From the NCBI GenBank assembly GCA_937922675.1, contig CALAJN010000012.1, forward strand, positions 1-50,606: a stretch of DNA of 50,606 nucleotides, given 5' to 3'. The position numbers and the translations under genes are program-made. Of the stretch, positions 1-50,606 are shown in pieces (the stretch's first letter is position 1; every line of letters starts with the position of its first letter). Source of the DNA: an uncultured Granulosicoccaceae bacterium. GTDB taxonomy: Bacteria; Pseudomonadota; Gammaproteobacteria; Granulosicoccales; Granulosicoccaceae. A model generated the notes under the pieces. The model worked only from the letters and a program-made list of their open reading frames with translations, was not told the DNA's origin and made no database searches.

Positions 1-516
1 ATGCCACTCACCAAACGGGCGTAGTCCTTCCGGCACGACGTCCAGGCCGACAGACAGGGAAAATAACGCAAGACCGATCCCGAGGTTTCGAGGCGCGCCT
101 GACCATAGCTCAGAACGGTAGTACACCAACCAGCACAAAACTGACAGTCCGTAGACACCGTAAACGATCGCTGAGGGCACGCCCATCGCGGGCCATGCGT
201 TTTCGTGAAGCAGCCACAGGTCGTCCAGCGCAAGCATAACGGTGATGCCCGCGGCAACGCCCAGACACGTTTGATGGCGCGTGTGTAAAGCGGGGGAGTC
301 GACTGCGAGTACGGTGAAGGTTGCTACCGCGGCAGCAGCGATCCAACACAGTACACCGAGATCAGATAACCATCCTGCATAGATTGGAGCTGACACCATT
401 TCTCGTGCATCGCCAAACAACAGCCATGCGTGAGTTTTTCCGGACGCTTGAAGCATCGCGACCACCACCAGCATGCAAAGTGATAGAAACCACGTGCCGA
501 CCGTCAAGACTCGCAT
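1..516 (-). CDS. Polytopic membrane protein of unknown function, 3' end cut by window edge
   Basis: An open frame runs on the minus strand from an ATG at 516 through position 1 without a stop, so the gene continues beyond the window. About 172 residues are visible. They are strongly hydrophobic, with about five likely membrane segments: residues near 4-22, 46-66, 76-92, 104-122 and a last one near 143-155. The motif DDLWLLHE lies between two segments. I know acidic-plus-His motifs of this kind from unnamed membrane proteins, but I cannot assign a function. A GTG at 567 is an upstream alternative start, and neither start has a clear Shine-Dalgarno sequence. An in-frame stop lies just upstream at about 585, so the 5' end must fall between these points. 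Confidence 0.6.
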   Translation of the reverse strand, partial: MRVLTVGTWFLSLCMLVVVAMLQASGKTHAWLLFGDAREMVSAPIYAGWLSDLGVLCWIAAAAVATFTVLAVDSPALHTRHQTCLGVAAGITVMLALDDLWLLHENAWPAMGVPSAIVYGVYGLSVLCWLVYYRSELWSGAPRNLGIGLALFSLSVGLDVVPEGLRPFGEWH

Positions 517-739
517 TTGTCGTACGTCAAAGCTGATGAGTGAACGAAGTCTATCGTTGTCGTGCACAACTGTGGAGGCGTTTCAATGACGCCTTGTTTC
601 ATCGTCCGGTAATCGCATGGCAGTATCGTGAACGAGATGTTTGCGATAGAAAGACTCGGATTACCTGCATGAGTTTACGCTAGCTCGTCAGGATCAATAA
701 AAATGTGACAGTCTACCGAGCCGATCGAGTCAGCACTCA

Positions 740-760
740 TCGTCATCGACACGATGACGA
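740..760 (-). terminator. Hairpin directly after the spondin gene
   Basis: A perfect 9-bp inverted repeat (TCGTCATCG / CGATGACGA, loop ACA) begins three bases after the stop codon of the minus-strand gene at 764. There is no T-run after it on the minus strand. It may be a weak or factor-assisted terminator, or an mRNA 3' stabiliser. Confidence 0.45.
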
Positions 761-763
761 CGA

Positions 764-1534
764 CTAGAGGCGCTCAATAAGAAATCGCCCGACGTCCGGC
801 AGGCCATCAACAAACGGAGACTCAGATGGTTGGCTACTGGTTCGCAGGACAGGTTCCCGCGGTTGCGTGTCCTGATTGCTCGACGTGAAGCTCACGCCGC
901 TGTCGGTGCCGGAGTCGTACAGCACCGCATCCACGGTGGCCGACTCCAGAAACGCACCACCATCAAACAACTCGACGTTGTGCAGGCCGACAAACCAGTC
1001 CGGGCTGGGTGCAAGCATCGATGTGATGGTGATCTGCGAATGATCCTGAGTGACGACAACCTCAACGCTTGCCTGACCATCCCCGGTACTGACGCCTGCG
1101 CCATTGATGGCCGAGATGGCGTATCCGTTGGCAATGCTCGCGTCGATTTCATCGAGGAACAAGGTCTTGCTACCTGTCTCCGCCATCTGTTCTATTCCGG
1201 CTGTTGCGATCTGCCCCGGCTCCCAGTAAATCACTTGTTCGCTGTGGACCGCGCCTACCAGCCCCGAAAAGTGCGCGGAAGCGCCCGGGAACTGCTCCGG
1301 GTGACGCTCCGCCGTCCAATCGGCATCGAAGGTGATGCGGTAGCGGGCTTCGGTGGGAGTGGGGGGGGCGGTAGGCGTCTCCGAATCGGTGGGTGTTGCT
1401 GGTACCTCGGGCATCTCATCGACCGAATCGCCAGCGGACTCCGTCTCGGGTTCCGTGATGCCGGTTCCCGAGCTGGAACACGCCATCATTGCCAATCCCA
1501 GGACTGGGACGAAGTACGCTATCGGTAATCTCAT
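764..1534 (-). CDS. Spondin-domain lipoprotein
   Basis: This 256-residue protein starts at the ATG at 1534, preceded by AGAGG eight bases upstream. A longer frame starting at 1699 lacks a signal peptide at its N terminus. Residues 1-18 form a lipoprotein signal (hydrophobic stretch ending MMACSSS), so the mature N-terminal Cys is probably lipidated. A Ser/Pro/Glu/Thr-rich linker follows to about residue 60. The C-terminal part, starting YRITFDADWTAERHPEQFPG and containing AHFSGLVGAVH and GIEQMAETGS, matches the bacterial spondin N-terminal domain (Spond_N). In animals this domain occurs in extracellular-matrix proteins; in bacteria its role is not established. The gene lies 49 bp downstream of the VCBS-repeat gene on the same strand, so the two are probably co-transcribed and exported together. 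Confidence 0.82.
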   Translation of the reverse strand: MRLPIAYFVPVLGLAMMACSSSGTGITEPETESAGDSVDEMPEVPATPTDSETPTAPPTPTEARYRITFDADWTAERHPEQFPGASAHFSGLVGAVHSEQVIYWEPGQIATAGIEQMAETGSKTLFLDEIDASIANGYAISAINGAGVSTGDGQASVEVVVTQDHSQITITSMLAPSPDWFVGLHNVELFDGGAFLESATVDAVLYDSGTDSGVSFTSSNQDTQPREPVLRTSSQPSESPFVDGLPDVGRFLIERL

Positions 1535-1583
1535 CGGATGGCCTCTGAGTGATGGTGAATTCGTGATCGTTGGATGGTTACCA

Positions 1584-2396
1584 CTAAGGACAGCGCATGG
1601 CGTCAGCAAGACTCTCTGCGCCACCGAACGCACCAACATCCTGTGAGACGAGTGACGTGCCTTGCAGTGTCGTTTCGAGGATTCGTCGCCAGGAGGCATC
1701 TACGGTAATCAGCGAAACCGTGTTTCCACAGGTCTTGAGACCGCCCGAGATGAAGTCCTCGCCGATGCGGTGATTGGTGTGACCTTTCGCGTGCGCTATC
1801 TGATGAAGGTCGTCGTCCTGGAAGGTCCACACACGCAGTGTCTTGGCAAGGTGCGGACGATCCACGTAAGCGATGTCCATGTCGCCGTCGTTGTTCAGAT
1901 CTGTAATGCCCACGGGTGCCAACCACCGGTTGGATTGTCCGATATAGGGGGTAGTGGTGAGCAATGTGAGTTCACGCTCCAGGAGCTGGTAGACCGCGAT
2001 CTGTGCGCCGTAGTTTCGATGGCTACGGACCGTGACGACTTCCACGCCGTCCACGCCATCGATGTCCGCCAGTCGGGGCGCGATATCTTCAAAGACATGA
2101 ACGTCATCCAGTGTGACGGAATACGAACAGTTGCTGTCGTCACTAACCCACAAGGATGCAGGCTCGATGGCATCACCAAGAACCCCATGCGCGTATCGGT
2201 CGGTAGCGTCGTCGTACCACGCGCTAGCGATACCGGGTTGGCCGTCCGCCGTCACGATAGAATCCGGGAAATCCGACGCTGCCGCGGTTGCGATCGCGCA
2301 GTCTGCCCGCGCCGTGTTTACGGAAAGAGCGCTGGCAACAAGCGTCACCACGATGAGACTGGCTTTGAGCATCTGGATGCGGATTGAGCGAAACAC
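1584..2396 (-). CDS. Secreted VCBS/FG-GAP repeat protein
   Basis: This protein has 270 residues. A signal peptide covers about residues 1-31 (hydrophobic core LKASLIVVTLVASALS, cleavage near ARA). The start is a GTG at 2396 with GGA upstream; an ATG at 2372 is the alternative and keeps the signal peptide. The mature part has integrin-like calcium-binding repeats, LADIDGVDGVEVVTV and ITDLNNDGDMDIAYVD, both matching the D-x-D/N-x-D-G pattern of VCBS/FG-GAP blades. Secreted proteins of this type are common in marine Alphaproteobacteria and Gammaproteobacteria and have no assigned enzyme activity. It is the upstream gene of a probable two-gene unit with the spondin lipoprotein. Confidence 0.75.
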   Translation of the reverse strand: MFRSIRIQMLKASLIVVTLVASALSVNTARADCAIATAAASDFPDSIVTADGQPGIASAWYDDATDRYAHGVLGDAIEPASLWVSDDSNCSYSVTLDDVHVFEDIAPRLADIDGVDGVEVVTVRSHRNYGAQIAVYQLLERELTLLTTTPYIGQSNRWLAPVGITDLNNDGDMDIAYVDRPHLAKTLRVWTFQDDDLHQIAHAKGHTNHRIGEDFISGGLKTCGNTVSLITVDASWRRILETTLQGTSLVSQDVGAFGGAESLADAMRCP

Positions 2397-2517
2397 AGGT
2401 GTGATCCGGCGCGCGCGGGGAAAGTTTCATCCCCTGTGCTGGAAATACGACACGCGTCCGAAAACGTCAGTTCACGAAAAACTTAGGCCGGGTGTCAACA
2501 ACTCCGTGTTGCGTTCG

Positions 2518-2640
2518 ATCGGTTCGCGGATTGCTTGCGAGGATCCGCGTGTCGATCCACTCGCTAGCACGGCGAATGTTGCCGGCGTGCAAATGCGACC
2601 AGAGTTCGCGTTCTGTCATGCCCGGCGCCAGTGGGTCGCG
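2518..2640 (-). pseudogene. Internal fragment of an M24-family peptidase gene
   Basis: Directly after the stop of the FAD oxidoreductase gene, and in the same direction, the minus strand encodes about 41 residues resembling the middle of M24 (creatinase/prolidase-fold) peptidases. The core reads APGMTERELW, then EWIDTRILAS and NPRTD. From memory, intact relatives read PGMTE..LW..LH..NI..GGEWIETRLLASGPRTNPWFQE at this place. The catalytic metal ligands, the N-terminal domain and the rest of the C-terminal domain are missing. I read this as a deletion remnant of a gene that once ended the catabolic operon. Confidence 0.6.
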
Positions 2641-2647
2641 AGTTGCA

Positions 2648-3865
2648 TCAAATGATGGCCTTTTCAACAATCGGGTTGTTGTTGACAATGCGCTCGTAGT
2701 TGAACGGTGACATATCGAGAGTTCGGTATTCACCGTAGGTGAGGAACTCAGCGGTGCCACGCCCCATCGCTGGAGACTGCTGCAGCCCATGACCTGAAAA
2801 GCCGTTCAGGAACACGAAATTCTCGATTTCCGTATGTGGGCCCATTACGGCGTTGTGATCAAAGGTATTCATGGCGTAGTGCCCACTCCACTCAGTGGTG
2901 AGCCGGATTGACTCAAACTGCGGTATGCGCGTAGCAAGCACCGGCCATACATGATTTTCCCATAGCGCAGGGTCCATGACAAAATCATCAAACGCCACGG
3001 CGGGGTCTGTTTCGGCGTGACCGCCCGCTTGATAGGTACCTCCTCCGTTCTCGCGGCAATGCACACCGGATGGGTCGATCGTCAGTGGCAAGTCTCGATC
3101 CAGTGGGTGCTCGGCCTTGAAAATCCATGTGAACCGCTTGCGGGGTTCAACCGGCAATTCAATTCCCGCCATTTTTGCGGTGGCCGCTGCTCGCGGACCA
3201 GTTGCATTCAGAATCTGCCCACAGGAGATCACGTCACCGGACTTCAGGGTGATGCTATCAGCGCGTGAGCCCGTCGCGTTGATCGTGATATCCACGACCT
3301 CATTGGACACGAATTCAACACCTCGCTCGAGTGCTTGACGCCGCCACCATTCAAACACCGCTGCTGCGTCCCAGTACCCTTCGTCCACACGATTGATCGA
3401 ACCGAGAACGATGTCATCGACGTTGTAGAAGGGATACTGGGCCTTGATCTGATCAGGGGTCATGAGCTCGGTGGCAGCGCCGGCCGCCAGCTGCACTTGC
3501 TGGCTCTCCCTCAGTATGTCGGCAGAGAGCTCGTTGTCTGCGAGGTACATGTAACCAAAGGAACGGATGCCAAGCTCCGGCACCCTTTCATCGTTTGCCA
3601 TGTAGGTACGGATGTTCTTGACAAAATCTGCAGCAAATTGCGATATCCGGACGTTGAGCTCAGTGCTGAACTGCTGCCGCATGCACGAATTGGTATGTGA
3701 GGTAGAACAGAACTCGTAGGTGGGATCCTTCTCGACCACCAGGACCGATCCGTTGAAATCATCGTTGTCAGATAAAAACCAGGCGGCTGACGAGCCCATG
3801 ATGGCCCCGCCAATGATGACCACATCATAGGAGGTGTGCTTCGGTGTTGACATGACAGACTTCAT
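2648..3865 (-). CDS. DadA/sarcosine-oxidase-like FAD-dependent oxidoreductase
   Basis: This is a 405-residue single-chain flavoprotein. The N-terminal dinucleotide-binding motif YDVVIIGGAIMGSSAAW (residues 13-29) is followed by an acidic residue at the end of the second strand (VLVVEKD). The C-terminal part has the conserved NGFSGHGLQQSPAMGR segment of the DAO fold, which closes the FAD site. This family oxidises secondary or primary amines such as sarcosine, dimethylglycine or D-amino acids; it passes electrons to oxygen or the quinone pool. The substrate cannot be read from sequence. It is the last intact gene of the operon, 12 bp after the PuuB-like gene. The start at 3865 is an ATG, with a second ATG four codons in. 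Confidence 0.8.
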   Translation of the reverse strand: MKSVMSTPKHTSYDVVIIGGAIMGSSAAWFLSDNDDFNGSVLVVEKDPTYEFCSTSHTNSCMRQQFSTELNVRISQFAADFVKNIRTYMANDERVPELGIRSFGYMYLADNELSADILRESQQVQLAAGAATELMTPDQIKAQYPFYNVDDIVLGSINRVDEGYWDAAAVFEWWRRQALERGVEFVSNEVVDITINATGSRADSITLKSGDVISCGQILNATGPRAAATAKMAGIELPVEPRKRFTWIFKAEHPLDRDLPLTIDPSGVHCRENGGGTYQAGGHAETDPAVAFDDFVMDPALWENHVWPVLATRIPQFESIRLTTEWSGHYAMNTFDHNAVMGPHTEIENFVFLNGFSGHGLQQSPAMGRGTAEFLTYGEYRTLDMSPFNYERIVNNNPIVEKAII

Positions 3866-3877
3866 GATGCGCTATCC

Positions 3878-5212
3878 CTATAACTCCTTGCCTGCTCGCC
3901 ACTCACCCCAGCGCATGATGGCGCTGGCACCCATCGTGGAAAACGGCGGTGGTGGTAATTTTATGGGTTCTTCATCGGCTTGCATATCATCGAGCAAGGG
4001 GCCTTGTTCACCACTGGCAAGTTCAGCAGCAAGCTTACCCGCTATCGTACCTTTCGCCGTACCCAGGCCATTCTGGCAACAGGCCGCATACAGACCGTCA
4101 TCGAGCTCGCCAAAGGCGGGTACCGTGTTGCGACTGAGGCACAGGCGACCACCCCAGGTAAAAGCCATTTCTACATCATCAAGCATGGGAAAGCGATCGC
4201 GAAAAGAGCGATCATGAGTGCGGATAACTTCTCCAAGGCGCGCATCAGAGATCTCCATCGAGGGCTGAAACGTCGCTCTGTTACGTATGATCAATCGATC
4301 GCCGCCGGTATCCGCAATACGACGCACGGTGGTACCCATCGGATCAGCAGGGGTCAACGCCCAGCGTGGCTCGCCCCCGAGACGCTTCAGCTGCCGTGAA
4401 GAGAGTGGGGCAGTCATCGATGCATAGGTGAATACATGCATCAACTGTCTTTTGTAAAACCCGAAGCTCTCGAGGTGCCCATTGACCGCCAGAATGGCTT
4501 TTGGAGCGACAACACTGCCACTGCGGGTTGTTGCCTTCCAGAGCCGGTTGTCACGTTCAAGCTGCACAACAGGCGAATGCTCGTGGATACACACGCGATT
4601 TGACTCAATGCCACGCGCAAGCGCACGAATGTACATCGCAGGCTGCAGCATGACCGTCCCCGGGCTGAACAAACCATCGACATAGGCAGGTGAGCCAGTC
4701 AATGCGTGCATCGCCTTTGCATCAAGTCGCTCATAGGGTTCAGCCAGGTGGTCAAGATGCAGGGCATAGGCGTTGTTGTGCGCAACACCTCTGTCGGTCA
4801 CCGCACCATTGACCTTGCCGCTCCGGACAATCGCTTCATCGGGCATGTCGTACGCTGTCTTGGCATCCAGCGCATAGTCGATGCCGGCACGGTTCAAACG
4901 CGTGTGACGTTGATCCTTGTCGGCCCTGCTACTGTAGTCACTCGACGTGAGATCATGCGGCAGGTCGATCATGAATCCTGAGTTTCTGCCTGCGGGCCCA
5001 TCAGCAAGGGTGACCGCATCAAGGACAACAACGCGATCACCTCGATGGAGTTCAGCTAGCCGCCGCGCTGCCGACAAACCCGCAAAACCGGCTCCTATGA
5101 CCAGCCAATCCGCGCTGCTGTTTTCACGCAGCGCGGGTCGTGACGGCGCTGGCGGCAATAGCGCATTCCATGCGGCAGGACCCGGGTCCTTTGGAAGGCG
5201 GCGTACATCCAT
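3878..5212 (-). CDS. PuuB-like FAD-dependent amine oxidoreductase
   Basis: This 444-residue protein has the FAD-binding motif DWLVIGAGFAGLSAARRLAE near residues 35-54. It is followed by GPAGRNSGFMIDLP, which resembles the ASGRNGG segment of gamma-glutamylputrescine oxidase (PuuB). The C-terminal FAD-closing motif is present as YAACCQNGLGTAKGT. It probably oxidises an amine or N-substituted amino acid to an imine or aldehyde, which the upstream aldehyde dehydrogenase could then oxidise. It lies between the aldehyde dehydrogenase gene (86-bp gap) and a second FAD oxidoreductase (12-bp gap). The two flavoproteins are not close copies, so they probably act on different intermediates. Confidence 0.78.
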   Translation of the reverse strand: MDVRRLPKDPGPAAWNALLPPAPSRPALRENSSADWLVIGAGFAGLSAARRLAELHRGDRVVVLDAVTLADGPAGRNSGFMIDLPHDLTSSDYSSRADKDQRHTRLNRAGIDYALDAKTAYDMPDEAIVRSGKVNGAVTDRGVAHNNAYALHLDHLAEPYERLDAKAMHALTGSPAYVDGLFSPGTVMLQPAMYIRALARGIESNRVCIHEHSPVVQLERDNRLWKATTRSGSVVAPKAILAVNGHLESFGFYKRQLMHVFTYASMTAPLSSRQLKRLGGEPRWALTPADPMGTTVRRIADTGGDRLIIRNRATFQPSMEISDARLGEVIRTHDRSFRDRFPMLDDVEMAFTWGGRLCLSRNTVPAFGELDDGLYAACCQNGLGTAKGTIAGKLAAELASGEQGPLLDDMQADEEPIKLPPPPFSTMGASAIMRWGEWRAGKEL

Positions 5213-5298
5213 GCCTTGATCAGTAGTCCGTGTTCAAGGCGTCGCCCGCCCGCAACGGGTACGACCCTTCATCACGGTCCGCGATGAGGATCTTCCAG

Positions 5299-6804
5299 TC
5301 ATTGCACCTTGTCGCCCGACGCCGCATCCGACAAATCTATCCAGATGGTTTTCAATTCGGTGTATTGATCATGGGCATGCAAACTGTTGTCGCGCCCACC
5401 AAAACCTGATTGCTTGTATCCACCAAATGGCGTTGTTATGTCGCCCTCACCAAAACAGTTGATGGTTACCGTGCCTGCCTTGATATCGCGTGCTGCGCGT
5501 AGTGCGCGCTTGGCGTTTGCACTGAATACGCTTGCGCTCAGACCGTAGTCAGTTGCATTGGCAAGCTCGATAGCCTCTTCTGCCGAGGACACGGTCATGA
5601 CGGACAATACCGGGCCAAATATCTCCTCGGTTGCCAGTACGTGAACTGGTGCGACGTCATCAAAGATGGTGGGTTCGACATAACAGCCGTCCGACGTGCC
5701 ACCCGTCAAGGAGCGCAGACCGCTCGCCTTTGAAAGATAGCCGTGAACCTTGTCCACGTGTTCATCGTCAATCAAGGCACCCAGATGATTGGCCGGGTCA
5801 AGCGGATCGCCTGTCTTCCAGTCTCTGACACGCGCAACGATGGATTCAAGCAAGGGCGCCTTGACAGCCTCATGCACGATGAGACGGGAACACGCGGAGC
5901 AGTTTTCACCCATATTCCAGAACGCGCCATTGACGATGTGTTCAGCGACCAGATCCAGCTCTTCTGCATCTTCGAGCACGATGGCCGGGTTCTTTCCACC
6001 ACATTCGAGGACCACTTTCTTTAAATTGCTATCAGCCGCATAGTGCAAAAAGCGGCGACCGGTTTCAGTTGAACCGGTAAAACTCAGCATGTCGATATCT
6101 GGATGCCGACCCAGCGGTTCACCCACCGCCTCTCCTGTACCCGGCAGTACTTGGAAGACACCGCGTGGAATACCCGCCTCCATCGCAAGTTCTGCCATCC
6201 AGAGCGCGGTCAGACTCGTTTGCTCGGCAGGTTTTACAATGACACTGTTGCCTGCGGCCAGTGCCGGCGCCATTTTCCAGGCCAGCATCAATAGCGGAAA
6301 GTTCCATGGCAGAACAGCGGCGACCACACCGACCGGTTCTCGCACAATGACAGCCATCGCATCATCGCCGACCGGTGCGCTCTGATCGTAGATCTTGTCA
6401 ATCGCTTCAGCATGCCACTTGATCGTGTGAACCACTTCGGGGATATCGATCATTTCGCAATCGCGTATCGGCTTGCCACTGTCGAGTGACTCCATCACTG
6501 CCAGTTCGCGCCTGTTGCGTGTGATCGATTTGCACAAGCGAACAAGTACGTTCTTTCTGTGTGACGGATGAGACTTTGCCCATCCCGCCTGATCAAACGC
6601 CTGGCGCGCCTTGCTCACCGCAAAATCCACATCGTCACTATTGCAGGCGGCAATCTCGCACAGCCGTTTACCGGTTGCCGGGTTGATCGTGATCAATCCG
6701 CGCCCATGACCTTTCTGGAACTTGCCATCGATGAATGCAGCGCGTGGCATGTCCAGATCATGGGCAATGGCAGCGTATTCTTCATGGCTGAGTAAGTCGC
6801 TCAT
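5299..6804 (-). CDS. NAD(P)-dependent aldehyde dehydrogenase
   Basis: This is a full-length (501-residue) ALDH-superfamily enzyme that oxidises an aldehyde to the acid. Visible features are the substrate/cofactor segment PWNFPLLMLAWKMAPALAAGN, the base in VVLECGGKNPA (Glu near residue 266) and the nucleophile in NMGENCSACSR (Cys near residue 301). A C-terminal FGGYKQSGFGGRD motif is also present. It is most like gamma-glutamyl-gamma-aminobutyraldehyde/aminobutyraldehyde dehydrogenases (PuuC group). Its ATG overlaps the stop of the upstream DapA-family gene by four bases (ATGA), so translation is probably coupled. Together with two amine oxidoreductases this suggests amine or amino-acid catabolism; the exact aldehyde is unknown. 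Confidence 0.85.
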   Translation of the reverse strand: MSDLLSHEEYAAIAHDLDMPRAAFIDGKFQKGHGRGLITINPATGKRLCEIAACNSDDVDFAVSKARQAFDQAGWAKSHPSHRKNVLVRLCKSITRNRRELAVMESLDSGKPIRDCEMIDIPEVVHTIKWHAEAIDKIYDQSAPVGDDAMAVIVREPVGVVAAVLPWNFPLLMLAWKMAPALAAGNSVIVKPAEQTSLTALWMAELAMEAGIPRGVFQVLPGTGEAVGEPLGRHPDIDMLSFTGSTETGRRFLHYAADSNLKKVVLECGGKNPAIVLEDAEELDLVAEHIVNGAFWNMGENCSACSRLIVHEAVKAPLLESIVARVRDWKTGDPLDPANHLGALIDDEHVDKVHGYLSKASGLRSLTGGTSDGCYVEPTIFDDVAPVHVLATEEIFGPVLSVMTVSSAEEAIELANATDYGLSASVFSANAKRALRAARDIKAGTVTINCFGEGDITTPFGGYKQSGFGGRDNSLHAHDQYTELKTIWIDLSDAASGDKVQ

Positions 6805-7712
6805 GCCGCCGTCTCCTGCTCGATGCGGTCAATGGTCAGATTCATGGTCCGAATGACTTCGGCAAGTTCACGTTTTTCATCTTTGTTCAAGGGCTGCAAA
6901 GGTAGCCGCGGTGGTCCCGCATCAATGCCTCTGAGCGTCAGACCCTGCTTGATGCACTGCACGAATTTTCCGCCCTGTTCCAGAACACGCATCAATGGCA
7001 GCATCGCGGACATGATTTTCCGACCCTTGTTGAAGTCACCTTCAACCGCGCAGGCCTTGTACAGAGCGATATGCGCCTCCGGCGCGAAGTTCGACCCTGC
7101 GCACACCCATGACCGTGCGCCCCAGGCAAAGAACTCGAGCGCTTGATCGTCCATGCCACACGACAACTGTATGTGCGGGTAGTCGCGTGCCAGCATATGC
7201 AAGCGATTCGGATCACCGGAGCTCTCCTTGATTGCACAGAAATTCGGGCTTCGCCCGAGACGATCGAGCGTCTCTTCATCCATGTTCACGCACATGCGAC
7301 CGGGATAGTTGTACAGCATCACCGGCAGATTGGCGGCACGATCGATAGCCAGCGCATGCAAGGCGATTTCACGTCCTGTTGGATGCGCATAGGGCGGGGT
7401 TGCAACCAGCAAGGCATCGGCACCCGCCTGTTTGGCTGCTTTGGCAAACAGTATGCTGTCTTCTGTTCTGATCGCACCGGTACCAACGATCAGCGGCACC
7501 CGACGCTTGATAACGGTGTTGGCGAGCTTCATCAACTCGAGACGCTCGTCTACCGTCTGTGCATAGTATTCACCGGTTGTTCCTGCGACGATCAGACCCG
7601 ATACACCTGCACCAATCAGGAGTTCGATGGTATCGGCGAACTTGTCGCGATCGATCCCGAAGTGACTGTTATGCGGGGTAACCAGTGGTGTGTATATGCC
7701 TTCAAATTGCAT
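6801..7712 (-). CDS. Dihydrodipicolinate synthase/N-acetylneuraminate lyase family protein
   Basis: This 303-residue class I aldolase-fold enzyme has the substrate loop AGTTGEYY (residues 43-50), the Tyr of LYNYPGRM near residue 134 and the Schiff-base lysine in FCAIKESSGDP near residue 162. These are the hallmarks of the DapA/NanA superfamily, whose members cleave or form 2-oxo acids. Biosynthetic DapA is unlikely because the gene sits in a GntR-controlled catabolic operon. A known precedent for DapA-like protein, FAD oxidase and ALDH together is hydroxyproline breakdown, where the DapA-like member deaminates pyrroline-4-hydroxy-2-carboxylate. No hydroxyproline epimerase is visible here, so that assignment stays open. 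It starts 6 bp after the GntR stop and overlaps the ALDH gene by 4 bp. Confidence 0.82.
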   Translation of the reverse strand: MQFEGIYTPLVTPHNSHFGIDRDKFADTIELLIGAGVSGLIVAGTTGEYYAQTVDERLELMKLANTVIKRRVPLIVGTGAIRTEDSILFAKAAKQAGADALLVATPPYAHPTGREIALHALAIDRAANLPVMLYNYPGRMCVNMDEETLDRLGRSPNFCAIKESSGDPNRLHMLARDYPHIQLSCGMDDQALEFFAWGARSWVCAGSNFAPEAHIALYKACAVEGDFNKGRKIMSAMLPLMRVLEQGGKFVQCIKQGLTLRGIDAGPPRLPLQPLNKDEKRELAEVIRTMNLTIDRIEQETAA

Positions 7713-7718
7713 GATGAT

Positions 7719-8435
7719 TCAACCAGCAAGATCAGCAACGTCGTCAATGGGCAAGGGGTCAGGCAGCACATACTTATCCATGTCTCTGCGCGACAGCTCC
7801 CAATGTTGCAGGGTGAGGTCAACACAGTCGGCGGGATTTCTCTGCGCGATGGCATCGATCATCGCCTCGTGTTGTTCTGATGCCTTGACAATGCGCTTTT
7901 GTGATGAGGCGTGATGGACCCGATAAAAGCGCTGACTCATACGCGCATGGTCAATCAGCAAGCGGCCAAGGCTTGGTGTCAGGTACGGTGACGCCGCCAT
8001 CTCTCCAAATTGTTCATGCAGTCGATGGTTGAGCACTACCATGTCCTGCGCGTTTGAGGCCTTCATGGCCTTGTGAAAACGCGCCTGGGTTTTCTTTGCC
8101 GCAGTGATCTGCACCGTACTGGCTTGTTCACAGGCGAGGCGAGCGATGGCCGCATAGATCAACGGGGCGCTTTGAAAGAAGCTGCGCATCGTTGCAAGAT
8201 CCATGGAAGACACCGCAGCGCCCCGATTTGACGCAAGCGACAAGTACCCCTCGCCAGCCAGACGGTGAAACACTTCCCGAAGCGGTGTCCTCGACACCCC
8301 GTATTCGGCCGACAGCGCCACTTCATCAAGAGCGCTGCCTGGACTGAGCTCCAGCGTGAGCACCCGCTGCTTCAGATCGTGATAGCTCTTGAGCTTTCTT
8401 GAATCCTTCATCCGAGCGTCCGTGATTGCCGACAT
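7719..8435 (-). CDS. GntR-family (FCD/FadR-type) transcriptional regulator
   Basis: About 238 residues. The N-terminal winged helix-turn-helix has the typical LDEVALSAEYGVSRTPLREV sequence (near residues 40-60), followed by LAGEGYL. The C-terminal part is an all-helical FCD-like sensor domain. I chose the ATG at 8435; the frame runs open to 8639, but that extension overlaps the palindromic operator and does not look like protein. A second ATG at 8411 is possible. It is the first gene of the catabolic operon and probably represses it until the substrate or an intermediate binds. A palindrome typical of the family lies 26 bp upstream of the start. Confidence 0.85.
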   Translation of the reverse strand: MSAITDARMKDSRKLKSYHDLKQRVLTLELSPGSALDEVALSAEYGVSRTPLREVFHRLAGEGYLSLASNRGAAVSSMDLATMRSFFQSAPLIYAAIARLACEQASTVQITAAKKTQARFHKAMKASNAQDMVVLNHRLHEQFGEMAASPYLTPSLGRLLIDHARMSQRFYRVHHASSQKRIVKASEQHEAMIDAIAQRNPADCVDLTLQHWELSRRDMDKYVLPDPLPIDDVADLAG

Positions 8436-8460
8436 ACGTTTTGACACAGGTCGCCAAAAT

Positions 8461-8477
8461 ATACAAGTTGTATACAA
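8461..8477. promoter_or_regulatory. Probable GntR operator
   Basis: Two overlapping palindromes sit in the 17 bases upstream of the GntR gene: ATACAA-G-TTGTAT (8461-8473) and the perfectly self-complementary TTGTATACAA (8468-8477). TTGTATAC-type sites are typical of FadR/FCD-type GntR proteins. The position, 26 bp before the GntR start codon, suits autoregulation of the operon. Confidence 0.7.
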
Positions 8478-8668
8478 ATCGCACGGCTGGCAATGTCGAC
8501 AAACTCGTCGCGCAATGAGGTCAACATCGAACGGATGCCAAGTCCGGAAGATCGCCTGGCGACCAATGTCGGGTGAGGGGCGAGGCCATTGGTGCACAAT
8601 ACCGATGAAAATATTGCAGTAGAAAAAATATGCATGCACAGGCTGGGAGAATCATGTAACATCGCGTC

Positions 8669-8690
8669 GTGCAGTAATTTTGTACTGCAC
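8669..8690. promoter_or_regulatory. Perfect bipartite palindrome upstream of the restriction operon
   Basis: GTGCAGTA and TACTGCAC form perfect 8-bp arms around a 6-bp spacer, centred about 54 bp before the start of the first restriction-island gene (8734). A further half-site TGCAGTA occurs at 8615-8621. There is no T-run after it, so an operator (or a 5'-UTR hairpin) is more likely than a terminator. Confidence 0.5.
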
Positions 8691-8733
8691 ATTATTTCAC
8701 GCCGCGCCACACCGCCGCAGACACCTCATCAGC

Positions 8734-9321
8734 ATGCCCCAGGTCTCCGACATCGCCACGATACGAAACGGCTACGCCTTCCGTGGCCGTATCGAGCCAG
8801 ACATGAGTGGAGACACACGGGTGATTCAGGCCAGCGACCTGGCCGCGGGCAGAGAGCTGGACACAGCGGCCCTCGCCTGTGTCCAGCTCGGCGCCAAAGC
8901 AGAACGCTATCAACTGACCGAGAAGGACATCGTGTTCGTGGCGCGCGGTCTGCGGCAGAGAGCGTATCGGCCGGTGCGCGACACGATCACGGGCAAACCG
9001 ATCATCACCGCCTTTGGCCTGCTCGTGATCACCGCCATCGAGTCCCGGGTGCTGCCTGACTACCTGTACTGGGCCTTGAACACGCCTCGCATACAACACG
9101 CTATTGGCAAACTGACCGAAGGCACGAGCCTGTCCTTCATCAGTGACAAGAACTTCGGGCAAGTGGACATCCCGCTCCCGACACTCGACAAACAACTCCA
9201 GATTGAGCAGCTCATGGCAATGCACAGACAACGCGCACAGCTGCGCCAGACACTCACACAACTTGACGACACACTCGTGCACAGCACGGCCTGGTCGCTC
9301 GCTACAGGGATTACAGAATGA
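8734..9321 (+). CDS. Half-size type I restriction specificity (HsdS-like) protein, single TRD
   Basis: This 195-residue protein starts at ATG 8734. The N terminus (VSDIATIRNGYAFRGRIE) and the middle (GLLVITAIESRVLPDYLYWALNTPRI) match one target-recognition domain of HsdS. The end (PTLDKQLQIEQLMAMHRQRAQLRQTL) resembles the helical conserved region that follows a TRD. Only one TRD is present, where HsdS normally has two. Its stop overlaps the hsdM start (ATGA), so it is the first gene of the island and coupled to the methylase gene. In known truncated HsdS variants, single-TRD subunits dimerise and recognise symmetric sites; whether this one binds HsdM is not shown. It could also be a modulator or an ancestral gene half. 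Confidence 0.72.
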   Translation: MPQVSDIATIRNGYAFRGRIEPDMSGDTRVIQASDLAAGRELDTAALACVQLGAKAERYQLTEKDIVFVARGLRQRAYRPVRDTITGKPIITAFGLLVITAIESRVLPDYLYWALNTPRIQHAIGKLTEGTSLSFISDKNFGQVDIPLPTLDKQLQIEQLMAMHRQRAQLRQTLTQLDDTLVHSTAWSLATGITE

Positions 9322-10838
9322 ACGACACCACCGCGGTCAATCAGGACCAGGTCAACAAGGCGGTATGGGCGGCCTGCGATACCTTCAGGGGCACGGTAGA
9401 CCCATCGATCTACAAGGACTTCGTGCTCACCATGCTGTTCCTGAAGTACATCTCCGATGTGCATCAGGACAAACACGATGAGCTCAGCGTGCAATACAAG
9501 GGCAAGCCGGAATTGATTGCCGCGATGATGGAGAGCCAGTCCTTCCAGATTCCCGAAGGGGCCACCTTCAAGGCCTTGTTCAAGGCACGCCAAACACCCG
9601 GCAATGGCACCCGCATCGACAAGGCATTGCACGCAATTGAGGAAGCGAATGGGACCAAGCTCAAAGGCGTGTTCCAGGACATCAGCTTCAACACCGACAA
9701 GCTCGGGGATGAAAAGCAGAAGAACGACATCCTGCGTCACCTGCTGGAGGACTTTGGCAAGGACAGTCTGGATCTCAGGCCCAGCCGCGTCGGCTCACTG
9801 GATGTGATCGGCAACGCCTACGAATTTCTTATCAAGCACTTTGCCGCCACCAGCGGAAAGACCGCCGGTGAGTTCTACACCCCACCGGAAGTCTCTGATC
9901 TGTTGTCCATACTGCTGGAACCGGCCGAAGGCGATCAGATTTGTGACCCGGCCTGTGGATCCGGGTCCTTGTTGATGAAGTGCGGCAAGCAGGTGCAAGC
10001 GCGCTTCAATGGTTCCCGCGAATACGCCCTGTTCGGGCAAGAGGCCATTGGCTCCACCTGGTCACTGGCAAAGATGAACATGTTTCTGCACGGTGAGAAC
10101 AACCACCGCATTGAATGGGGCGACACCATCCGCAACCCCAAGCTGAGGGACAAGGAGGGCGGTCTGCTGCACTTCGATATCGTGACCGCCAACCCGCCGT
10201 TCTCGCTGGACAAGTGGGGGCATGACACCGCAGCGGATGACACCTGGGGCCGCTTCAGGCGTGGTGTTCCGCCAAAGACCAAGGGTGACTATGCGTTTAT
10301 CTCCCACATGATTGAAACGCTGAAACCCAAGACCGGTCGCATGGGTGTTGTAGTACCGCACGGTGTGCTGTTCCGTGCCTCAAGCGAGGGAAAGATACGC
10401 AAGCAACTGATTGACGAGAATCTTTTGCATGCCGTGATTGGCCTGCCTGAAAAACTCTTCTTTGGCACTGGCATTCCTGCAGCCATTCTGATCTTCAAGA
10501 AAGACAAGCGTGACAAGCAGGTGTTGTTCATCGATGCGAGCCGCGAGTTCAAGTCCGGCAAGAATCAGAACATACTGACCGAGGACAACCTTAAGAAGAT
10601 CATTGATACCTACAACGCTCGAGAAAGCGTTGACAAGTACGCCTACCTCGCCACGCTAGAGGAGATACAGGAGAACGACTACAACCTGAACATCCCCCGG
10701 TATGTGGATACGTTTGAAGAAGAGGAGGAAATTGATCTGATGGCGGTACGCGAGGAGCGCTTGAAGTTGCAGAAGGAGCTGGATGCGCTGGAGGATGAGA
10801 TGGCGGGGTATTTGGAGGAGTTGGGTTATGGCTCGTGA
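9318..10838 (+). CDS. hsdM: Type I restriction-modification methyltransferase subunit HsdM
   Basis: A 506-residue N6-adenine DNA methyltransferase. The N-terminal helical HsdM domain spans about residues 1-150. The S-adenosylmethionine site is ICDPACGSGSLL near residues 208-219, and the catalytic motif is NPPF in IVTANPPFSLDKW near residue 291. With two specificity subunits it forms the modification enzyme; with HsdR it forms the restriction complex. It is translationally coupled on both sides: ATGA overlap with the half-S gene and an 11-bp overlap with hsdS. Confidence 0.95.
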   Translation: MNDTTAVNQDQVNKAVWAACDTFRGTVDPSIYKDFVLTMLFLKYISDVHQDKHDELSVQYKGKPELIAAMMESQSFQIPEGATFKALFKARQTPGNGTRIDKALHAIEEANGTKLKGVFQDISFNTDKLGDEKQKNDILRHLLEDFGKDSLDLRPSRVGSLDVIGNAYEFLIKHFAATSGKTAGEFYTPPEVSDLLSILLEPAEGDQICDPACGSGSLLMKCGKQVQARFNGSREYALFGQEAIGSTWSLAKMNMFLHGENNHRIEWGDTIRNPKLRDKEGGLLHFDIVTANPPFSLDKWGHDTAADDTWGRFRRGVPPKTKGDYAFISHMIETLKPKTGRMGVVVPHGVLFRASSEGKIRKQLIDENLLHAVIGLPEKLFFGTGIPAAILIFKKDKRDKQVLFIDASREFKSGKNQNILTEDNLKKIIDTYNARESVDKYAYLATLEEIQENDYNLNIPRYVDTFEEEEEIDLMAVREERLKLQKELDALEDEMAGYLEELGYGS

Positions 10839-12060
10839 GTTACTCGCGTCTGACATTCCAACAGGCTGGACATATGACCTACTAGATCGACTAGCAACAC
10901 GTGGCAGTGGTCATACACCATCAAAGTCCAATCCGAACTACTGGAATGGTGGGATCAAGTGGATCTCACTTTCAGATTCTTCTAAGCTAGATAAGGGTTA
11001 CGTCTTCGAAACAGAGAAGCACATATCACTGGAGGGGCTGAAAAACTCTTCAGCAGTGCTACTACCCGCCGGGACAGTTGTACTTGTGCGCGATGCAGGC
11101 GTCGGAAAAAGCGGGATCATGGCCGAGAGTATGGCTGTCAGCCAACACTTCATTTCATGGACATGCGAAGGCGAGGGCAAAGACAGATTGCACAATTGGT
11201 TTCTTTACAACTGGCTGCAGCTAAACAAAAAGGAATTTGAGCGCCAAGCTATAGGATCGACGATTAAGACAATCGGACTACCGTATTTTAGAAAACTAAA
11301 GATTGCAGCTCCCCCAATCCCAGAACAACGAAAAATCGCCAAGATCCTGCAAACCTGGGATCGCGCCATCGCCACGACGGAAAAACTGATTGAGGCCAGC
11401 AAGCAGCAGAAGAAAGCGTTGATGCAGCAGTTGTTGACGGGGAAGAGGCGGTTTGGTGGGTTTGAGGGGGAGTGGATTACCGGAACATTGGAAAATTTTT
11501 CCGACCATATTTACGGTGGAGGCACTCCTAGCCGGTCGAACTCTGAATTTTGGTGTGGCGACATCCCATGGGTAACTGTAAAAGATCTAGTTGCAGAAAA
11601 AATAAAGGGCGCTCAGGAACACATCACACACACTGGCTTAACCAATAGCTCAGCAAGCCTTGTGGCGTCTGGCACACCGATTTTGGCAACTAGGATGGCT
11701 GTTGGAAAGGTGGCTCTAGCATCTTGTGAAGTAGCAATAAATCAGGATCTCAAAGCAATAAGAGGAAGCAAGCAATTGGATTCAAGCTTCCTTTTCTATT
11801 TTTTGCTCAGCCAGGCGGAAAAACTACAGCGCATGGGTACTGGCAGCACAGTTAAGGGTATCTCTGTCGCCCTCGTAAAATCGCTAGAAATGACGATTCC
11901 TCCTGATGCCGAGCAGCAGAAAAAGATCACAAAAACACTGAAGAATTCAGATTTGAAAATCGAGATCTTGAATTCAAAGTTAAGCAACTTGAAGACCGAA
12001 AGAGCCGCCCTCATGCAGCAACTCCTTACCGGCAACCGTCGCGTCAAAGTGGACCAATAA
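10828..12060 (+). CDS. hsdS: Type I restriction specificity subunit HsdS, two TRDs
   Basis: A 410-residue protein starting at ATG 10828, inside the end of hsdM. Two target-recognition domains are visible: the first about residues 10-165 (GWTYDLLDRLATRGSGHTPS), the second about residues 212-370 (GTLENFSDHIYGGGTPSRSN). Each is followed by a matching helical conserved region, and the repeats end ALMQQLLTGKRR and ALMQQLLTGNRR. This repeat symmetry sets the spacing of the two halves of the recognition site. Both TRD-coding stretches look more AT-rich than the surrounding hsd genes, as expected for exchangeable TRDs. The recognition sequence cannot be predicted from sequence alone. Confidence 0.93.
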   Translation: MARELLASDIPTGWTYDLLDRLATRGSGHTPSKSNPNYWNGGIKWISLSDSSKLDKGYVFETEKHISLEGLKNSSAVLLPAGTVVLVRDAGVGKSGIMAESMAVSQHFISWTCEGEGKDRLHNWFLYNWLQLNKKEFERQAIGSTIKTIGLPYFRKLKIAAPPIPEQRKIAKILQTWDRAIATTEKLIEASKQQKKALMQQLLTGKRRFGGFEGEWITGTLENFSDHIYGGGTPSRSNSEFWCGDIPWVTVKDLVAEKIKGAQEHITHTGLTNSSASLVASGTPILATRMAVGKVALASCEVAINQDLKAIRGSKQLDSSFLFYFLLSQAEKLQRMGTGSTVKGISVALVKSLEMTIPPDAEQQKKITKTLKNSDLKIEILNSKLSNLKTERAALMQQLLTGNRRVKVDQ

Positions 12061-12096
12061 GTCTCTACTTATAATAATACGACAACCCCGTCACTA

Positions 12097-13137
12097 ATGA
12101 CACCTTCCCCTAACCCACCACCAGCCGGTGAATTCATCCTCTTCCAGAGCGATGACGGTCAGGTGCGGGTGGAGTGTCGCTTTGAATCAGACACCCTCTG
12201 GCTGTCACAAGCCTTGATCGCTGAGTTGTACGGCGTTACGCCGCAGGCCATCACGCAACACATTCGCGCTGTGTATGACGAGAACGAGCTGGACCTGACA
12301 GCAACCTGTAAGGATTACTTACAAGTTCAAACCGAGGGGCAGCGGCAGGTAAGGCGACAAGTCAGCCACTACAGCCTCCCCATGATCATCGCCGTCGGCT
12401 ACCGCGTCCGCTCCAAGCGCGGCACGCAGTTCCGTCGTTGGGCGACTGAGACCTTGCAGGAGTATCTGGTCAAGGGCTTCGTCATGGATGACGAGCGGCT
12501 CAGGAATCCTCCGGTCGGGGATTCTGCTGTGCCGGATTACTTCGATGAGATGCTGGAGCGCATCCGGGACATTCGGGCGAGTGAGCGCCGGATGTATCTG
12601 CGGGTTCGGGATATCTTCAGCATGGCGGCGGACTACGCACCGAAGGATGCGGACACCGCGCACTTCTTCAGAATCATCCAGAACAAGCTGCATTTCGCCA
12701 GCACGGGCTTGACCGCTGCAGAGTTGATCGCGCAGCGCGTGGATGCGGGCAAGCCGAACGTGGGCTTGACGAGCTTCAAGAGCGATGAGGTGAGAAAGAG
12801 CGATGTCACCATTGCGAAGAACTACCTGAAAGCGGATGAGATTGCGGCGCTCAACCGCATTGTGTCCATGTGGCTGGACTTTGCAGAAGATCAGGCGCTG
12901 CGACGCAAGCAGGTGTTCCTGAAAGATTGGCAGAACAAGCTCGATGAGTTCCTGCGATTCAATGATCGCGACGTACTTGCTGATGCAGGCTCCATGAGCA
13001 AGCAAGCCGCCGACGAAAAGGCACGAGCGGCCTTTGATGACTACGCAAGCCGCCAGCGCAAGCTGAAGGAAGCCGAAGGTGAGCGCGCTAACATAGACGC
13101 CTTGCGGGCACTGACGGATGAGACCCAACGTGACTGA
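12097..13137 (+). CDS. RhuM-family (virulence RhuM) protein
   Basis: A 346-residue protein of the RhuM family. The N terminus (GQVRVECRFESDTLWLSQ, then LIAELYGVTPQAITQHI) and the central RQVSHYSLPMIIAVGYRVRS are the family signatures; the second resembles the KilA-N/Bro-like segment of phage antirepressor proteins. The C-terminal half is helical and charged. The family was named from a Salmonella pathogenicity island and is often found inside type I restriction loci; its biochemical function is unknown. Here it sits 36 bp after hsdS, and its end overlaps the hsdR start by 20 bp. It must therefore be co-translated with the restriction genes. Confidence 0.85.
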   Translation: MTPSPNPPPAGEFILFQSDDGQVRVECRFESDTLWLSQALIAELYGVTPQAITQHIRAVYDENELDLTATCKDYLQVQTEGQRQVRRQVSHYSLPMIIAVGYRVRSKRGTQFRRWATETLQEYLVKGFVMDDERLRNPPVGDSAVPDYFDEMLERIRDIRASERRMYLRVRDIFSMAADYAPKDADTAHFFRIIQNKLHFASTGLTAAELIAQRVDAGKPNVGLTSFKSDEVRKSDVTIAKNYLKADEIAALNRIVSMWLDFAEDQALRRKQVFLKDWQNKLDEFLRFNDRDVLADAGSMSKQAADEKARAAFDDYASRQRKLKEAEGERANIDALRALTDETQRD

Positions 13138-16100
13138 CGCTATAGCCAACTTCAACGAGGAACACAGCGCAAAGATCCCTGCGCTCGCGCTGTTGTCGCA
13201 ACTGGGCTACGAATTCATCCCTCCAGAGCAATGCCTGAAGATGCGCGGCAGTCGCTCTACCGTGATCCTGCCGTCGGTTCTGCGTGAGGTATTGGCAAAG
13301 AGGACCTTTTTCCATCAAGGGCAGCAGTGCACCTTGTCGGACGCGTCAATCGACAAGCTCGTGCACGAGCTCTCACACCCGGCCCTTAACGAGGGGTTGC
13401 GCGCTGCAAACCAGAAGCACCACGTCGCGCTGGCGCACGGTGTGGGGGTAACGCAGTTTGTCGATGGCAAGAGAACCAGCCCCACCATACCCATCATCAA
13501 CTGGGCCGAGCCTGAACAGAACCGCTTTCACTTCACCGAGGAAATGGAGGTGGACAATGCCCAGGGAACGGGCAAGCGCATCCCGGATATCGTCTGCTTC
13601 GTCAATGGCCTGCCCTGGGTGGTGATTGAAGCCAAGCGCCCGGATTCATCCCAGAGCGGCAAGCCCACACTGGGTGAAGGCATTTCGCAGAACATCCGCA
13701 ATCAGAAGTCGGATGAAATCCCGCATCTGTTTGCGCACAGCCAGTTGCTGTTGTCGATCAACGGCCATGAAGGGCGCTACGGTACCTGCGGCACAAAAGA
13801 GACCTTCTGGGCCACCTGGAAGGAAGAAGAGATTGGCGATGCAGAGTTTCTGCGCCTGAAAAACGCAGCACTCAACGATGCGCAGATGTCGGCGCTGTTC
13901 GCGCACAGGCCTGCACGCAGCAGAGAGGAATACGCTGAACTTGTCGCGGGTGGTGATCGCATCGTCACCGATCAGGATCGGCTGATCGTCTCGCTGTTGC
14001 GCCCGGACCGACTGCTGGACATGACGCGTCTGTACACCTTGTTCGATCAGCGCATTGGTCGCATTGTCGCGCGCTATCAGCAAGTGTTTGGTATCAAGGC
14101 GTTGCTTGAGCGCACAACCTCCTTTGATGAAAACGGTGCGCGCCGTGGCGGTGTGTTCTGGCACACCACAGGCTCCGGCAAGTCGTTCACCATGATGTTT
14201 CTGTCGCAAGCCTTGATCTTGCTGGAGGCAATGTCCACCTGCCGTGTTGTTGTAGTCACGGACCGCGTGGACCTGGAAGAACAGTTGGCGAGAACCTTTG
14301 TTGCCGGCGGCGCCTTCACCGAGAAAGAGAGATCCAGCGTTGTTGCCACCACAGGCAAGCGTCTTGCCGAGCAGATCGGTCGCGGTACCGAACGCATCAT
14401 TTTCTCCATCATCAACAAGTTTGGTACCGCAATCCGTCAGCCTGCGTGCTACAACGACAGCCCCGACATCGTGGTGCTCATTGATGAAGGGCATCGCAGC
14501 CAGGGTGGTGAGAACAGTATCCGCATGAAGCAGGCGCTGCCAAAGGCAGCTTTTGTGGCCTTTACCGGCACACCCCTGCTCAAGGACGACAAGACCGAGA
14601 ACAAGTTCGGCAGCATCATCCACTCCTACACCATGCAGCAGGCGGTGCAGGACGGTACGGTCACACCTCTGCTCTACGAGGAACGCATCCCGGTGCTCAG
14701 CACCAACGATCAGGCCATCGACGCCTGGTTCGATCGCTTCACCGACAAACTCACCGACAAGCAACGCGGTGACCTCAAGCGCAAGTTCTCGCAGCAAGGG
14801 CAGATCTATCGCACGGAGGGACGCCTTGAGTTGATCGCCCACGACATCTCCGATCACTTCCAGAACTTCAAGCACTCGGGGCTCAAGGGCCAGCTCGCCT
14901 GCGACTCCAAGGCATCGGCTGTAACCTACAAGCGATTGCTGGACGCCATCGGCAAGGTCAGCTCGGTGGTAGCCATGTCCTCACCGGACACACGCGAGGG
15001 CCACGACGACATCGACACCGAAAGCCGTGATGCGGTGCAGAACTGGTGGAAGAATACCGTCGGCTCGGAGGATGAGAAGAAGTACACCAAACGCATCGTT
15101 GCCGAGTTCGCAACCGATGACGGGCCGGACCTGATGATTGTTGTGGACAAGTTGCTCACAGGCTTTGATGAGCCACGCAACACCGTGCTCTATATCGACA
15201 AGCCCCTCAAGCAGCACAACCTGCTGCAAGCGATTGCGCGCGTGAATCGTTTGCACAGCAAGAAGCAGTTCGGCTACCTGATCGACTACCGCGGCATCCT
15301 CAAGGAGCTGGACGCCACCATCAGCAATTATCAGGATCTGGCCGAACGCACCCAGGCAGGCTTCGATATCGACGACCTTGAAGGCCTGTACAGCGCGATG
15401 CAAACCGAATACAAGAAATTGCCTGGCCTCTACAAGGACCTCTGGGCCTTTTTTGCTTCGGTGCACAACAAGCAGGACGGTCCCGCACTGCGCCAGGTCT
15501 TGAGCCCGCGCATCGAGACCATTGATGGGCAACTGACAGACCTCAACCTCAAGGCACGCAACGACTTCTACGATGCCCTGACCGCCTTCGCCAACTGCAT
15601 GAAGGTGGCTCTGCAGTCCGCTACGTACTTTGATGACAACAGCTTCGACGACAAGCGTCAGCGCTACAAGGACACCTTGAAGATGATGACGCAACTGCGT
15701 CAACAGGTGCGTGAGGATGCCGAGGAAACCGTGGACTTCGATGAATACGCCGACAGCATTGGCAAGCTGCTGGACAAGCACATTGGCGGCGTTGCCATCC
15801 AGGAGCCCGAGGGCGCCTATCTGGTCAGCAATCTCGGCAAGAACGCAAGCCCGGATGAAGAGCTGAGCGATACCGAGGCGCGCAATCGCCGCGATCGCAT
15901 CACAGGTCGCGCCACCCGCAAGATAGAGCAGGACCTGGCAGACGACCCCTACGCACAGGCCTATTTTTCACGGCTTCTGCAGGACGCCATTGAGAAGGCC
16001 AAGGCCCTGTTCGATGCACCCGTGAAGCAGTACCTGTTGTTCAACGACTTCGAGCAACAGCTCGACCAAAGGCATATACCCCATCTGCCCAACGACAGAC

Positions 16101-16402
16101 TCAAAGCACTTGAGCCTGGCAAGCAGCGGCATGTGCAGGCCTACTACGGACTGCTGTTGATGCAGCTGGGCGAACCGCCGCCACTAAGTGAGGAGCGCTG
16201 TTTTGAGCACGCCGTACAGATAGACGATGTGGTGAGAAAGTCGGTTGCCGAGTTTTCCATCAACCCGCAGGAAATCGAGAACCAGATACGCCAGCAACTG
16301 CTACCTCAGCTGTTTGAAGACACAGGGCTCGAGACGGCAAAAACCCTCATCGACGAGGTCGTGCAGATCACGCGGCTAGGGCTCTCCGGGCACAGGCACT
16401 GA
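13118..16402 (+). CDS. hsdR: Type I restriction endonuclease subunit HsdR
   Basis: A 1094-residue protein of usual HsdR length. The N-terminal nuclease has the PD-(E/D)XK pattern: RIPDIVCFVNG, then VVIEAKRPD near residue 170. The translocase motor follows, with Walker A HTTGSGKSFTM near residue 350, a DEAD-like DEGH box near residue 456, and FTGTPL. The LLTGFDEPRN and QAIARVNR motifs of the second RecA lobe come next, then a helical C-terminal region for HsdM contact. I used the ATG at 13118, inside rhuM; a GTG at 13130 giving VTDAIANFNEEH is an equally good start. All catalytic motifs are intact. Confidence 0.95.
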   Translation: MRPNVTDAIANFNEEHSAKIPALALLSQLGYEFIPPEQCLKMRGSRSTVILPSVLREVLAKRTFFHQGQQCTLSDASIDKLVHELSHPALNEGLRAANQKHHVALAHGVGVTQFVDGKRTSPTIPIINWAEPEQNRFHFTEEMEVDNAQGTGKRIPDIVCFVNGLPWVVIEAKRPDSSQSGKPTLGEGISQNIRNQKSDEIPHLFAHSQLLLSINGHEGRYGTCGTKETFWATWKEEEIGDAEFLRLKNAALNDAQMSALFAHRPARSREEYAELVAGGDRIVTDQDRLIVSLLRPDRLLDMTRLYTLFDQRIGRIVARYQQVFGIKALLERTTSFDENGARRGGVFWHTTGSGKSFTMMFLSQALILLEAMSTCRVVVVTDRVDLEEQLARTFVAGGAFTEKERSSVVATTGKRLAEQIGRGTERIIFSIINKFGTAIRQPACYNDSPDIVVLIDEGHRSQGGENSIRMKQALPKAAFVAFTGTPLLKDDKTENKFGSIIHSYTMQQAVQDGTVTPLLYEERIPVLSTNDQAIDAWFDRFTDKLTDKQRGDLKRKFSQQGQIYRTEGRLELIAHDISDHFQNFKHSGLKGQLACDSKASAVTYKRLLDAIGKVSSVVAMSSPDTREGHDDIDTESRDAVQNWWKNTVGSEDEKKYTKRIVAEFATDDGPDLMIVVDKLLTGFDEPRNTVLYIDKPLKQHNLLQAIARVNRLHSKKQFGYLIDYRGILKELDATISNYQDLAERTQAGFDIDDLEGLYSAMQTEYKKLPGLYKDLWAFFASVHNKQDGPALRQVLSPRIETIDGQLTDLNLKARNDFYDALTAFANCMKVALQSATYFDDNSFDDKRQRYKDTLKMMTQLRQQVREDAEETVDFDEYADSIGKLLDKHIGGVAIQEPEGAYLVSNLGKNASPDEELSDTEARNRRDRITGRATRKIEQDLADDPYAQAYFSRLLQDAIEKAKALFDAPVKQYLLFNDFEQQLDQRHIPHLPNDRLKALEPGKQRHVQAYYGLLLMQLGEPPPLSEERCFEHAVQIDDVVRKSVAEFSINPQEIENQIRQQLLPQLFEDTGLETAKTLIDEVVQITRLGLSGHRH

Positions 16403-17193
16403 TGGCTGAATGCGACACAGCACCCAGCGAGGGGAGGGAGATCTACGGCTTCATCTATGGCGAGGAACACATCACCTACCGCGTCAAGCGAGAGGTGCCC
16501 GAGCCTGGCAAGCGCCGCAGGATACGCATCAGCATCCCCCTGGACACGCAAGTACTGAACACGCAAGTAGTCGTCAACGCTCCGGACGACGCAACGGGGC
16601 ATGACATCCACGATGCGGTGATGAAACGCGCCAAGTGGATACACGACAACCTGCAGAGCTTCAGACGGCAGCAGGAGCATGTGCAGCAGCGGTTCTACGT
16701 CAGCGGTGAGATGCAGTTCTACCTCGGGCGCCGCCACGTGCTGAAGGTACTGGAACAGCCTGGGGCTACACCCAGCGTCAGGATGGCGCGAGGCAAACTG
16801 GTTGTGGTGCTGGCCCCGGCGCGCGAGCGCACCGAGCGGGTCAAGGCACTGGTGCAGCAGTGGTACCTGCGGCGCGCGCAGCATGTGTTTGAGGCGCGGT
16901 TGCACGCCCTGATTCCACAGACGCCGTGGGCAGCGTCAGTGCCCGACTACCGCATTCTGCCGATGACAAAGCAATGGGGAAGCTGTTCGGCGCGCGGCAC
17001 GGTGATGCTCAACCCGCATCTGGTCAAGGCCCCACGTGAGTGCATTGACTACGTGATACTCCACGAGTTGTGTCACCTGCAGGAACACAACCACAGCGAG
17101 CGCTTCTACACGCTGCTCAGCCGTGCGATGCCACAGTGGCAGAGCGTCAAGCGTCAGCTTGATGACATGGCGGAGTTGCTGCTCAACGAGTAG
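16402..17193 (+). CDS. YgjP-like (DUF45/M48-type) zinc metallopeptidase
   Basis: A 263-residue protein. The C-terminal part has the zinc motif VILHELCHLQEHNHSERFY (HExxH near residue 221, third ligand His downstream), preceded by TKQWGSCSARGTVMLNP, the standard WGSC segment of the YgjP family. The N-terminal part is the usual family beta-rich region. YgjP-like peptidases are frequent last genes of type I restriction operons, but their role there is unproven; processing or release of restriction subunits is one idea. The start ATG shares one base with the hsdR stop (TGATG). It ends the island; the next gene begins 231 bp later. Confidence 0.87.
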   Translation: MAECDTAPSEGREIYGFIYGEEHITYRVKREVPEPGKRRRIRISIPLDTQVLNTQVVVNAPDDATGHDIHDAVMKRAKWIHDNLQSFRRQQEHVQQRFYVSGEMQFYLGRRHVLKVLEQPGATPSVRMARGKLVVVLAPARERTERVKALVQQWYLRRAQHVFEARLHALIPQTPWAASVPDYRILPMTKQWGSCSARGTVMLNPHLVKAPRECIDYVILHELCHLQEHNHSERFYTLLSRAMPQWQSVKRQLDDMAELLLNE

Positions 17194-17424
17194 GACCTCT
17201 CACTGTTCAGGCGCACTGAGCTCGCCGCCTTGATTCCACGTGTGGTCCGCACAATGCACACGTGACCCCAAAGATTAACATTTTTCAATGTGGCGCTTTC
17301 AGCCTCTTGAATCTGATTTTCAAGGCTCATATACCTCTGCCACAAACCCGTTGCTGGGATTATCCAGTCCGTGACTTGTTGTCTCAGTACGGAACACCTT
17401 GGACTCACTGGACGATCAGTAACC

Positions 17425-18366
17425 ATGCATGTCAAAGCGAACGAGCTTAAGAAAAGCTTCGGTGACATGACCGCGGTCGATGGCGTCTCACTCGATGTGG
17501 ATCGAGGAGAAGTCGTCGGGTTCCTCGGTCCGAACGGAGCAGGCAAATCGACAACCATGAAGATGCTCACCGGTTTTCTCGAACCGGATTCGGGCACAGC
17601 AGAGATCGACGGTCACGACATCTGGCGTGACCCCATCGCTGCCAAATCGAAACTCGGCTATCTGCCGGAGGGCGCACCGGCCTACGGCGATATGCCCGTG
17701 GCAGATTTCTTGACATTCTGCGGCAAGATGCGCGGCCTTCGCGGCGCCAGGCTACGCGACCGACTCGCGTTCATGGCAGAGCGCGTGCGCCTGGCCGACG
17801 TCTGGTCGCGCCCTATCGACACATTGTCCAAAGGCTACAGGCGACGCGTCGGCATCGCACAGGCCCTCTTGCACGATCCGGAGTTGCTGGTGCTCGATGA
17901 GCCCACCGATGGACTGGATCCCAACCAGAAGTACGAGATGCGCAACCTGATCCGCGAGATTGCGGCAGACAAGTCGATCATCATTTCCACACATATTCTT
18001 GAAGAGGTCGAGGCCATCTGTACTCGCGCTGTCATCATCGCGCGTGGTCGTGTGGTCGCTGACGAGACGCCACATGAACTACTCAAGCGCGACAACGAAG
18101 GCCATGCCATCCATGTGCGGGTCAACTCACCCGAGCAAGACTCGGTCATCGAGAAAATCAGACCCATCGTCGACGGCGCGGAGCTGGAAGTCATGGAACG
18201 CGTCAATGGCTCCACCCGCGTGCTGCTCAGATACAAGGATCAACCGACCGATACGGCCGATCTTGCCAGCCGCCTGAAAGACACCCAACTCCCCATCGAA
18301 GAAGTCGGTGTCTGGCGGCCACGCCTCGAAGACGTATTCAGAAACGTCACCACACGCATTCACTGA
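17425..18366 (+). CDS. ABC transporter ATP-binding protein, gliding/GldA type
   Basis: A 313-residue ABC ATPase starting at ATG 17425. Walker A GPNGAGKST is near residues 37-45, the signature TLSKGYRRRVGIAQALL near residue 134, and Walker B LLVLDEPTDGLDP near residues 155-167, followed by the H-loop ISTHILEEVE. The C-terminal extension (about residues 230-313) is the regulatory tail typical of GldA/NatA-like subunits. It would energise the permease encoded 21 bp downstream. The pairing with GldG-like and DUF4340 genes is a known operon type in Proteobacteria whose transported substrate is not established. Confidence 0.9.
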   Translation: MHVKANELKKSFGDMTAVDGVSLDVDRGEVVGFLGPNGAGKSTTMKMLTGFLEPDSGTAEIDGHDIWRDPIAAKSKLGYLPEGAPAYGDMPVADFLTFCGKMRGLRGARLRDRLAFMAERVRLADVWSRPIDTLSKGYRRRVGIAQALLHDPELLVLDEPTDGLDPNQKYEMRNLIREIAADKSIIISTHILEEVEAICTRAVIIARGRVVADETPHELLKRDNEGHAIHVRVNSPEQDSVIEKIRPIVDGAELEVMERVNGSTRVLLRYKDQPTDTADLASRLKDTQLPIEEVGVWRPRLEDVFRNVTTRIH

Positions 18367-18387
18367 CCTTCACACAGGACTGAAATC

Positions 18388-19134
18388 ATGACTACTGCGC
18401 TCTGTTCAGTGGGCGTCGTATTTGGCCGTGAATTCCGTGCCTACTTTGCGACACCCCTTGCGGCCATCTTTCTGGTCGTCTTTCTGGCTCTCTCCGGTGC
18501 AATGACCTTTTTTGTCTCCGGATTCTTCGCGCGCGGCAGCGCGGATTTGACAGCGTTCTTCACCTGGATGCCGTGGCTGTTTCTGATACTGCTTCCGGCT
18601 ATCGGCATGCGCCTGTGGGCTGATGAACGTCGGCTGGGCACCATCGAGCTGCTGATGACGATGCCGGTACAGCCGTGGACGATCGTCGTGGGTAAATTCC
18701 TGGCGGGATGGGCATTTACCGGTGTGGCCATCCTGATGACCATGCCCATGTGGTTGACCGTCAACTGGTTGGGCAGCCCCGACAACGGCGTGATTGCAGC
18801 AGGCTACCTCGGCACATTTCTGATGGCCGGCGCCTTCCTCGCAATCGCCGCGAGTGTATCGACACTGACAAAGAACCCGGTCATTGCGTTTATCGCCGCG
18901 GCCATCACAACCTTCCTGCTGGTAACCGCGGGGCTTGAACTCGTGCTGGGTGCAGTACGCGGTTGGGCGCCTTACTGGTTGACCGAGGGAATTGCGGCGC
19001 TGTCGGTGCTCGAGCACTTCCAGCGGTTCACGCAAGGCGTGATCGAATTGCCGACGATGTTTTTCTTCAGCTCGCTCATCGTGCTGGCTCTCTGCATCAA
19101 CACTTTTCTGATCGAACTCAAGAAGGCTCAATGA
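18388..19134 (+). CDS. ABC transporter permease, gliding/GldF type
   Basis: A 248-residue ABC-2-type membrane protein with about six hydrophobic segments. The first begins near residue 19 (AAIFLVVFLALSGAMTFFVSG). The conserved cytoplasmic loop MRLWADERRLGTIELLMTMP is the hallmark of this permease group. It forms the membrane channel for the upstream ATPase. Its stop overlaps the next gene by four bases (ATGA), so the GldG-like partner is made in step with it. Confidence 0.88.
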   Translation: MTTALCSVGVVFGREFRAYFATPLAAIFLVVFLALSGAMTFFVSGFFARGSADLTAFFTWMPWLFLILLPAIGMRLWADERRLGTIELLMTMPVQPWTIVVGKFLAGWAFTGVAILMTMPMWLTVNWLGSPDNGVIAAGYLGTFLMAGAFLAIAASVSTLTKNPVIAFIAAAITTFLLVTAGLELVLGAVRGWAPYWLTEGIAALSVLEHFQRFTQGVIELPTMFFFSSLIVLALCINTFLIELKKAQ

Positions 19135-21068
19135 CAATGGAACGGATAACTGCACTGACCCAATGGGTCAGCCGACAGCCGCGCCGGCGGCTCATCGGCA
19201 CTTCAATTGCCCTTTGTACCCTGACGTTTCTATCTCTGAACGTGCTGGCGACACGTGCGCTTGATGGCGTACGTGCTGATGTCACGCAAAGTCAGGTATG
19301 GACCTTGTCCGACGGCACCCGATCGCTACTCGGCAATCTGGATGAACCGCTGCATCTTCGCTTTTACTTGTCCGACGCGTTGACCGAGGCTGCGCCTCAG
19401 TTGTCATCCTATGCGGACAGGGTGCGCGGCCTGCTCGAAACCTACGATGATCTTTCGGACAACATTTCACTGGAGATTGTCAGCCCGGAACCCTTCTCTG
19501 ATGAAGAGGATCGCGCGGTAGGCTTCGGCATCAATCGTATTGCCCTGGCGGGCGCCGCAGAACCGATGTTCTTCGGGCTGGCGGCCACCAACTCAACCGA
19601 CGGGCGCGCCAACATACCGGTCTTCTCACCAGAGCGTGAGGCGTGGCTGGAGTACGACCTGACGCGCGTCGTTGCAGAACTTGGGCAGTCAGAGAAACCA
19701 CGACTTGCATTACTCGATGGGCTTGGCTTGTCAGGGGGGCCCGCCAGCGGTGGAGCGCCACAGCAAAGCCTTGCGCTGCTGCAAGAGTTGTATGAGGTTG
19801 ATTTGCTGTCTGGAGACATCAACGAGTTTCCCGACGGCACGCGTGTGGTCGCTGTGGCTCATCCGCAAGGGCTGAGCGATGCAAGTCTGTATGCGCTCGA
19901 TCAATGGGTCATGGGCGGTGGTGCCCTGATGGTCTTCCTCGATCCGCATGCCGAGACGCAAGCCGGCCCGCAGGGCGCACCGGCGCAGGATACGGCCTCG
20001 GACCTTGAACCCTTGCTGGACGGTTGGGGCATCAACTTCGACACGAGCGTCGCTATCGCTGATCCACGCTACGCCCTCACCACGACACGGCGTGTGGGTG
20101 GACGAGACACACAGGTCGGTAACCCCGCATGGTTGCGACTCGACGCCCAAGCGCTGGATCAAGAGACGCCAGCGCTTGCCAACCTCTCAGCGGTGGTCTT
20201 GACCACGGCCGGTCACTTCACCAGCGATGACGAGGGACCTGCGCTCACACCCTTGGCGACACTGTCGCCCGATGCGGTTCTCGCATCATCGAGCGATGCC
20301 GCGGATCCGTTCGCTGACCCACGAGCGCTGATGGCAAACGGCACACGACCTGATCAGGCACCGGTCGCCATTGCCCGCGTGAGCGGTGCGCTGAAGTCGG
20401 CCTTCCCCGACGGCAAGCCAGAGGGGTCCGAGTGGTCCGAGGAGCATCTGGCTGAAGTGTCCGACGCCAACGTACTGCTCAGTGGTGATGCTGACCTGTT
20501 GCACGACCGCAATTGGATACAGCAACGGCGCGTGTTCGGCACGCAGGTACCACAGGCCTTTGCCAACAATGGGGACTTCTTGTTGAACGCGGTTGAGCAA
20601 ATGGCCGGCGGTACGGCGCTCGCCGACTTGCGCGGCCGCGCAGTCGACTGGCGACCGCTAACGCGAATCGAGTCGATGGAGCGGGAAGCAGAGTTGCATT
20701 ATCGCGCAACCGAGCAAGCGCTGCTTGATCGCATCGCCGAAACCGAGTCTGCTCTTCGGGAATTGGCGCCCGCAAGCAACAAACAGGATCCGGGCAAAGG
20801 CGCGGTACTGTTCAACGCCGAGATGGTGGCGGAGTCCGAAAACCTGCGCGCAGACTTGCTGGCCGCTCGGGCAGAACTTCGGCAGGTGCAGTACGACTTG
20901 CGCAGCGACGTTGAGGCGCTGCAAGCCGGCGTCACGACACTGAATGTTGGCATCGTGCCTTTTCTGGCTGCCGTTATGGCCTTGTTCTTCGCCTTGCGTC
21001 GTCCAAAGCGACCACTACCCACGCTCTCGGATGTCGACGATCAACGCCATCCTTCACAAGGAGACTAA
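19131..21068 (+). CDS. GldG-like ABC auxiliary membrane protein
   Basis: A 645-residue protein. I chose the ATG at 19131 (overlap with the permease stop); a longer frame to 18963 would run inside the permease gene. One membrane helix lies near residues 21-41, then a large extracytoplasmic domain of the ABC_transp_aux type: ADVTQSQVWTLSDGTRSLL, LEYDLTRVVAELG, and a glutamine-amidotransferase-like core with MGGGALMVFLDPHAE. A coiled-coil stretch near residues 515-600 precedes a C-terminal membrane helix (VGIVPFLAAVMALFFALRR). It presumably couples the ABC pump to an envelope partner; the substrate is unknown. Confidence 0.85.
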   Translation: MTMERITALTQWVSRQPRRRLIGTSIALCTLTFLSLNVLATRALDGVRADVTQSQVWTLSDGTRSLLGNLDEPLHLRFYLSDALTEAAPQLSSYADRVRGLLETYDDLSDNISLEIVSPEPFSDEEDRAVGFGINRIALAGAAEPMFFGLAATNSTDGRANIPVFSPEREAWLEYDLTRVVAELGQSEKPRLALLDGLGLSGGPASGGAPQQSLALLQELYEVDLLSGDINEFPDGTRVVAVAHPQGLSDASLYALDQWVMGGGALMVFLDPHAETQAGPQGAPAQDTASDLEPLLDGWGINFDTSVAIADPRYALTTTRRVGGRDTQVGNPAWLRLDAQALDQETPALANLSAVVLTTAGHFTSDDEGPALTPLATLSPDAVLASSSDAADPFADPRALMANGTRPDQAPVAIARVSGALKSAFPDGKPEGSEWSEEHLAEVSDANVLLSGDADLLHDRNWIQQRRVFGTQVPQAFANNGDFLLNAVEQMAGGTALADLRGRAVDWRPLTRIESMEREAELHYRATEQALLDRIAETESALRELAPASNKQDPGKGAVLFNAEMVAESENLRADLLAARAELRQVQYDLRSDVEALQAGVTTLNVGIVPFLAAVMALFFALRRPKRPLPTLSDVDDQRHPSQGD

Positions 21069-21072
21069 CACC

Positions 21073-22110
21073 ATGAGACAGAAGCCTTTTCTCATTCTCG
21101 CAAGCATCACAGGTGTCTCCCTGCTTGCTGCCGCCGGTAGCTTGTTGACGGGCCACTCAACGCCTGCGTTCGCATTGTCAGGTGAGCGCGTGTTCCCGAG
21201 CCTGGAGTCAACGGCTGCAGACGTCGCGCGGGTCACCATCCGTGACAATGACTTCGAGATGGAACTAACGCGCGAGGACGGCCGCTTTATCGACGCTGCC
21301 TCAGGCTACCCGATCAACCCCGAGCCGCTCAGGGAACTGGTGAGCGGCATGGCCCTGGCAGAAATTGCCGAGGCCAAGACCCGTGATCCCCTGCGTCACG
21401 CTGACTTGCTGCTTGCTGATCCGGACGCTGCGGCGGGCACCGACTCAGGCACCGGTTCAGGCTCGGGACAACAGGTCGTGCTGTTCGATGAATCGGGCAA
21501 CGAACTGGCAAACGTCATCGCCGGAAGACGCGACTTTACGCTCGGCGGTGTGACCGGGGGTCAGTACCTGCGGCGGGGCGGGGAGGCAGACACCTGGCTG
21601 GCGCAAGCCCGCATTGATGCACCGACTCGACGCGCTGCGTGGTTTGATACGGCGCTGTTGAACATAGAGGTCGACACGCTGGCCACCATGACACTGAACA
21701 CCGCAGATGCGGTAGACGTGCCATTGAAAGTTGCAGAGGGCGTGCCGGTACTTGGCGATGAGTTGCTGCCGAGTGAGTCCATCACGGACGAAAAACTCAA
21801 TCGTGTTGAAGGTCTGTGGCAATCGCTGGACTTTGCCGACGTCCGCGCTCACAGCGAGAACGAATCCAACGTCGAAGGCGCTGCACTGATCGCGACATTG
21901 GATGACGGCACGCACGTCACGCTGCGGGTGGTGACTGCACCCGCCGAGGGTGAGAGCACGTGGATCGCGGTCGATGTTGCAGGTGACAGTGAACGCGCTG
22001 TCAAGCTTCAGGAGCGCACGCAGGGATTCGAGTTTGCGCTGACGCAACGCGATGCCGAGATCTTCACCTGGACGGCTGAGCAATTGACCGAGGAGCCGCC
22101 AGCCTCCTAG
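21073..22110 (+). CDS. DUF4340 domain-containing protein
   Basis: A 345-residue protein starting at ATG 21073, with AAGGAG about 12 bases upstream and only 4 bp after the GldG-like gene. An N-terminal hydrophobic segment (LILASITGVSLLAAAGSLLT) anchors it. The rest has the DUF4340 layout: VFPSLESTAADVARVTI, then FIDAASGYPINPEPLRELV, then RIDAPTRRAAWFDTALLNIE. DUF4340 genes regularly end GldA-GldF-GldG type operons in Proteobacteria. A short Gly/Ser-rich insert sits near residue 130 (GTDSGTGSGSGQ). It completes the four-gene operon. Confidence 0.85.
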   Translation: MRQKPFLILASITGVSLLAAAGSLLTGHSTPAFALSGERVFPSLESTAADVARVTIRDNDFEMELTREDGRFIDAASGYPINPEPLRELVSGMALAEIAEAKTRDPLRHADLLLADPDAAAGTDSGTGSGSGQQVVLFDESGNELANVIAGRRDFTLGGVTGGQYLRRGGEADTWLAQARIDAPTRRAAWFDTALLNIEVDTLATMTLNTADAVDVPLKVAEGVPVLGDELLPSESITDEKLNRVEGLWQSLDFADVRAHSENESNVEGAALIATLDDGTHVTLRVVTAPAEGESTWIAVDVAGDSERAVKLQERTQGFEFALTQRDAEIFTWTAEQLTEEPPAS

Positions 22111-22446
22111 AGCAGGCACGAAAGTAGTGCCGGCATGAAAGGCGCGACAGTGGCCAACGTGACGCGGCCGCTGTTGCGCCGCAGCAGCGCTGCGGTGTGC
22201 CCGATCAGTCGCCTTCCGCATCGTCAAGATGCTTGGCGTGCGTGCTCGTCCACGCGGCAATATCAGGCCGCTGCCAACATTAATCCGGTGCCTAGACGGT
22301 GACGCCGTTCCGGTTCATACCGTTATCCCAGCCATCCGATGTCGATCAAGACCGGGACAACATCCCCGCGGATCGCACAATGATGTGAATGCCAACAAGT
22401 GTCCTCAAGATCGAGGTTGATGAATCGGGCCCGTCTGTCGCCTCAC
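22111..22446. other. Gap between two converging operons
   Basis: This stretch lies between the end of the ABC exporter operon (plus) and the end of the lactonase gene (minus). A short GGCAC/GTGCC hairpin near 22115 has no T-run. On the minus strand at 22205-22276 a short protein-like tail ends in a stop (RPDIAAWTSTHAKHLDDAEG); it is preceded in frame by another stop and may be a gene remnant. I recognise nothing else. Confidence 0.4.
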
Positions 22447-23367
22447 TCAGGAGATACATCCTGCGGTGCGGGTCTCGATCCGATATACCTGTCCCGACGA
22501 CGTCACGAACAAGGTGCTGCCATCCATGCCACCGAAACAGCAGTTGGCCGTTGCATCTGGCAGCTCTACCCGGCCCAGCCGCAGCCCGTCTGCCTGGTAG
22601 ATGTGGACACCATCGCCTGCGCTCGTCCAAACGCGTCCCTCACGATCGACGCGCAGGCCGTCGGGCACACCCGGACTGATCTCTGCAAATACGGCACCGC
22701 CAGTCAAGGTCGTGCCGTCAACCTCGAACACGCGAATGTGGTGCGGACGATCGAGGTCGATACCGGGAAAGCTTGCACCCTGTATCGCACCTGAATCGGC
22801 AATGTACAAAAGAGACTCATCCGGGGAGAACGCGAGACCGTTGGGTTTGTCGAAGTCGTCGGCGACACGCAAGACGTTGCCATCCGTCGTGATGCAATAA
22901 ACGTCGGCACTACCAATTTCGCTTTCGGCTGCATAGCCCTCGGCATCGGAATTGATGCCGTAAGGCGGGTCGGTAAACCAGATCGTGCCATCACTCCTGA
23001 CAATGACATCGTTCGGTGAGTTCAGTCGTTTGCCGTCGACATGGGTTGCAAGTACTTCCGTGACCAAAGGATCATCCGGATCCTCCCGAACGACAACTCG
23101 CCGACCACCATGCTCACAGGAAATCATCCGCCCGGCAGCATCAAGCGTATTGCCATTGGCAAAATCGGTATCAGCCAGTACCACATCGACACCCGCGCTT
23201 TCCCGCCATCGCAGCAGACGCTTTGACGGAATGTCGTTGAAGTAGAGTGCGTCGTGCCACCACACCGGCCCTTCGGTCCAGGTGTAGCCGCTCGCAATGA
23301 CCTCTGGTATCACCTGCGGGTCTAGACAATCAGCCAACTCGGGATGGTCCTTGTGAATCCTGATCAT
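22447..23367 (-). CDS. SMP-30/gluconolactonase family sugar lactonase
   Basis: A 306-residue six-bladed beta-propeller enzyme. The metal ligands expected for the family are visible: Glu in YTWTEGPVWW, Asn in RLNSPNDVIV, and Asn plus Asp in DKPNGLAFSPDESLLYIADSG. The FTDPPYGI motif is also typical. Members open sugar lactones such as glucono-, xylono- or arabinonolactone. It is the last gene of a sugar uptake operon, overlapping the permease stop by 4 bp. The imported sugar is therefore probably oxidised to a lactone by a dehydrogenase encoded elsewhere. Confidence 0.88.
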   Translation of the reverse strand: MIRIHKDHPELADCLDPQVIPEVIASGYTWTEGPVWWHDALYFNDIPSKRLLRWRESAGVDVVLADTDFANGNTLDAAGRMISCEHGGRRVVVREDPDDPLVTEVLATHVDGKRLNSPNDVIVRSDGTIWFTDPPYGINSDAEGYAAESEIGSADVYCITTDGNVLRVADDFDKPNGLAFSPDESLLYIADSGAIQGASFPGIDLDRPHHIRVFEVDGTTLTGGAVFAEISPGVPDGLRVDREGRVWTSAGDGVHIYQADGLRLGRVELPDATANCCFGGMDGSTLFVTSSGQVYRIETRTAGCIS

Positions 23368-24302
23368 GCCTGCACTCCGCGTCTGAAATTCTGTACCAGC
23401 AGCATGAGAATAATGATGCCGCCGAAAATGATCTGTCGCCAGGCCTCGCCGAACTGCATGACCGACAGCACCGAGGTCAGCAGCGTGATGAATAATGCGC
23501 CACCGACGGTGCCGAGGTAGCTACCACGCCCACCGAGGATGGACGTGCCACCGATGACGACCGCCGCAATGACCGGCATCAGGTAAGGATCGCCCATGGA
23601 CTGGTAGGCCTGATTCGCGTAGCCCGCCAACAGCACGCCACCCAAGGCCGAGCACAGTCCGGCCACGATGAAGGCACCGAACACGATTCGAGGGGTACCA
23701 ACACCGGATAGCCAGGTGGCCTTCTCGGAAAGACCGATGGCGACAAGGTAGCGACCGAAGGCCGTCCTTCGCAGTAGCCAGACAAGCGCTACCGACAGCA
23801 TGAGCCAGACCCAAAGGGCATTCGGTAATCCGAGCTTGTCACCGGAGGCGAGAGCACGCATCAGAGGCGACGCCTCACCGCGTGGATTGAACCCGCCGGT
23901 AAACAGTACCGAGGTACCAAGCAACATGGCATTGACCGCGAGCGTCCATACCATCGATGGGATTCGAAAGACGGCGACACCGATACCGTTGACTACTCCG
24001 ATAATGGCCCCTGTACACAATGCTGCAGGTATCGCGATCGCTTCCAGTACCGGGTGACCCGTGCCGACAAGTGTTGTCGACACAATGGCTGCCCAGCCAA
24101 GTGTCCAGGGAACAGACAGGTCGATGTGCCCGAGCAATATGACGACCATCGCGCCTGCGGCAAGCACACCGAGAAACGAAGCGATCTGCGCTTGCGTCAG
24201 AAGGTAGTCGAGACTCAGAAAGTTCGGAAACACCAACGAGCCCAACAGTACGACGACGAGTGAACCTACCCAGGGAACCAGTGCATCGATATCGATCCTC
24301 AT
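23364..24302 (-). CDS. CUT2 sugar ABC transporter permease, second copy
   Basis: A 312-residue RbsC/YjfF-type inner-membrane permease with about eight to ten hydrophobic segments. The loop motif VVIGGTSILGGRGSYLGTVGGALFI is the conserved EAA-like segment of this family. It pairs with the permease encoded immediately upstream (ATGA overlap). A transporter with two distinct permeases recalls the YtfQRT-YjfF system, where YtfT and YjfF form a heterodimer. Confidence 0.9.
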   Translation of the reverse strand: MRIDIDALVPWVGSLVVVLLGSLVFPNFLSLDYLLTQAQIASFLGVLAAGAMVVILLGHIDLSVPWTLGWAAIVSTTLVGTGHPVLEAIAIPAALCTGAIIGVVNGIGVAVFRIPSMVWTLAVNAMLLGTSVLFTGGFNPRGEASPLMRALASGDKLGLPNALWVWLMLSVALVWLLRRTAFGRYLVAIGLSEKATWLSGVGTPRIVFGAFIVAGLCSALGGVLLAGYANQAYQSMGDPYLMPVIAAVVIGGTSILGGRGSYLGTVGGALFITLLTSVLSVMQFGEAWRQIIFGGIIILMLLVQNFRRGVQA

Positions 24303-25264
24303 CTATCGAAGACCTCGAGTCGATGTCGCATGCGCAGCACATCGATACTACCGATGGCGATGGCCAGCGCCAGTATCAAGCCTTCGACGAAGGGTTGCGC
24401 GAGCGGCGGCAAGCCGGAGAAGAACATCAGCGCTGCGATGGTCTTCAGTATGAACGCTCCGATGATGGCACCGAACAGCGAGCCGACGCCGCCGCGCAAG
24501 GCGACGCCACCAAGCACGATCGCCGCAATGGAGTTCAATGTATAGGTCGGTGCGATGCCCGCATCTCCTGTCGTCGTGACAAAGCTGACGAAGAGTCCGG
24601 CAAGACCTGCAAAGAATCCCGCCAGCACAAACGCACCTATCCGGACGCCGGCAACTGGCGTACCGGACTGCCAGGCCGCCTCTCCCGCCGAGCCGATGGC
24701 ATACAGCGACAGTCCGAAACCCGTACGTCGCAGCGGTAGCCAGAAACCGAGGACAATAACAAGCATCAGAATCAGGGCGGTCGGCACACCCGCGACGTCC
24801 AGCGTCATCGCATCGGCATAGTCGTAGTCAACCGTCCCACCCGGCGTTGGCCGCAACAAGAGCGCGATGCCACCAAACACGGCACTGGTGGCGAGCGTCG
24901 CGACGATCGGCTGCAGACGACCGAACACGATCAGCAGTCCATTCACCAGGCCGCAGATGGTCGCGACCACGAGCACGGCAAGCGTCCCGTACGCAATTTC
25001 AAACGCGCTGCCGGATAGCAGATGTGACGCAACCACGTTGGACAGCGCGACGATCGCGCCCACCGACAGGTCCAGACCGCGCACCAGCACCGCAAAGAAT
25101 TGAGCGATTGCCACCAGTGCGAGTATCGTTGCTTGGTTGGCCCAGATGGTCATCACATAGGTCGTCGGCCCACTCGGGTGTGTACCGAAATACAGCGCCA
25201 CCATGCCGACAAGGCACACGAGAGCAAGCAGCTCCCGTGGATTACCCGGCTTCGGCAGGTTCAC
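24299..25264 (-). CDS. CUT2 sugar ABC transporter permease, first copy
   Basis: A 321-residue RbsC/YtfT-type membrane protein. Family features are FFAVLVRGLDLSVGAIVALSN near residues 58-78 and AAIVLGGVALRGGVGSLFGAIIGAF toward the C-terminal third. It overlaps the double ATPase gene by four bases on one side and the second permease by four on the other. The whole operon is therefore translationally linked. Confidence 0.9.
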   Translation of the reverse strand: MNLPKPGNPRELLALVCLVGMVALYFGTHPSGPTTYVMTIWANQATILALVAIAQFFAVLVRGLDLSVGAIVALSNVVASHLLSGSAFEIAYGTLAVLVVATICGLVNGLLIVFGRLQPIVATLATSAVFGGIALLLRPTPGGTVDYDYADAMTLDVAGVPTALILMLVIVLGFWLPLRRTGFGLSLYAIGSAGEAAWQSGTPVAGVRIGAFVLAGFFAGLAGLFVSFVTTTGDAGIAPTYTLNSIAAIVLGGVALRGGVGSLFGAIIGAFILKTIAALMFFSGLPPLAQPFVEGLILALAIAIGSIDVLRMRHRLEVFDR

Positions 25265-26775
25265 GCGGCGGCCCCCGAATCGAGCGACGCACTCACGACG
25301 GCCTCGGATGTCAATTCCTCACCGGCAAGCGTGGACACGATACGACCGTCGTAGAACACATGCACCCGGTCGCACAGATGTACGAGCTCCTCATGGTCGG
25401 TGCTCAACAGCACCACCGCGACACCCTGGGAAGCCAGTCGTCGTAGCAGCGCATAGATCTGTGTCTTGGTGCGCACGTCGATACCGCGTGTCGGATCCGC
25501 GAGCAACAGGCAGCGTGGCGACAACGCCAGCCACTTCATCAGGGCGACTTTCTGCTGGTTACCACCAGAGAGCGCCGCAGCGGGCTGAGCGAAGGAGGCA
25601 CACTTCAGTTCAAGCTCCGCCGCGAGCGCTTCAAAGTCGGCGTCACCCGGGCCATCGTGGCCAAGCTGTGCGAGTTCAAGATTGGCCGCGATCGACAGGT
25701 GCGGTATCAGACCTTCGGTCTTTCGGTCCTCCGGAACGAGAGCGAGCCCGGTACTGCTTTGCTTGGCGATCCGGGGGTTCTCCGGTGCGAGCACGCGCTC
25801 ACCGATCTTCACCGCACCGTCGACACGGCGCAGCACACCGAAGAGCGCTTGCAGCAGAGTGATCTGCCCCTGACCATCGAGCCCTCCTATTCCGATGATG
25901 TCGCCTGCCCGCACGTTAAAGCACAGGTCGTGCAGACGACCGTTCCATGTCAAACCATCGACCGCCAGCACGACCTCGCCCGGCACCTCATCTACCGATG
26001 CCTTGGGTGGAAACAGCTCATCAATGGACTGACCGACCATGCGTTGGATGATGTCGCCGTAATCGTAGCGGCCGTTGTCGAAGGTCTCCACGTGTCGGCC
26101 ATTGCGAAACACGCTGATGCGATCAGCCAGAGCTTCGACCTCGTGAAAGCGGTGTGAGATGAACAACACGCCAAGCCCCGCATCCCGTCGCTCCCTCAGC
26201 AGAGTAAACACTCGCTCGACCACACTTGCATTAAGGGCAGACGTCGCCTCGTCGAGAATCAACAGGCGCGGCTCCCGGTACAGTGCCTTGACGATCTCCA
26301 CGAGCTGGCGATCTGGCAGTGTCAGATCACGCACGCGAGCCGTCAGGCGAATACTTTCGCCACCGATTCGATCGAGCAGTGCGCGCACGTCATGCATGCG
26401 CCGGTAGGAGAAGAATCCGAGACCCGTCGAACGCGCGCCCAACAATACGTTATCGCGTACCGACAGATCCGGTGCGAGCGAAAGCTCCTGGAACATGCAG
26501 ACGATGCCATGCTCTAGCGCTACTCGCGGGCTGGACAGGCGCACGGGATGACCGTCGACACGCACTTCGCCAGGCTCCGGCTGAACGACCCCGGCGACAA
26601 GCTTCATCAACGTGGACTTCCCGGCCCCATTTTCACCAAGTACGGCGTGGATCTCGCCTGCATGGCAGGCAAAATCCACTTCCGACAGCGCAACCACAGG
26701 CCCGTAGTGCCGCGAGGCACCCCTGAGCTCGACGATGGGCGCAGTCCCGGACGGCGTCACCACGTCGTGTGGCAT
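25261..26775 (-). CDS. CUT2 sugar ABC transporter ATP-binding protein (two NBDs)
   Basis: A 504-residue RbsA/XylG-type tandem ATPase. The first domain has Walker A GENGAGKST near residue 46 and Walker B LLILDEATSAL. Its signature region is degenerate (LTLPDRQLVEIVKAL). The second domain has GLDGQGQITLLQAL in place of a canonical Walker A, then the signature LSGGNQQKVALMKWL and Walker B LLADPTRGIDV. A degenerate site per half is normal for this family. Its ATG directly follows the binding-protein stop (TGAATG). Confidence 0.92.
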   Translation of the reverse strand: MPHDVVTPSGTAPIVELRGASRHYGPVVALSEVDFACHAGEIHAVLGENGAGKSTLMKLVAGVVQPEPGEVRVDGHPVRLSSPRVALEHGIVCMFQELSLAPDLSVRDNVLLGARSTGLGFFSYRRMHDVRALLDRIGGESIRLTARVRDLTLPDRQLVEIVKALYREPRLLILDEATSALNASVVERVFTLLRERRDAGLGVLFISHRFHEVEALADRISVFRNGRHVETFDNGRYDYGDIIQRMVGQSIDELFPPKASVDEVPGEVVLAVDGLTWNGRLHDLCFNVRAGDIIGIGGLDGQGQITLLQALFGVLRRVDGAVKIGERVLAPENPRIAKQSSTGLALVPEDRKTEGLIPHLSIAANLELAQLGHDGPGDADFEALAAELELKCASFAQPAAALSGGNQQKVALMKWLALSPRCLLLADPTRGIDVRTKTQIYALLRRLASQGVAVVLLSTDHEELVHLCDRVHVFYDGRIVSTLAGEELTSEAVVSASLDSGAAA

Positions 26776-27900
26776 TCAGCTGTTGTCGGGAGACTGCCCC
26801 AGCAGTTCTTCCGGCGTGAATGGCGCAAAGCAGTCGGGGAAGCCGGTGCCTGTGTTGAAGGACTTGGGTAGCTCTGGAAAGTAGTGTACCCCTGCCTCAA
26901 TGTCCGCATTGGCGACCTGCGGTATCGGCAGGAAAACGGTTTGAGGCAGCGCGTTACCGGCGAGCAATTCAACTGCTGCCTCCAGCGCGATTGCCGACAT
27001 GGCCGGCGCCTGAGCGGCTGAAATGCCCGGGATGTCATGCTCGTCGATCAGCATGCGCACACCGTTTTCAGCGTCGAGCCCCATCGGCACGATCGGGTGA
27101 TCGGCCGCGAGCATCGCGTTGATGGTGCCGGCACCACCGTGTTGCGATACCACGCCATCAAACTGCCCGTGTGTAGCAAGCGCATCGGCAACGACCTTCT
27201 GGCTGGTACCCGTGTCCCAGTTGCCGGTGACCTGCACGATCTCCAGACCCTCGACCTGATCGAGCACCGACATCATGCCGGCGCGACGATCCCGATCCGT
27301 CGAGTTGCCAGGTAGCCCATCAACCATCAGTATCTTCTCTGCAGAGCCGCCAAGCGCGTCCATGACCGCCTGTGCCTTCAGTCGCCCGAGCTCGAACTGA
27401 CTTTCATTGATCTGCACGACCTTGTCGGTATCGAGCACATTGTCAAAAGGTACAAGCACGACACCCGCACGCTCGGCACGTCGAATCACAGGTTCGAAGG
27501 CAGTGGGGTTGACCGCAATGAACGTGATGGCATCGAAACCCGCCGCGATGAAGTTGTCGATGGCGGCGATCTGCGCTGCGCTGTCATTACCGACGGAAAC
27601 CACCTTGAACTCCTCGATCTTCGCGGCATTTTCCGGACGCGCCGCCCAAGCCTTGGATGCTTGTATTGCAGCGATGCGCCAGTCATTGCCTGCGAAACCA
27701 TTGACGAAGGCGATCTTGTAGGGCCCTTCCTTTGCCTCACGCTGGATCACGGTACTGTCCGGTGCGGCGGCAAAGCATTCCGGGCGATGCGTGTCCTGTG
27801 CCGTTGCCGGCGCCGAGACGCCGAGACACGCCGCGACAGCAAGTGATAGACACGAAAAACGCAGACGAGCGGTTACGGCCGGCTGGAAGATCCTGTTCAT
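26776..27900 (-). CDS. Periplasmic sugar-binding protein (CUT2 type)
   Basis: A 374-residue precursor starting at ATG 27900, with CGGAG six bases upstream. The signal peptide covers about residues 1-34 (hydrophobic core FSCLSLAVAACLGVSA, cleavage after TAQ or nearby). The mature protein has the type I periplasmic-binding fold: KIAFVNGFAGNDW, AAIDNFIAAGFDAITFIAVN, VLVPFDNV, ILMVDGLPGNSTDRDRR and FDGVVSQHG. The sugar cannot be read from sequence. It is the first gene of the operon; no regulator gene is adjacent. Confidence 0.88.
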   Translation of the reverse strand: MNRIFQPAVTARLRFSCLSLAVAACLGVSAPATAQDTHRPECFAAAPDSTVIQREAKEGPYKIAFVNGFAGNDWRIAAIQASKAWAARPENAAKIEEFKVVSVGNDSAAQIAAIDNFIAAGFDAITFIAVNPTAFEPVIRRAERAGVVLVPFDNVLDTDKVVQINESQFELGRLKAQAVMDALGGSAEKILMVDGLPGNSTDRDRRAGMMSVLDQVEGLEIVQVTGNWDTGTSQKVVADALATHGQFDGVVSQHGGAGTINAMLAADHPIVPMGLDAENGVRMLIDEHDIPGISAAQAPAMSAIALEAAVELLAGNALPQTVFLPIPQVANADIEAGVHYFPELPKSFNTGTGFPDCFAPFTPEELLGQSPDNS

Positions 27901-28222
27901 ATGGCTCCGTCAGGTGATCGCCGAGAAATATCGGCTGAAAACTATCGTACCGACACTGGTGATCAAAGTGCAAGAGGTCGCGAAATTTCTTCCGCTGCGT
28001 TGAGATCGGGATCAATGATCGAAGCAGCGAACATATCGACTCGCTCGTTGCGCATGTCCAAAGGTCGAGTTACGAGAAACAAATTCACCCGTGATGTTGA
28101 TATGTGTTGCTCTCTACATACGCTAACTCGCTGTTTATCCCGACTACACGCAGTAGCGGTACGCGCAAAGGCTCGATGCAGACACTAGTCGCAGGCGGCG
28201 CGCACGTCGCACAGAGGCGTGA
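27901..28222. other. Upstream region of the sugar ABC operon
   Basis: This divergent gap lies between the binding-protein gene (minus) and the chimeric ABC remnant (plus) and should hold the operon promoter. A short GAAATTTC palindrome sits at 27982-27989. I see no clear promoter boxes, riboswitch or coding frame. Confidence 0.4.
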
Positions 28223-28654
28223 ATGAATGCATTAGCAGGAGTCGTCGCCGATCGAGACGTTCTTCGTGTCACGGATCTTTGCAAGAGTTTCGGTGGTTTC
28301 AATGCACTGGATACCGTCTGCTTTTCGGTGACGCGTGGAGATATCCTTGCGTTGGTCGGAGACAATGGCGCAGGCAAGTCCACCCTTGTCAGTGCGTTGT
28401 CGGGTGCGCAGCAGCCCGATAGCGGCACCGGTGATGAGATCATCGCGATGAACGAAGGCTGGTTGACGGCCTCGGTACTACGCTTGATCGATGACAGCGG
28501 TGTGGCGGTTACCGACAGTATCGTGGCTCATGGTAAAGGCGAACCGGTCGAGGAAGTGTGGGGTGGGCCGTTTGTCATGATCGACAAGGATAGCGATGCC
28601 GAGGCCTTGGTCGAGAATGCCAACCGGTATTCGAAGCTCAAGATGGGACGCTAA
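28223..28654 (+). pseudogene. Chimeric remnant: sugar ABC ATPase N terminus fused to binding-protein C terminus
   Basis: This 143-codon frame has a good ribosome site (AGAGG) and reads as two unrelated halves. Residues 1-70 are the start of a sugar ABC ATPase (LRVTDLCKSFGGFNALDTV, Walker A GDNGAGKST, SGAQQPDSGT). From about residue 71, GDEIIAMNEGWLTASVLRL followed by GPFVMIDKDSD matches the C-terminal end of periplasmic sugar-binding proteins. The ATPase signature, Walker B, all permease sequence and the N-terminal part of the binding protein are absent. The simplest reading is a deletion inside an ancestral ATPase-permease-binding protein operon that joined both ends in frame near 28433. The product cannot be a working transporter part. 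Confidence 0.7.
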
Positions 28655-29089
28655 GCAACTCGCACACGCGGCGTACCAGGTTCAGGTCGGGACGCCAAGG
28701 AATCCTTTCGCTATCGGAAACCTTGTGTGGCCTGACTGAAAACGCCCGCAACTGAAGGAAAACATCTCGTGGTCGGCTCGGTCGCTGCTCCTGTGCGTGA
28801 CGAGTTATAGATGGCTTCGACCGGCGGAGCACGAGCGAATGGCTGAGAACCGTACCACTACCTTTGATGGTTTTTCGAGCGTCTACCGCGCACAGCGTCG
28901 GAGCAGATCGCTACGCTGGCTTCTTGAGAAAAGCCGGTCGACGCGACATCTGGTGCAATACAGCGGTAACTCTCTGACCCGATGTGAGGGCGAACATCCG
29001 TTTGAACCAGCAAACCCTGGCGCTATCAACTTGCCTTTTGACTTGACGAGTTCCAGCCCATCGGACTTGTCGGAAAACCACATTCGCAA
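28655..29089. other. Gap without recognisable genes
   Basis: Open frames exist on both strands here (28797-29189 plus, 28638-28832 and 28883-29089 minus). None has a recognisable domain, hydrophobicity pattern or ribosome site. It lies between two damaged loci and may be decayed sequence. Confidence 0.35.
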
Positions 29090-29404
29090 CTACCACCACC
29101 ACGCGGCAATCGCCTCGATCACCGGAAGCAGCGTGTGGGCCGTGTCGGTGATGTCGTACTCGACGCGCGGCGGAATCTCGTTGAACTGAGTCCGAGTCAC
29201 CAGTCCGTCGCGTTCGAGTTCACGGAGCTGACGAGTCAATGTTGTCGGAGTGACCGGGCTCATTCGCTCTGCGAGTTCGTTGAAGCGAGCCTTGCCGTCG
29301 CATCCGAGGTTGTAGAGGATGCCGATCTTCCAGCGGCCGCCGACCATTCCGGTGAAGGTTGCCAGAGCCTCGACGGTCACGGCAGTTGAAAGGTGATCGG
29401 CCAT
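29090..29404 (-). CDS. HxlR-family winged-helix regulator
   Basis: A 104-residue MarR-like HxlR protein. Typical features are GRWKIGILYNLGCDGKARF, LTRQLRELERDGLVTR and IPPRVEYDITDTAHTLLPV. I chose ATG 29404 with GGGGA upstream; a TTG at 29413 would add three residues. The four conserved N-terminal Cys-containing positions of formaldehyde or quinone sensors are not seen; only one Cys is present. It is divergent from the Hsp31-like gene, and a strong palindrome lies between them. It probably controls that gene and itself in response to an electrophile or redox signal. Confidence 0.88.
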   Translation of the reverse strand: MADHLSTAVTVEALATFTGMVGGRWKIGILYNLGCDGKARFNELAERMSPVTPTTLTRQLRELERDGLVTRTQFNEIPPRVEYDITDTAHTLLPVIEAIAAWWW

Positions 29405-29430
29405 TTTTTTCAACTTTCCCCATTAGTACC

Positions 29431-29447
29431 GTAGTAGATACTACTAC
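29431..29447. promoter_or_regulatory. Probable HxlR operator
   Basis: GTAGTAG-ATA-CTACTAC is a perfect palindrome with 7-bp arms in the divergent gap, 26 bp before the HxlR start and 69 bp before the Hsp31-like start. An outer pair AGTACC (29425-29430) and GGTACT (29454-29459) is also inverted. GTACT-like symmetric sites are known for HxlR-type regulators. Confidence 0.7.
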
Positions 29448-29516
29448 CTCGAAGGTACTGTACTTGGCGCGCCACCCCCAGATCGACGGTCTCGCCAGCA
29501 CAAAAGGAATCACTCC

Positions 29517-30386
29517 ATGCGTAATCCCCTCTCACCCCAGGTCGAGAGCGATGGGACATACCGTCCATCATGGCTTGCAATGAAACTGGCAACGAAGGAC
29601 ACGACCGACTACGACGGTCACGTCTACACCAACGCATATCAAGGCGCGCTGAAGATTCTCATGGTCTGCACCGAGCAGAAAGCCATGACTATGGGAAACG
29701 GCAAAGCGTTCTCGACCGGCAACCATCCGGTCGAAATGCTGGTACCGATGCTGCACCTGCGAGCCGCCGGATTCGAAATCGACATTGCAACACCGACCGG
29801 CGCGCCGGTACAAGTCGAGCTGTGGGCGATGCCCGAGAAGGACAAGGCAGTCATGGGTCTATATGCCGAGCTCAAGCCTCGGTTCGACAGCCCGATGGCA
29901 TTGTCCGACTTTGTTTCCGAGTCGCTGACAGACACATCCCCGTATTGCGCGGTGTTTCTGCCCGGCGGCCACGGCGCCATGTTGGGACTCCCCGACAATA
30001 CCGACCTCGGCAAGATCCTGCACTGGGCTCGCGACCGCGACCTGTACACACTGGCGCTGTGTCATGGTCCAGGTGGACTTCTCGCAGCAGACCTGCCGGC
30101 AGCCAAGGCAGGCCGAGCCGAAGCCGGCTTCCTCTACGAGGGATACGAGATGGTCGTGTTCCCCGATTCGGTTGACAAGCAAACACCTCGCATTGGCTAC
30201 TTGCCTGGCCCCATGCCCTGGTGGCTTTGTGAGCGCCTCACCGGCCTCGGTGTGAACATCATCAACACCAAGTCGAACGGCATGACCCACATCGATCGCA
30301 AGCTGGTATCCGGCGACGGCCCTCAAGCCGCCAATGCCTTCGGACGACTCGCCGCTGACTCCCTTCTCGACGAACTGAACACGTAA
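29517..30386 (+). CDS. hchA: Hsp31/HchA-type DJ-1 family protein (glyoxalase III/deglycase-like)
   Basis: A 289-residue protein starting at ATG 29517, with AAAGGA eight bases upstream. N-terminal ILMVCTEQKAMTMGNGKAFS and STGNHPVEMLVPMLHL are typical of HchA. The nucleophile elbow LALCHGPGGLLAA places the catalytic Cys near residue 181, followed by its His. GHGAMLGLP and PGPMPWWLCERL are also family segments. Such proteins convert methylglyoxal to lactate and have chaperone or deglycase activity reported for Hsp31. The HxlR regulator next door fits induction by reactive carbonyls or electrophiles. Confidence 0.9.
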   Translation: MRNPLSPQVESDGTYRPSWLAMKLATKDTTDYDGHVYTNAYQGALKILMVCTEQKAMTMGNGKAFSTGNHPVEMLVPMLHLRAAGFEIDIATPTGAPVQVELWAMPEKDKAVMGLYAELKPRFDSPMALSDFVSESLTDTSPYCAVFLPGGHGAMLGLPDNTDLGKILHWARDRDLYTLALCHGPGGLLAADLPAAKAGRAEAGFLYEGYEMVVFPDSVDKQTPRIGYLPGPMPWWLCERLTGLGVNIINTKSNGMTHIDRKLVSGDGPQAANAFGRLAADSLLDELNT

Positions 30387-30398
30387 AGCACCCATCAC

Positions 30399-30908
30399 AT
30401 GACCCACAGCTCAATCACCGAAGCGATGCACTGGCGCTACGCCGCCAAAGCAATGGACCAGAACGTTCCAGCGCCACAAGACAAGGTCGACGCCATCGTG
30501 GAGGCCGTTCGCATGGCGCCCACCTCGAGCGGCACCCAACCCTTCGAGCTGTTCGTGATCACAAACGGCGAGACCAAGCGCCAGATTCGCGCCGCAGCAT
30601 CAGATCAATCGCCAATTACCGATGGCTCGCATGTTCTCGTCTTTGCGGCGTGGGATGACTACACAGACGATCGCATCGACGAAGTCGTCAAGCTCAACAA
30701 GGACCTTCGCGGCGACCTCCCAGCGATCGATGCGTACTACGACAATCTCAAGGCTTCCTATGTGGGTCGCGAACCTGAGGTCAACTACGCACACGCCGCT
30801 CGCCAGGCCTACATCGCGCTCGGCCAACGCGACCCCGACACTGACTGGTTGTTGCCATTGCCGAAGGTGCGCAAGTCACTCAACACCTTGGTCACTCACA
30901 TTGACTAG
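30399..30908 (+). pseudogene. Nitroreductase-family gene with an internal in-frame deletion
   Basis: The frame encodes 169 residues, whereas NfsB-like nitroreductases are usually near 200-220. The N-terminal part is normal: MHWRYAAKAMD, RMAPTSSGTQPFELFVIT, DGSHVLVFAAWDDYTDD, VNYAHAARQAYIALG. The sequence then jumps straight to QRDPDTDWLLPLPKVRK, the extreme C-terminal segment (usually LGYRDpdtDWL). About 45-50 residues between two LG-containing positions are missing, including the helix with the PMEGFD motif and part of the FMN site. Recombination between short repeats at the two LG codon regions would explain it. It lies 12 bp after hchA. I expect no or altered activity. Confidence 0.65.
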
Positions 30909-30964
30909 TGGTCGAGTACTTCCCTATGGTGGGGCTCTTTTGCTGTAGCGTTTTGAAGAAGGCG

Positions 30965-31004
30965 GTCACGCGCGGCATGTCACGCGGCATGTCACGCGCG
31001 GCAT
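30965..31004. repeat. Three-copy short tandem repeat
   Basis: GTCACGCGCGGCAT, GTCACGCGGCAT and GTCACGCGCGGCAT follow each other directly (14, 12 and 14 bp). The middle copy has lost one GC. The repeat lies in the gap between the damaged nitroreductase gene and the truncated YajG-like gene. Confidence 0.8.
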
Positions 31005-31034
31005 GTTGCAATCACTCGACGTGCGAGTGATTCG

Positions 31035-31451
31035 TCAGTTCTCCAGGTACGTATCAAGGAACGTGTCCAGGTTCATCAGAAAGTTTTCAAAAGCGCGTTT
31101 GTAGGTCAGCTGAATGTTGGCATTGCTTGCGACCTGACCTCGATTGGCGCCGGTACCATTCACGATCGTTGTGGTCTCGGCGCCACTCCGGGTGAATCCA
31201 AGACTCGCCTCCACTTCGGAATTGAACCCTACAGACGCAAAGCCTGGCGAATACCATGACCAGAACTTGTTGATGTCGATGCTCAACTCGGTATCCGCTG
31301 AAGGGTTTTCAGAGACGCCGTACCCACGACGCGCGAGCCCGGCAGTGATCAGTTTTTTCATCTCGCTCTGAACGGTGTCACCTGAGGGCAATGCGACAGC
31401 GCCCATGGCACGACCATAGCCGTTGCGTTGTCGTCCAATCAGGTTATGGGC
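31035..31451 (-). pseudogene. YajG-like lipoprotein gene lacking its 5' end
   Basis: The open frame begins directly after an in-frame stop (31452-31454) and reads NLIGRQRNGYGRAMGAVALP, then MKKLITAGLARRGYGV, ELSIDINKFWSWYSPGF and TYKRAFENFLMNLDTFLDTY. This layout resembles the middle and C-terminal parts of YajG-type outer-membrane lipoproteins. The signal peptide with its lipobox Cys and the first third are missing. An internal ATG at 31406 would give 123 residues without any export signal. The break lies only about 40 bp from the 3' end of the HNH endonuclease gene, which may mark an insertion or deletion boundary. Confidence 0.6.
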
Positions 31452-31491
31452 TCAAGCTCGTCGTAGCACCCGAAGTTGCATCCAGTGTGCA

Positions 31492-33162
31492 TCATCGGCG
31501 TCGGACGCTTGGCCAGACCAGCGGTGTTTTACTGTGAGCCAGTGCGTAGGCTTGACGCGGCTCCGCGCAATTGTTTGTTGAGTGCTTGCCGCATCTAATT
31601 CCAGACTCAGCTGAAGTGTCATATGCAGGGCCGGTTGCCCCCGGGCCTTCAAAATGAAACCTGCAGCGTTGCTTTTCCAGTGTGTTCACAACCTGTAGCG
31701 TATGAGCTCCTGTCTCGACACCGTATGCGGGCGCTGAGCATTTTCGGTTCGACAAACGCGTGATCTTCCAACCCTCGTCGTGAACGCGCGTGTGGCAGGC
31801 CGAGCACAAGGTCACACCGTTGCGCACTGAGGTATCGCCACCCTCACTCCAGAGTGTCATATGGTGTACGTCCAGACGTCGCGTTGAGCCGCAGCCGGGG
31901 AAGGTGCAACGACCGCCGTCTCTTGCCAAAACGGCTCTTCGCTGTGCTGCTGTATGCAGCCTGTGTTTGCGTCCGACAGCGATTGGTTCGCCGTTCTCCA
32001 TGATCATTGTTACCAGCGAACCTTGACAGGCGAGACGCCGTGCCGTGGCAGGGCTGATACTGCCGCCGGTGATGCCAGCAATGGCAGCACGCAACGGTGT
32101 GGGCAGCGGCTTGTTGGATTCCGGGGACTCGCTGGCTACCTGACGTTCCGCAGCCACCAGCGCGTCGACATCGATGTGAGTGATCACCATATGGCGCTCT
32201 GCTGTAGCCGCGCCCAAGCCTGAGCCATCGTCAGACGGGTTGTCCGAACTCGCTGATGCGCCCCCTAGACTGGCATGGGCAACCGCCACCAATGCATCGG
32301 CGCGGCGCTGTGTGGCGGTGACTCGTGGTGGAGTTTCCGGTGCAGCCTCTTGTTGGGCGGTGTCAGACGCGTCTGGTATCTGTTGTGACGCGGCCGCGTC
32401 CTTGCTGAGGGACGAGCCACTCGAAAGATTCTCCTCTCGATGCTCCAGCGCGCGTACGAAAACAGCGCCATCCTCTGGCGGTAGCACCACGTGAATTGCC
32501 AGCGAGCCGTCTGCACACCGGGAGTAGGTCACCGAGCGCCTCTCGCGCTGTGCGCGATCTCTTTCTGCGTCAGACTCCGGGTCCTTGCCAAAGCGGTAGT
32601 CGTCGCACAGGCTCTGTACTTCGTCGGCGCTTCTCTCGACGGCAAGGAGTGCAAGTGCGTGATCCTCAGCGGGCGTGGCGACTCGCAGCAGTGCGCGGAC
32701 CTTGCACCAGTTCAGTTTGCCCTCGGCAAAATGCGCTGCTATGACCGGTAGCTCTCGCAACTCTCGCGCGCATTTCCACTCACGGTAAGCGGTGGATCGA
32801 CATAACCCTAGCTCGCTCATCATCCAGGCGGCACAACTACGTGCCCCTGTAGCGCGCCAGCCTTCGAGCTCGTCAAAGCGCGCTATAGCGTCAAGAAACT
32901 CTGATCGCGCACGATCTGCATTCAACGAGAGCGTGCGAATACGCTGCCCAATCGCTGCGACACCCCCATCATTGCAATCAGTAGCTTGCTCACATTGCGA
33001 GTCGTCCTTGTGGGAGGACGACTCAAACGGCTTGGAAGTATCAACACGTAAGCGTGAAGAAGAGCGCTTGCGACGCTTGTTCAGCGCAGCTGAAACCAGG
33101 GCATCTCGATGTTGCGCTGAGTCTTTGCGCGTCTCGCATCGTGCGGCCTCTTGTGCTTCCAT
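31492..33162 (-). CDS. DUF222/13E12-type HNH endonuclease
   Basis: A 556-residue protein starting at ATG 33162. The N-terminal region up to about residue 75 is charged and low-complexity. A DUF222-like helical domain follows (ATGARSCAAWMMSELGLCRS, ELPVIAAHFAEGKLNWCKVR). A Ser/Ala-rich variable stretch is next. The HNH domain lies near residues 417-463: CTFPGCGSTRRLDVHHMTLW, then TLCSACHTRVHDEGW, with two Zn-binding CxxC-like pairs. Genes of this 13E12-repeat family occur in many near copies in some genomes and behave like selfish or mobile elements; the biological role is not settled. The 3' end abuts a truncated gene. Confidence 0.85.
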   Translation of the reverse strand: MEAQEAARCETRKDSAQHRDALVSAALNKRRKRSSSRLRVDTSKPFESSSHKDDSQCEQATDCNDGGVAAIGQRIRTLSLNADRARSEFLDAIARFDELEGWRATGARSCAAWMMSELGLCRSTAYREWKCARELRELPVIAAHFAEGKLNWCKVRALLRVATPAEDHALALLAVERSADEVQSLCDDYRFGKDPESDAERDRAQRERRSVTYSRCADGSLAIHVVLPPEDGAVFVRALEHREENLSSGSSLSKDAAASQQIPDASDTAQQEAAPETPPRVTATQRRADALVAVAHASLGGASASSDNPSDDGSGLGAATAERHMVITHIDVDALVAAERQVASESPESNKPLPTPLRAAIAGITGGSISPATARRLACQGSLVTMIMENGEPIAVGRKHRLHTAAQRRAVLARDGGRCTFPGCGSTRRLDVHHMTLWSEGGDTSVRNGVTLCSACHTRVHDEGWKITRLSNRKCSAPAYGVETGAHTLQVVNTLEKQRCRFHFEGPGATGPAYDTSAESGIRCGKHSTNNCAEPRQAYALAHSKTPLVWPSVRRR

Positions 33163-34066
33163 GTTCAGAGTGCTCCTTCACCTCGACAAGGTCGAGGTTA
33201 CGCTGTTTGGAGTGGTTGTCCAATATGAAATGGCAATAACTGTATTAAATTACAGCAATATCTGCGCGTGGAAGCCAGTGCGATGCTGGCTGAAAACTGT
33301 CCTTCCAGAGGGACTGTTGTGTGTAGGACGCTCATTTGCAACGCGCTAAAACTTCCCTGAACGCACCATATTGGCGTCACGTACTATCGTGACATTGTTG
33401 GGATATACAGTTTCATTTGCGGCAAGCACGCCACTTCCTTGCTAAACAGTCTTGGCGCGAAGGCCACGCATTTCACTTAACGTCTCCGAGCCCGGCCGGG
33501 AAGTGCGCATCGCCATTGAGCGCGTCGAGCATGGTCGGTTTTGATCTCGGTGTCGGGAAGCTTGCGGGAAGGAGGCCTGGGCATTGCACTGGATCCAGTA
33601 TCCATGGCCTTGACAATAAAGTTATCTCGAACAGGTGGTGTTCAGGCTCACGCTGACACACAGTGCCGCGAGTCTGCGATTTAGCCGCTTCCGCGGCTTC
33701 GTTTTGGCAAACAAGCCGGTACCATCGCCACATGAATCCTGACATCGCCGCGCGTCGCGGTCCCCTGACTGTTGAAATCCTGAAACTGCGAATTGAGCTG
33801 GACCATGTGCAGCCGACTGTGTGGCGCACGGTTCTGTTGCGCAGCTCCTCCTCACTGTCCACGCTGCACCGACCGCGGATGTTGCGCGTTTTGGCCCGGC
33901 CGGTCTATGGTTCTGGCTGTCCACCAGGTTCAGGGTGTCTTCCGGTCTGCGAGGGTGGCGCGTAAAGATGTCTGTGTGGGGGCTGATTAGAAGACACAAC
34001 GGTTCACACCTGCACTAGATTTTGACTCCTAGACTCGCCTCCGAGATTAATCTTAAAGGCAGGAAT
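33163..34066. other. Long gap with gene fragments
   Basis: This 904-bp stretch lies between the HNH endonuclease gene (minus) and the channel-like gene (plus). It contains an inverted repeat GTCACG-N6-CGTGAC at 33376-33393 and the pRiA4b ORF-3-like fragment listed separately. Other open frames show no recognisable features. Confidence 0.45.
33732..33965 (+). pseudogene. Fragment of a plasmid pRiA4b ORF-3-like gene
   Basis: From the ATG at 33732 the first about 46 residues resemble the N terminus of pRiA4b ORF-3 family proteins: ILKLRIELDHVQPTVWRTVL, then SLSTLH (relatives read YQLKITL..I.PP.WRRVLVP...TLAQLH). After about 33870 the frame loses resemblance and ends at 33965. Neither of the other two plus frames resumes it clearly. 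Members are associated with plasmids and transposons and have no firm function. Confidence 0.5.
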
Positions 34067-35251
34067 ATGAACGAAACAACTAGTGGTGTGGCAAGCAAAC
34101 TTGAGTCTATGCTGAGTGTGTTGCCATACGGCGAGACTTTGGCGCCAATCGTGGTCGCGCTGATTATCTTGATCGTCGGGCTTGTGATCGCCAAATTCAT
34201 CCGGCGGATTCTGCGCGGCAGTCTTGGAAAAGTCGCAGTATTGAACCGTAAAAAATCGGATGGCTCGACTCTGGATCTGGCGACGCCGATTGTCACTATC
34301 GTCTACTACATCATTGTATTTTTGGTACTGATGGCCGTCCTGAGTCAGCTTGGACTGACGTCGGTGCTCGATCCGCTCAAGGAAATGGCCAATCAATTTG
34401 TTGCCTATATCCCTAACGTAATTGGTGCGGGTATTGTTGGCTATATCGGCTACACGATAGCCACACTTGTATCTGATTTTGTCGGTATGGGGCTGGGTCA
34501 AGTTGATGAGAAACTTGTACAACGCACTGGAAATGAAGACATCAAGATTTCGAAGTTCGCCAGCGTGTTCGTCTTTGCTGTAATTCTCCTGCCGATGATC
34601 GTTGCGGCACTTGGAATACTCGACATCGATGCCATTTCTGTACCGGCGACAGCCATGATCCAGGAGCTGATGCTCGCCATACCCAACATTGTCGCTGCTG
34701 CCGTCATACTGCTTGTCACCTACGGCGTGGCCAAGTTTGTTGTGTCTATCCTTGGTGGTCTGCTGCAGAGTATGAGCATCGATGACTTGCCTGCAAAAAT
34801 GGGATTGCAGGGGCTGTTTACAGACAGTTTTACACCGACAAAGCTGGTCGGTAGTGCGGTGATGTTCTTCGCCATGTTGACCGCTTCGGTGGCCGCGGTG
34901 GAAAAGCTCAACATTGACGTGTTGTCCAACATCATGGGGCGAGTGCTGGAATTTGGCGGCGGCATTCTGGTCGGTGGTGTCATTCTGGTCCTTGGTAACT
35001 TTCTTGGCACCTACGCTCACGGCTTCCTGTCTAAGAGCAATGCAGCTCTGGCTAATATTGCGAGGTTTGCGATCCTCGGTTTGGTGCTCGCAATGGGTTT
35101 GAAGGCGATGGGCCTCGCTGACAATATCGTCAACATGGCGTTCGGGTTCACGCTGGGGTCCGTGGCGGTTGCCGCCGCTTTGGCATTTGGATTTGGCGGG
35201 CGTGATGCGGCCAAGCAAGTCGCCGATCAGTGGGCTTCCAGAATCAAGTGA
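34067..35251 (+). CDS. TM-helix repeat protein related to small-conductance mechanosensitive channels
   Basis: A 394-residue membrane protein starting at ATG 34067, with AGGCAGGA just upstream; the frame is open to 34022 without a better start. It has about nine hydrophobic segments, for example residues 21-43 (LAPIVVALIILIVGLVIAKF), 76-98, 117-140, 165-187, 207-230 and 330-350. Repeats of the conserved amphipathic TM helix (IPNVIGAGIVGYIGYTIATL, IPNIVAAAVILLVTYGVAKF) mark the CmpX-like TM_helix family. It ends FGFGGRDAAKQVADQWASRI, a common family end. I do not see the MscS beta domain. Likely an inner-membrane osmotic or envelope-stress protein. Confidence 0.78.
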   Translation: MNETTSGVASKLESMLSVLPYGETLAPIVVALIILIVGLVIAKFIRRILRGSLGKVAVLNRKKSDGSTLDLATPIVTIVYYIIVFLVLMAVLSQLGLTSVLDPLKEMANQFVAYIPNVIGAGIVGYIGYTIATLVSDFVGMGLGQVDEKLVQRTGNEDIKISKFASVFVFAVILLPMIVAALGILDIDAISVPATAMIQELMLAIPNIVAAAVILLVTYGVAKFVVSILGGLLQSMSIDDLPAKMGLQGLFTDSFTPTKLVGSAVMFFAMLTASVAAVEKLNIDVLSNIMGRVLEFGGGILVGGVILVLGNFLGTYAHGFLSKSNAALANIARFAILGLVLAMGLKAMGLADNIVNMAFGFTLGSVAVAAALAFGFGGRDAAKQVADQWASRIK

Positions 35252-35257
35252 ACCGTG

Positions 35258-35290
35258 ATCACTCTCCGGCACACGTCGGAGAGTGATTTT
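35258..35290 (+). terminator. Rho-independent terminator
   Basis: ATCACTCTCCG and CGGAGAGTGAT form a perfect 11-bp stem with an 8-base loop, followed by TTT. It starts 7 bp after the stop of the channel-like gene and separates it from the OmpA-family gene. Confidence 0.85.
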
Positions 35291-35316
35291 CTGATGCCCT
35301 GGCCGGTAAACTGAAC

Positions 35317-36387
35317 ATGATTGAAACAATTGCAGCCAACCCTGACAAGGAGCGACGCGTTGAATACGTGATTGCGCTCCTGGTGGTGTTTTTCTTTGGC
35401 GCGATGACCTGGCAGTTTCTTGCTGATGAGTCTTCGCCACTCAGCCTCCTTGGTGAAAAGGGTGCATTGTTTACGTCACCTTCCCGGTCTGATGACAGTG
35501 GCATGGTTCAGGCTGAGGTGAGGCTCTCTGACGAGAAAACAGCAGCTCAGCTGTCTGAACAGCTTGACAATCGAGCGACACAGATCTTGCAGCAGGATGT
35601 GAGCCCGGGGGCGTCGCTTGTCGCCAGCTCTGCCAGACCGGATGTGCTGCTGGGTTCTGACACTGCGCCCGCGCGGTCTCGGGTAAGCCCGACAACGGTG
35701 ATCGAACAGCCGACGCTGAAGCCCGATGCGCGAGTGCCAGCCGAATTGCCTATTGACGTGCCCGTTGACGTGCCCGTTGACGTGCGAGATGATGCTGTCG
35801 GTATTGACGACAATGCGGAGTCTATCGAGGCGAGTCCCAGGGCTGCCGTCGCGACCGTTGACGAGCCTGCAAGCACTGAGAATGTAGGCGAGAGCGAGCG
35901 TGTGGCCGCCATTGAGGAGACTGTGCCGGGTGCGAGCAATGGGCTGGATCAGTCTCAGGAGCTTATCTCGCCGGCAGAGACAGCCTTGCCCTCTCAGCCG
36001 ACGTCACTTTCAGAGGGCGGGTCGCCGCCGGAGCGGGTGTCACCTGTTCGCAGCTTGGCGGATGCCGAGGTGCTCTTTGCCGAGGCCAGTAGTGAATTGT
36101 CTCAGGATGCGCTGAGCGTACTGGAGCAATTCGCAGCTGTGCTGGAGCGGTATCCCGAGTTGAACCTGCGTATCAGCGGGTATGCGGATCCAATAGGCAA
36201 CGAAGAGTTAAACAGGCAACTGTCAGAGCAACGAGCCCTGGCATGCAGAGATTTCCTGAGCGTTCGAGGTATTGACGGCTCGCGTCTCATTGTCGAAAGT
36301 TACGGCGAGGTCAACGCGAGCGAAGATGTCATGAACGAGGCGTTTCTCCAGAACAGTCGGCGGGTAGAGCTGCGATTGGAAATGTAG
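35317..36387 (+). CDS. OmpA-family protein with N-terminal membrane anchor
   Basis: A 356-residue protein. A single hydrophobic segment near residues 18-36 (IALLVVFFFGAMTWQFLA) anchors it, probably in the inner membrane with the rest in the periplasm. A long acidic, low-complexity linker (about residues 60-245) includes repeats of PVDV (codons repeated at 35752-35784). The C-terminal OmpA/MotB domain (residues 245-356) has the peptidoglycan-binding pattern LRISGYADPIGNEELNRQLS, EQRALACRDFLS and NSRRVELRLEM. It probably tethers the membrane to peptidoglycan. It follows the channel-like gene but is separated from it by a terminator. Confidence 0.85.
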   Translation: MIETIAANPDKERRVEYVIALLVVFFFGAMTWQFLADESSPLSLLGEKGALFTSPSRSDDSGMVQAEVRLSDEKTAAQLSEQLDNRATQILQQDVSPGASLVASSARPDVLLGSDTAPARSRVSPTTVIEQPTLKPDARVPAELPIDVPVDVPVDVRDDAVGIDDNAESIEASPRAAVATVDEPASTENVGESERVAAIEETVPGASNGLDQSQELISPAETALPSQPTSLSEGGSPPERVSPVRSLADAEVLFAEASSELSQDALSVLEQFAAVLERYPELNLRISGYADPIGNEELNRQLSEQRALACRDFLSVRGIDGSRLIVESYGEVNASEDVMNEAFLQNSRRVELRLEM

Positions 36388-36503
36388 GCTGACAGGTTGT
36401 TCAAGAAGGCACGTGTCCTGACACAAGTACATCGCCAAGGTGGACGCCACTGCATCTTTTGAAGTCGTTCGTACTCAAAGACCCGCCAAGGTAGGTAAGC
36501 AGG

Positions 36504-38072
36504 TTACCGAAACCAGCCTACCGTATCAGTGCGTAATTCGTCCTGCCAAACTGACCAGCTATCAAGGTATTCAGTTGTACCGGTTGCAGTAGTGACGGAG
36601 ATCGACACGGTCGACTCATCACCTGTTGCCGCATTGAGGGTGACGCGGCTGCTATCTGCGGCAACGATACTCAATGTACCGACAGCGGGGTATACATTTG
36701 CGAATGCTTCAGCATCTTGAAATCCAGCATCACCTTGAAGCGCAAACGCCTGTGAAGGTGAAAGGGTGGTGCTGAGTCCATCCGCACTAACATCAATGGT
36801 TTCCCCATTGAGAAAACGGGGAGCCTGGTAGGTGAAGCCACCGGAATAGTTGATGAAAAACGATCCCGATGAGCCTCGGCCGCGAGACCACTCAAAGTTC
36901 CCATTCGAAATTGTTCGACCTGTTGCGCTTGGTGCGAGCAATGTATAACTGGTTTCGTCGGCTGACCAGAAGCCCACGTCTCTAGAGAAACTGCCTTCAA
37001 ACTCGATCGAAGATGCAGGATCGCTCGTGCGGAAATCAACTGCGACGACTTGATCAACGAAAAACTGAAAACGTTGAATGGATCCGAAAAGAAAACGTAT
37101 GTCTGTTGACTCAAAACCGCCGTCGTGTACGGTTCGCTCTTGACAGTCATTGAACTGGTAAGCCAGCCCGGCGCCGCGCGTTGTGTTGATGTAGTTGACA
37201 ACGACTTGCCCGTTGTCAGTGCAATCATAGGTGCCTTCAGATGCGGCCTGTTCTTCTGCGCTCAGGCTTTCAAGATCCCTGAATCCGGGTTGTTCGAAAA
37301 CCGACCCGCCATAGATGTTGCCTGAATACACGTCAAGCGCTCTACCAATTACCAAGCGGAAGTTGTCCGGGTTAATTGCGGATCCAGCCACGGGCACCGT
37401 GGCGGGTGACTCCACACTGACTATCTGACGCACGCCGCTAGTGTGATTGATTACGATGTATTCCCCAGGGGTGACAAGACAACTGTCGCCACCTTCACAA
37501 ATGCTCGCGTAGTCTGTTGCTGACTGCACTTGATACCACCCATCGTCCGGAAAGCTGATTCTTCCGCCGATGACTTCAACAGTTGCTGTGCCATCAGGTC
37601 TACTATCGGAATCTGAATCACCATTGTTGACTCTGATATCCGGAAAACGCATCCCGGTAGTGTGATTGATAACCGTGTAAGTACCTGGCTCAACAATACA
37701 GGATCGACTCCCTTCACATAGGCTGACGTAATTGTCGGAGCGTTGTACCTGATACCAACCATCGTCAGGCCAGGAAATCTGTCGACCATCTACTTCGACT
37801 GCATTGGCTACGGGTGTTGATTCGGTGGGAACAGTAATATTGGTGAAGCGTTGACCGGTGGTGTGATTGATAACGATATAGCTGCCTGGCTCAACAACAC
37901 ATGATGATCCGCCCTCACAGATTGACTCGAAGGTTGCGCTCGACTGTACCTGATACCAACCATCGTCAGGCCAGGATATGGTGTCGTTGCGTACGGTAGG
38001 GTCGGCTTGTAGTGTGGAGGTTGCAAGCATCGTTACAGCTGTGATCAGCTGTGCGCGGTATACCAATTTCAT
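36504..38072 (-). CDS. Secreted protein with three PDDGWYQVQ repeats
   Basis: A 522-residue precursor starting at ATG 38072 with a strong AAGGAG site; a longer frame to 38444 lacks a start signal. The signal peptide covers residues 1-23 (cleavage after LQA). Three repeats follow at about residues 31-76, 98-143 and 171-216. Each reads IS(W/F)PDDGWYQVQ, then a Cys pair about seven residues apart (CEGGSSC, CEGSRSC, CEGGDSC), then VINHT(T/S)G. The Cys pair probably forms a disulphide. The C-terminal 300 residues are beta-rich, with YDCTDNGQVVVNYI and FNDCQERTVHDGG. I do not recognise either part. A 20-bp palindrome lies 20 bp upstream of the start. Confidence 0.75.
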   Translation of the reverse strand: MKLVYRAQLITAVTMLATSTLQADPTVRNDTISWPDDGWYQVQSSATFESICEGGSSCVVEPGSYIVINHTTGQRFTNITVPTESTPVANAVEVDGRQISWPDDGWYQVQRSDNYVSLCEGSRSCIVEPGTYTVINHTTGMRFPDIRVNNGDSDSDSRPDGTATVEVIGGRISFPDDGWYQVQSATDYASICEGGDSCLVTPGEYIVINHTSGVRQIVSVESPATVPVAGSAINPDNFRLVIGRALDVYSGNIYGGSVFEQPGFRDLESLSAEEQAASEGTYDCTDNGQVVVNYINTTRGAGLAYQFNDCQERTVHDGGFESTDIRFLFGSIQRFQFFVDQVVAVDFRTSDPASSIEFEGSFSRDVGFWSADETSYTLLAPSATGRTISNGNFEWSRGRGSSGSFFINYSGGFTYQAPRFLNGETIDVSADGLSTTLSPSQAFALQGDAGFQDAEAFANVYPAVGTLSIVAADSSRVTLNAATGDESTVSISVTTATGTTEYLDSWSVWQDELRTDTVGWFR

Positions 38073-38092
38073 AGCAATCTCCTTTGAGCTGG

Positions 38093-38112
38093 GGCTGATA
38101 TTAATATCAGCC
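38093..38112. promoter_or_regulatory. 20-bp perfect palindrome before the repeat-protein gene
   Basis: GGCTGATATT is followed directly by its own reverse complement. The site is centred about 30 bp upstream of the ATG at 38072 and next to its ribosome site. It could be an operator or a 5'-UTR hairpin controlling translation. Confidence 0.6.
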
Positions 38113-38322
38113 GTCAGACAATTGCATAGAACCATTCGGTAATTTGTCCTTGTCTGTATTGAACTGGCCTGAGTAGCGCAAATCCCGAACGCCAGGCCCC
38201 GGGAGAGTTGTACCCGTGTGGCTGGATTCGACGGTGGACGATCCGGGAAGCGAGTCTGGCCGCAAAACTGGTTAGTGGTCATTAGGTACCGCTGATCGCA
38301 CACTTTTTTTTTCGAATGTAGA

Positions 38323-38346
38323 CGCATCACCCGATCGGGTGATGCG
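38323..38346. repeat. 24-bp perfect palindrome with GATC centre
   Basis: CGCATCACCC-GATC-GGGTGATGCG is fully self-complementary. No T-run follows on either strand. It lies 276 bp before the chosen LuxR-type start and 251 bp before the repeat-protein start. It may be an operator, a REP-like element, or a methylation-sensitive site. Confidence 0.6.
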
Positions 38347-38621
38347 GTCTGTCGGGACGATGGGGTAGACTCGAGCGAAAGTAGGTGGATCTGCGGATCT
38401 TGGCACTGACGCCAGAGGAACCCGAATGGTCTCGAACCTGACATCTATTGTGGCTACGCTCGATCGGCAGTGGTGGGCCTTCCGTCGATCGAACCACCTC
38501 ATCGCTACCCGGCTTGCCGAGTTCGCGTTCAATGCTAGGCTCATGGTGGGTTGCAAGGGCGTGCTTGGCAAGGGCGAAGGTCTGTCGTCCGTCATCACAA
38601 CTCCCTGAGCGCCTGCCTCGG

Positions 38622-39812
38622 GTGTCGATCGTGCAGGTACCCGCTCCGGACCCCGATTTGCTCGGCGCGATCTACGGCGCGTCCGCGGACGCTCGCGAGT
38701 GGCACGACGTAATCGATCAAAGTGCCGTTTTCGTTGGTGCCGGATCTGCTGCGCTCCTGAGCCTGGACACCCTTGATCCTGGTGCGTATTCGGTTGATGT
38801 CGTGAGCCGAGCCATACGCGAGCGCATGACGCCGGAGCTGCTCGCCTACTGGTTGGAACATCTCGCGCCGCTCGACCAAGCAGGGCATCGCACATTGCTG
38901 ACGCTGCCGGCGCGCCGAATCATCACCGACCTGGAGGCCTACGGTTGCAAGCGGGTCGATCTCGACAGACGCCCCGATTGCCGCTTCCTGATCGAGCATT
39001 TCAAGCTCGGTCGCAAGATCGCCGCTCGATTGAATGATAGTCCGCGCTACTTCGAGAGCTTTGTCGTCCAATTCCCTGCTGTACTCGCCGAAATTCCTGC
39101 CGGCGCGATAGCAGGAATGCACGCGCTGTTGCCACACTTGGCGAAGGCGTCCGAGCTTGGGCAGCTGTTCGGACGCTTGCGCGAGCGGTACGCGGCCGCG
39201 CTCTTGGCGCTCGATCACCTGGGCCTTGGCATCTGCGTACTGGACCCGCGGCGGCGCGTGATTCTCGCCAATGATGAGGCCCGACGAATCCTCGACTCAG
39301 GCCACGGAGTACACGTCGATGCGCGCGGCAGGCTCGGTTGCCGCGACCCCGACGACCAACGTCGGATGGCGGCCGCTGTGAAGGCGGCGGAACTCGACGG
39401 CGCTGCCGGCGATACGCGAGCCGAGTCGGTGCTGGCGTTCCGACGCACGCTGGAGGGCGACCCTGTTCTCCTTGAAGTCTCGCCGCTGCGCGATGCCCTG
39501 CGCGAGCTCGATGCCGACGACGGCATGATCTTTGTGCACCTGATCGATCTCGATAGCGCCACGCAGGTCGGCGTCGATGCGTTCGCTACCGTCTACGGAC
39601 TCAGCGCCGCAGAGCGCGCCGTGGCCGAACTCATCGTTCAGGGGCTCGGCAACCGAGAAATCGCGGATGCCCGCGGCACGAGCATCGATACCGTGAAGAC
39701 GCAGGTCGGTCGGCTGATGAGCAAGACCGGGACACACTCGCGCGTGCTGCTGGTACGAGCGATGCTGAAGGCGGATCCGCCCATTGCGCGCCGAGGTGCC
39801 ACCACCGAATAA
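38622..39812 (+). CDS. LuxR-type transcriptional regulator with PAS-like domain
   Basis: About 396 residues from a GTG at 38622; the start is uncertain (a GTG at 38631 or an upstream start to 38448 is possible). Residues about 1-185 form an unrecognised helical region. A PAS-like segment is near residues 190-310 (LDHLGLGICVLDPRRRVILA). The C-terminal LuxR HTH reads YGLSAAERAVAELIVQGLGN then REIADARGTSIDTVKTQVG. The gene looks more GC-rich than its neighbours, with heavy use of G/C third positions, which suggests recent transfer or a different history. It is a single-gene unit, divergent from the repeat-protein gene. Confidence 0.82.
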   Translation: MSIVQVPAPDPDLLGAIYGASADAREWHDVIDQSAVFVGAGSAALLSLDTLDPGAYSVDVVSRAIRERMTPELLAYWLEHLAPLDQAGHRTLLTLPARRIITDLEAYGCKRVDLDRRPDCRFLIEHFKLGRKIAARLNDSPRYFESFVVQFPAVLAEIPAGAIAGMHALLPHLAKASELGQLFGRLRERYAAALLALDHLGLGICVLDPRRRVILANDEARRILDSGHGVHVDARGRLGCRDPDDQRRMAAAVKAAELDGAAGDTRAESVLAFRRTLEGDPVLLEVSPLRDALRELDADDGMIFVHLIDLDSATQVGVDAFATVYGLSAAERAVAELIVQGLGNREIADARGTSIDTVKTQVGRLMSKTGTHSRVLLVRAMLKADPPIARRGATTE

Positions 39813-39887
39813 GTCCGCGCAGCAACCCCCTGTGTATGCGATGCCTTGCGCTACGGCAGGTCGGGATCTGGCGAACGGTAGAACTGT

Positions 39888-39920
39888 CGAGGGCGGCGGC
39901 CACGTCAGCCGCCGCCCTCG
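39888..39920. terminator. Strong hairpin between convergent genes
   Basis: CGAGGGCGGCGGC and GCCGCCGCCCTCG form a perfect 13-bp GC-rich stem with a 7-base loop. The hairpin lies 75 bp after the LuxR-type stop and 7 bp after the stop of the large surface protein on the other strand. No T-run is present on either side, so it may act as a bidirectional barrier rather than a classical terminator. Confidence 0.6.
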
Positions 39921-39927
39921 GTTGCCG

Positions 39928-42900
39928 CTACTCTGCTGCGCGACGCATGCCGTGTGCACCAAGGTAGCGACGGTATCGGAGCATCAACATCGCAAGCGCT
40001 AGCAGTAGCGGTGCACCAGGGCCGCCACTGCCGCTGGCGATGCTGCATCCACCGCCACCACCACCGCTGCTGCCGCTACCGGTCGGCTCACCGACGTCAA
40101 CAGGCTCCTCACCGGTATCGTCTGCGGCAACGTAGCCAAGGCGCGTGCTTGACATGGACAGCGGTATGGCATCGTCAGTGAAGGTGAGATCGTCTGCGTA
40201 TCCAACCACACGACTACCGTCTTCGGCACGGACACGCACACCGTTGAAGTAATCATGGGGTGTGAAGATTCCGGTCGTGATGGTGTACTCGATGACTTCA
40301 TCGTCGACACCGAAAATAAGCACACCACGATCACGATCGATGGACACGAGGACGCGCGCCGGTGTGTCGAGCGCTGGAACTGCACTGAATCGCGGGCAGG
40401 TTTCGCCGCCGGTCAGCAGCTCGGTGGCATCGCTGAAGTCACTGCTGTTCGAGCGGAACGCACAGTACTCGTAGTAGTTTTCACCGTCGTCATTGATGAT
40501 CAGGTTTATTATCGCGTACACGGCACCTTCAGCGTCGTTGGTGCCCAGGCCACCATCCATGATGTCGTTGTACATGTGCCCGCCCACTCCGATGGCAACC
40601 AGGCCGCCATCGAGTCGTGATTCCGATGATGCCTCGACTACTGCAGATACATACTCAGACGGATTTCTAGAGACAAATCGCGGGCTGTTGCCGTCGCCAA
40701 GAGCGGAGTCCATCGTGATGCGCAAGCGACCGTCTACCACGGTGACGTCTCGACCTGGATACTGGGTTGAATAGGAAGGTCGATAAGGACCGATAAGCGG
40801 ATTGTCCGCCATGTCTATCGTGCTCGATTCCGTGGTCAACGAGTGAATGCGGCCCACGGCACGGCCCGATGATCCTTCGTGTTGAACATTGATGGCTCGT
40901 TCGTTTCGGGCAGCTGTGTAAATCGGGTTGCCAAGTGCGACGACCCGGGTTTCATCCGCAAAGGTCAGGGTCATGGTTCCCGCTGCACGGTCCAGGGCCA
41001 TGGACATGTCGTACTCGGTATCCAGTTCGGGGATGCGATCAAAGGTGCCGCAGTTTTCACCATCCACGATGTCCAGCCCGTCGTTGCTGCCGTCGCCGGT
41101 CTGACGATCAAAGCAGAAGCTTGCTTCACGTCTGCCCGATCCTTGTACACGAATCCTCAATTGTGCGTAGACGTCACCACCTCGGTCGTCGAAGCCACCG
41201 TCCTGCGTATCGTTGTACCAATTGCCTTCGATGCGGATCATGGCATGCGCGTCGTTCTCGATGGGGATCTGCGACTCGCTGCTCAGACTGACGCGTGCTG
41301 CCACAAGATCGGTTGCTTCCATGATCCTGAGACGACCGTCTCCGCAGCAATTGTCCGGATCAATTTGTACCGACTCGATAAGCAGGCTGTCATCGACGAA
41401 AGCGATGCCGGCGTCTGTTCGATCAGCCGAGGGGTCGAAACTCAGTTGACCGGTATCTTCGGAAAAATCATCGACAAAGTCGAGCGCTGCATTCGTGGTG
41501 TAGGGGTAGCGGATGCTCGAATCGGCTGCTGCTATCTCGGTCTGTATCGGCGGGAAGGGTGTCGGCACGGTTGCGCCGCTGTCGCTCTCGCTTGCTGTCA
41601 GTGCGGTGGGCGAGGTGCGCACTTCATCGATATCGAGTACGACCGTGGCCAGATCACGCGGGCGGGCAACGATTTGGGCATTCGGATCGGTATGCGTAAA
41701 GAACGGACCATCCAGCTGCAACACCTCGGCGTATTCATTGGCTCGAAAGGTAAGACTTCCATTCTCACGGTCCAAAGCGATCGAGGCACGCATGAAATCA
41801 CCCAGCGCTGGGCGAACCGGCATCAGCTTGCATCGATTACCGTCGGCGTAAAAACCCGTACGGTTGTCACCGTTCGCATCGTCTATGCGTTCTGCGCAGG
41901 CGTACAGGCTCGCCTCACCATTCGCACGGACGTCTGCCTCCATGTAGACGTCTACATTGCCTGTTCGACCATCCACGCCGCCATCAGCAAGGTCGTTGTA
42001 TGCACCCATTTCCAGAACGGCGCGCGCCCGGCCATTGGTGCCAGGTGTCGTGGCTGTGGAGAGCGCAAAGCGCGATTCCAGATAATCCGTAGGCTGCTGC
42101 ACGCTCAGCCTGTTGCTACCGTCATCCAGTTCGGTAGCCTGTGCCGTTAGCGTGAGGATGCCATTGGCATGCGATGCCGTTCGCTGAATGCCATCAAGCT
42201 CGTACAGCGGGCGGTATCGGGTGAAATTCGTCGGAGAGTTCGCCAGATGGATGGTATCGGCACCGTTGCGAATTTCATGCAGGGTCGCCGAAGCACTCCC
42301 GAGGTTTCCCCGGTTCAGCCACAGTTGAATTCTGTTTTCGGCGAATGTGGCAGGGAAGTAGTCGCCGGGAACGCTGAGGGTTCGCGAGACCTCGTCAAAC
42401 GATATCGTGATGCTGTCGGCGTTGATGTCGCTCGAGATATCAATTGATCGGCGTACCCCGTCGGCGTTGTCTCCGGATGTCAGCAGGTTGCAGAAATCGG
42501 TGCCAAAGTCCGCTACAGGCTGTTCATCGCCGTTTTCCATGCGGCGAAACAGACAGTAGAAGACTTCATAGGTGCTGTCTCCGTATCGGTCGTAGGTGAT
42601 CTGCATTTCATAGTCGCCTTCATCGTTGACTGGCGACTCGACATCGCTGAACACGCGAGACTCGAGAAACACAGTAGAGCTGCCAATGTGATCGCTCTCT
42701 GCGTTGAAGGTCACATCAATGCCAATCGAGTTTTCGACATCGCGCGGTATGATGTAGATGCTGCCCGGCACGTCGGGATCATTAGAGCTGGTTTGCAGAT
42801 TCAGACCATTGCTGCCTGATTCGATTGACCAGGTGTCACTCGCATCATCGAAAGAGCCGGCCGACAGCCTCGTAGGGTCAACAATGAAGTCGTCTGCGAA

Positions 42901-42990
42901 TTCGGCAGCGTGCAATGCCGCCAGTGGACCGCCCGCCAAGGCTGTGCTGAGCAGAAATCTGCCCAACACACGTTTGTTCCTTGTCAACAT
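39928..42990 (-). CDS. Large secreted protein with four related modules and C-terminal sorting signal
   Basis: A 1020-residue precursor starting at ATG 42990 with GGAG six bases upstream. The signal peptide covers about residues 1-27 (FLLSTALAGGPLAALHA). Four modules of about 230-250 residues follow. They share a pattern of ESR, an aromatic MYNDxxDGG-type motif (AYNDLADGG, WYNDTQDGG, MYNDIMDGG), a YC or FC strand, a second Cys about 30 residues later, and LDR..G.L.F. The first module is the most divergent. The C terminus is a Gly run, GGGGGGCS, then a hydrophobic helix (APLLLALAMLMLRYRR) and basic residues. This resembles GlyGly-CTERM-type sorting signals cleaved by rhombosortase and then lipid-modified. 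The function is unknown; a surface role is likely. Confidence 0.8.
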   Translation of the reverse strand: MLTRNKRVLGRFLLSTALAGGPLAALHAAEFADDFIVDPTRLSAGSFDDASDTWSIESGSNGLNLQTSSNDPDVPGSIYIIPRDVENSIGIDVTFNAESDHIGSSTVFLESRVFSDVESPVNDEGDYEMQITYDRYGDSTYEVFYCLFRRMENGDEQPVADFGTDFCNLLTSGDNADGVRRSIDISSDINADSITISFDEVSRTLSVPGDYFPATFAENRIQLWLNRGNLGSASATLHEIRNGADTIHLANSPTNFTRYRPLYELDGIQRTASHANGILTLTAQATELDDGSNRLSVQQPTDYLESRFALSTATTPGTNGRARAVLEMGAYNDLADGGVDGRTGNVDVYMEADVRANGEASLYACAERIDDANGDNRTGFYADGNRCKLMPVRPALGDFMRASIALDRENGSLTFRANEYAEVLQLDGPFFTHTDPNAQIVARPRDLATVVLDIDEVRTSPTALTASESDSGATVPTPFPPIQTEIAAADSSIRYPYTTNAALDFVDDFSEDTGQLSFDPSADRTDAGIAFVDDSLLIESVQIDPDNCCGDGRLRIMEATDLVAARVSLSSESQIPIENDAHAMIRIEGNWYNDTQDGGFDDRGGDVYAQLRIRVQGSGRREASFCFDRQTGDGSNDGLDIVDGENCGTFDRIPELDTEYDMSMALDRAAGTMTLTFADETRVVALGNPIYTAARNERAINVQHEGSSGRAVGRIHSLTTESSTIDMADNPLIGPYRPSYSTQYPGRDVTVVDGRLRITMDSALGDGNSPRFVSRNPSEYVSAVVEASSESRLDGGLVAIGVGGHMYNDIMDGGLGTNDAEGAVYAIINLIINDDGENYYEYCAFRSNSSDFSDATELLTGGETCPRFSAVPALDTPARVLVSIDRDRGVLIFGVDDEVIEYTITTGIFTPHDYFNGVRVRAEDGSRVVGYADDLTFTDDAIPLSMSSTRLGYVAADDTGEEPVDVGEPTGSGSSGGGGGGCSIASGSGGPGAPLLLALAMLMLRYRRYLGAHGMRRAAE

Positions 42991-43240
42991 GTACAGCTCC
43001 AGAAAACTGTGGGGGTGGTACTTGTAACAAGCCTTCAGAGCTTCGACATCCCCCGGTTGGGGGATATGTGCAAAGAAAGTTCTGGGAGTCGGTAGTGAGT
43101 ACGTGATTGCACGCAAGAAGTCGTGCGGCTTGAGGCCTGGTAGACCCGGTCAATGTAGGACCCAGAGCAAGGTGTTCGTATCGACGGTTGCTGCTTGAGC
43201 TGTGATTTCTACTCTTGGTCCACAGTTGAAGAGTGGCAGC

Positions 43241-44452
43241 TCATCCTGCACCTGGCCGACCGAAATGCGCATTCCACGAGGTCGTGCGCTCAGCGTCTCG
43301 TGCGTTGTACTCAGCGAGACTGGCCAGCAGGTCGGGGATTGCAGTGTCTTCTCTGTCCTGTGCGATACCGGTCAACTGCATCGTGTACCAGGCAGTGATG
43401 CCGCCCTCGGGAGGAGAGTCGAAGACCGGGAAGTCGGGGTCCTGTGACTCGGCCTTGTCAGACTGCCAGCTCTGCGCAAGTTCCGGGTTCAGTACGAGTG
43501 CCCGTGCCACACCAAGCGCGTCGACATGACCGGTTTGCAGTGCCTCGACAGCCTGATGTCTTGTCTTGAAACCGCCGGTGAGCATCAATGGGGTCGATGT
43601 ACATTGTCTGGCACGCGCCGCAAAGTCCACGAAATAGGGTCCTTTTCCAGCGCTGTCTGATGCGGACGTGGCACCCGGGAAATAGGTACCGCCACTTATG
43701 TCGATCAAATCAACTCCCATCGAATCGAGTGCTGATATCACAGCTAGAGCTTCGTCCTGTTCAAGGCCACCGGCCAACTGATCGCTTGAGTTCAGTTTCA
43801 GAGCGACCACAAACCCCGGTTCAACCGCGTCGCGAACCGCGGTGACAACATCGAGCAGGATACGCATGCGCTGCTCTATGGCCCCACCGTAGGCATCGCT
43901 ACGCTGGTTGAACAGAGGCGAGAGAAACTGGCTGAGCAAGAAGCCATGAGCGGCATGGATCTGGACGCCACCAAACCCGTGTTTCTGAGCCAACAGCGCA
44001 GTCTTTGCGAATGCACCTGGTAGCGCACGAACCTCGTTCGTGCTCAGTGCGGTGCAGCTCAAACCCGGAATGTCGATAGCGCTGGGTCCGCTCGGCGTGC
44101 TGATCGGGGGGTAGGCCATGGCACCTGCGTGACTGATCTGCAGCCACAACTGTGTGCCCTTGCTTGATCCTCTGTCTGCCAGTGCCTTGAATAGCTCCGA
44201 ATCCGAGCCATCATGCAACACGAGATTGCCAGGCTTCTCGGCATGTCGTGCAGAAAATTGGACTTCTCCAATGATCGACGCGGCAACACCCCCTAGTGCC
44301 CAACGCTCGTACAGACGCATCTGCTCAACTGTGGGGTTGCCACGGCCATCACCCAGCGAATCCGACATCGCGGATTTGACAATTCGATTGGTTAAAACAA
44401 GCCCGCAGGGCAGCTCAAGCGGCTCGAACAGCGGGCAGGGGATTTGCGTCAT
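43241..44452 (-). CDS. NADH:flavin oxidoreductase, Old Yellow Enzyme family
   Basis: A 403-residue FMN-binding TIM-barrel protein. It has the start LFEPLELPCGLVLTNRIVKSAMSD (phosphate and flavin region), the substrate His in GFGGVQIHAAHGFLLSQFLS followed by NQRSDAYGG, and the C-terminal flavin-phosphate segment PLMLTGGF. Members reduce activated C=C bonds or act as dienoyl-CoA reductase-like enzymes; no extra C-terminal FeS/FAD domain is present. Its start overlaps the stop of the cupin gene (ATGA), and a LysR regulator is divergent, so substrate-induced expression is likely. Confidence 0.9.
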   Translation of the reverse strand: MTQIPCPLFEPLELPCGLVLTNRIVKSAMSDSLGDGRGNPTVEQMRLYERWALGGVAASIIGEVQFSARHAEKPGNLVLHDGSDSELFKALADRGSSKGTQLWLQISHAGAMAYPPISTPSGPSAIDIPGLSCTALSTNEVRALPGAFAKTALLAQKHGFGGVQIHAAHGFLLSQFLSPLFNQRSDAYGGAIEQRMRILLDVVTAVRDAVEPGFVVALKLNSSDQLAGGLEQDEALAVISALDSMGVDLIDISGGTYFPGATSASDSAGKGPYFVDFAARARQCTSTPLMLTGGFKTRHQAVEALQTGHVDALGVARALVLNPELAQSWQSDKAESQDPDFPVFDSPPEGGITAWYTMQLTGIAQDREDTAIPDLLASLAEYNARDAERTTSWNAHFGRPGAG

Positions 44453-44895
44453 TCGGGCACTTTAGCAATATCGCATACCAATGCGGTTGTCGGCGCATCG
44501 GTTCGGTTGTAGACCCAGTGCACTGTTTTCTCGTCTTCTGTGATGGTGCCAAAGCCGTCAGCGGTGTAGGTTTGTTCACCCGTTGGCCGACCTTCTACCC
44601 ACTCGCCCTGCACCATGGTGACGATACCAGGGCGATCTTCGTGACTGTGTTGCGCGATCTGTCCGCCGGGTGCGACACCCACCGCACGCATTCGCAGCGT
44701 ATAGCCTTCGAGACCTATCGTTGCTTGCAGCGTTTCTGGAGCGAGCTCCGCCAACAAATCGACACCAATGCCCTGGTGCTCTGTGGGGCCCGTCAACGCG
44801 GCCTGTACTTTCGGAATCGATACCGCGGCGGCGACGCCAATGGCGATACCGATAGGCAGAAATTTCAGTGCGGGGGTGACCTTGATCGTTTGCAT
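44449..44895 (-). CDS. Exported or anchored cupin-domain protein
   Basis: A 148-residue protein starting at ATG 44895, with AGAGG eight bases upstream; the frame to 45339 would run through the divergent promoter and regulator gene. Residues 9-31 are hydrophobic (FLPIGIAIGVAAAVSIPKVQA) and give a signal peptide or anchor. The cupin barrel has motif 1 as GGQIAQHSHEDRPGIVTMVQ, followed by GEWVEG and the second strand pair ending EKTVHWVYNRTDAP. The His residues fit a metal site. A sensor or small-molecule-binding role in the periplasm is possible. It is coupled to the Old Yellow Enzyme gene. Confidence 0.82.
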   Translation of the reverse strand: MQTIKVTPALKFLPIGIAIGVAAAVSIPKVQAALTGPTEHQGIGVDLLAELAPETLQATIGLEGYTLRMRAVGVAPGGQIAQHSHEDRPGIVTMVQGEWVEGRPTGEQTYTADGFGTITEDEKTVHWVYNRTDAPTTALVCDIAKVPE

Positions 44896-44954
44896 TTTGA
44901 TTGCCTCTGCGGGTACGGTGAAAGGCAACGCTATATGTCTACGAGGTCTGATGG

Positions 44955-44975
44955 CGAGTGAGAAGTTTTCACTCG
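44955..44975. promoter_or_regulatory. Probable LysR-type regulator binding site
   Basis: CGAGTGA-N7-TCACTCG is a perfect 7-bp inverted repeat. Its core fits the LysR T-N11-A rule (TGA-N7-TCA). It lies 60 bp upstream of the cupin start and 74 bp upstream of the LysR start in the divergent gap. Confidence 0.72.
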
Positions 44976-45048
44976 GACCTGCAGGATTTTCATGCTTTGC
45001 CGCACAGCAGAACGTTGCAGAGCCGGACGAGGTGTCAGGACTGTACTT

Positions 45049-45987
45049 ATGGCCAATCGCAAACTGCCTCCTTTCGCTGCGGTCCGGGCGTTTGAAAGTG
45101 TCGCACGCCACCTGAGTGTCAAGCGAGCATCTGAAGAGCTCTGCCTGAGTCCCTCCGCGGTAAGTCATCAACTTCGGGCGCTGGAGGCGTACTTTGACAC
45201 CGCGCTGTTCGAGCGCAAGAGCAACCGCCTGCGTTTGACACTGACGGGTGAAAGCTACGCCACTCGGATGACCGCTCTGCTGGATGATTTTGATCGGAGC
45301 ACGCGGAGCGTACACGACAAGACTGAACAGCCATTTCATGTTGTCTGCACACCCAGTTTTGCATCACGCTGGCTTGTACCACGCCTTGATCGCTTGCGTT
45401 TCGGCGCGCAGATTCGGTTGCGCATAAGTGATGGCTTGCCCGATACAGATTTTGCATCCAATGATGCAGACGTGGCGATTCAATGGGCAGACAACGCAGT
45501 GCCCGGCGTGATAACAGAGCCACTGATGATTTCTGGTAGATATCCTGTCGCCAGCCCGTCTCTGGTTGAACGCGAAAACATACGCGTGCCCGAGGACTTG
45601 CTGCGTGTACCGTTGATTCATTTTGAAACCATGGATGGTTGGGCACAATGGTTTGAGGCAGTCGGACTCGAAGTACCCAATTTCCCGCGCGGGCCCATCT
45701 TCCCACATTGCGAGCTGGCGACAACCGCCGCTGAGCTCGGTCAAGGGGTTGCAATGGCGCTGGATGCAACGGTGCGAGACTCACAGCGGCAAGGTCGTCT
45801 GCTGCGCTTGTTCGACACGAGCATTCCCATGCATTGCGTCATCTACTCGGTTGCCTATCCAGAGCCGCGAAAGAATGATCCGCGTATCCGTGAGTTTTCG
45901 GATTGGTTACATGCAGAGGCGGCGCAAGAAGGAGTGCATCCAGGTGCCGACCCTGAGTTTGTGAGACAGAGCCTGTGCTCAATTTAG
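45049..45987 (+). CDS. LysR-family regulator, GcvA-like
   Basis: A 312-residue protein starting at ATG 45049, giving the classical start MANRKLPPFAAVRAFESVAR. The N-terminal winged helix has VKRASEELCLSPSAVSHQLR, then LEAYFDTALFERKSNRLRLT. The C-terminal half is a type II periplasmic-binding-like effector domain. It contains FHVVCTPSFASRWLVPRLDR and WADNAVPG, close in layout to the GcvA group. It is transcribed divergently from the cupin and Old Yellow Enzyme genes and probably activates them. Confidence 0.9.
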   Translation: MANRKLPPFAAVRAFESVARHLSVKRASEELCLSPSAVSHQLRALEAYFDTALFERKSNRLRLTLTGESYATRMTALLDDFDRSTRSVHDKTEQPFHVVCTPSFASRWLVPRLDRLRFGAQIRLRISDGLPDTDFASNDADVAIQWADNAVPGVITEPLMISGRYPVASPSLVERENIRVPEDLLRVPLIHFETMDGWAQWFEAVGLEVPNFPRGPIFPHCELATTAAELGQGVAMALDATVRDSQRQGRLLRLFDTSIPMHCVIYSVAYPEPRKNDPRIREFSDWLHAEAAQEGVHPGADPEFVRQSLCSI

Positions 45988-46467
45988 CTCAGGACTTGCT
46001 CGATAACTCGGTTGCGCTCTTCAGCAATGACATGTGTTGTGCCATCACGATACGGCGTGTTTCGTTGGTGGCAGATGTTGCGTTTGGGGGGAGCGACCGT
46101 CGTGTTTTGGCGATCGCCGGTCTGTTTATGTAGCGGGCAAAGCGCTAGAGTTTCTTGCATTGAGCGGCTCTTGAGTGAACCTCCGCGCCTGCACAACCAG
46201 TACCTTCGAAGCGAACGGCAACCGGCTCGTTTCTGAAGCCAAAGAACGAGCCACCATCCGGAAGTCACTGAAGACAGGTGGCAAAGCTTGCGCTCAGCTA
46301 CCGAGACGCACTCCAAGCCGACGAGGACGCTCAAGCAGCAGAACGTCTTCGAAAACTGACCGCCCAGGATGAGGAATGCTCAACTGGCGCGACTTGAGCT
46401 ATTCGTGTTTGTTGATATTTTCAGGTACGTTAGAGCTTCCGGGCTGTGTATCGAAGAGGGTTGTGTC
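45988..46467. other. Gap with a possible transposase remnant
   Basis: Between the LysR gene and the DUF1272 gene I find one short transposase-like piece on the minus strand (listed separately). There is also a short helical-looking plus-strand frame near 46285-46395 (ALSYRDALQADEDAQAAERL) bounded by stops. Nothing intact is present. Confidence 0.4.
46026..46058 (-). mobile_element. Possible IS91-type transposase scrap
   Basis: The minus strand encodes TPYRDGTTHVI, which matches from memory the conserved (L)KTPYRDGTTHVIFEP segment near the end of IS91-family transposases. After it the reading runs into unrelated residues and a stop at 45984. Only eleven residues support this, so chance is not excluded. 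Confidence 0.35.
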
Positions 46468-46776
46468 GTGTTGGAATTGAGACCCAATTGCGAGTGTTGC
46501 GATAAGGATTTACCACCGGATTCAGAGGAGGCCATGATCTGTACTTACGAGTGCACCTTTTGCAGACAATGCGTGGATGAGGTTTTGCGTAATGTCTGTC
46601 CCAACTGTGGTGGCGGGTTTGTATTACGGCCAATCAGGCCCAAGGTGGCGCGTAGAGAAGGTGTGAGTCTCAATCATCATCCAGCCAGCACCAAACGAAT
46701 CCATACTCGGTATTCTCGGGAGGAGCTTTCCGAGTTTTCTCAACAACATGCACACGTCTTGCCCAAGGATAGGTAG
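46468..46776 (+). CDS. DUF1272 zinc-ribbon protein
   Basis: A 102-residue protein starting at a GTG at 46468, with AGAGGG nine bases upstream. The start gives the family N terminus MLELRPNCECCDKDLPP. The Cys pattern is CECC, then CTYECTFCRQC, then CPNCGGGF, which would bind two zinc ions in a treble-clef or ribbon fold. The end LNHHPASTKRIHTRYSREEL is also typical. The frame runs upstream to 46369, but that part is not conserved. The family is widespread and has no known function. Confidence 0.88.
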   Translation: MLELRPNCECCDKDLPPDSEEAMICTYECTFCRQCVDEVLRNVCPNCGGGFVLRPIRPKVARREGVSLNHHPASTKRIHTRYSREELSEFSQQHAHVLPKDR

Positions 46777-46883
46777 TCATCCGGTGTAAGCGATTTATTC
46801 ACCCCATGGTTGATCCATACTCGGCTATCCATCAGCAGCGATCCGGAAGGTAGTGGTATCGAAAGAAGTGGCAGAAGCTGCCC

Positions 46884-47897
46884 TTAGCTGTTTTCCTGCG
46901 GATGCCCTGTGCTCTGTCGCAGCATCATCTCACCTGCCATGATAATTCGACGCTTGCCAAGCTCGGGTTGCTCGATGCGTTCACGCGTCAACTCGACAGC
47001 TCTGGCAAGCATGGCCTCCATGGGTTGGCGCACCGTGGTGAGTCGATAGCTCCTGTACCCGGCGGTGGCTTCATCATCGTAACCTGCCACAGCGATGTCC
47101 CTGGGCACTTGCCGGTCACAGCAGGACTGCAGGGCATCCATGACGCCAAAGGCCATGCTATCGGTTGCCGCGGCGATTGCGTCGAGGTCGGGATGGTGTT
47201 TGATCAAGGTCACGGCTGCCTCGTAGCCGCCTCGGTAGGTGAACTCGCAGTGTGTCTTGACGGGCGCAGGTAGACCCGCATCGGCGCACCCGGTGGCAAA
47301 CCCGTTGTACCGAAGGCGGCTGACAAAGCTGCTGGATGGGCCGTACAGATAAGCCGTGTTCACGGCTCCGCGTAAGGCAAGCTCGTGTGCGATAGCGGCA
47401 GAGCTTGCCGCATTGTCTGACATCACTTCGTCAACGGTGTCGGCCTTGATCTGGCGATTTACCAGGCAGAGTGCGACACCGGCATCGGCGCAGCGACTGA
47501 CCGCGCTCTCTGACAGCACACTGGAGCAGACAATGGCTTCGACCTGATAATCCAGTAGCGCGGTAACGGCTCCATCGGCGAGCGAATCGGCGTCGACCAC
47601 CTGCAACAAGGCACCGCTGCCGGAAGCGCGCAGGAGTTCGGTAATTCCGCGCAGCGCGTTGACGTAGCTTTGTTCCGTGTGTTGGTTGACGATCATGCCA
47701 AGCAGTCCCGAGCGACCCTTGCCAAGAGAGCGGGCGATGGCGTTGGGTCGATAGTCGAGGCTATCGGCCGCGGCGAGGATGCGTGCTCGCATGCGAGCCG
47801 ATACGCTAGCGTCGGCGGTAAACGCCCGCGATACCGCTGATTGGCTGACGCCTGCCAGCTCGGCAACATCGTAGGAGGTAACTCGGCGGGAGGGCAT
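46884..47897 (-). CDS. LacI-family transcriptional regulator
   Basis: A 337-residue repressor starting at ATG 47897. The N-terminal HTH reads TSYDVAELAGVSQSAVSRAF, with the hinge helix at RPNAIARSLGKGRSG. The sugar-binding core has ALRGITELLRASG, GYDDEATAGYRSYRLTTVRQ and the C-terminal AVELTRERIEQPE. It is divergent from a CUT1 sugar ABC operon and probably represses that operon and itself until the sugar binds. A LacI-type palindrome lies in the shared gap. Confidence 0.92.
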   Translation of the reverse strand: MPSRRVTSYDVAELAGVSQSAVSRAFTADASVSARMRARILAAADSLDYRPNAIARSLGKGRSGLLGMIVNQHTEQSYVNALRGITELLRASGSGALLQVVDADSLADGAVTALLDYQVEAIVCSSVLSESAVSRCADAGVALCLVNRQIKADTVDEVMSDNAASSAAIAHELALRGAVNTAYLYGPSSSFVSRLRYNGFATGCADAGLPAPVKTHCEFTYRGGYEAAVTLIKHHPDLDAIAAATDSMAFGVMDALQSCCDRQVPRDIAVAGYDDEATAGYRSYRLTTVRQPMEAMLARAVELTRERIEQPELGKRRIIMAGEMMLRQSTGHPQENS

Positions 47898-47979
47898 GCG
47901 ACAAGGGGCAGATCGGCGGCTTCGGCAACCGAAACCGTACCGCATGCAGCCGCCCCACACCGGTTTTGCATCCGCATTC

Positions 47980-47989
47980 AACACGTGTT
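47980..47989. promoter_or_regulatory. Probable LacI-family operator
   Basis: AACACGTGTT is a perfect palindrome with the central CG typical of LacI-family sites. It lies 83 bp before the LacI start and 79 bp before the binding-protein start. Confidence 0.5.
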
Positions 47990-48067
47990 AGGTTTGGTGA
48001 CCGGCAGTCTCAACACCTTGGCTCAGAGCCGAGGTCTGTACGTGTCTTCGCACCCAGGAGTCTCAGG

Positions 48068-49390
48068 ATGAAATTGACGTATCGACGTACCGTTGCAAGT
48101 GCGCTTGTTGCGGCCACGGCAACACTCTTCACTACCGCCGCTCTGTCCGATAAGTACGGTCTCAAGGAGGGCAAGCCGTATGAGGGCACAACGCTCAACA
48201 TCCTGTCGGTAGTGACGCCACAGTTTGATGGGCTCATGCTGCGCGATGAGGAATTTACTGAACTCACCGGCATTGAGACCGAGTGGACCTTCATACCCTT
48301 CGGTTCATTGCAGGAGAAGCTGACCGCCGAGGGTGTTGCCGCCAACGGTACCTATGACGTCGTCAATTACCTCGATAGCTGGGGGCCACCCAATGCGCAC
48401 TGGCTTGCCACCATCGACGAACGTCTGGAGGAGGACGGCATCTCGATGGATCGTTACCCGGCGGCCTTCGCGCGTTCCGCACAGTTCGAGGGCAAGACCC
48501 TGGGCTTCCCCCTGCGAGCGCACGCGCAATTGATGTTCTATCGCAAGGATCTGATTTCCGAACCCCCCGAGACATGGGATGACGTGGTGCGCATCGGCAA
48601 GGAACTGCGAGAGAGCAACGCCGACGTGGAGCCGCTGGCGCTGTACTACAACAATGACGGCAACCGTCAGAATCTGTTCATCTGGTTGAATTTTCTGTGG
48701 GCGGCCGGTGCCGATGTGTTCGACGCGGACGGGCGACCAGCCTGGGATTCCGAGGCGGGCCTGAAAGCGACAGAGGACTACATTGCGCTGCACACCACCC
48801 ACGGTGTGACCAATCCGGCCTCGCTGTCCTTTGTTGAACAGGACGCCCGTCAGTCCTTCATGCAAGGCAAGTCCGCCATGATCCCGGTCTGGTGGTGGGC
48901 CTACTCTTCTATGATCAACCCGGAGTCCTCCGTGTTGACCGAGGATCAGGTGGGCTTTGTCGGCATGCCGGCTTATGAAGGTGAGACAGTGACCTACGCG
49001 ATCTCGATGCCGTTCTCCATCTCGTCGTACTCGGACAAGCAGGATGCTGCGTGGGAGTTCCTCAAGTGGTTGTCCAACCCCGAGATGGACAAGGCTAACG
49101 CGATAGAGCGTGAGGTTGCCGGACAGCCGATTGTCAACAACGTGGTGACGCATATCGCGAGCTTGCAGGATCCGGACGTCAACGCGGCCAATGCCAATAT
49201 CCAGCAGGCGGCGTGGGCTTCGCTGGAGAATTCCGACATCATGCCGCAGATTGCCGAGTGGCCCGAGGTCGGTGACTTGCTGTCCGGTGCCATTGCCGAA
49301 GCGGCCGGCGGCGGTGATGTGCGTGAGCTCATGACTGCGGCGGCTGAACAGGCCACCAAAGTACTTAAGCGAGCCGGCCGTATCGACTAG
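48068..49390 (+). CDS. CUT1 sugar ABC transporter substrate-binding protein
   Basis: A 440-residue precursor starting at ATG 48068, with AGGAG seven bases upstream. The signal peptide covers about residues 1-26 (VASALVAATATLFTTAALS). The mature protein has the MalE-type type II binding fold: LNILSVVTPQFDGLMLRDEE, NGTYDVVNYLDSWGP, PLRAHAQLMFYRKDL, WDDVVRIGKELRES, QGKSAMIPVWWW and AAWEFLKWLSNPEM. The aromatic cluster PVWWWAYSS probably stacks on the sugar. It is the first gene of an operon with MalF- and MalG-like permeases. Confidence 0.9.
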   Translation: MKLTYRRTVASALVAATATLFTTAALSDKYGLKEGKPYEGTTLNILSVVTPQFDGLMLRDEEFTELTGIETEWTFIPFGSLQEKLTAEGVAANGTYDVVNYLDSWGPPNAHWLATIDERLEEDGISMDRYPAAFARSAQFEGKTLGFPLRAHAQLMFYRKDLISEPPETWDDVVRIGKELRESNADVEPLALYYNNDGNRQNLFIWLNFLWAAGADVFDADGRPAWDSEAGLKATEDYIALHTTHGVTNPASLSFVEQDARQSFMQGKSAMIPVWWWAYSSMINPESSVLTEDQVGFVGMPAYEGETVTYAISMPFSISSYSDKQDAAWEFLKWLSNPEMDKANAIEREVAGQPIVNNVVTHIASLQDPDVNAANANIQQAAWASLENSDIMPQIAEWPEVGDLLSGAIAEAAGGGDVRELMTAAAEQATKVLKRAGRID

Positions 49391-49406
49391 AAAACCAGAG
49401 CCGATA

Positions 49407-49438
49407 GCCTGGTGGCGGTGACACAACCGCCACCAGGC
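49407..49438 (+). promoter_or_regulatory. Intercistronic 13-bp stem-loop between binding-protein and permease genes
   Basis: GCCTGGTGGCGGT and ACCGCCACCAGGC form a perfect 13-bp stem with a 6-base loop, starting 16 bp after the binding-protein stop. No T-run follows. As between malE and malF in E. coli, such a structure can protect the upstream mRNA and lower permease expression. The GTG at 49412 lies inside the stem. Confidence 0.8.
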
Positions 49439-49459
49439 ATCGCGTCCTTGCCGCTGCTG

Positions 49460-50344
49460 ATGCGCGACCGAACGCTCAAGTACCTGTTGGTGGCGCCCGC
49501 CGTCCTTGTGGTGTTCGCCACAGCGGTGTGGCCGCTGGCCGAGTCGCTGCGTTACTCGTTTTATGCAGGCAGGTTGTCGCGTCCCGACTTCCCGCAGGCC
49601 TTCATCGGTATCGAGAACTACACCTGGGCTTTCTTTGAAGAGCCCGCGTTCTGGAACTCGGTCTGGGTGACGCTCACTTTCACCTTGGTCACGGTGTTTC
49701 TGACCACGGTGCTGGCGCTGGGTTTTGCGCTACTGCTTGCGCCGGGCGGGCGGTTTCGCGTGGGTGTGCAAGCCTTGCTCATCCTGCCGTTCGCGATGAG
49801 CCCGGCTCTGATTGGTGTGTCGTTCCGGTTCATGTTCAACCCCGAGTTCGGTCTGTTTGACGCCTTCTTCGGTGCGCTGATGCCGGGGCTGGCCAATCTG
49901 TCTTGGTTGTCGGACCCCACGCTTGCATTCTGGGTTGTGGTGATGGCCGATGTATGGGGCTGGATCCCGTTCCTGACGCTGGTATTGATTGGTGGACTTG
50001 CCTCGATTCCGCAAGAGACACTTGAGGCCGGCCGAATCGATGGGGCCTCGGGCATACGCATCTTGCGTGATATCACGCTGCCGCAACTCAAGCCGGTGTT
50101 GGCCGTGGTGATCATCCTGAAGGCCATATTTTCACTCAAGACCTTCGACCTGGTCTACATGCTGACCAACGGTGGCCCGGGTAATGCCACACAGACCTTG
50201 TCCCACTACGTCTACTTCAACGGGCTGAAGTACTCCAACATCGGCTACTCGGCATCGGTAGCGTGGCTGATGGTGCTGCCCATGCTTGTGCTGACCTGGG
50301 CCTACACGCGACTGGTCTTTGCGCGCCCCGGTGACGCACAATGA
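49460..50344 (+). CDS. CUT1 sugar ABC transporter permease, MalF-like
   Basis: A 294-residue inner-membrane permease with six predicted helices, the first being YLLVAPAVLVVFATAVWPLA. The conserved EAA loop reads IPQETLEAGRIDGASGIRIL, then RDITLPQLKPV, and contacts the ATPase. I prefer the ATG at 49460 because it gives the usual short N terminus before helix 1 and lies beyond the stem-loop. The GTG at 49412 would add 16 residues but sits within the hairpin and has no ribosome site. Its stop overlaps the next permease gene (ATGA). Confidence 0.9.
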   Translation: MRDRTLKYLLVAPAVLVVFATAVWPLAESLRYSFYAGRLSRPDFPQAFIGIENYTWAFFEEPAFWNSVWVTLTFTLVTVFLTTVLALGFALLLAPGGRFRVGVQALLILPFAMSPALIGVSFRFMFNPEFGLFDAFFGALMPGLANLSWLSDPTLAFWVVVMADVWGWIPFLTLVLIGGLASIPQETLEAGRIDGASGIRILRDITLPQLKPVLAVVIILKAIFSLKTFDLVYMLTNGGPGNATQTLSHYVYFNGLKYSNIGYSASVAWLMVLPMLVLTWAYTRLVFARPGDAQ

Positions 50345-50606
50345 CCCTATCGGGCCGGCAGCAGCGGCGCTTCTGGAATACCGTACAGATCGTATTGATC
50401 CTTGCCTTCACAGCGGTCATGCTCGTGCCTATCGCGTGGATTGCACTGGCGGCGTTCAAGCAGCACGTTGACGTGTATCAATTGAAGTTGCTTTTCACGC
50501 CCACGCTCGAGAACTTCGTAACGGTTTTCCAGGCGCCTTATCATCTGGGTGAGAAGCTGTTCAACTCGACTGTGGTTGCCACGGCAACGGTCCTGATAGC
50601 GATCCC
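50341..50606 (+). CDS. CUT1 sugar ABC transporter permease, MalG-like (partial)
   Basis: The first 88 codons are present; the gene leaves the window on the right. Helix 1 is IVLILAFTAVMLVPIAWIAL, followed by AAFKQHVDVYQ and NFVTVFQ, then the start of helix 2 (FNSTVVATATVLIAI). This is the standard MalG-type N terminus. It overlaps the MalF-like gene by four bases. An ATPase subunit and sugar-metabolism genes would be expected beyond the edge. Confidence 0.88.
   Translation, partial: MTLSGRQQRRFWNTVQIVLILAFTAVMLVPIAWIALAAFKQHVDVYQLKLLFTPTLENFVTVFQAPYHLGEKLFNSTVVATATVLIAI

Follow-up and report, generated by a model that had tools for sequence, protein, structure and literature searches.

A single-TRD HsdS-like protein as a probable autoregulator of a Type I restriction operon

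Introduction

The transcriptional restraint of Type I restriction systems is a largely open subject, for which one review cites the EcoKI promoters and one controller (C) protein (PMC12707154). C proteins are small regulators encoded ahead of restriction-modification genes, and one is found in Mycoplasma gallisepticum, at a Type I locus (PMC12707154). RptR, from the RRDM island of EPEC, is a recent addition to the transcriptional regulators of Type I systems. It is encoded by the first gene of an operon that continues with hsdM, hsdS, cargo, hsdR and an M48 peptidase gene, and it acts as a repressor by binding to several palindromes within its promoter (PMC12255303).

Single-TRD relatives of HsdS are known chiefly as parts of enzymes. 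In M.AhdI, M.BsaBI and M.PshAI (Type 1 1/2) and in NgoAV (Type I), single-TRD S proteins pair on an interrupted palindrome; all are methylases whose half-sites measure 3 bp, and they lack a second, full HsdS (PMC3874165). An engineered half-HsdS likewise yields an active palindromic enzyme (PMC6158711), so that the reading of palindromes by half-HsdS dimers, assumed in the preliminary description of the locus considered here, is documented (PMC6158711; PMC3874165). Within the open-licence part of PMC, no paper was found on a regulatory half-HsdS or on the cassette described below.

A Type I operon that begins with a half-S gene

The window is a 50.6 kb stretch (50,606 nucleotides) of DNA from an uncultured Granulosicoccaceae bacterium. 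A single operon on its forward strand opens at the ATG at 8734 with a gene for a 195-aa single-TRD HsdS-like protein (8734-9321), here called half-S, which overlaps hsdM (9318-10838; 506 aa, Pfam N6_Mtase and HsdM_N) through an ATGA at 9318-9321. After a further overlap of 11 bp comes an hsdS with two TRDs (10828-12060, ATG at 10828; 410 aa), in which Methylase_S is matched twice. The preliminary description had reported these three genes and their ATGA coupling, all of which were seen again here, and had ended at 12060. The operon reaches further, through a RhuM-family cargo gene found by Pfam and by PADLOC (candidate PDC-S05; 12097-13137), hsdR (13118-16402; 1094 aa, Pfam) and a gene for a 263-aa YgjP/SprT-like zinc metalloprotease (16402-17193), which is the recurrent final gene of the cassette. 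With HsdM, a two-TRD HsdS and HsdR all present, the locus is by gene content a complete Type I restriction-modification system.

The half-S gene thus occupies the same slot as rptR, ahead of hsdM in a restriction operon, but its product differs from RptR, a 79-aa helical protein that binds the 6-bp site TAGCTA (PMC12255303); half-S has 195 aa, an HsdS fold and inferred sites that are bipartite and span about 16-23 bp, and was therefore set aside as a member of the RptR family of small helical repressors. It differs also from C proteins, which are HTH proteins (PMC12707154), since at E<=0.01 Pfam matches nothing in half-S besides Methylase_S. That match is single and scores 25.3 bits (cut-off 22), compared with 143.3 bits for the whole of HsdS, and 19 of 27 members of the half-S family match Methylase_S at E<=0.01. 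Structure prediction from the single sequence reached a pLDDT of only 41, and the alignment-based AlphaFold model was used instead (pLDDT 88.6, pTM 0.81); it consists of a single TRD and a helix of 41 residues (151-191). The model matches HsdS structures with Z of 12.5-15.2 and PacII S with Z of 18.5, and its top matches are to Esub1 in co-crystal with Prx (PDB 8vsq and 8vsr; Z 20.5 and 19.8 over 182-183 residues). Esub1 too has a single TRD and about 200 aa but is only 15% identical to half-S, and the open-licence part of PMC yielded no paper on it. With a profile match above the cut-off and a predicted TRD plus helix, half-S is a protein of modelled HsdS/Methylase_S fold.

Half-S is 24% identical to TRD1 and 18% to TRD2 of its own HsdS, about the shuffled baseline of 19%. 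This bears out the earlier statement that it is not copied from either TRD, and a phase-variable duplicated hsdS (phasevarion) was dropped because of it. Nor can half-S serve as the S protein of a Type 1 1/2 methylase in the sense of the sole S, as the full hsdS lies in the same operon; it is the complete HsdS that works for the enzyme here, whereas the site inferred for half-S is rare in the genome. Half-S as the remnant of an hsdS gene in decay is barely credible. Its gene is shorter than hsdS, its Pfam score is weak, and at one locus (L077) a mere 105-aa piece remains; against this, the frames are open for at least 184 aa in 30 of 31 half-S loci sampled by HsdM, and residues are conserved throughout the family.

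Distribution and inheritance of half-S

Half-S is no peculiarity of this locus. A half-S-like match was found in 51 plasmid records, from which 23 places were fetched; those in A. baumannii (a match within a full HsdS) and Aeromonas (without annotation) were not used. A set collected through half-S says nothing about how frequent half-S is, and loci were therefore resampled through HsdM alone. A half-S of the same family precedes hsdM in 31 of the 51 loci sampled in this way (23/27 in the first set, then 6/6 and 2/18), and one round of resampling added no new locus. As far as the stretches reach, the cassette runs from half-S to hsdM, with a full hsdS, hsdR and SprT gene on the 3' side, in many genera. 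Searches with half-S gave only one distant HsdS among one-genome-per-species contigs and no match among phage records. On a tree of HsdM, half-S presence requires 5 changes, compared with 20.5 in shuffles (minimum 16), the 85 tips including some chosen through half-S (21 plasmid loci, locus G023 and 8 loci from a viral collection).

The inheritance of half-S bears on what it does. The preliminary description had proposed that both S proteins could vie for HsdM, with the system perhaps switching between methylation patterns. A related reading makes half-S a working second specificity subunit, such that (half-S)2 with HsdM would methylate, and with HsdR would cut, an interrupted palindrome genome-wide, beside the asymmetric site of the full HsdS. 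The natural enzymes of the NgoAV and M.AhdI type (PMC3874165) and the engineered one (PMC6158711) are precedents for this, half-S is tightly coupled to hsdM and diverges faster than HsdM, and in V. gigantis and B. finegoldii half-S and a methylase occur without a full S directly behind.

The TRDs of HsdS are swapped. Between the window and G023, a locus from the same genus, HsdM is 88% identical and half-S 61% over its length, while the HsdS TRDs are at random level (20% and 18%). Over 171 pairs from 19 loci, with HsdS segment boundaries partly set by hand and a Methylobacter locus left out because a boundary was not found in it, mean TRD identity is 34% for half-S and 21.7% and 24.9% for TRD1 and TRD2 of HsdS (shuffled 19%). 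The half-S TRD keeps to a single alignable family; in 9% of pairs HsdS TRD2 is more similar than half-S (e.g. 98% vs 92%). The helices show the reverse, with a mean identity of 31% in half-S and of 53% and 48% in HsdS. In V. penaeicida and Proteus, HsdM is 98% and HsdS CR1 90% identical, compared with 42% for the half-S TRD and 26% for its helix; with HsdM near-identical, a half-S TRD at 42% means that half-S may also be replaced or evolve fast. These comparisons suggest that half-S does not behave as an exchangeable specificity subunit. Its helix seems not to be kept with HsdM, its inferred sites are rare genome-wide, and its inferred half-sites exceed in length those of M.AhdI and NgoAV (3 bp; PMC3874165), so that a second specificity subunit seems distinctly unlikely. 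Switching of methylation patterns is disfavoured on similar grounds, namely a half-S TRD of one family, a helix that seems not to stay constant with HsdM and an inferred site whose core occurs once in 3.63 Mb. The earlier suggestion that half-S may regulate restriction holds up better, in the form of transcriptional autoregulation through promoter operators rather than of competition for HsdM.

Candidate operators in the window and its relatives

The promoter of the window operon holds a candidate operator, O2 (8669-8690), found by dyad search as the perfect dyad GTGCAGTA-ATTTTG-TACTGCAC, that is, TGCAGTA-N6-TACTGCA (p = 0.03 vs shuffles), the core of which has its single occurrence in the 3.63 Mb genome here. 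Sequence comparison gives a second candidate, O1 (8615-8634), an imperfect copy of O2 with 3/14 mismatches, whose left half-site sits in a 12-mer that G023 also has upstream of half-S. The G023 promoter has this one half-site in common with the window and no clear dyad. Between O1 and O2 lies a weak candidate sigma-70 promoter on the forward strand (8635-8662; TGCACA, 16 bp, TAACAT), picked out by eye and by its position (8/12); a promoter scan of the region gave nothing above its threshold. As perfect 8+8 dyads with a spacer of 3-9 number 22 in the 50.6 kb window, several of them overlapping, the window dyad alone is modest evidence for operators, weaker than the pattern across the family.

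Many half-S promoters bear paired bipartite palindromes of Type-I-like geometry. Seven exact 5+5 dyads are common to at least three of 46 half-S promoters, compared with 0.01 in shuffles. A weaker test is the p value of each locus's best dyad, which reached 0.05 at 14 of the 46 half-S loci, at none of 23 hsdM promoters without half-S (17 of them from one bacterial family, and so not independent) and in 2 of 54 windows inside hsdM; at eight more half-S loci it did so in three, L095 and L096 among them. The clearest case is group A, with the motif CTGTA-N7/8-TACAG, found 47 times in promoter zones across 89 loci and never in the remaining 1.05 Mb of their sequence. Group-A loci fetched later by protein similarity carry it in 31 of 32 cases, at -28 to -30, although many of these loci (L117-L148) are closely related to one another. 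TTGAC lies 27-34 bp before the motif in 40 of 41 loci and an upstream half-site is present in 40, so that in this best-resolved group a TTGAC -35 box has one palindrome on its upstream side and the other some 30 bp downstream. In the window O1 begins 55 bp ahead of O2, compared with 57-69 bp in 40 of 41 group-A relatives. The position of O2, at -64 rather than about -28, speaks against an operator role. At many half-S loci no operator was recognised, e.g. L063, L064, L077, L098, L100, Enterobacter and V. gigantis.

The class of motif tracks the class of half-S. Over 16 loci, half-S identity is 47% within classes and 35% otherwise (permutation p 1e-4), and in held-out loci the class-B site occurs in 7/15 of class B, 0/4 of class A and 2/22 unclassed loci; of the four held-out class A loci, just one matched the class-A consensus. 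The inferred sites are rare genome-wide in the window genome and in G863. In G863 the sole two genomic sites are its two operators, compared with 22 for the reversed control.

The dyads might instead be bound by another cassette protein, or act as RNA hairpins (attenuator or terminator), with half-S in an unrelated role. The motif has for the most part been inherited together with both half-S and HsdM, which leaves room for another protein; O2 is also terminator-like by scan, the dyads of L095 and L096 resemble, and probably are, the terminator of an upstream gene, and E. coli loci without half-S have a different dyad before hsdM. An RptR-like gene was not seen by eye in seven loci without half-S, and 3 of 23 such loci have a TAGCTA, one each, no more than 400 bp from hsdM. 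However, the outer copy in group A lies upstream of the TTGAC box and so falls outside the transcript of that promoter, motif and half-S agree in class, and 0/23 promoters without half-S reached p<=0.05. We regard this reading as very unlikely.

Proposed role

An autoregulator of a restriction-modification operon can be expected to have palindromic operators in its promoter that vary with its own type, and this pattern appears at the level of the family, though not in many of its members, and more weakly in the window. It suggests that half-S is more likely an operon switch than a second DNA reader for the enzyme. Half-S probably derives from HsdS and, by binding DNA, regulates the entire restriction operon, its own gene included. 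Two half-S molecules would pair through their single helix, like the two halves of HsdS, and each TRD would read one half-site. Dimers at both operators would then shut off or adjust transcription of all six genes, from half-S through hsdM, hsdS, cargo and hsdR to the protease gene, and free half-S would thus meter the dose of the operon, much like RptR from the same slot in the EPEC island.

Half-S together with HsdM could also be a local methylase of its own operators, whose methylation state sets expression, for instance as a timer on entering a new cell. The Type-I geometry of the operators, the translational coupling of half-S and hsdM and the MTase-based autoregulation known for Type II systems (PMC12707154) are consistent with this, and the divergence of the half-S helix without that of HsdM speaks against it; we consider it unlikely, and its odds are not exclusive of those of autoregulation, with which it overlaps. 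Equally speculative is a methylation-sensitive switch, in which a half-S dimer, alone or with HsdM, would respond to near genome-unique operators and perhaps mark them, so that modification would precede restriction when the cassette enters a cell and the full HsdS could vary its specificity freely.

Implications

Should half-S prove to be an autoregulator, a domain of an enzyme would have been turned into a transcription factor, and a common annotation, 'restriction endonuclease subunit S' next to a full S, would conceal a family of regulators. The DNA code of TRDs would then be readable from promoters, as operators and half-S sequences would together supply natural pairs of TRD and half-site, which are otherwise hard to obtain for Type I TRDs.

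The operon and the predicted fold of half-S

The Type I restriction operon opens with half-S (8734-9321, forward strand), a single-TRD HsdS-like protein of 195 residues matching Methylase_S at 25.3 bits (cut-off 22), and continues on the same strand with hsdM (9318-10838; N6_Mtase and HsdM_N), hsdS (10828-12060), a RhuM family gene (12097-13137), hsdR (13118-16402; HsdR family match) and a YgjP/SprT-like metalloprotease (16402-17193; YgjP-like match). Neighbouring genes overlap slightly, the sole exception being a 36-bp gap ahead of RhuM. The preliminary description had placed a complete two-TRD hsdS behind hsdM, which is borne out by two Methylase_S matches in HsdS. It had also given half-S one TRD and one helical repeat, and the predicted fold agrees, with one TRD and one long helix (pLDDT 88.6, from an alignment of 28 relatives, of which 27 are half-S proteins and the last a segment of a complete HsdS). 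The closest solved structures are Esub1 (Z 20.5) and then halves of S proteins.

The next gene upstream, a GntR/FCD regulator (7719-8639, reverse strand, longest frame), holds within its 5' end a perfect palindrome, TATACAA-G-TTGTATA (8460-8474), which may be that regulator's own operator if the gene start lies further in. The same genome carries a second, distant Type I system (G000:C5:205000-217000, locus L016), with HsdM 25% and HsdR 23% identical to those of the window.

Distribution of half-S

On plasmids of Alpha-, Beta- and Gammaproteobacteria, half-S is followed by hsdM, in many cases with an overlap, and then by hsdS, variable cargo, hsdR and SprT, to the limits of the annotation or stretch. 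These plasmid loci had been found via half-S, so loci were resampled by HsdM, and 23 of 27 (369 and 398 genomes) had a half-S of the window's family directly or closely upstream, that of L077 being a mere 105-aa piece. Further HsdM sampling found half-S in 6/6 loci from another class and 2/18 from one family; the 31 half-S proteins sampled through HsdM were recognised with a profile of the half-S-chosen set, at 71 bits or more. Of 551 matching records, three E. coli chromosomal loci were read, and none has half-S, although their last gene belongs to the same protease family as that of the window cassette (336-339 bits). In an HsdM tree with 85 tips, 62 of which have half-S and some of which were picked by half-S, the gene's presence changes only 5 times, against 20.5 on average and never fewer than 16 in shuffles. 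Half-S thus seems to be ancestral, with losses in a few lineages.

Changing cargo fills the gaps between hsdM, hsdS and hsdR (window 12097-13137; L010, L011, L013, L014, L018, L023-L025), annotated as RhuM, HAD hydrolase, Shedu nuclease, DUF6119/TIGR04141, Fic, PDDEXK nuclease, kinase, Abi and AAA ATPase. In V. gigantis (L022, 8983-10946) and B. finegoldii (L027, 8974-11030), half-S precedes an N-6 methylase that is not directly followed by a full S; these pairs are perhaps Type 1 1/2 methylases, kin of the regulator's ancestor.

Palindromes upstream of half-S

Perfect dyads were found by reading upstream of half-S genes. Enumeration over 46 loci gave CTGTA-N7-TACAG in six, CATCA-N7-TGATG in six and CTGTA-N8-TACAG in three (two copies each, 58-63 bp apart); seven dyads were common to at least three loci, against a mean of 0.01 and a maximum of 1 in 100 shuffles. 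In a later set of viral-collection contigs fetched by protein similarity, CTGTA-N7/8-TACAG lay at -28 to -30 in 31/32 loci. Across 89 loci this motif occurs 47 times in 13.8 kb of promoter (from 41 loci, 31 of them later-set) and never in the remaining 1.05 Mb. For GCATCA-N7-TGATGC the counts are 9 versus 0, and for CATCA-N7-TGATG 10 versus 6. The 41 group-A loci with CTGTA-N7/8-TACAG run upstream half-site (40), TTGAC (40), operator. L149, whose half-S is of class B, carries two copies of the class-B dyad, and TCAGTA-N7-TACTGA is present in two copies in L150 and in L152. The spacers span a range similar to the 5-9 bp given for Type I targets in PMC12707154, as would be expected of a half-HsdS dimer reading the site.

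Some loci differ. Instead of a clean dyad, L071, L074 and L116 have at about -25 of half-S a conserved site that is palindromic only in part (similar to TTGTCGTAACGCCGTTTTTGCAA). Loci of the E. coli type without half-S (L078, L090-L092) have another dyad (GATGCA-N6-TGCATC or similar) some 48 bp before hsdM (p 0.055 to 0.19). In G023, a same-genus relative (locus L015), the half-S start GTG appears by eye to overlap a mini-ORF stop (TAGTG), with a TTGACA box some 180-190 bp upstream of half-S.

In 16 loci, half-S identity was 47% with the same motif versus 35% otherwise (permutation p 1e-4). The class B site recurred in held-out loci (7/15 class B, 0/4 class A, 2/22 unclassed), the class A consensus in just 1/4 class A, 0/15 class B and 0/22 unclassed. 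The motif goes with half-S type, which falls short of proving half-S the binder because hsdM is largely co-inherited.

In the window, candidate operator O2 (8669-8690) is a perfect dyad, GTGCAGTA-ATTTTG-TACTGCAC, and candidate O1 (8615-8634), 55 bp upstream, differs from it by 3 mismatches; window shuffles yield three or more O1-like matches in 22/100. O2 alone is unremarkable (p 0.03; 22 such dyads, several overlapping, in 50.6 kb) and also terminator-like, and no promoter before half-S passed the promoter scan in the window; reading O2 as an operator draws on the family evidence. The 3.63 Mb genome has a single copy of the O2 core, CAGTA-N6-TACTG, at O2 itself (reversed control 4). With up to two mismatches there are 14 sites versus 11 in the control, and hence no sign of a genome-wide regulon in that scan. 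The promoter palindromes of relatives are also few in whole genomes: G863 has only two sites, which are its two operators (reversed control 22); G776 (control 2), G284 and G321 (control 0) have two each, one at half-S. Such scarcity of candidate sites in whole genomes makes it less likely that half-S is a genome-wide palindromic methylase subunit.

Divergence of half-S and HsdS

The course of divergence also counts against that role. Between the window and G023, identity is 88% for HsdM, 79% for RhuM and HsdR, 60% for SprT, 61% for half-S across its length and 30% for HsdS, whose TRDs (20% and 18%) are at shuffled level with CR1 at 92%. Over 171 pairs, from loci selected by half-S similarity and so biased in its favour, half-S TRD identity exceeds that of HsdS TRD1 in 96% and TRD2 in 91%; among the exceptions HsdS TRD2 can be nearly identical (up to 98%). 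Half-S diverges faster than HsdM, with TRD identity down to 42% at HsdM 98%. By these comparisons evolution does not appear to treat half-S like a specificity subunit. Its helix drifts (31%) whereas the HsdS helices are kept (53% and 48%), from which we infer that half-S probably does not bind HsdM as HsdS does, a further point against a methylase subunit.

Half-S as a putative autoregulator

From the operator positions and the analogy to RptR, we take half-S to act as a homodimeric autoregulator of its operon, most simply a repressor. RptR, a known repressor, fills the same slot in the EPEC RRDM island, in an operon of the same order plus an M48 peptidase, according to PMC12255303. Searches of the open-licence PMC library yielded no account of a half-HsdS in a regulatory role. 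It is possible that half-S activates instead of represses, or that it acts jointly with HsdM, including by operator methylation. In the simplest form of the autoregulator reading, the half-S homodimer would repress the operon that it heads.
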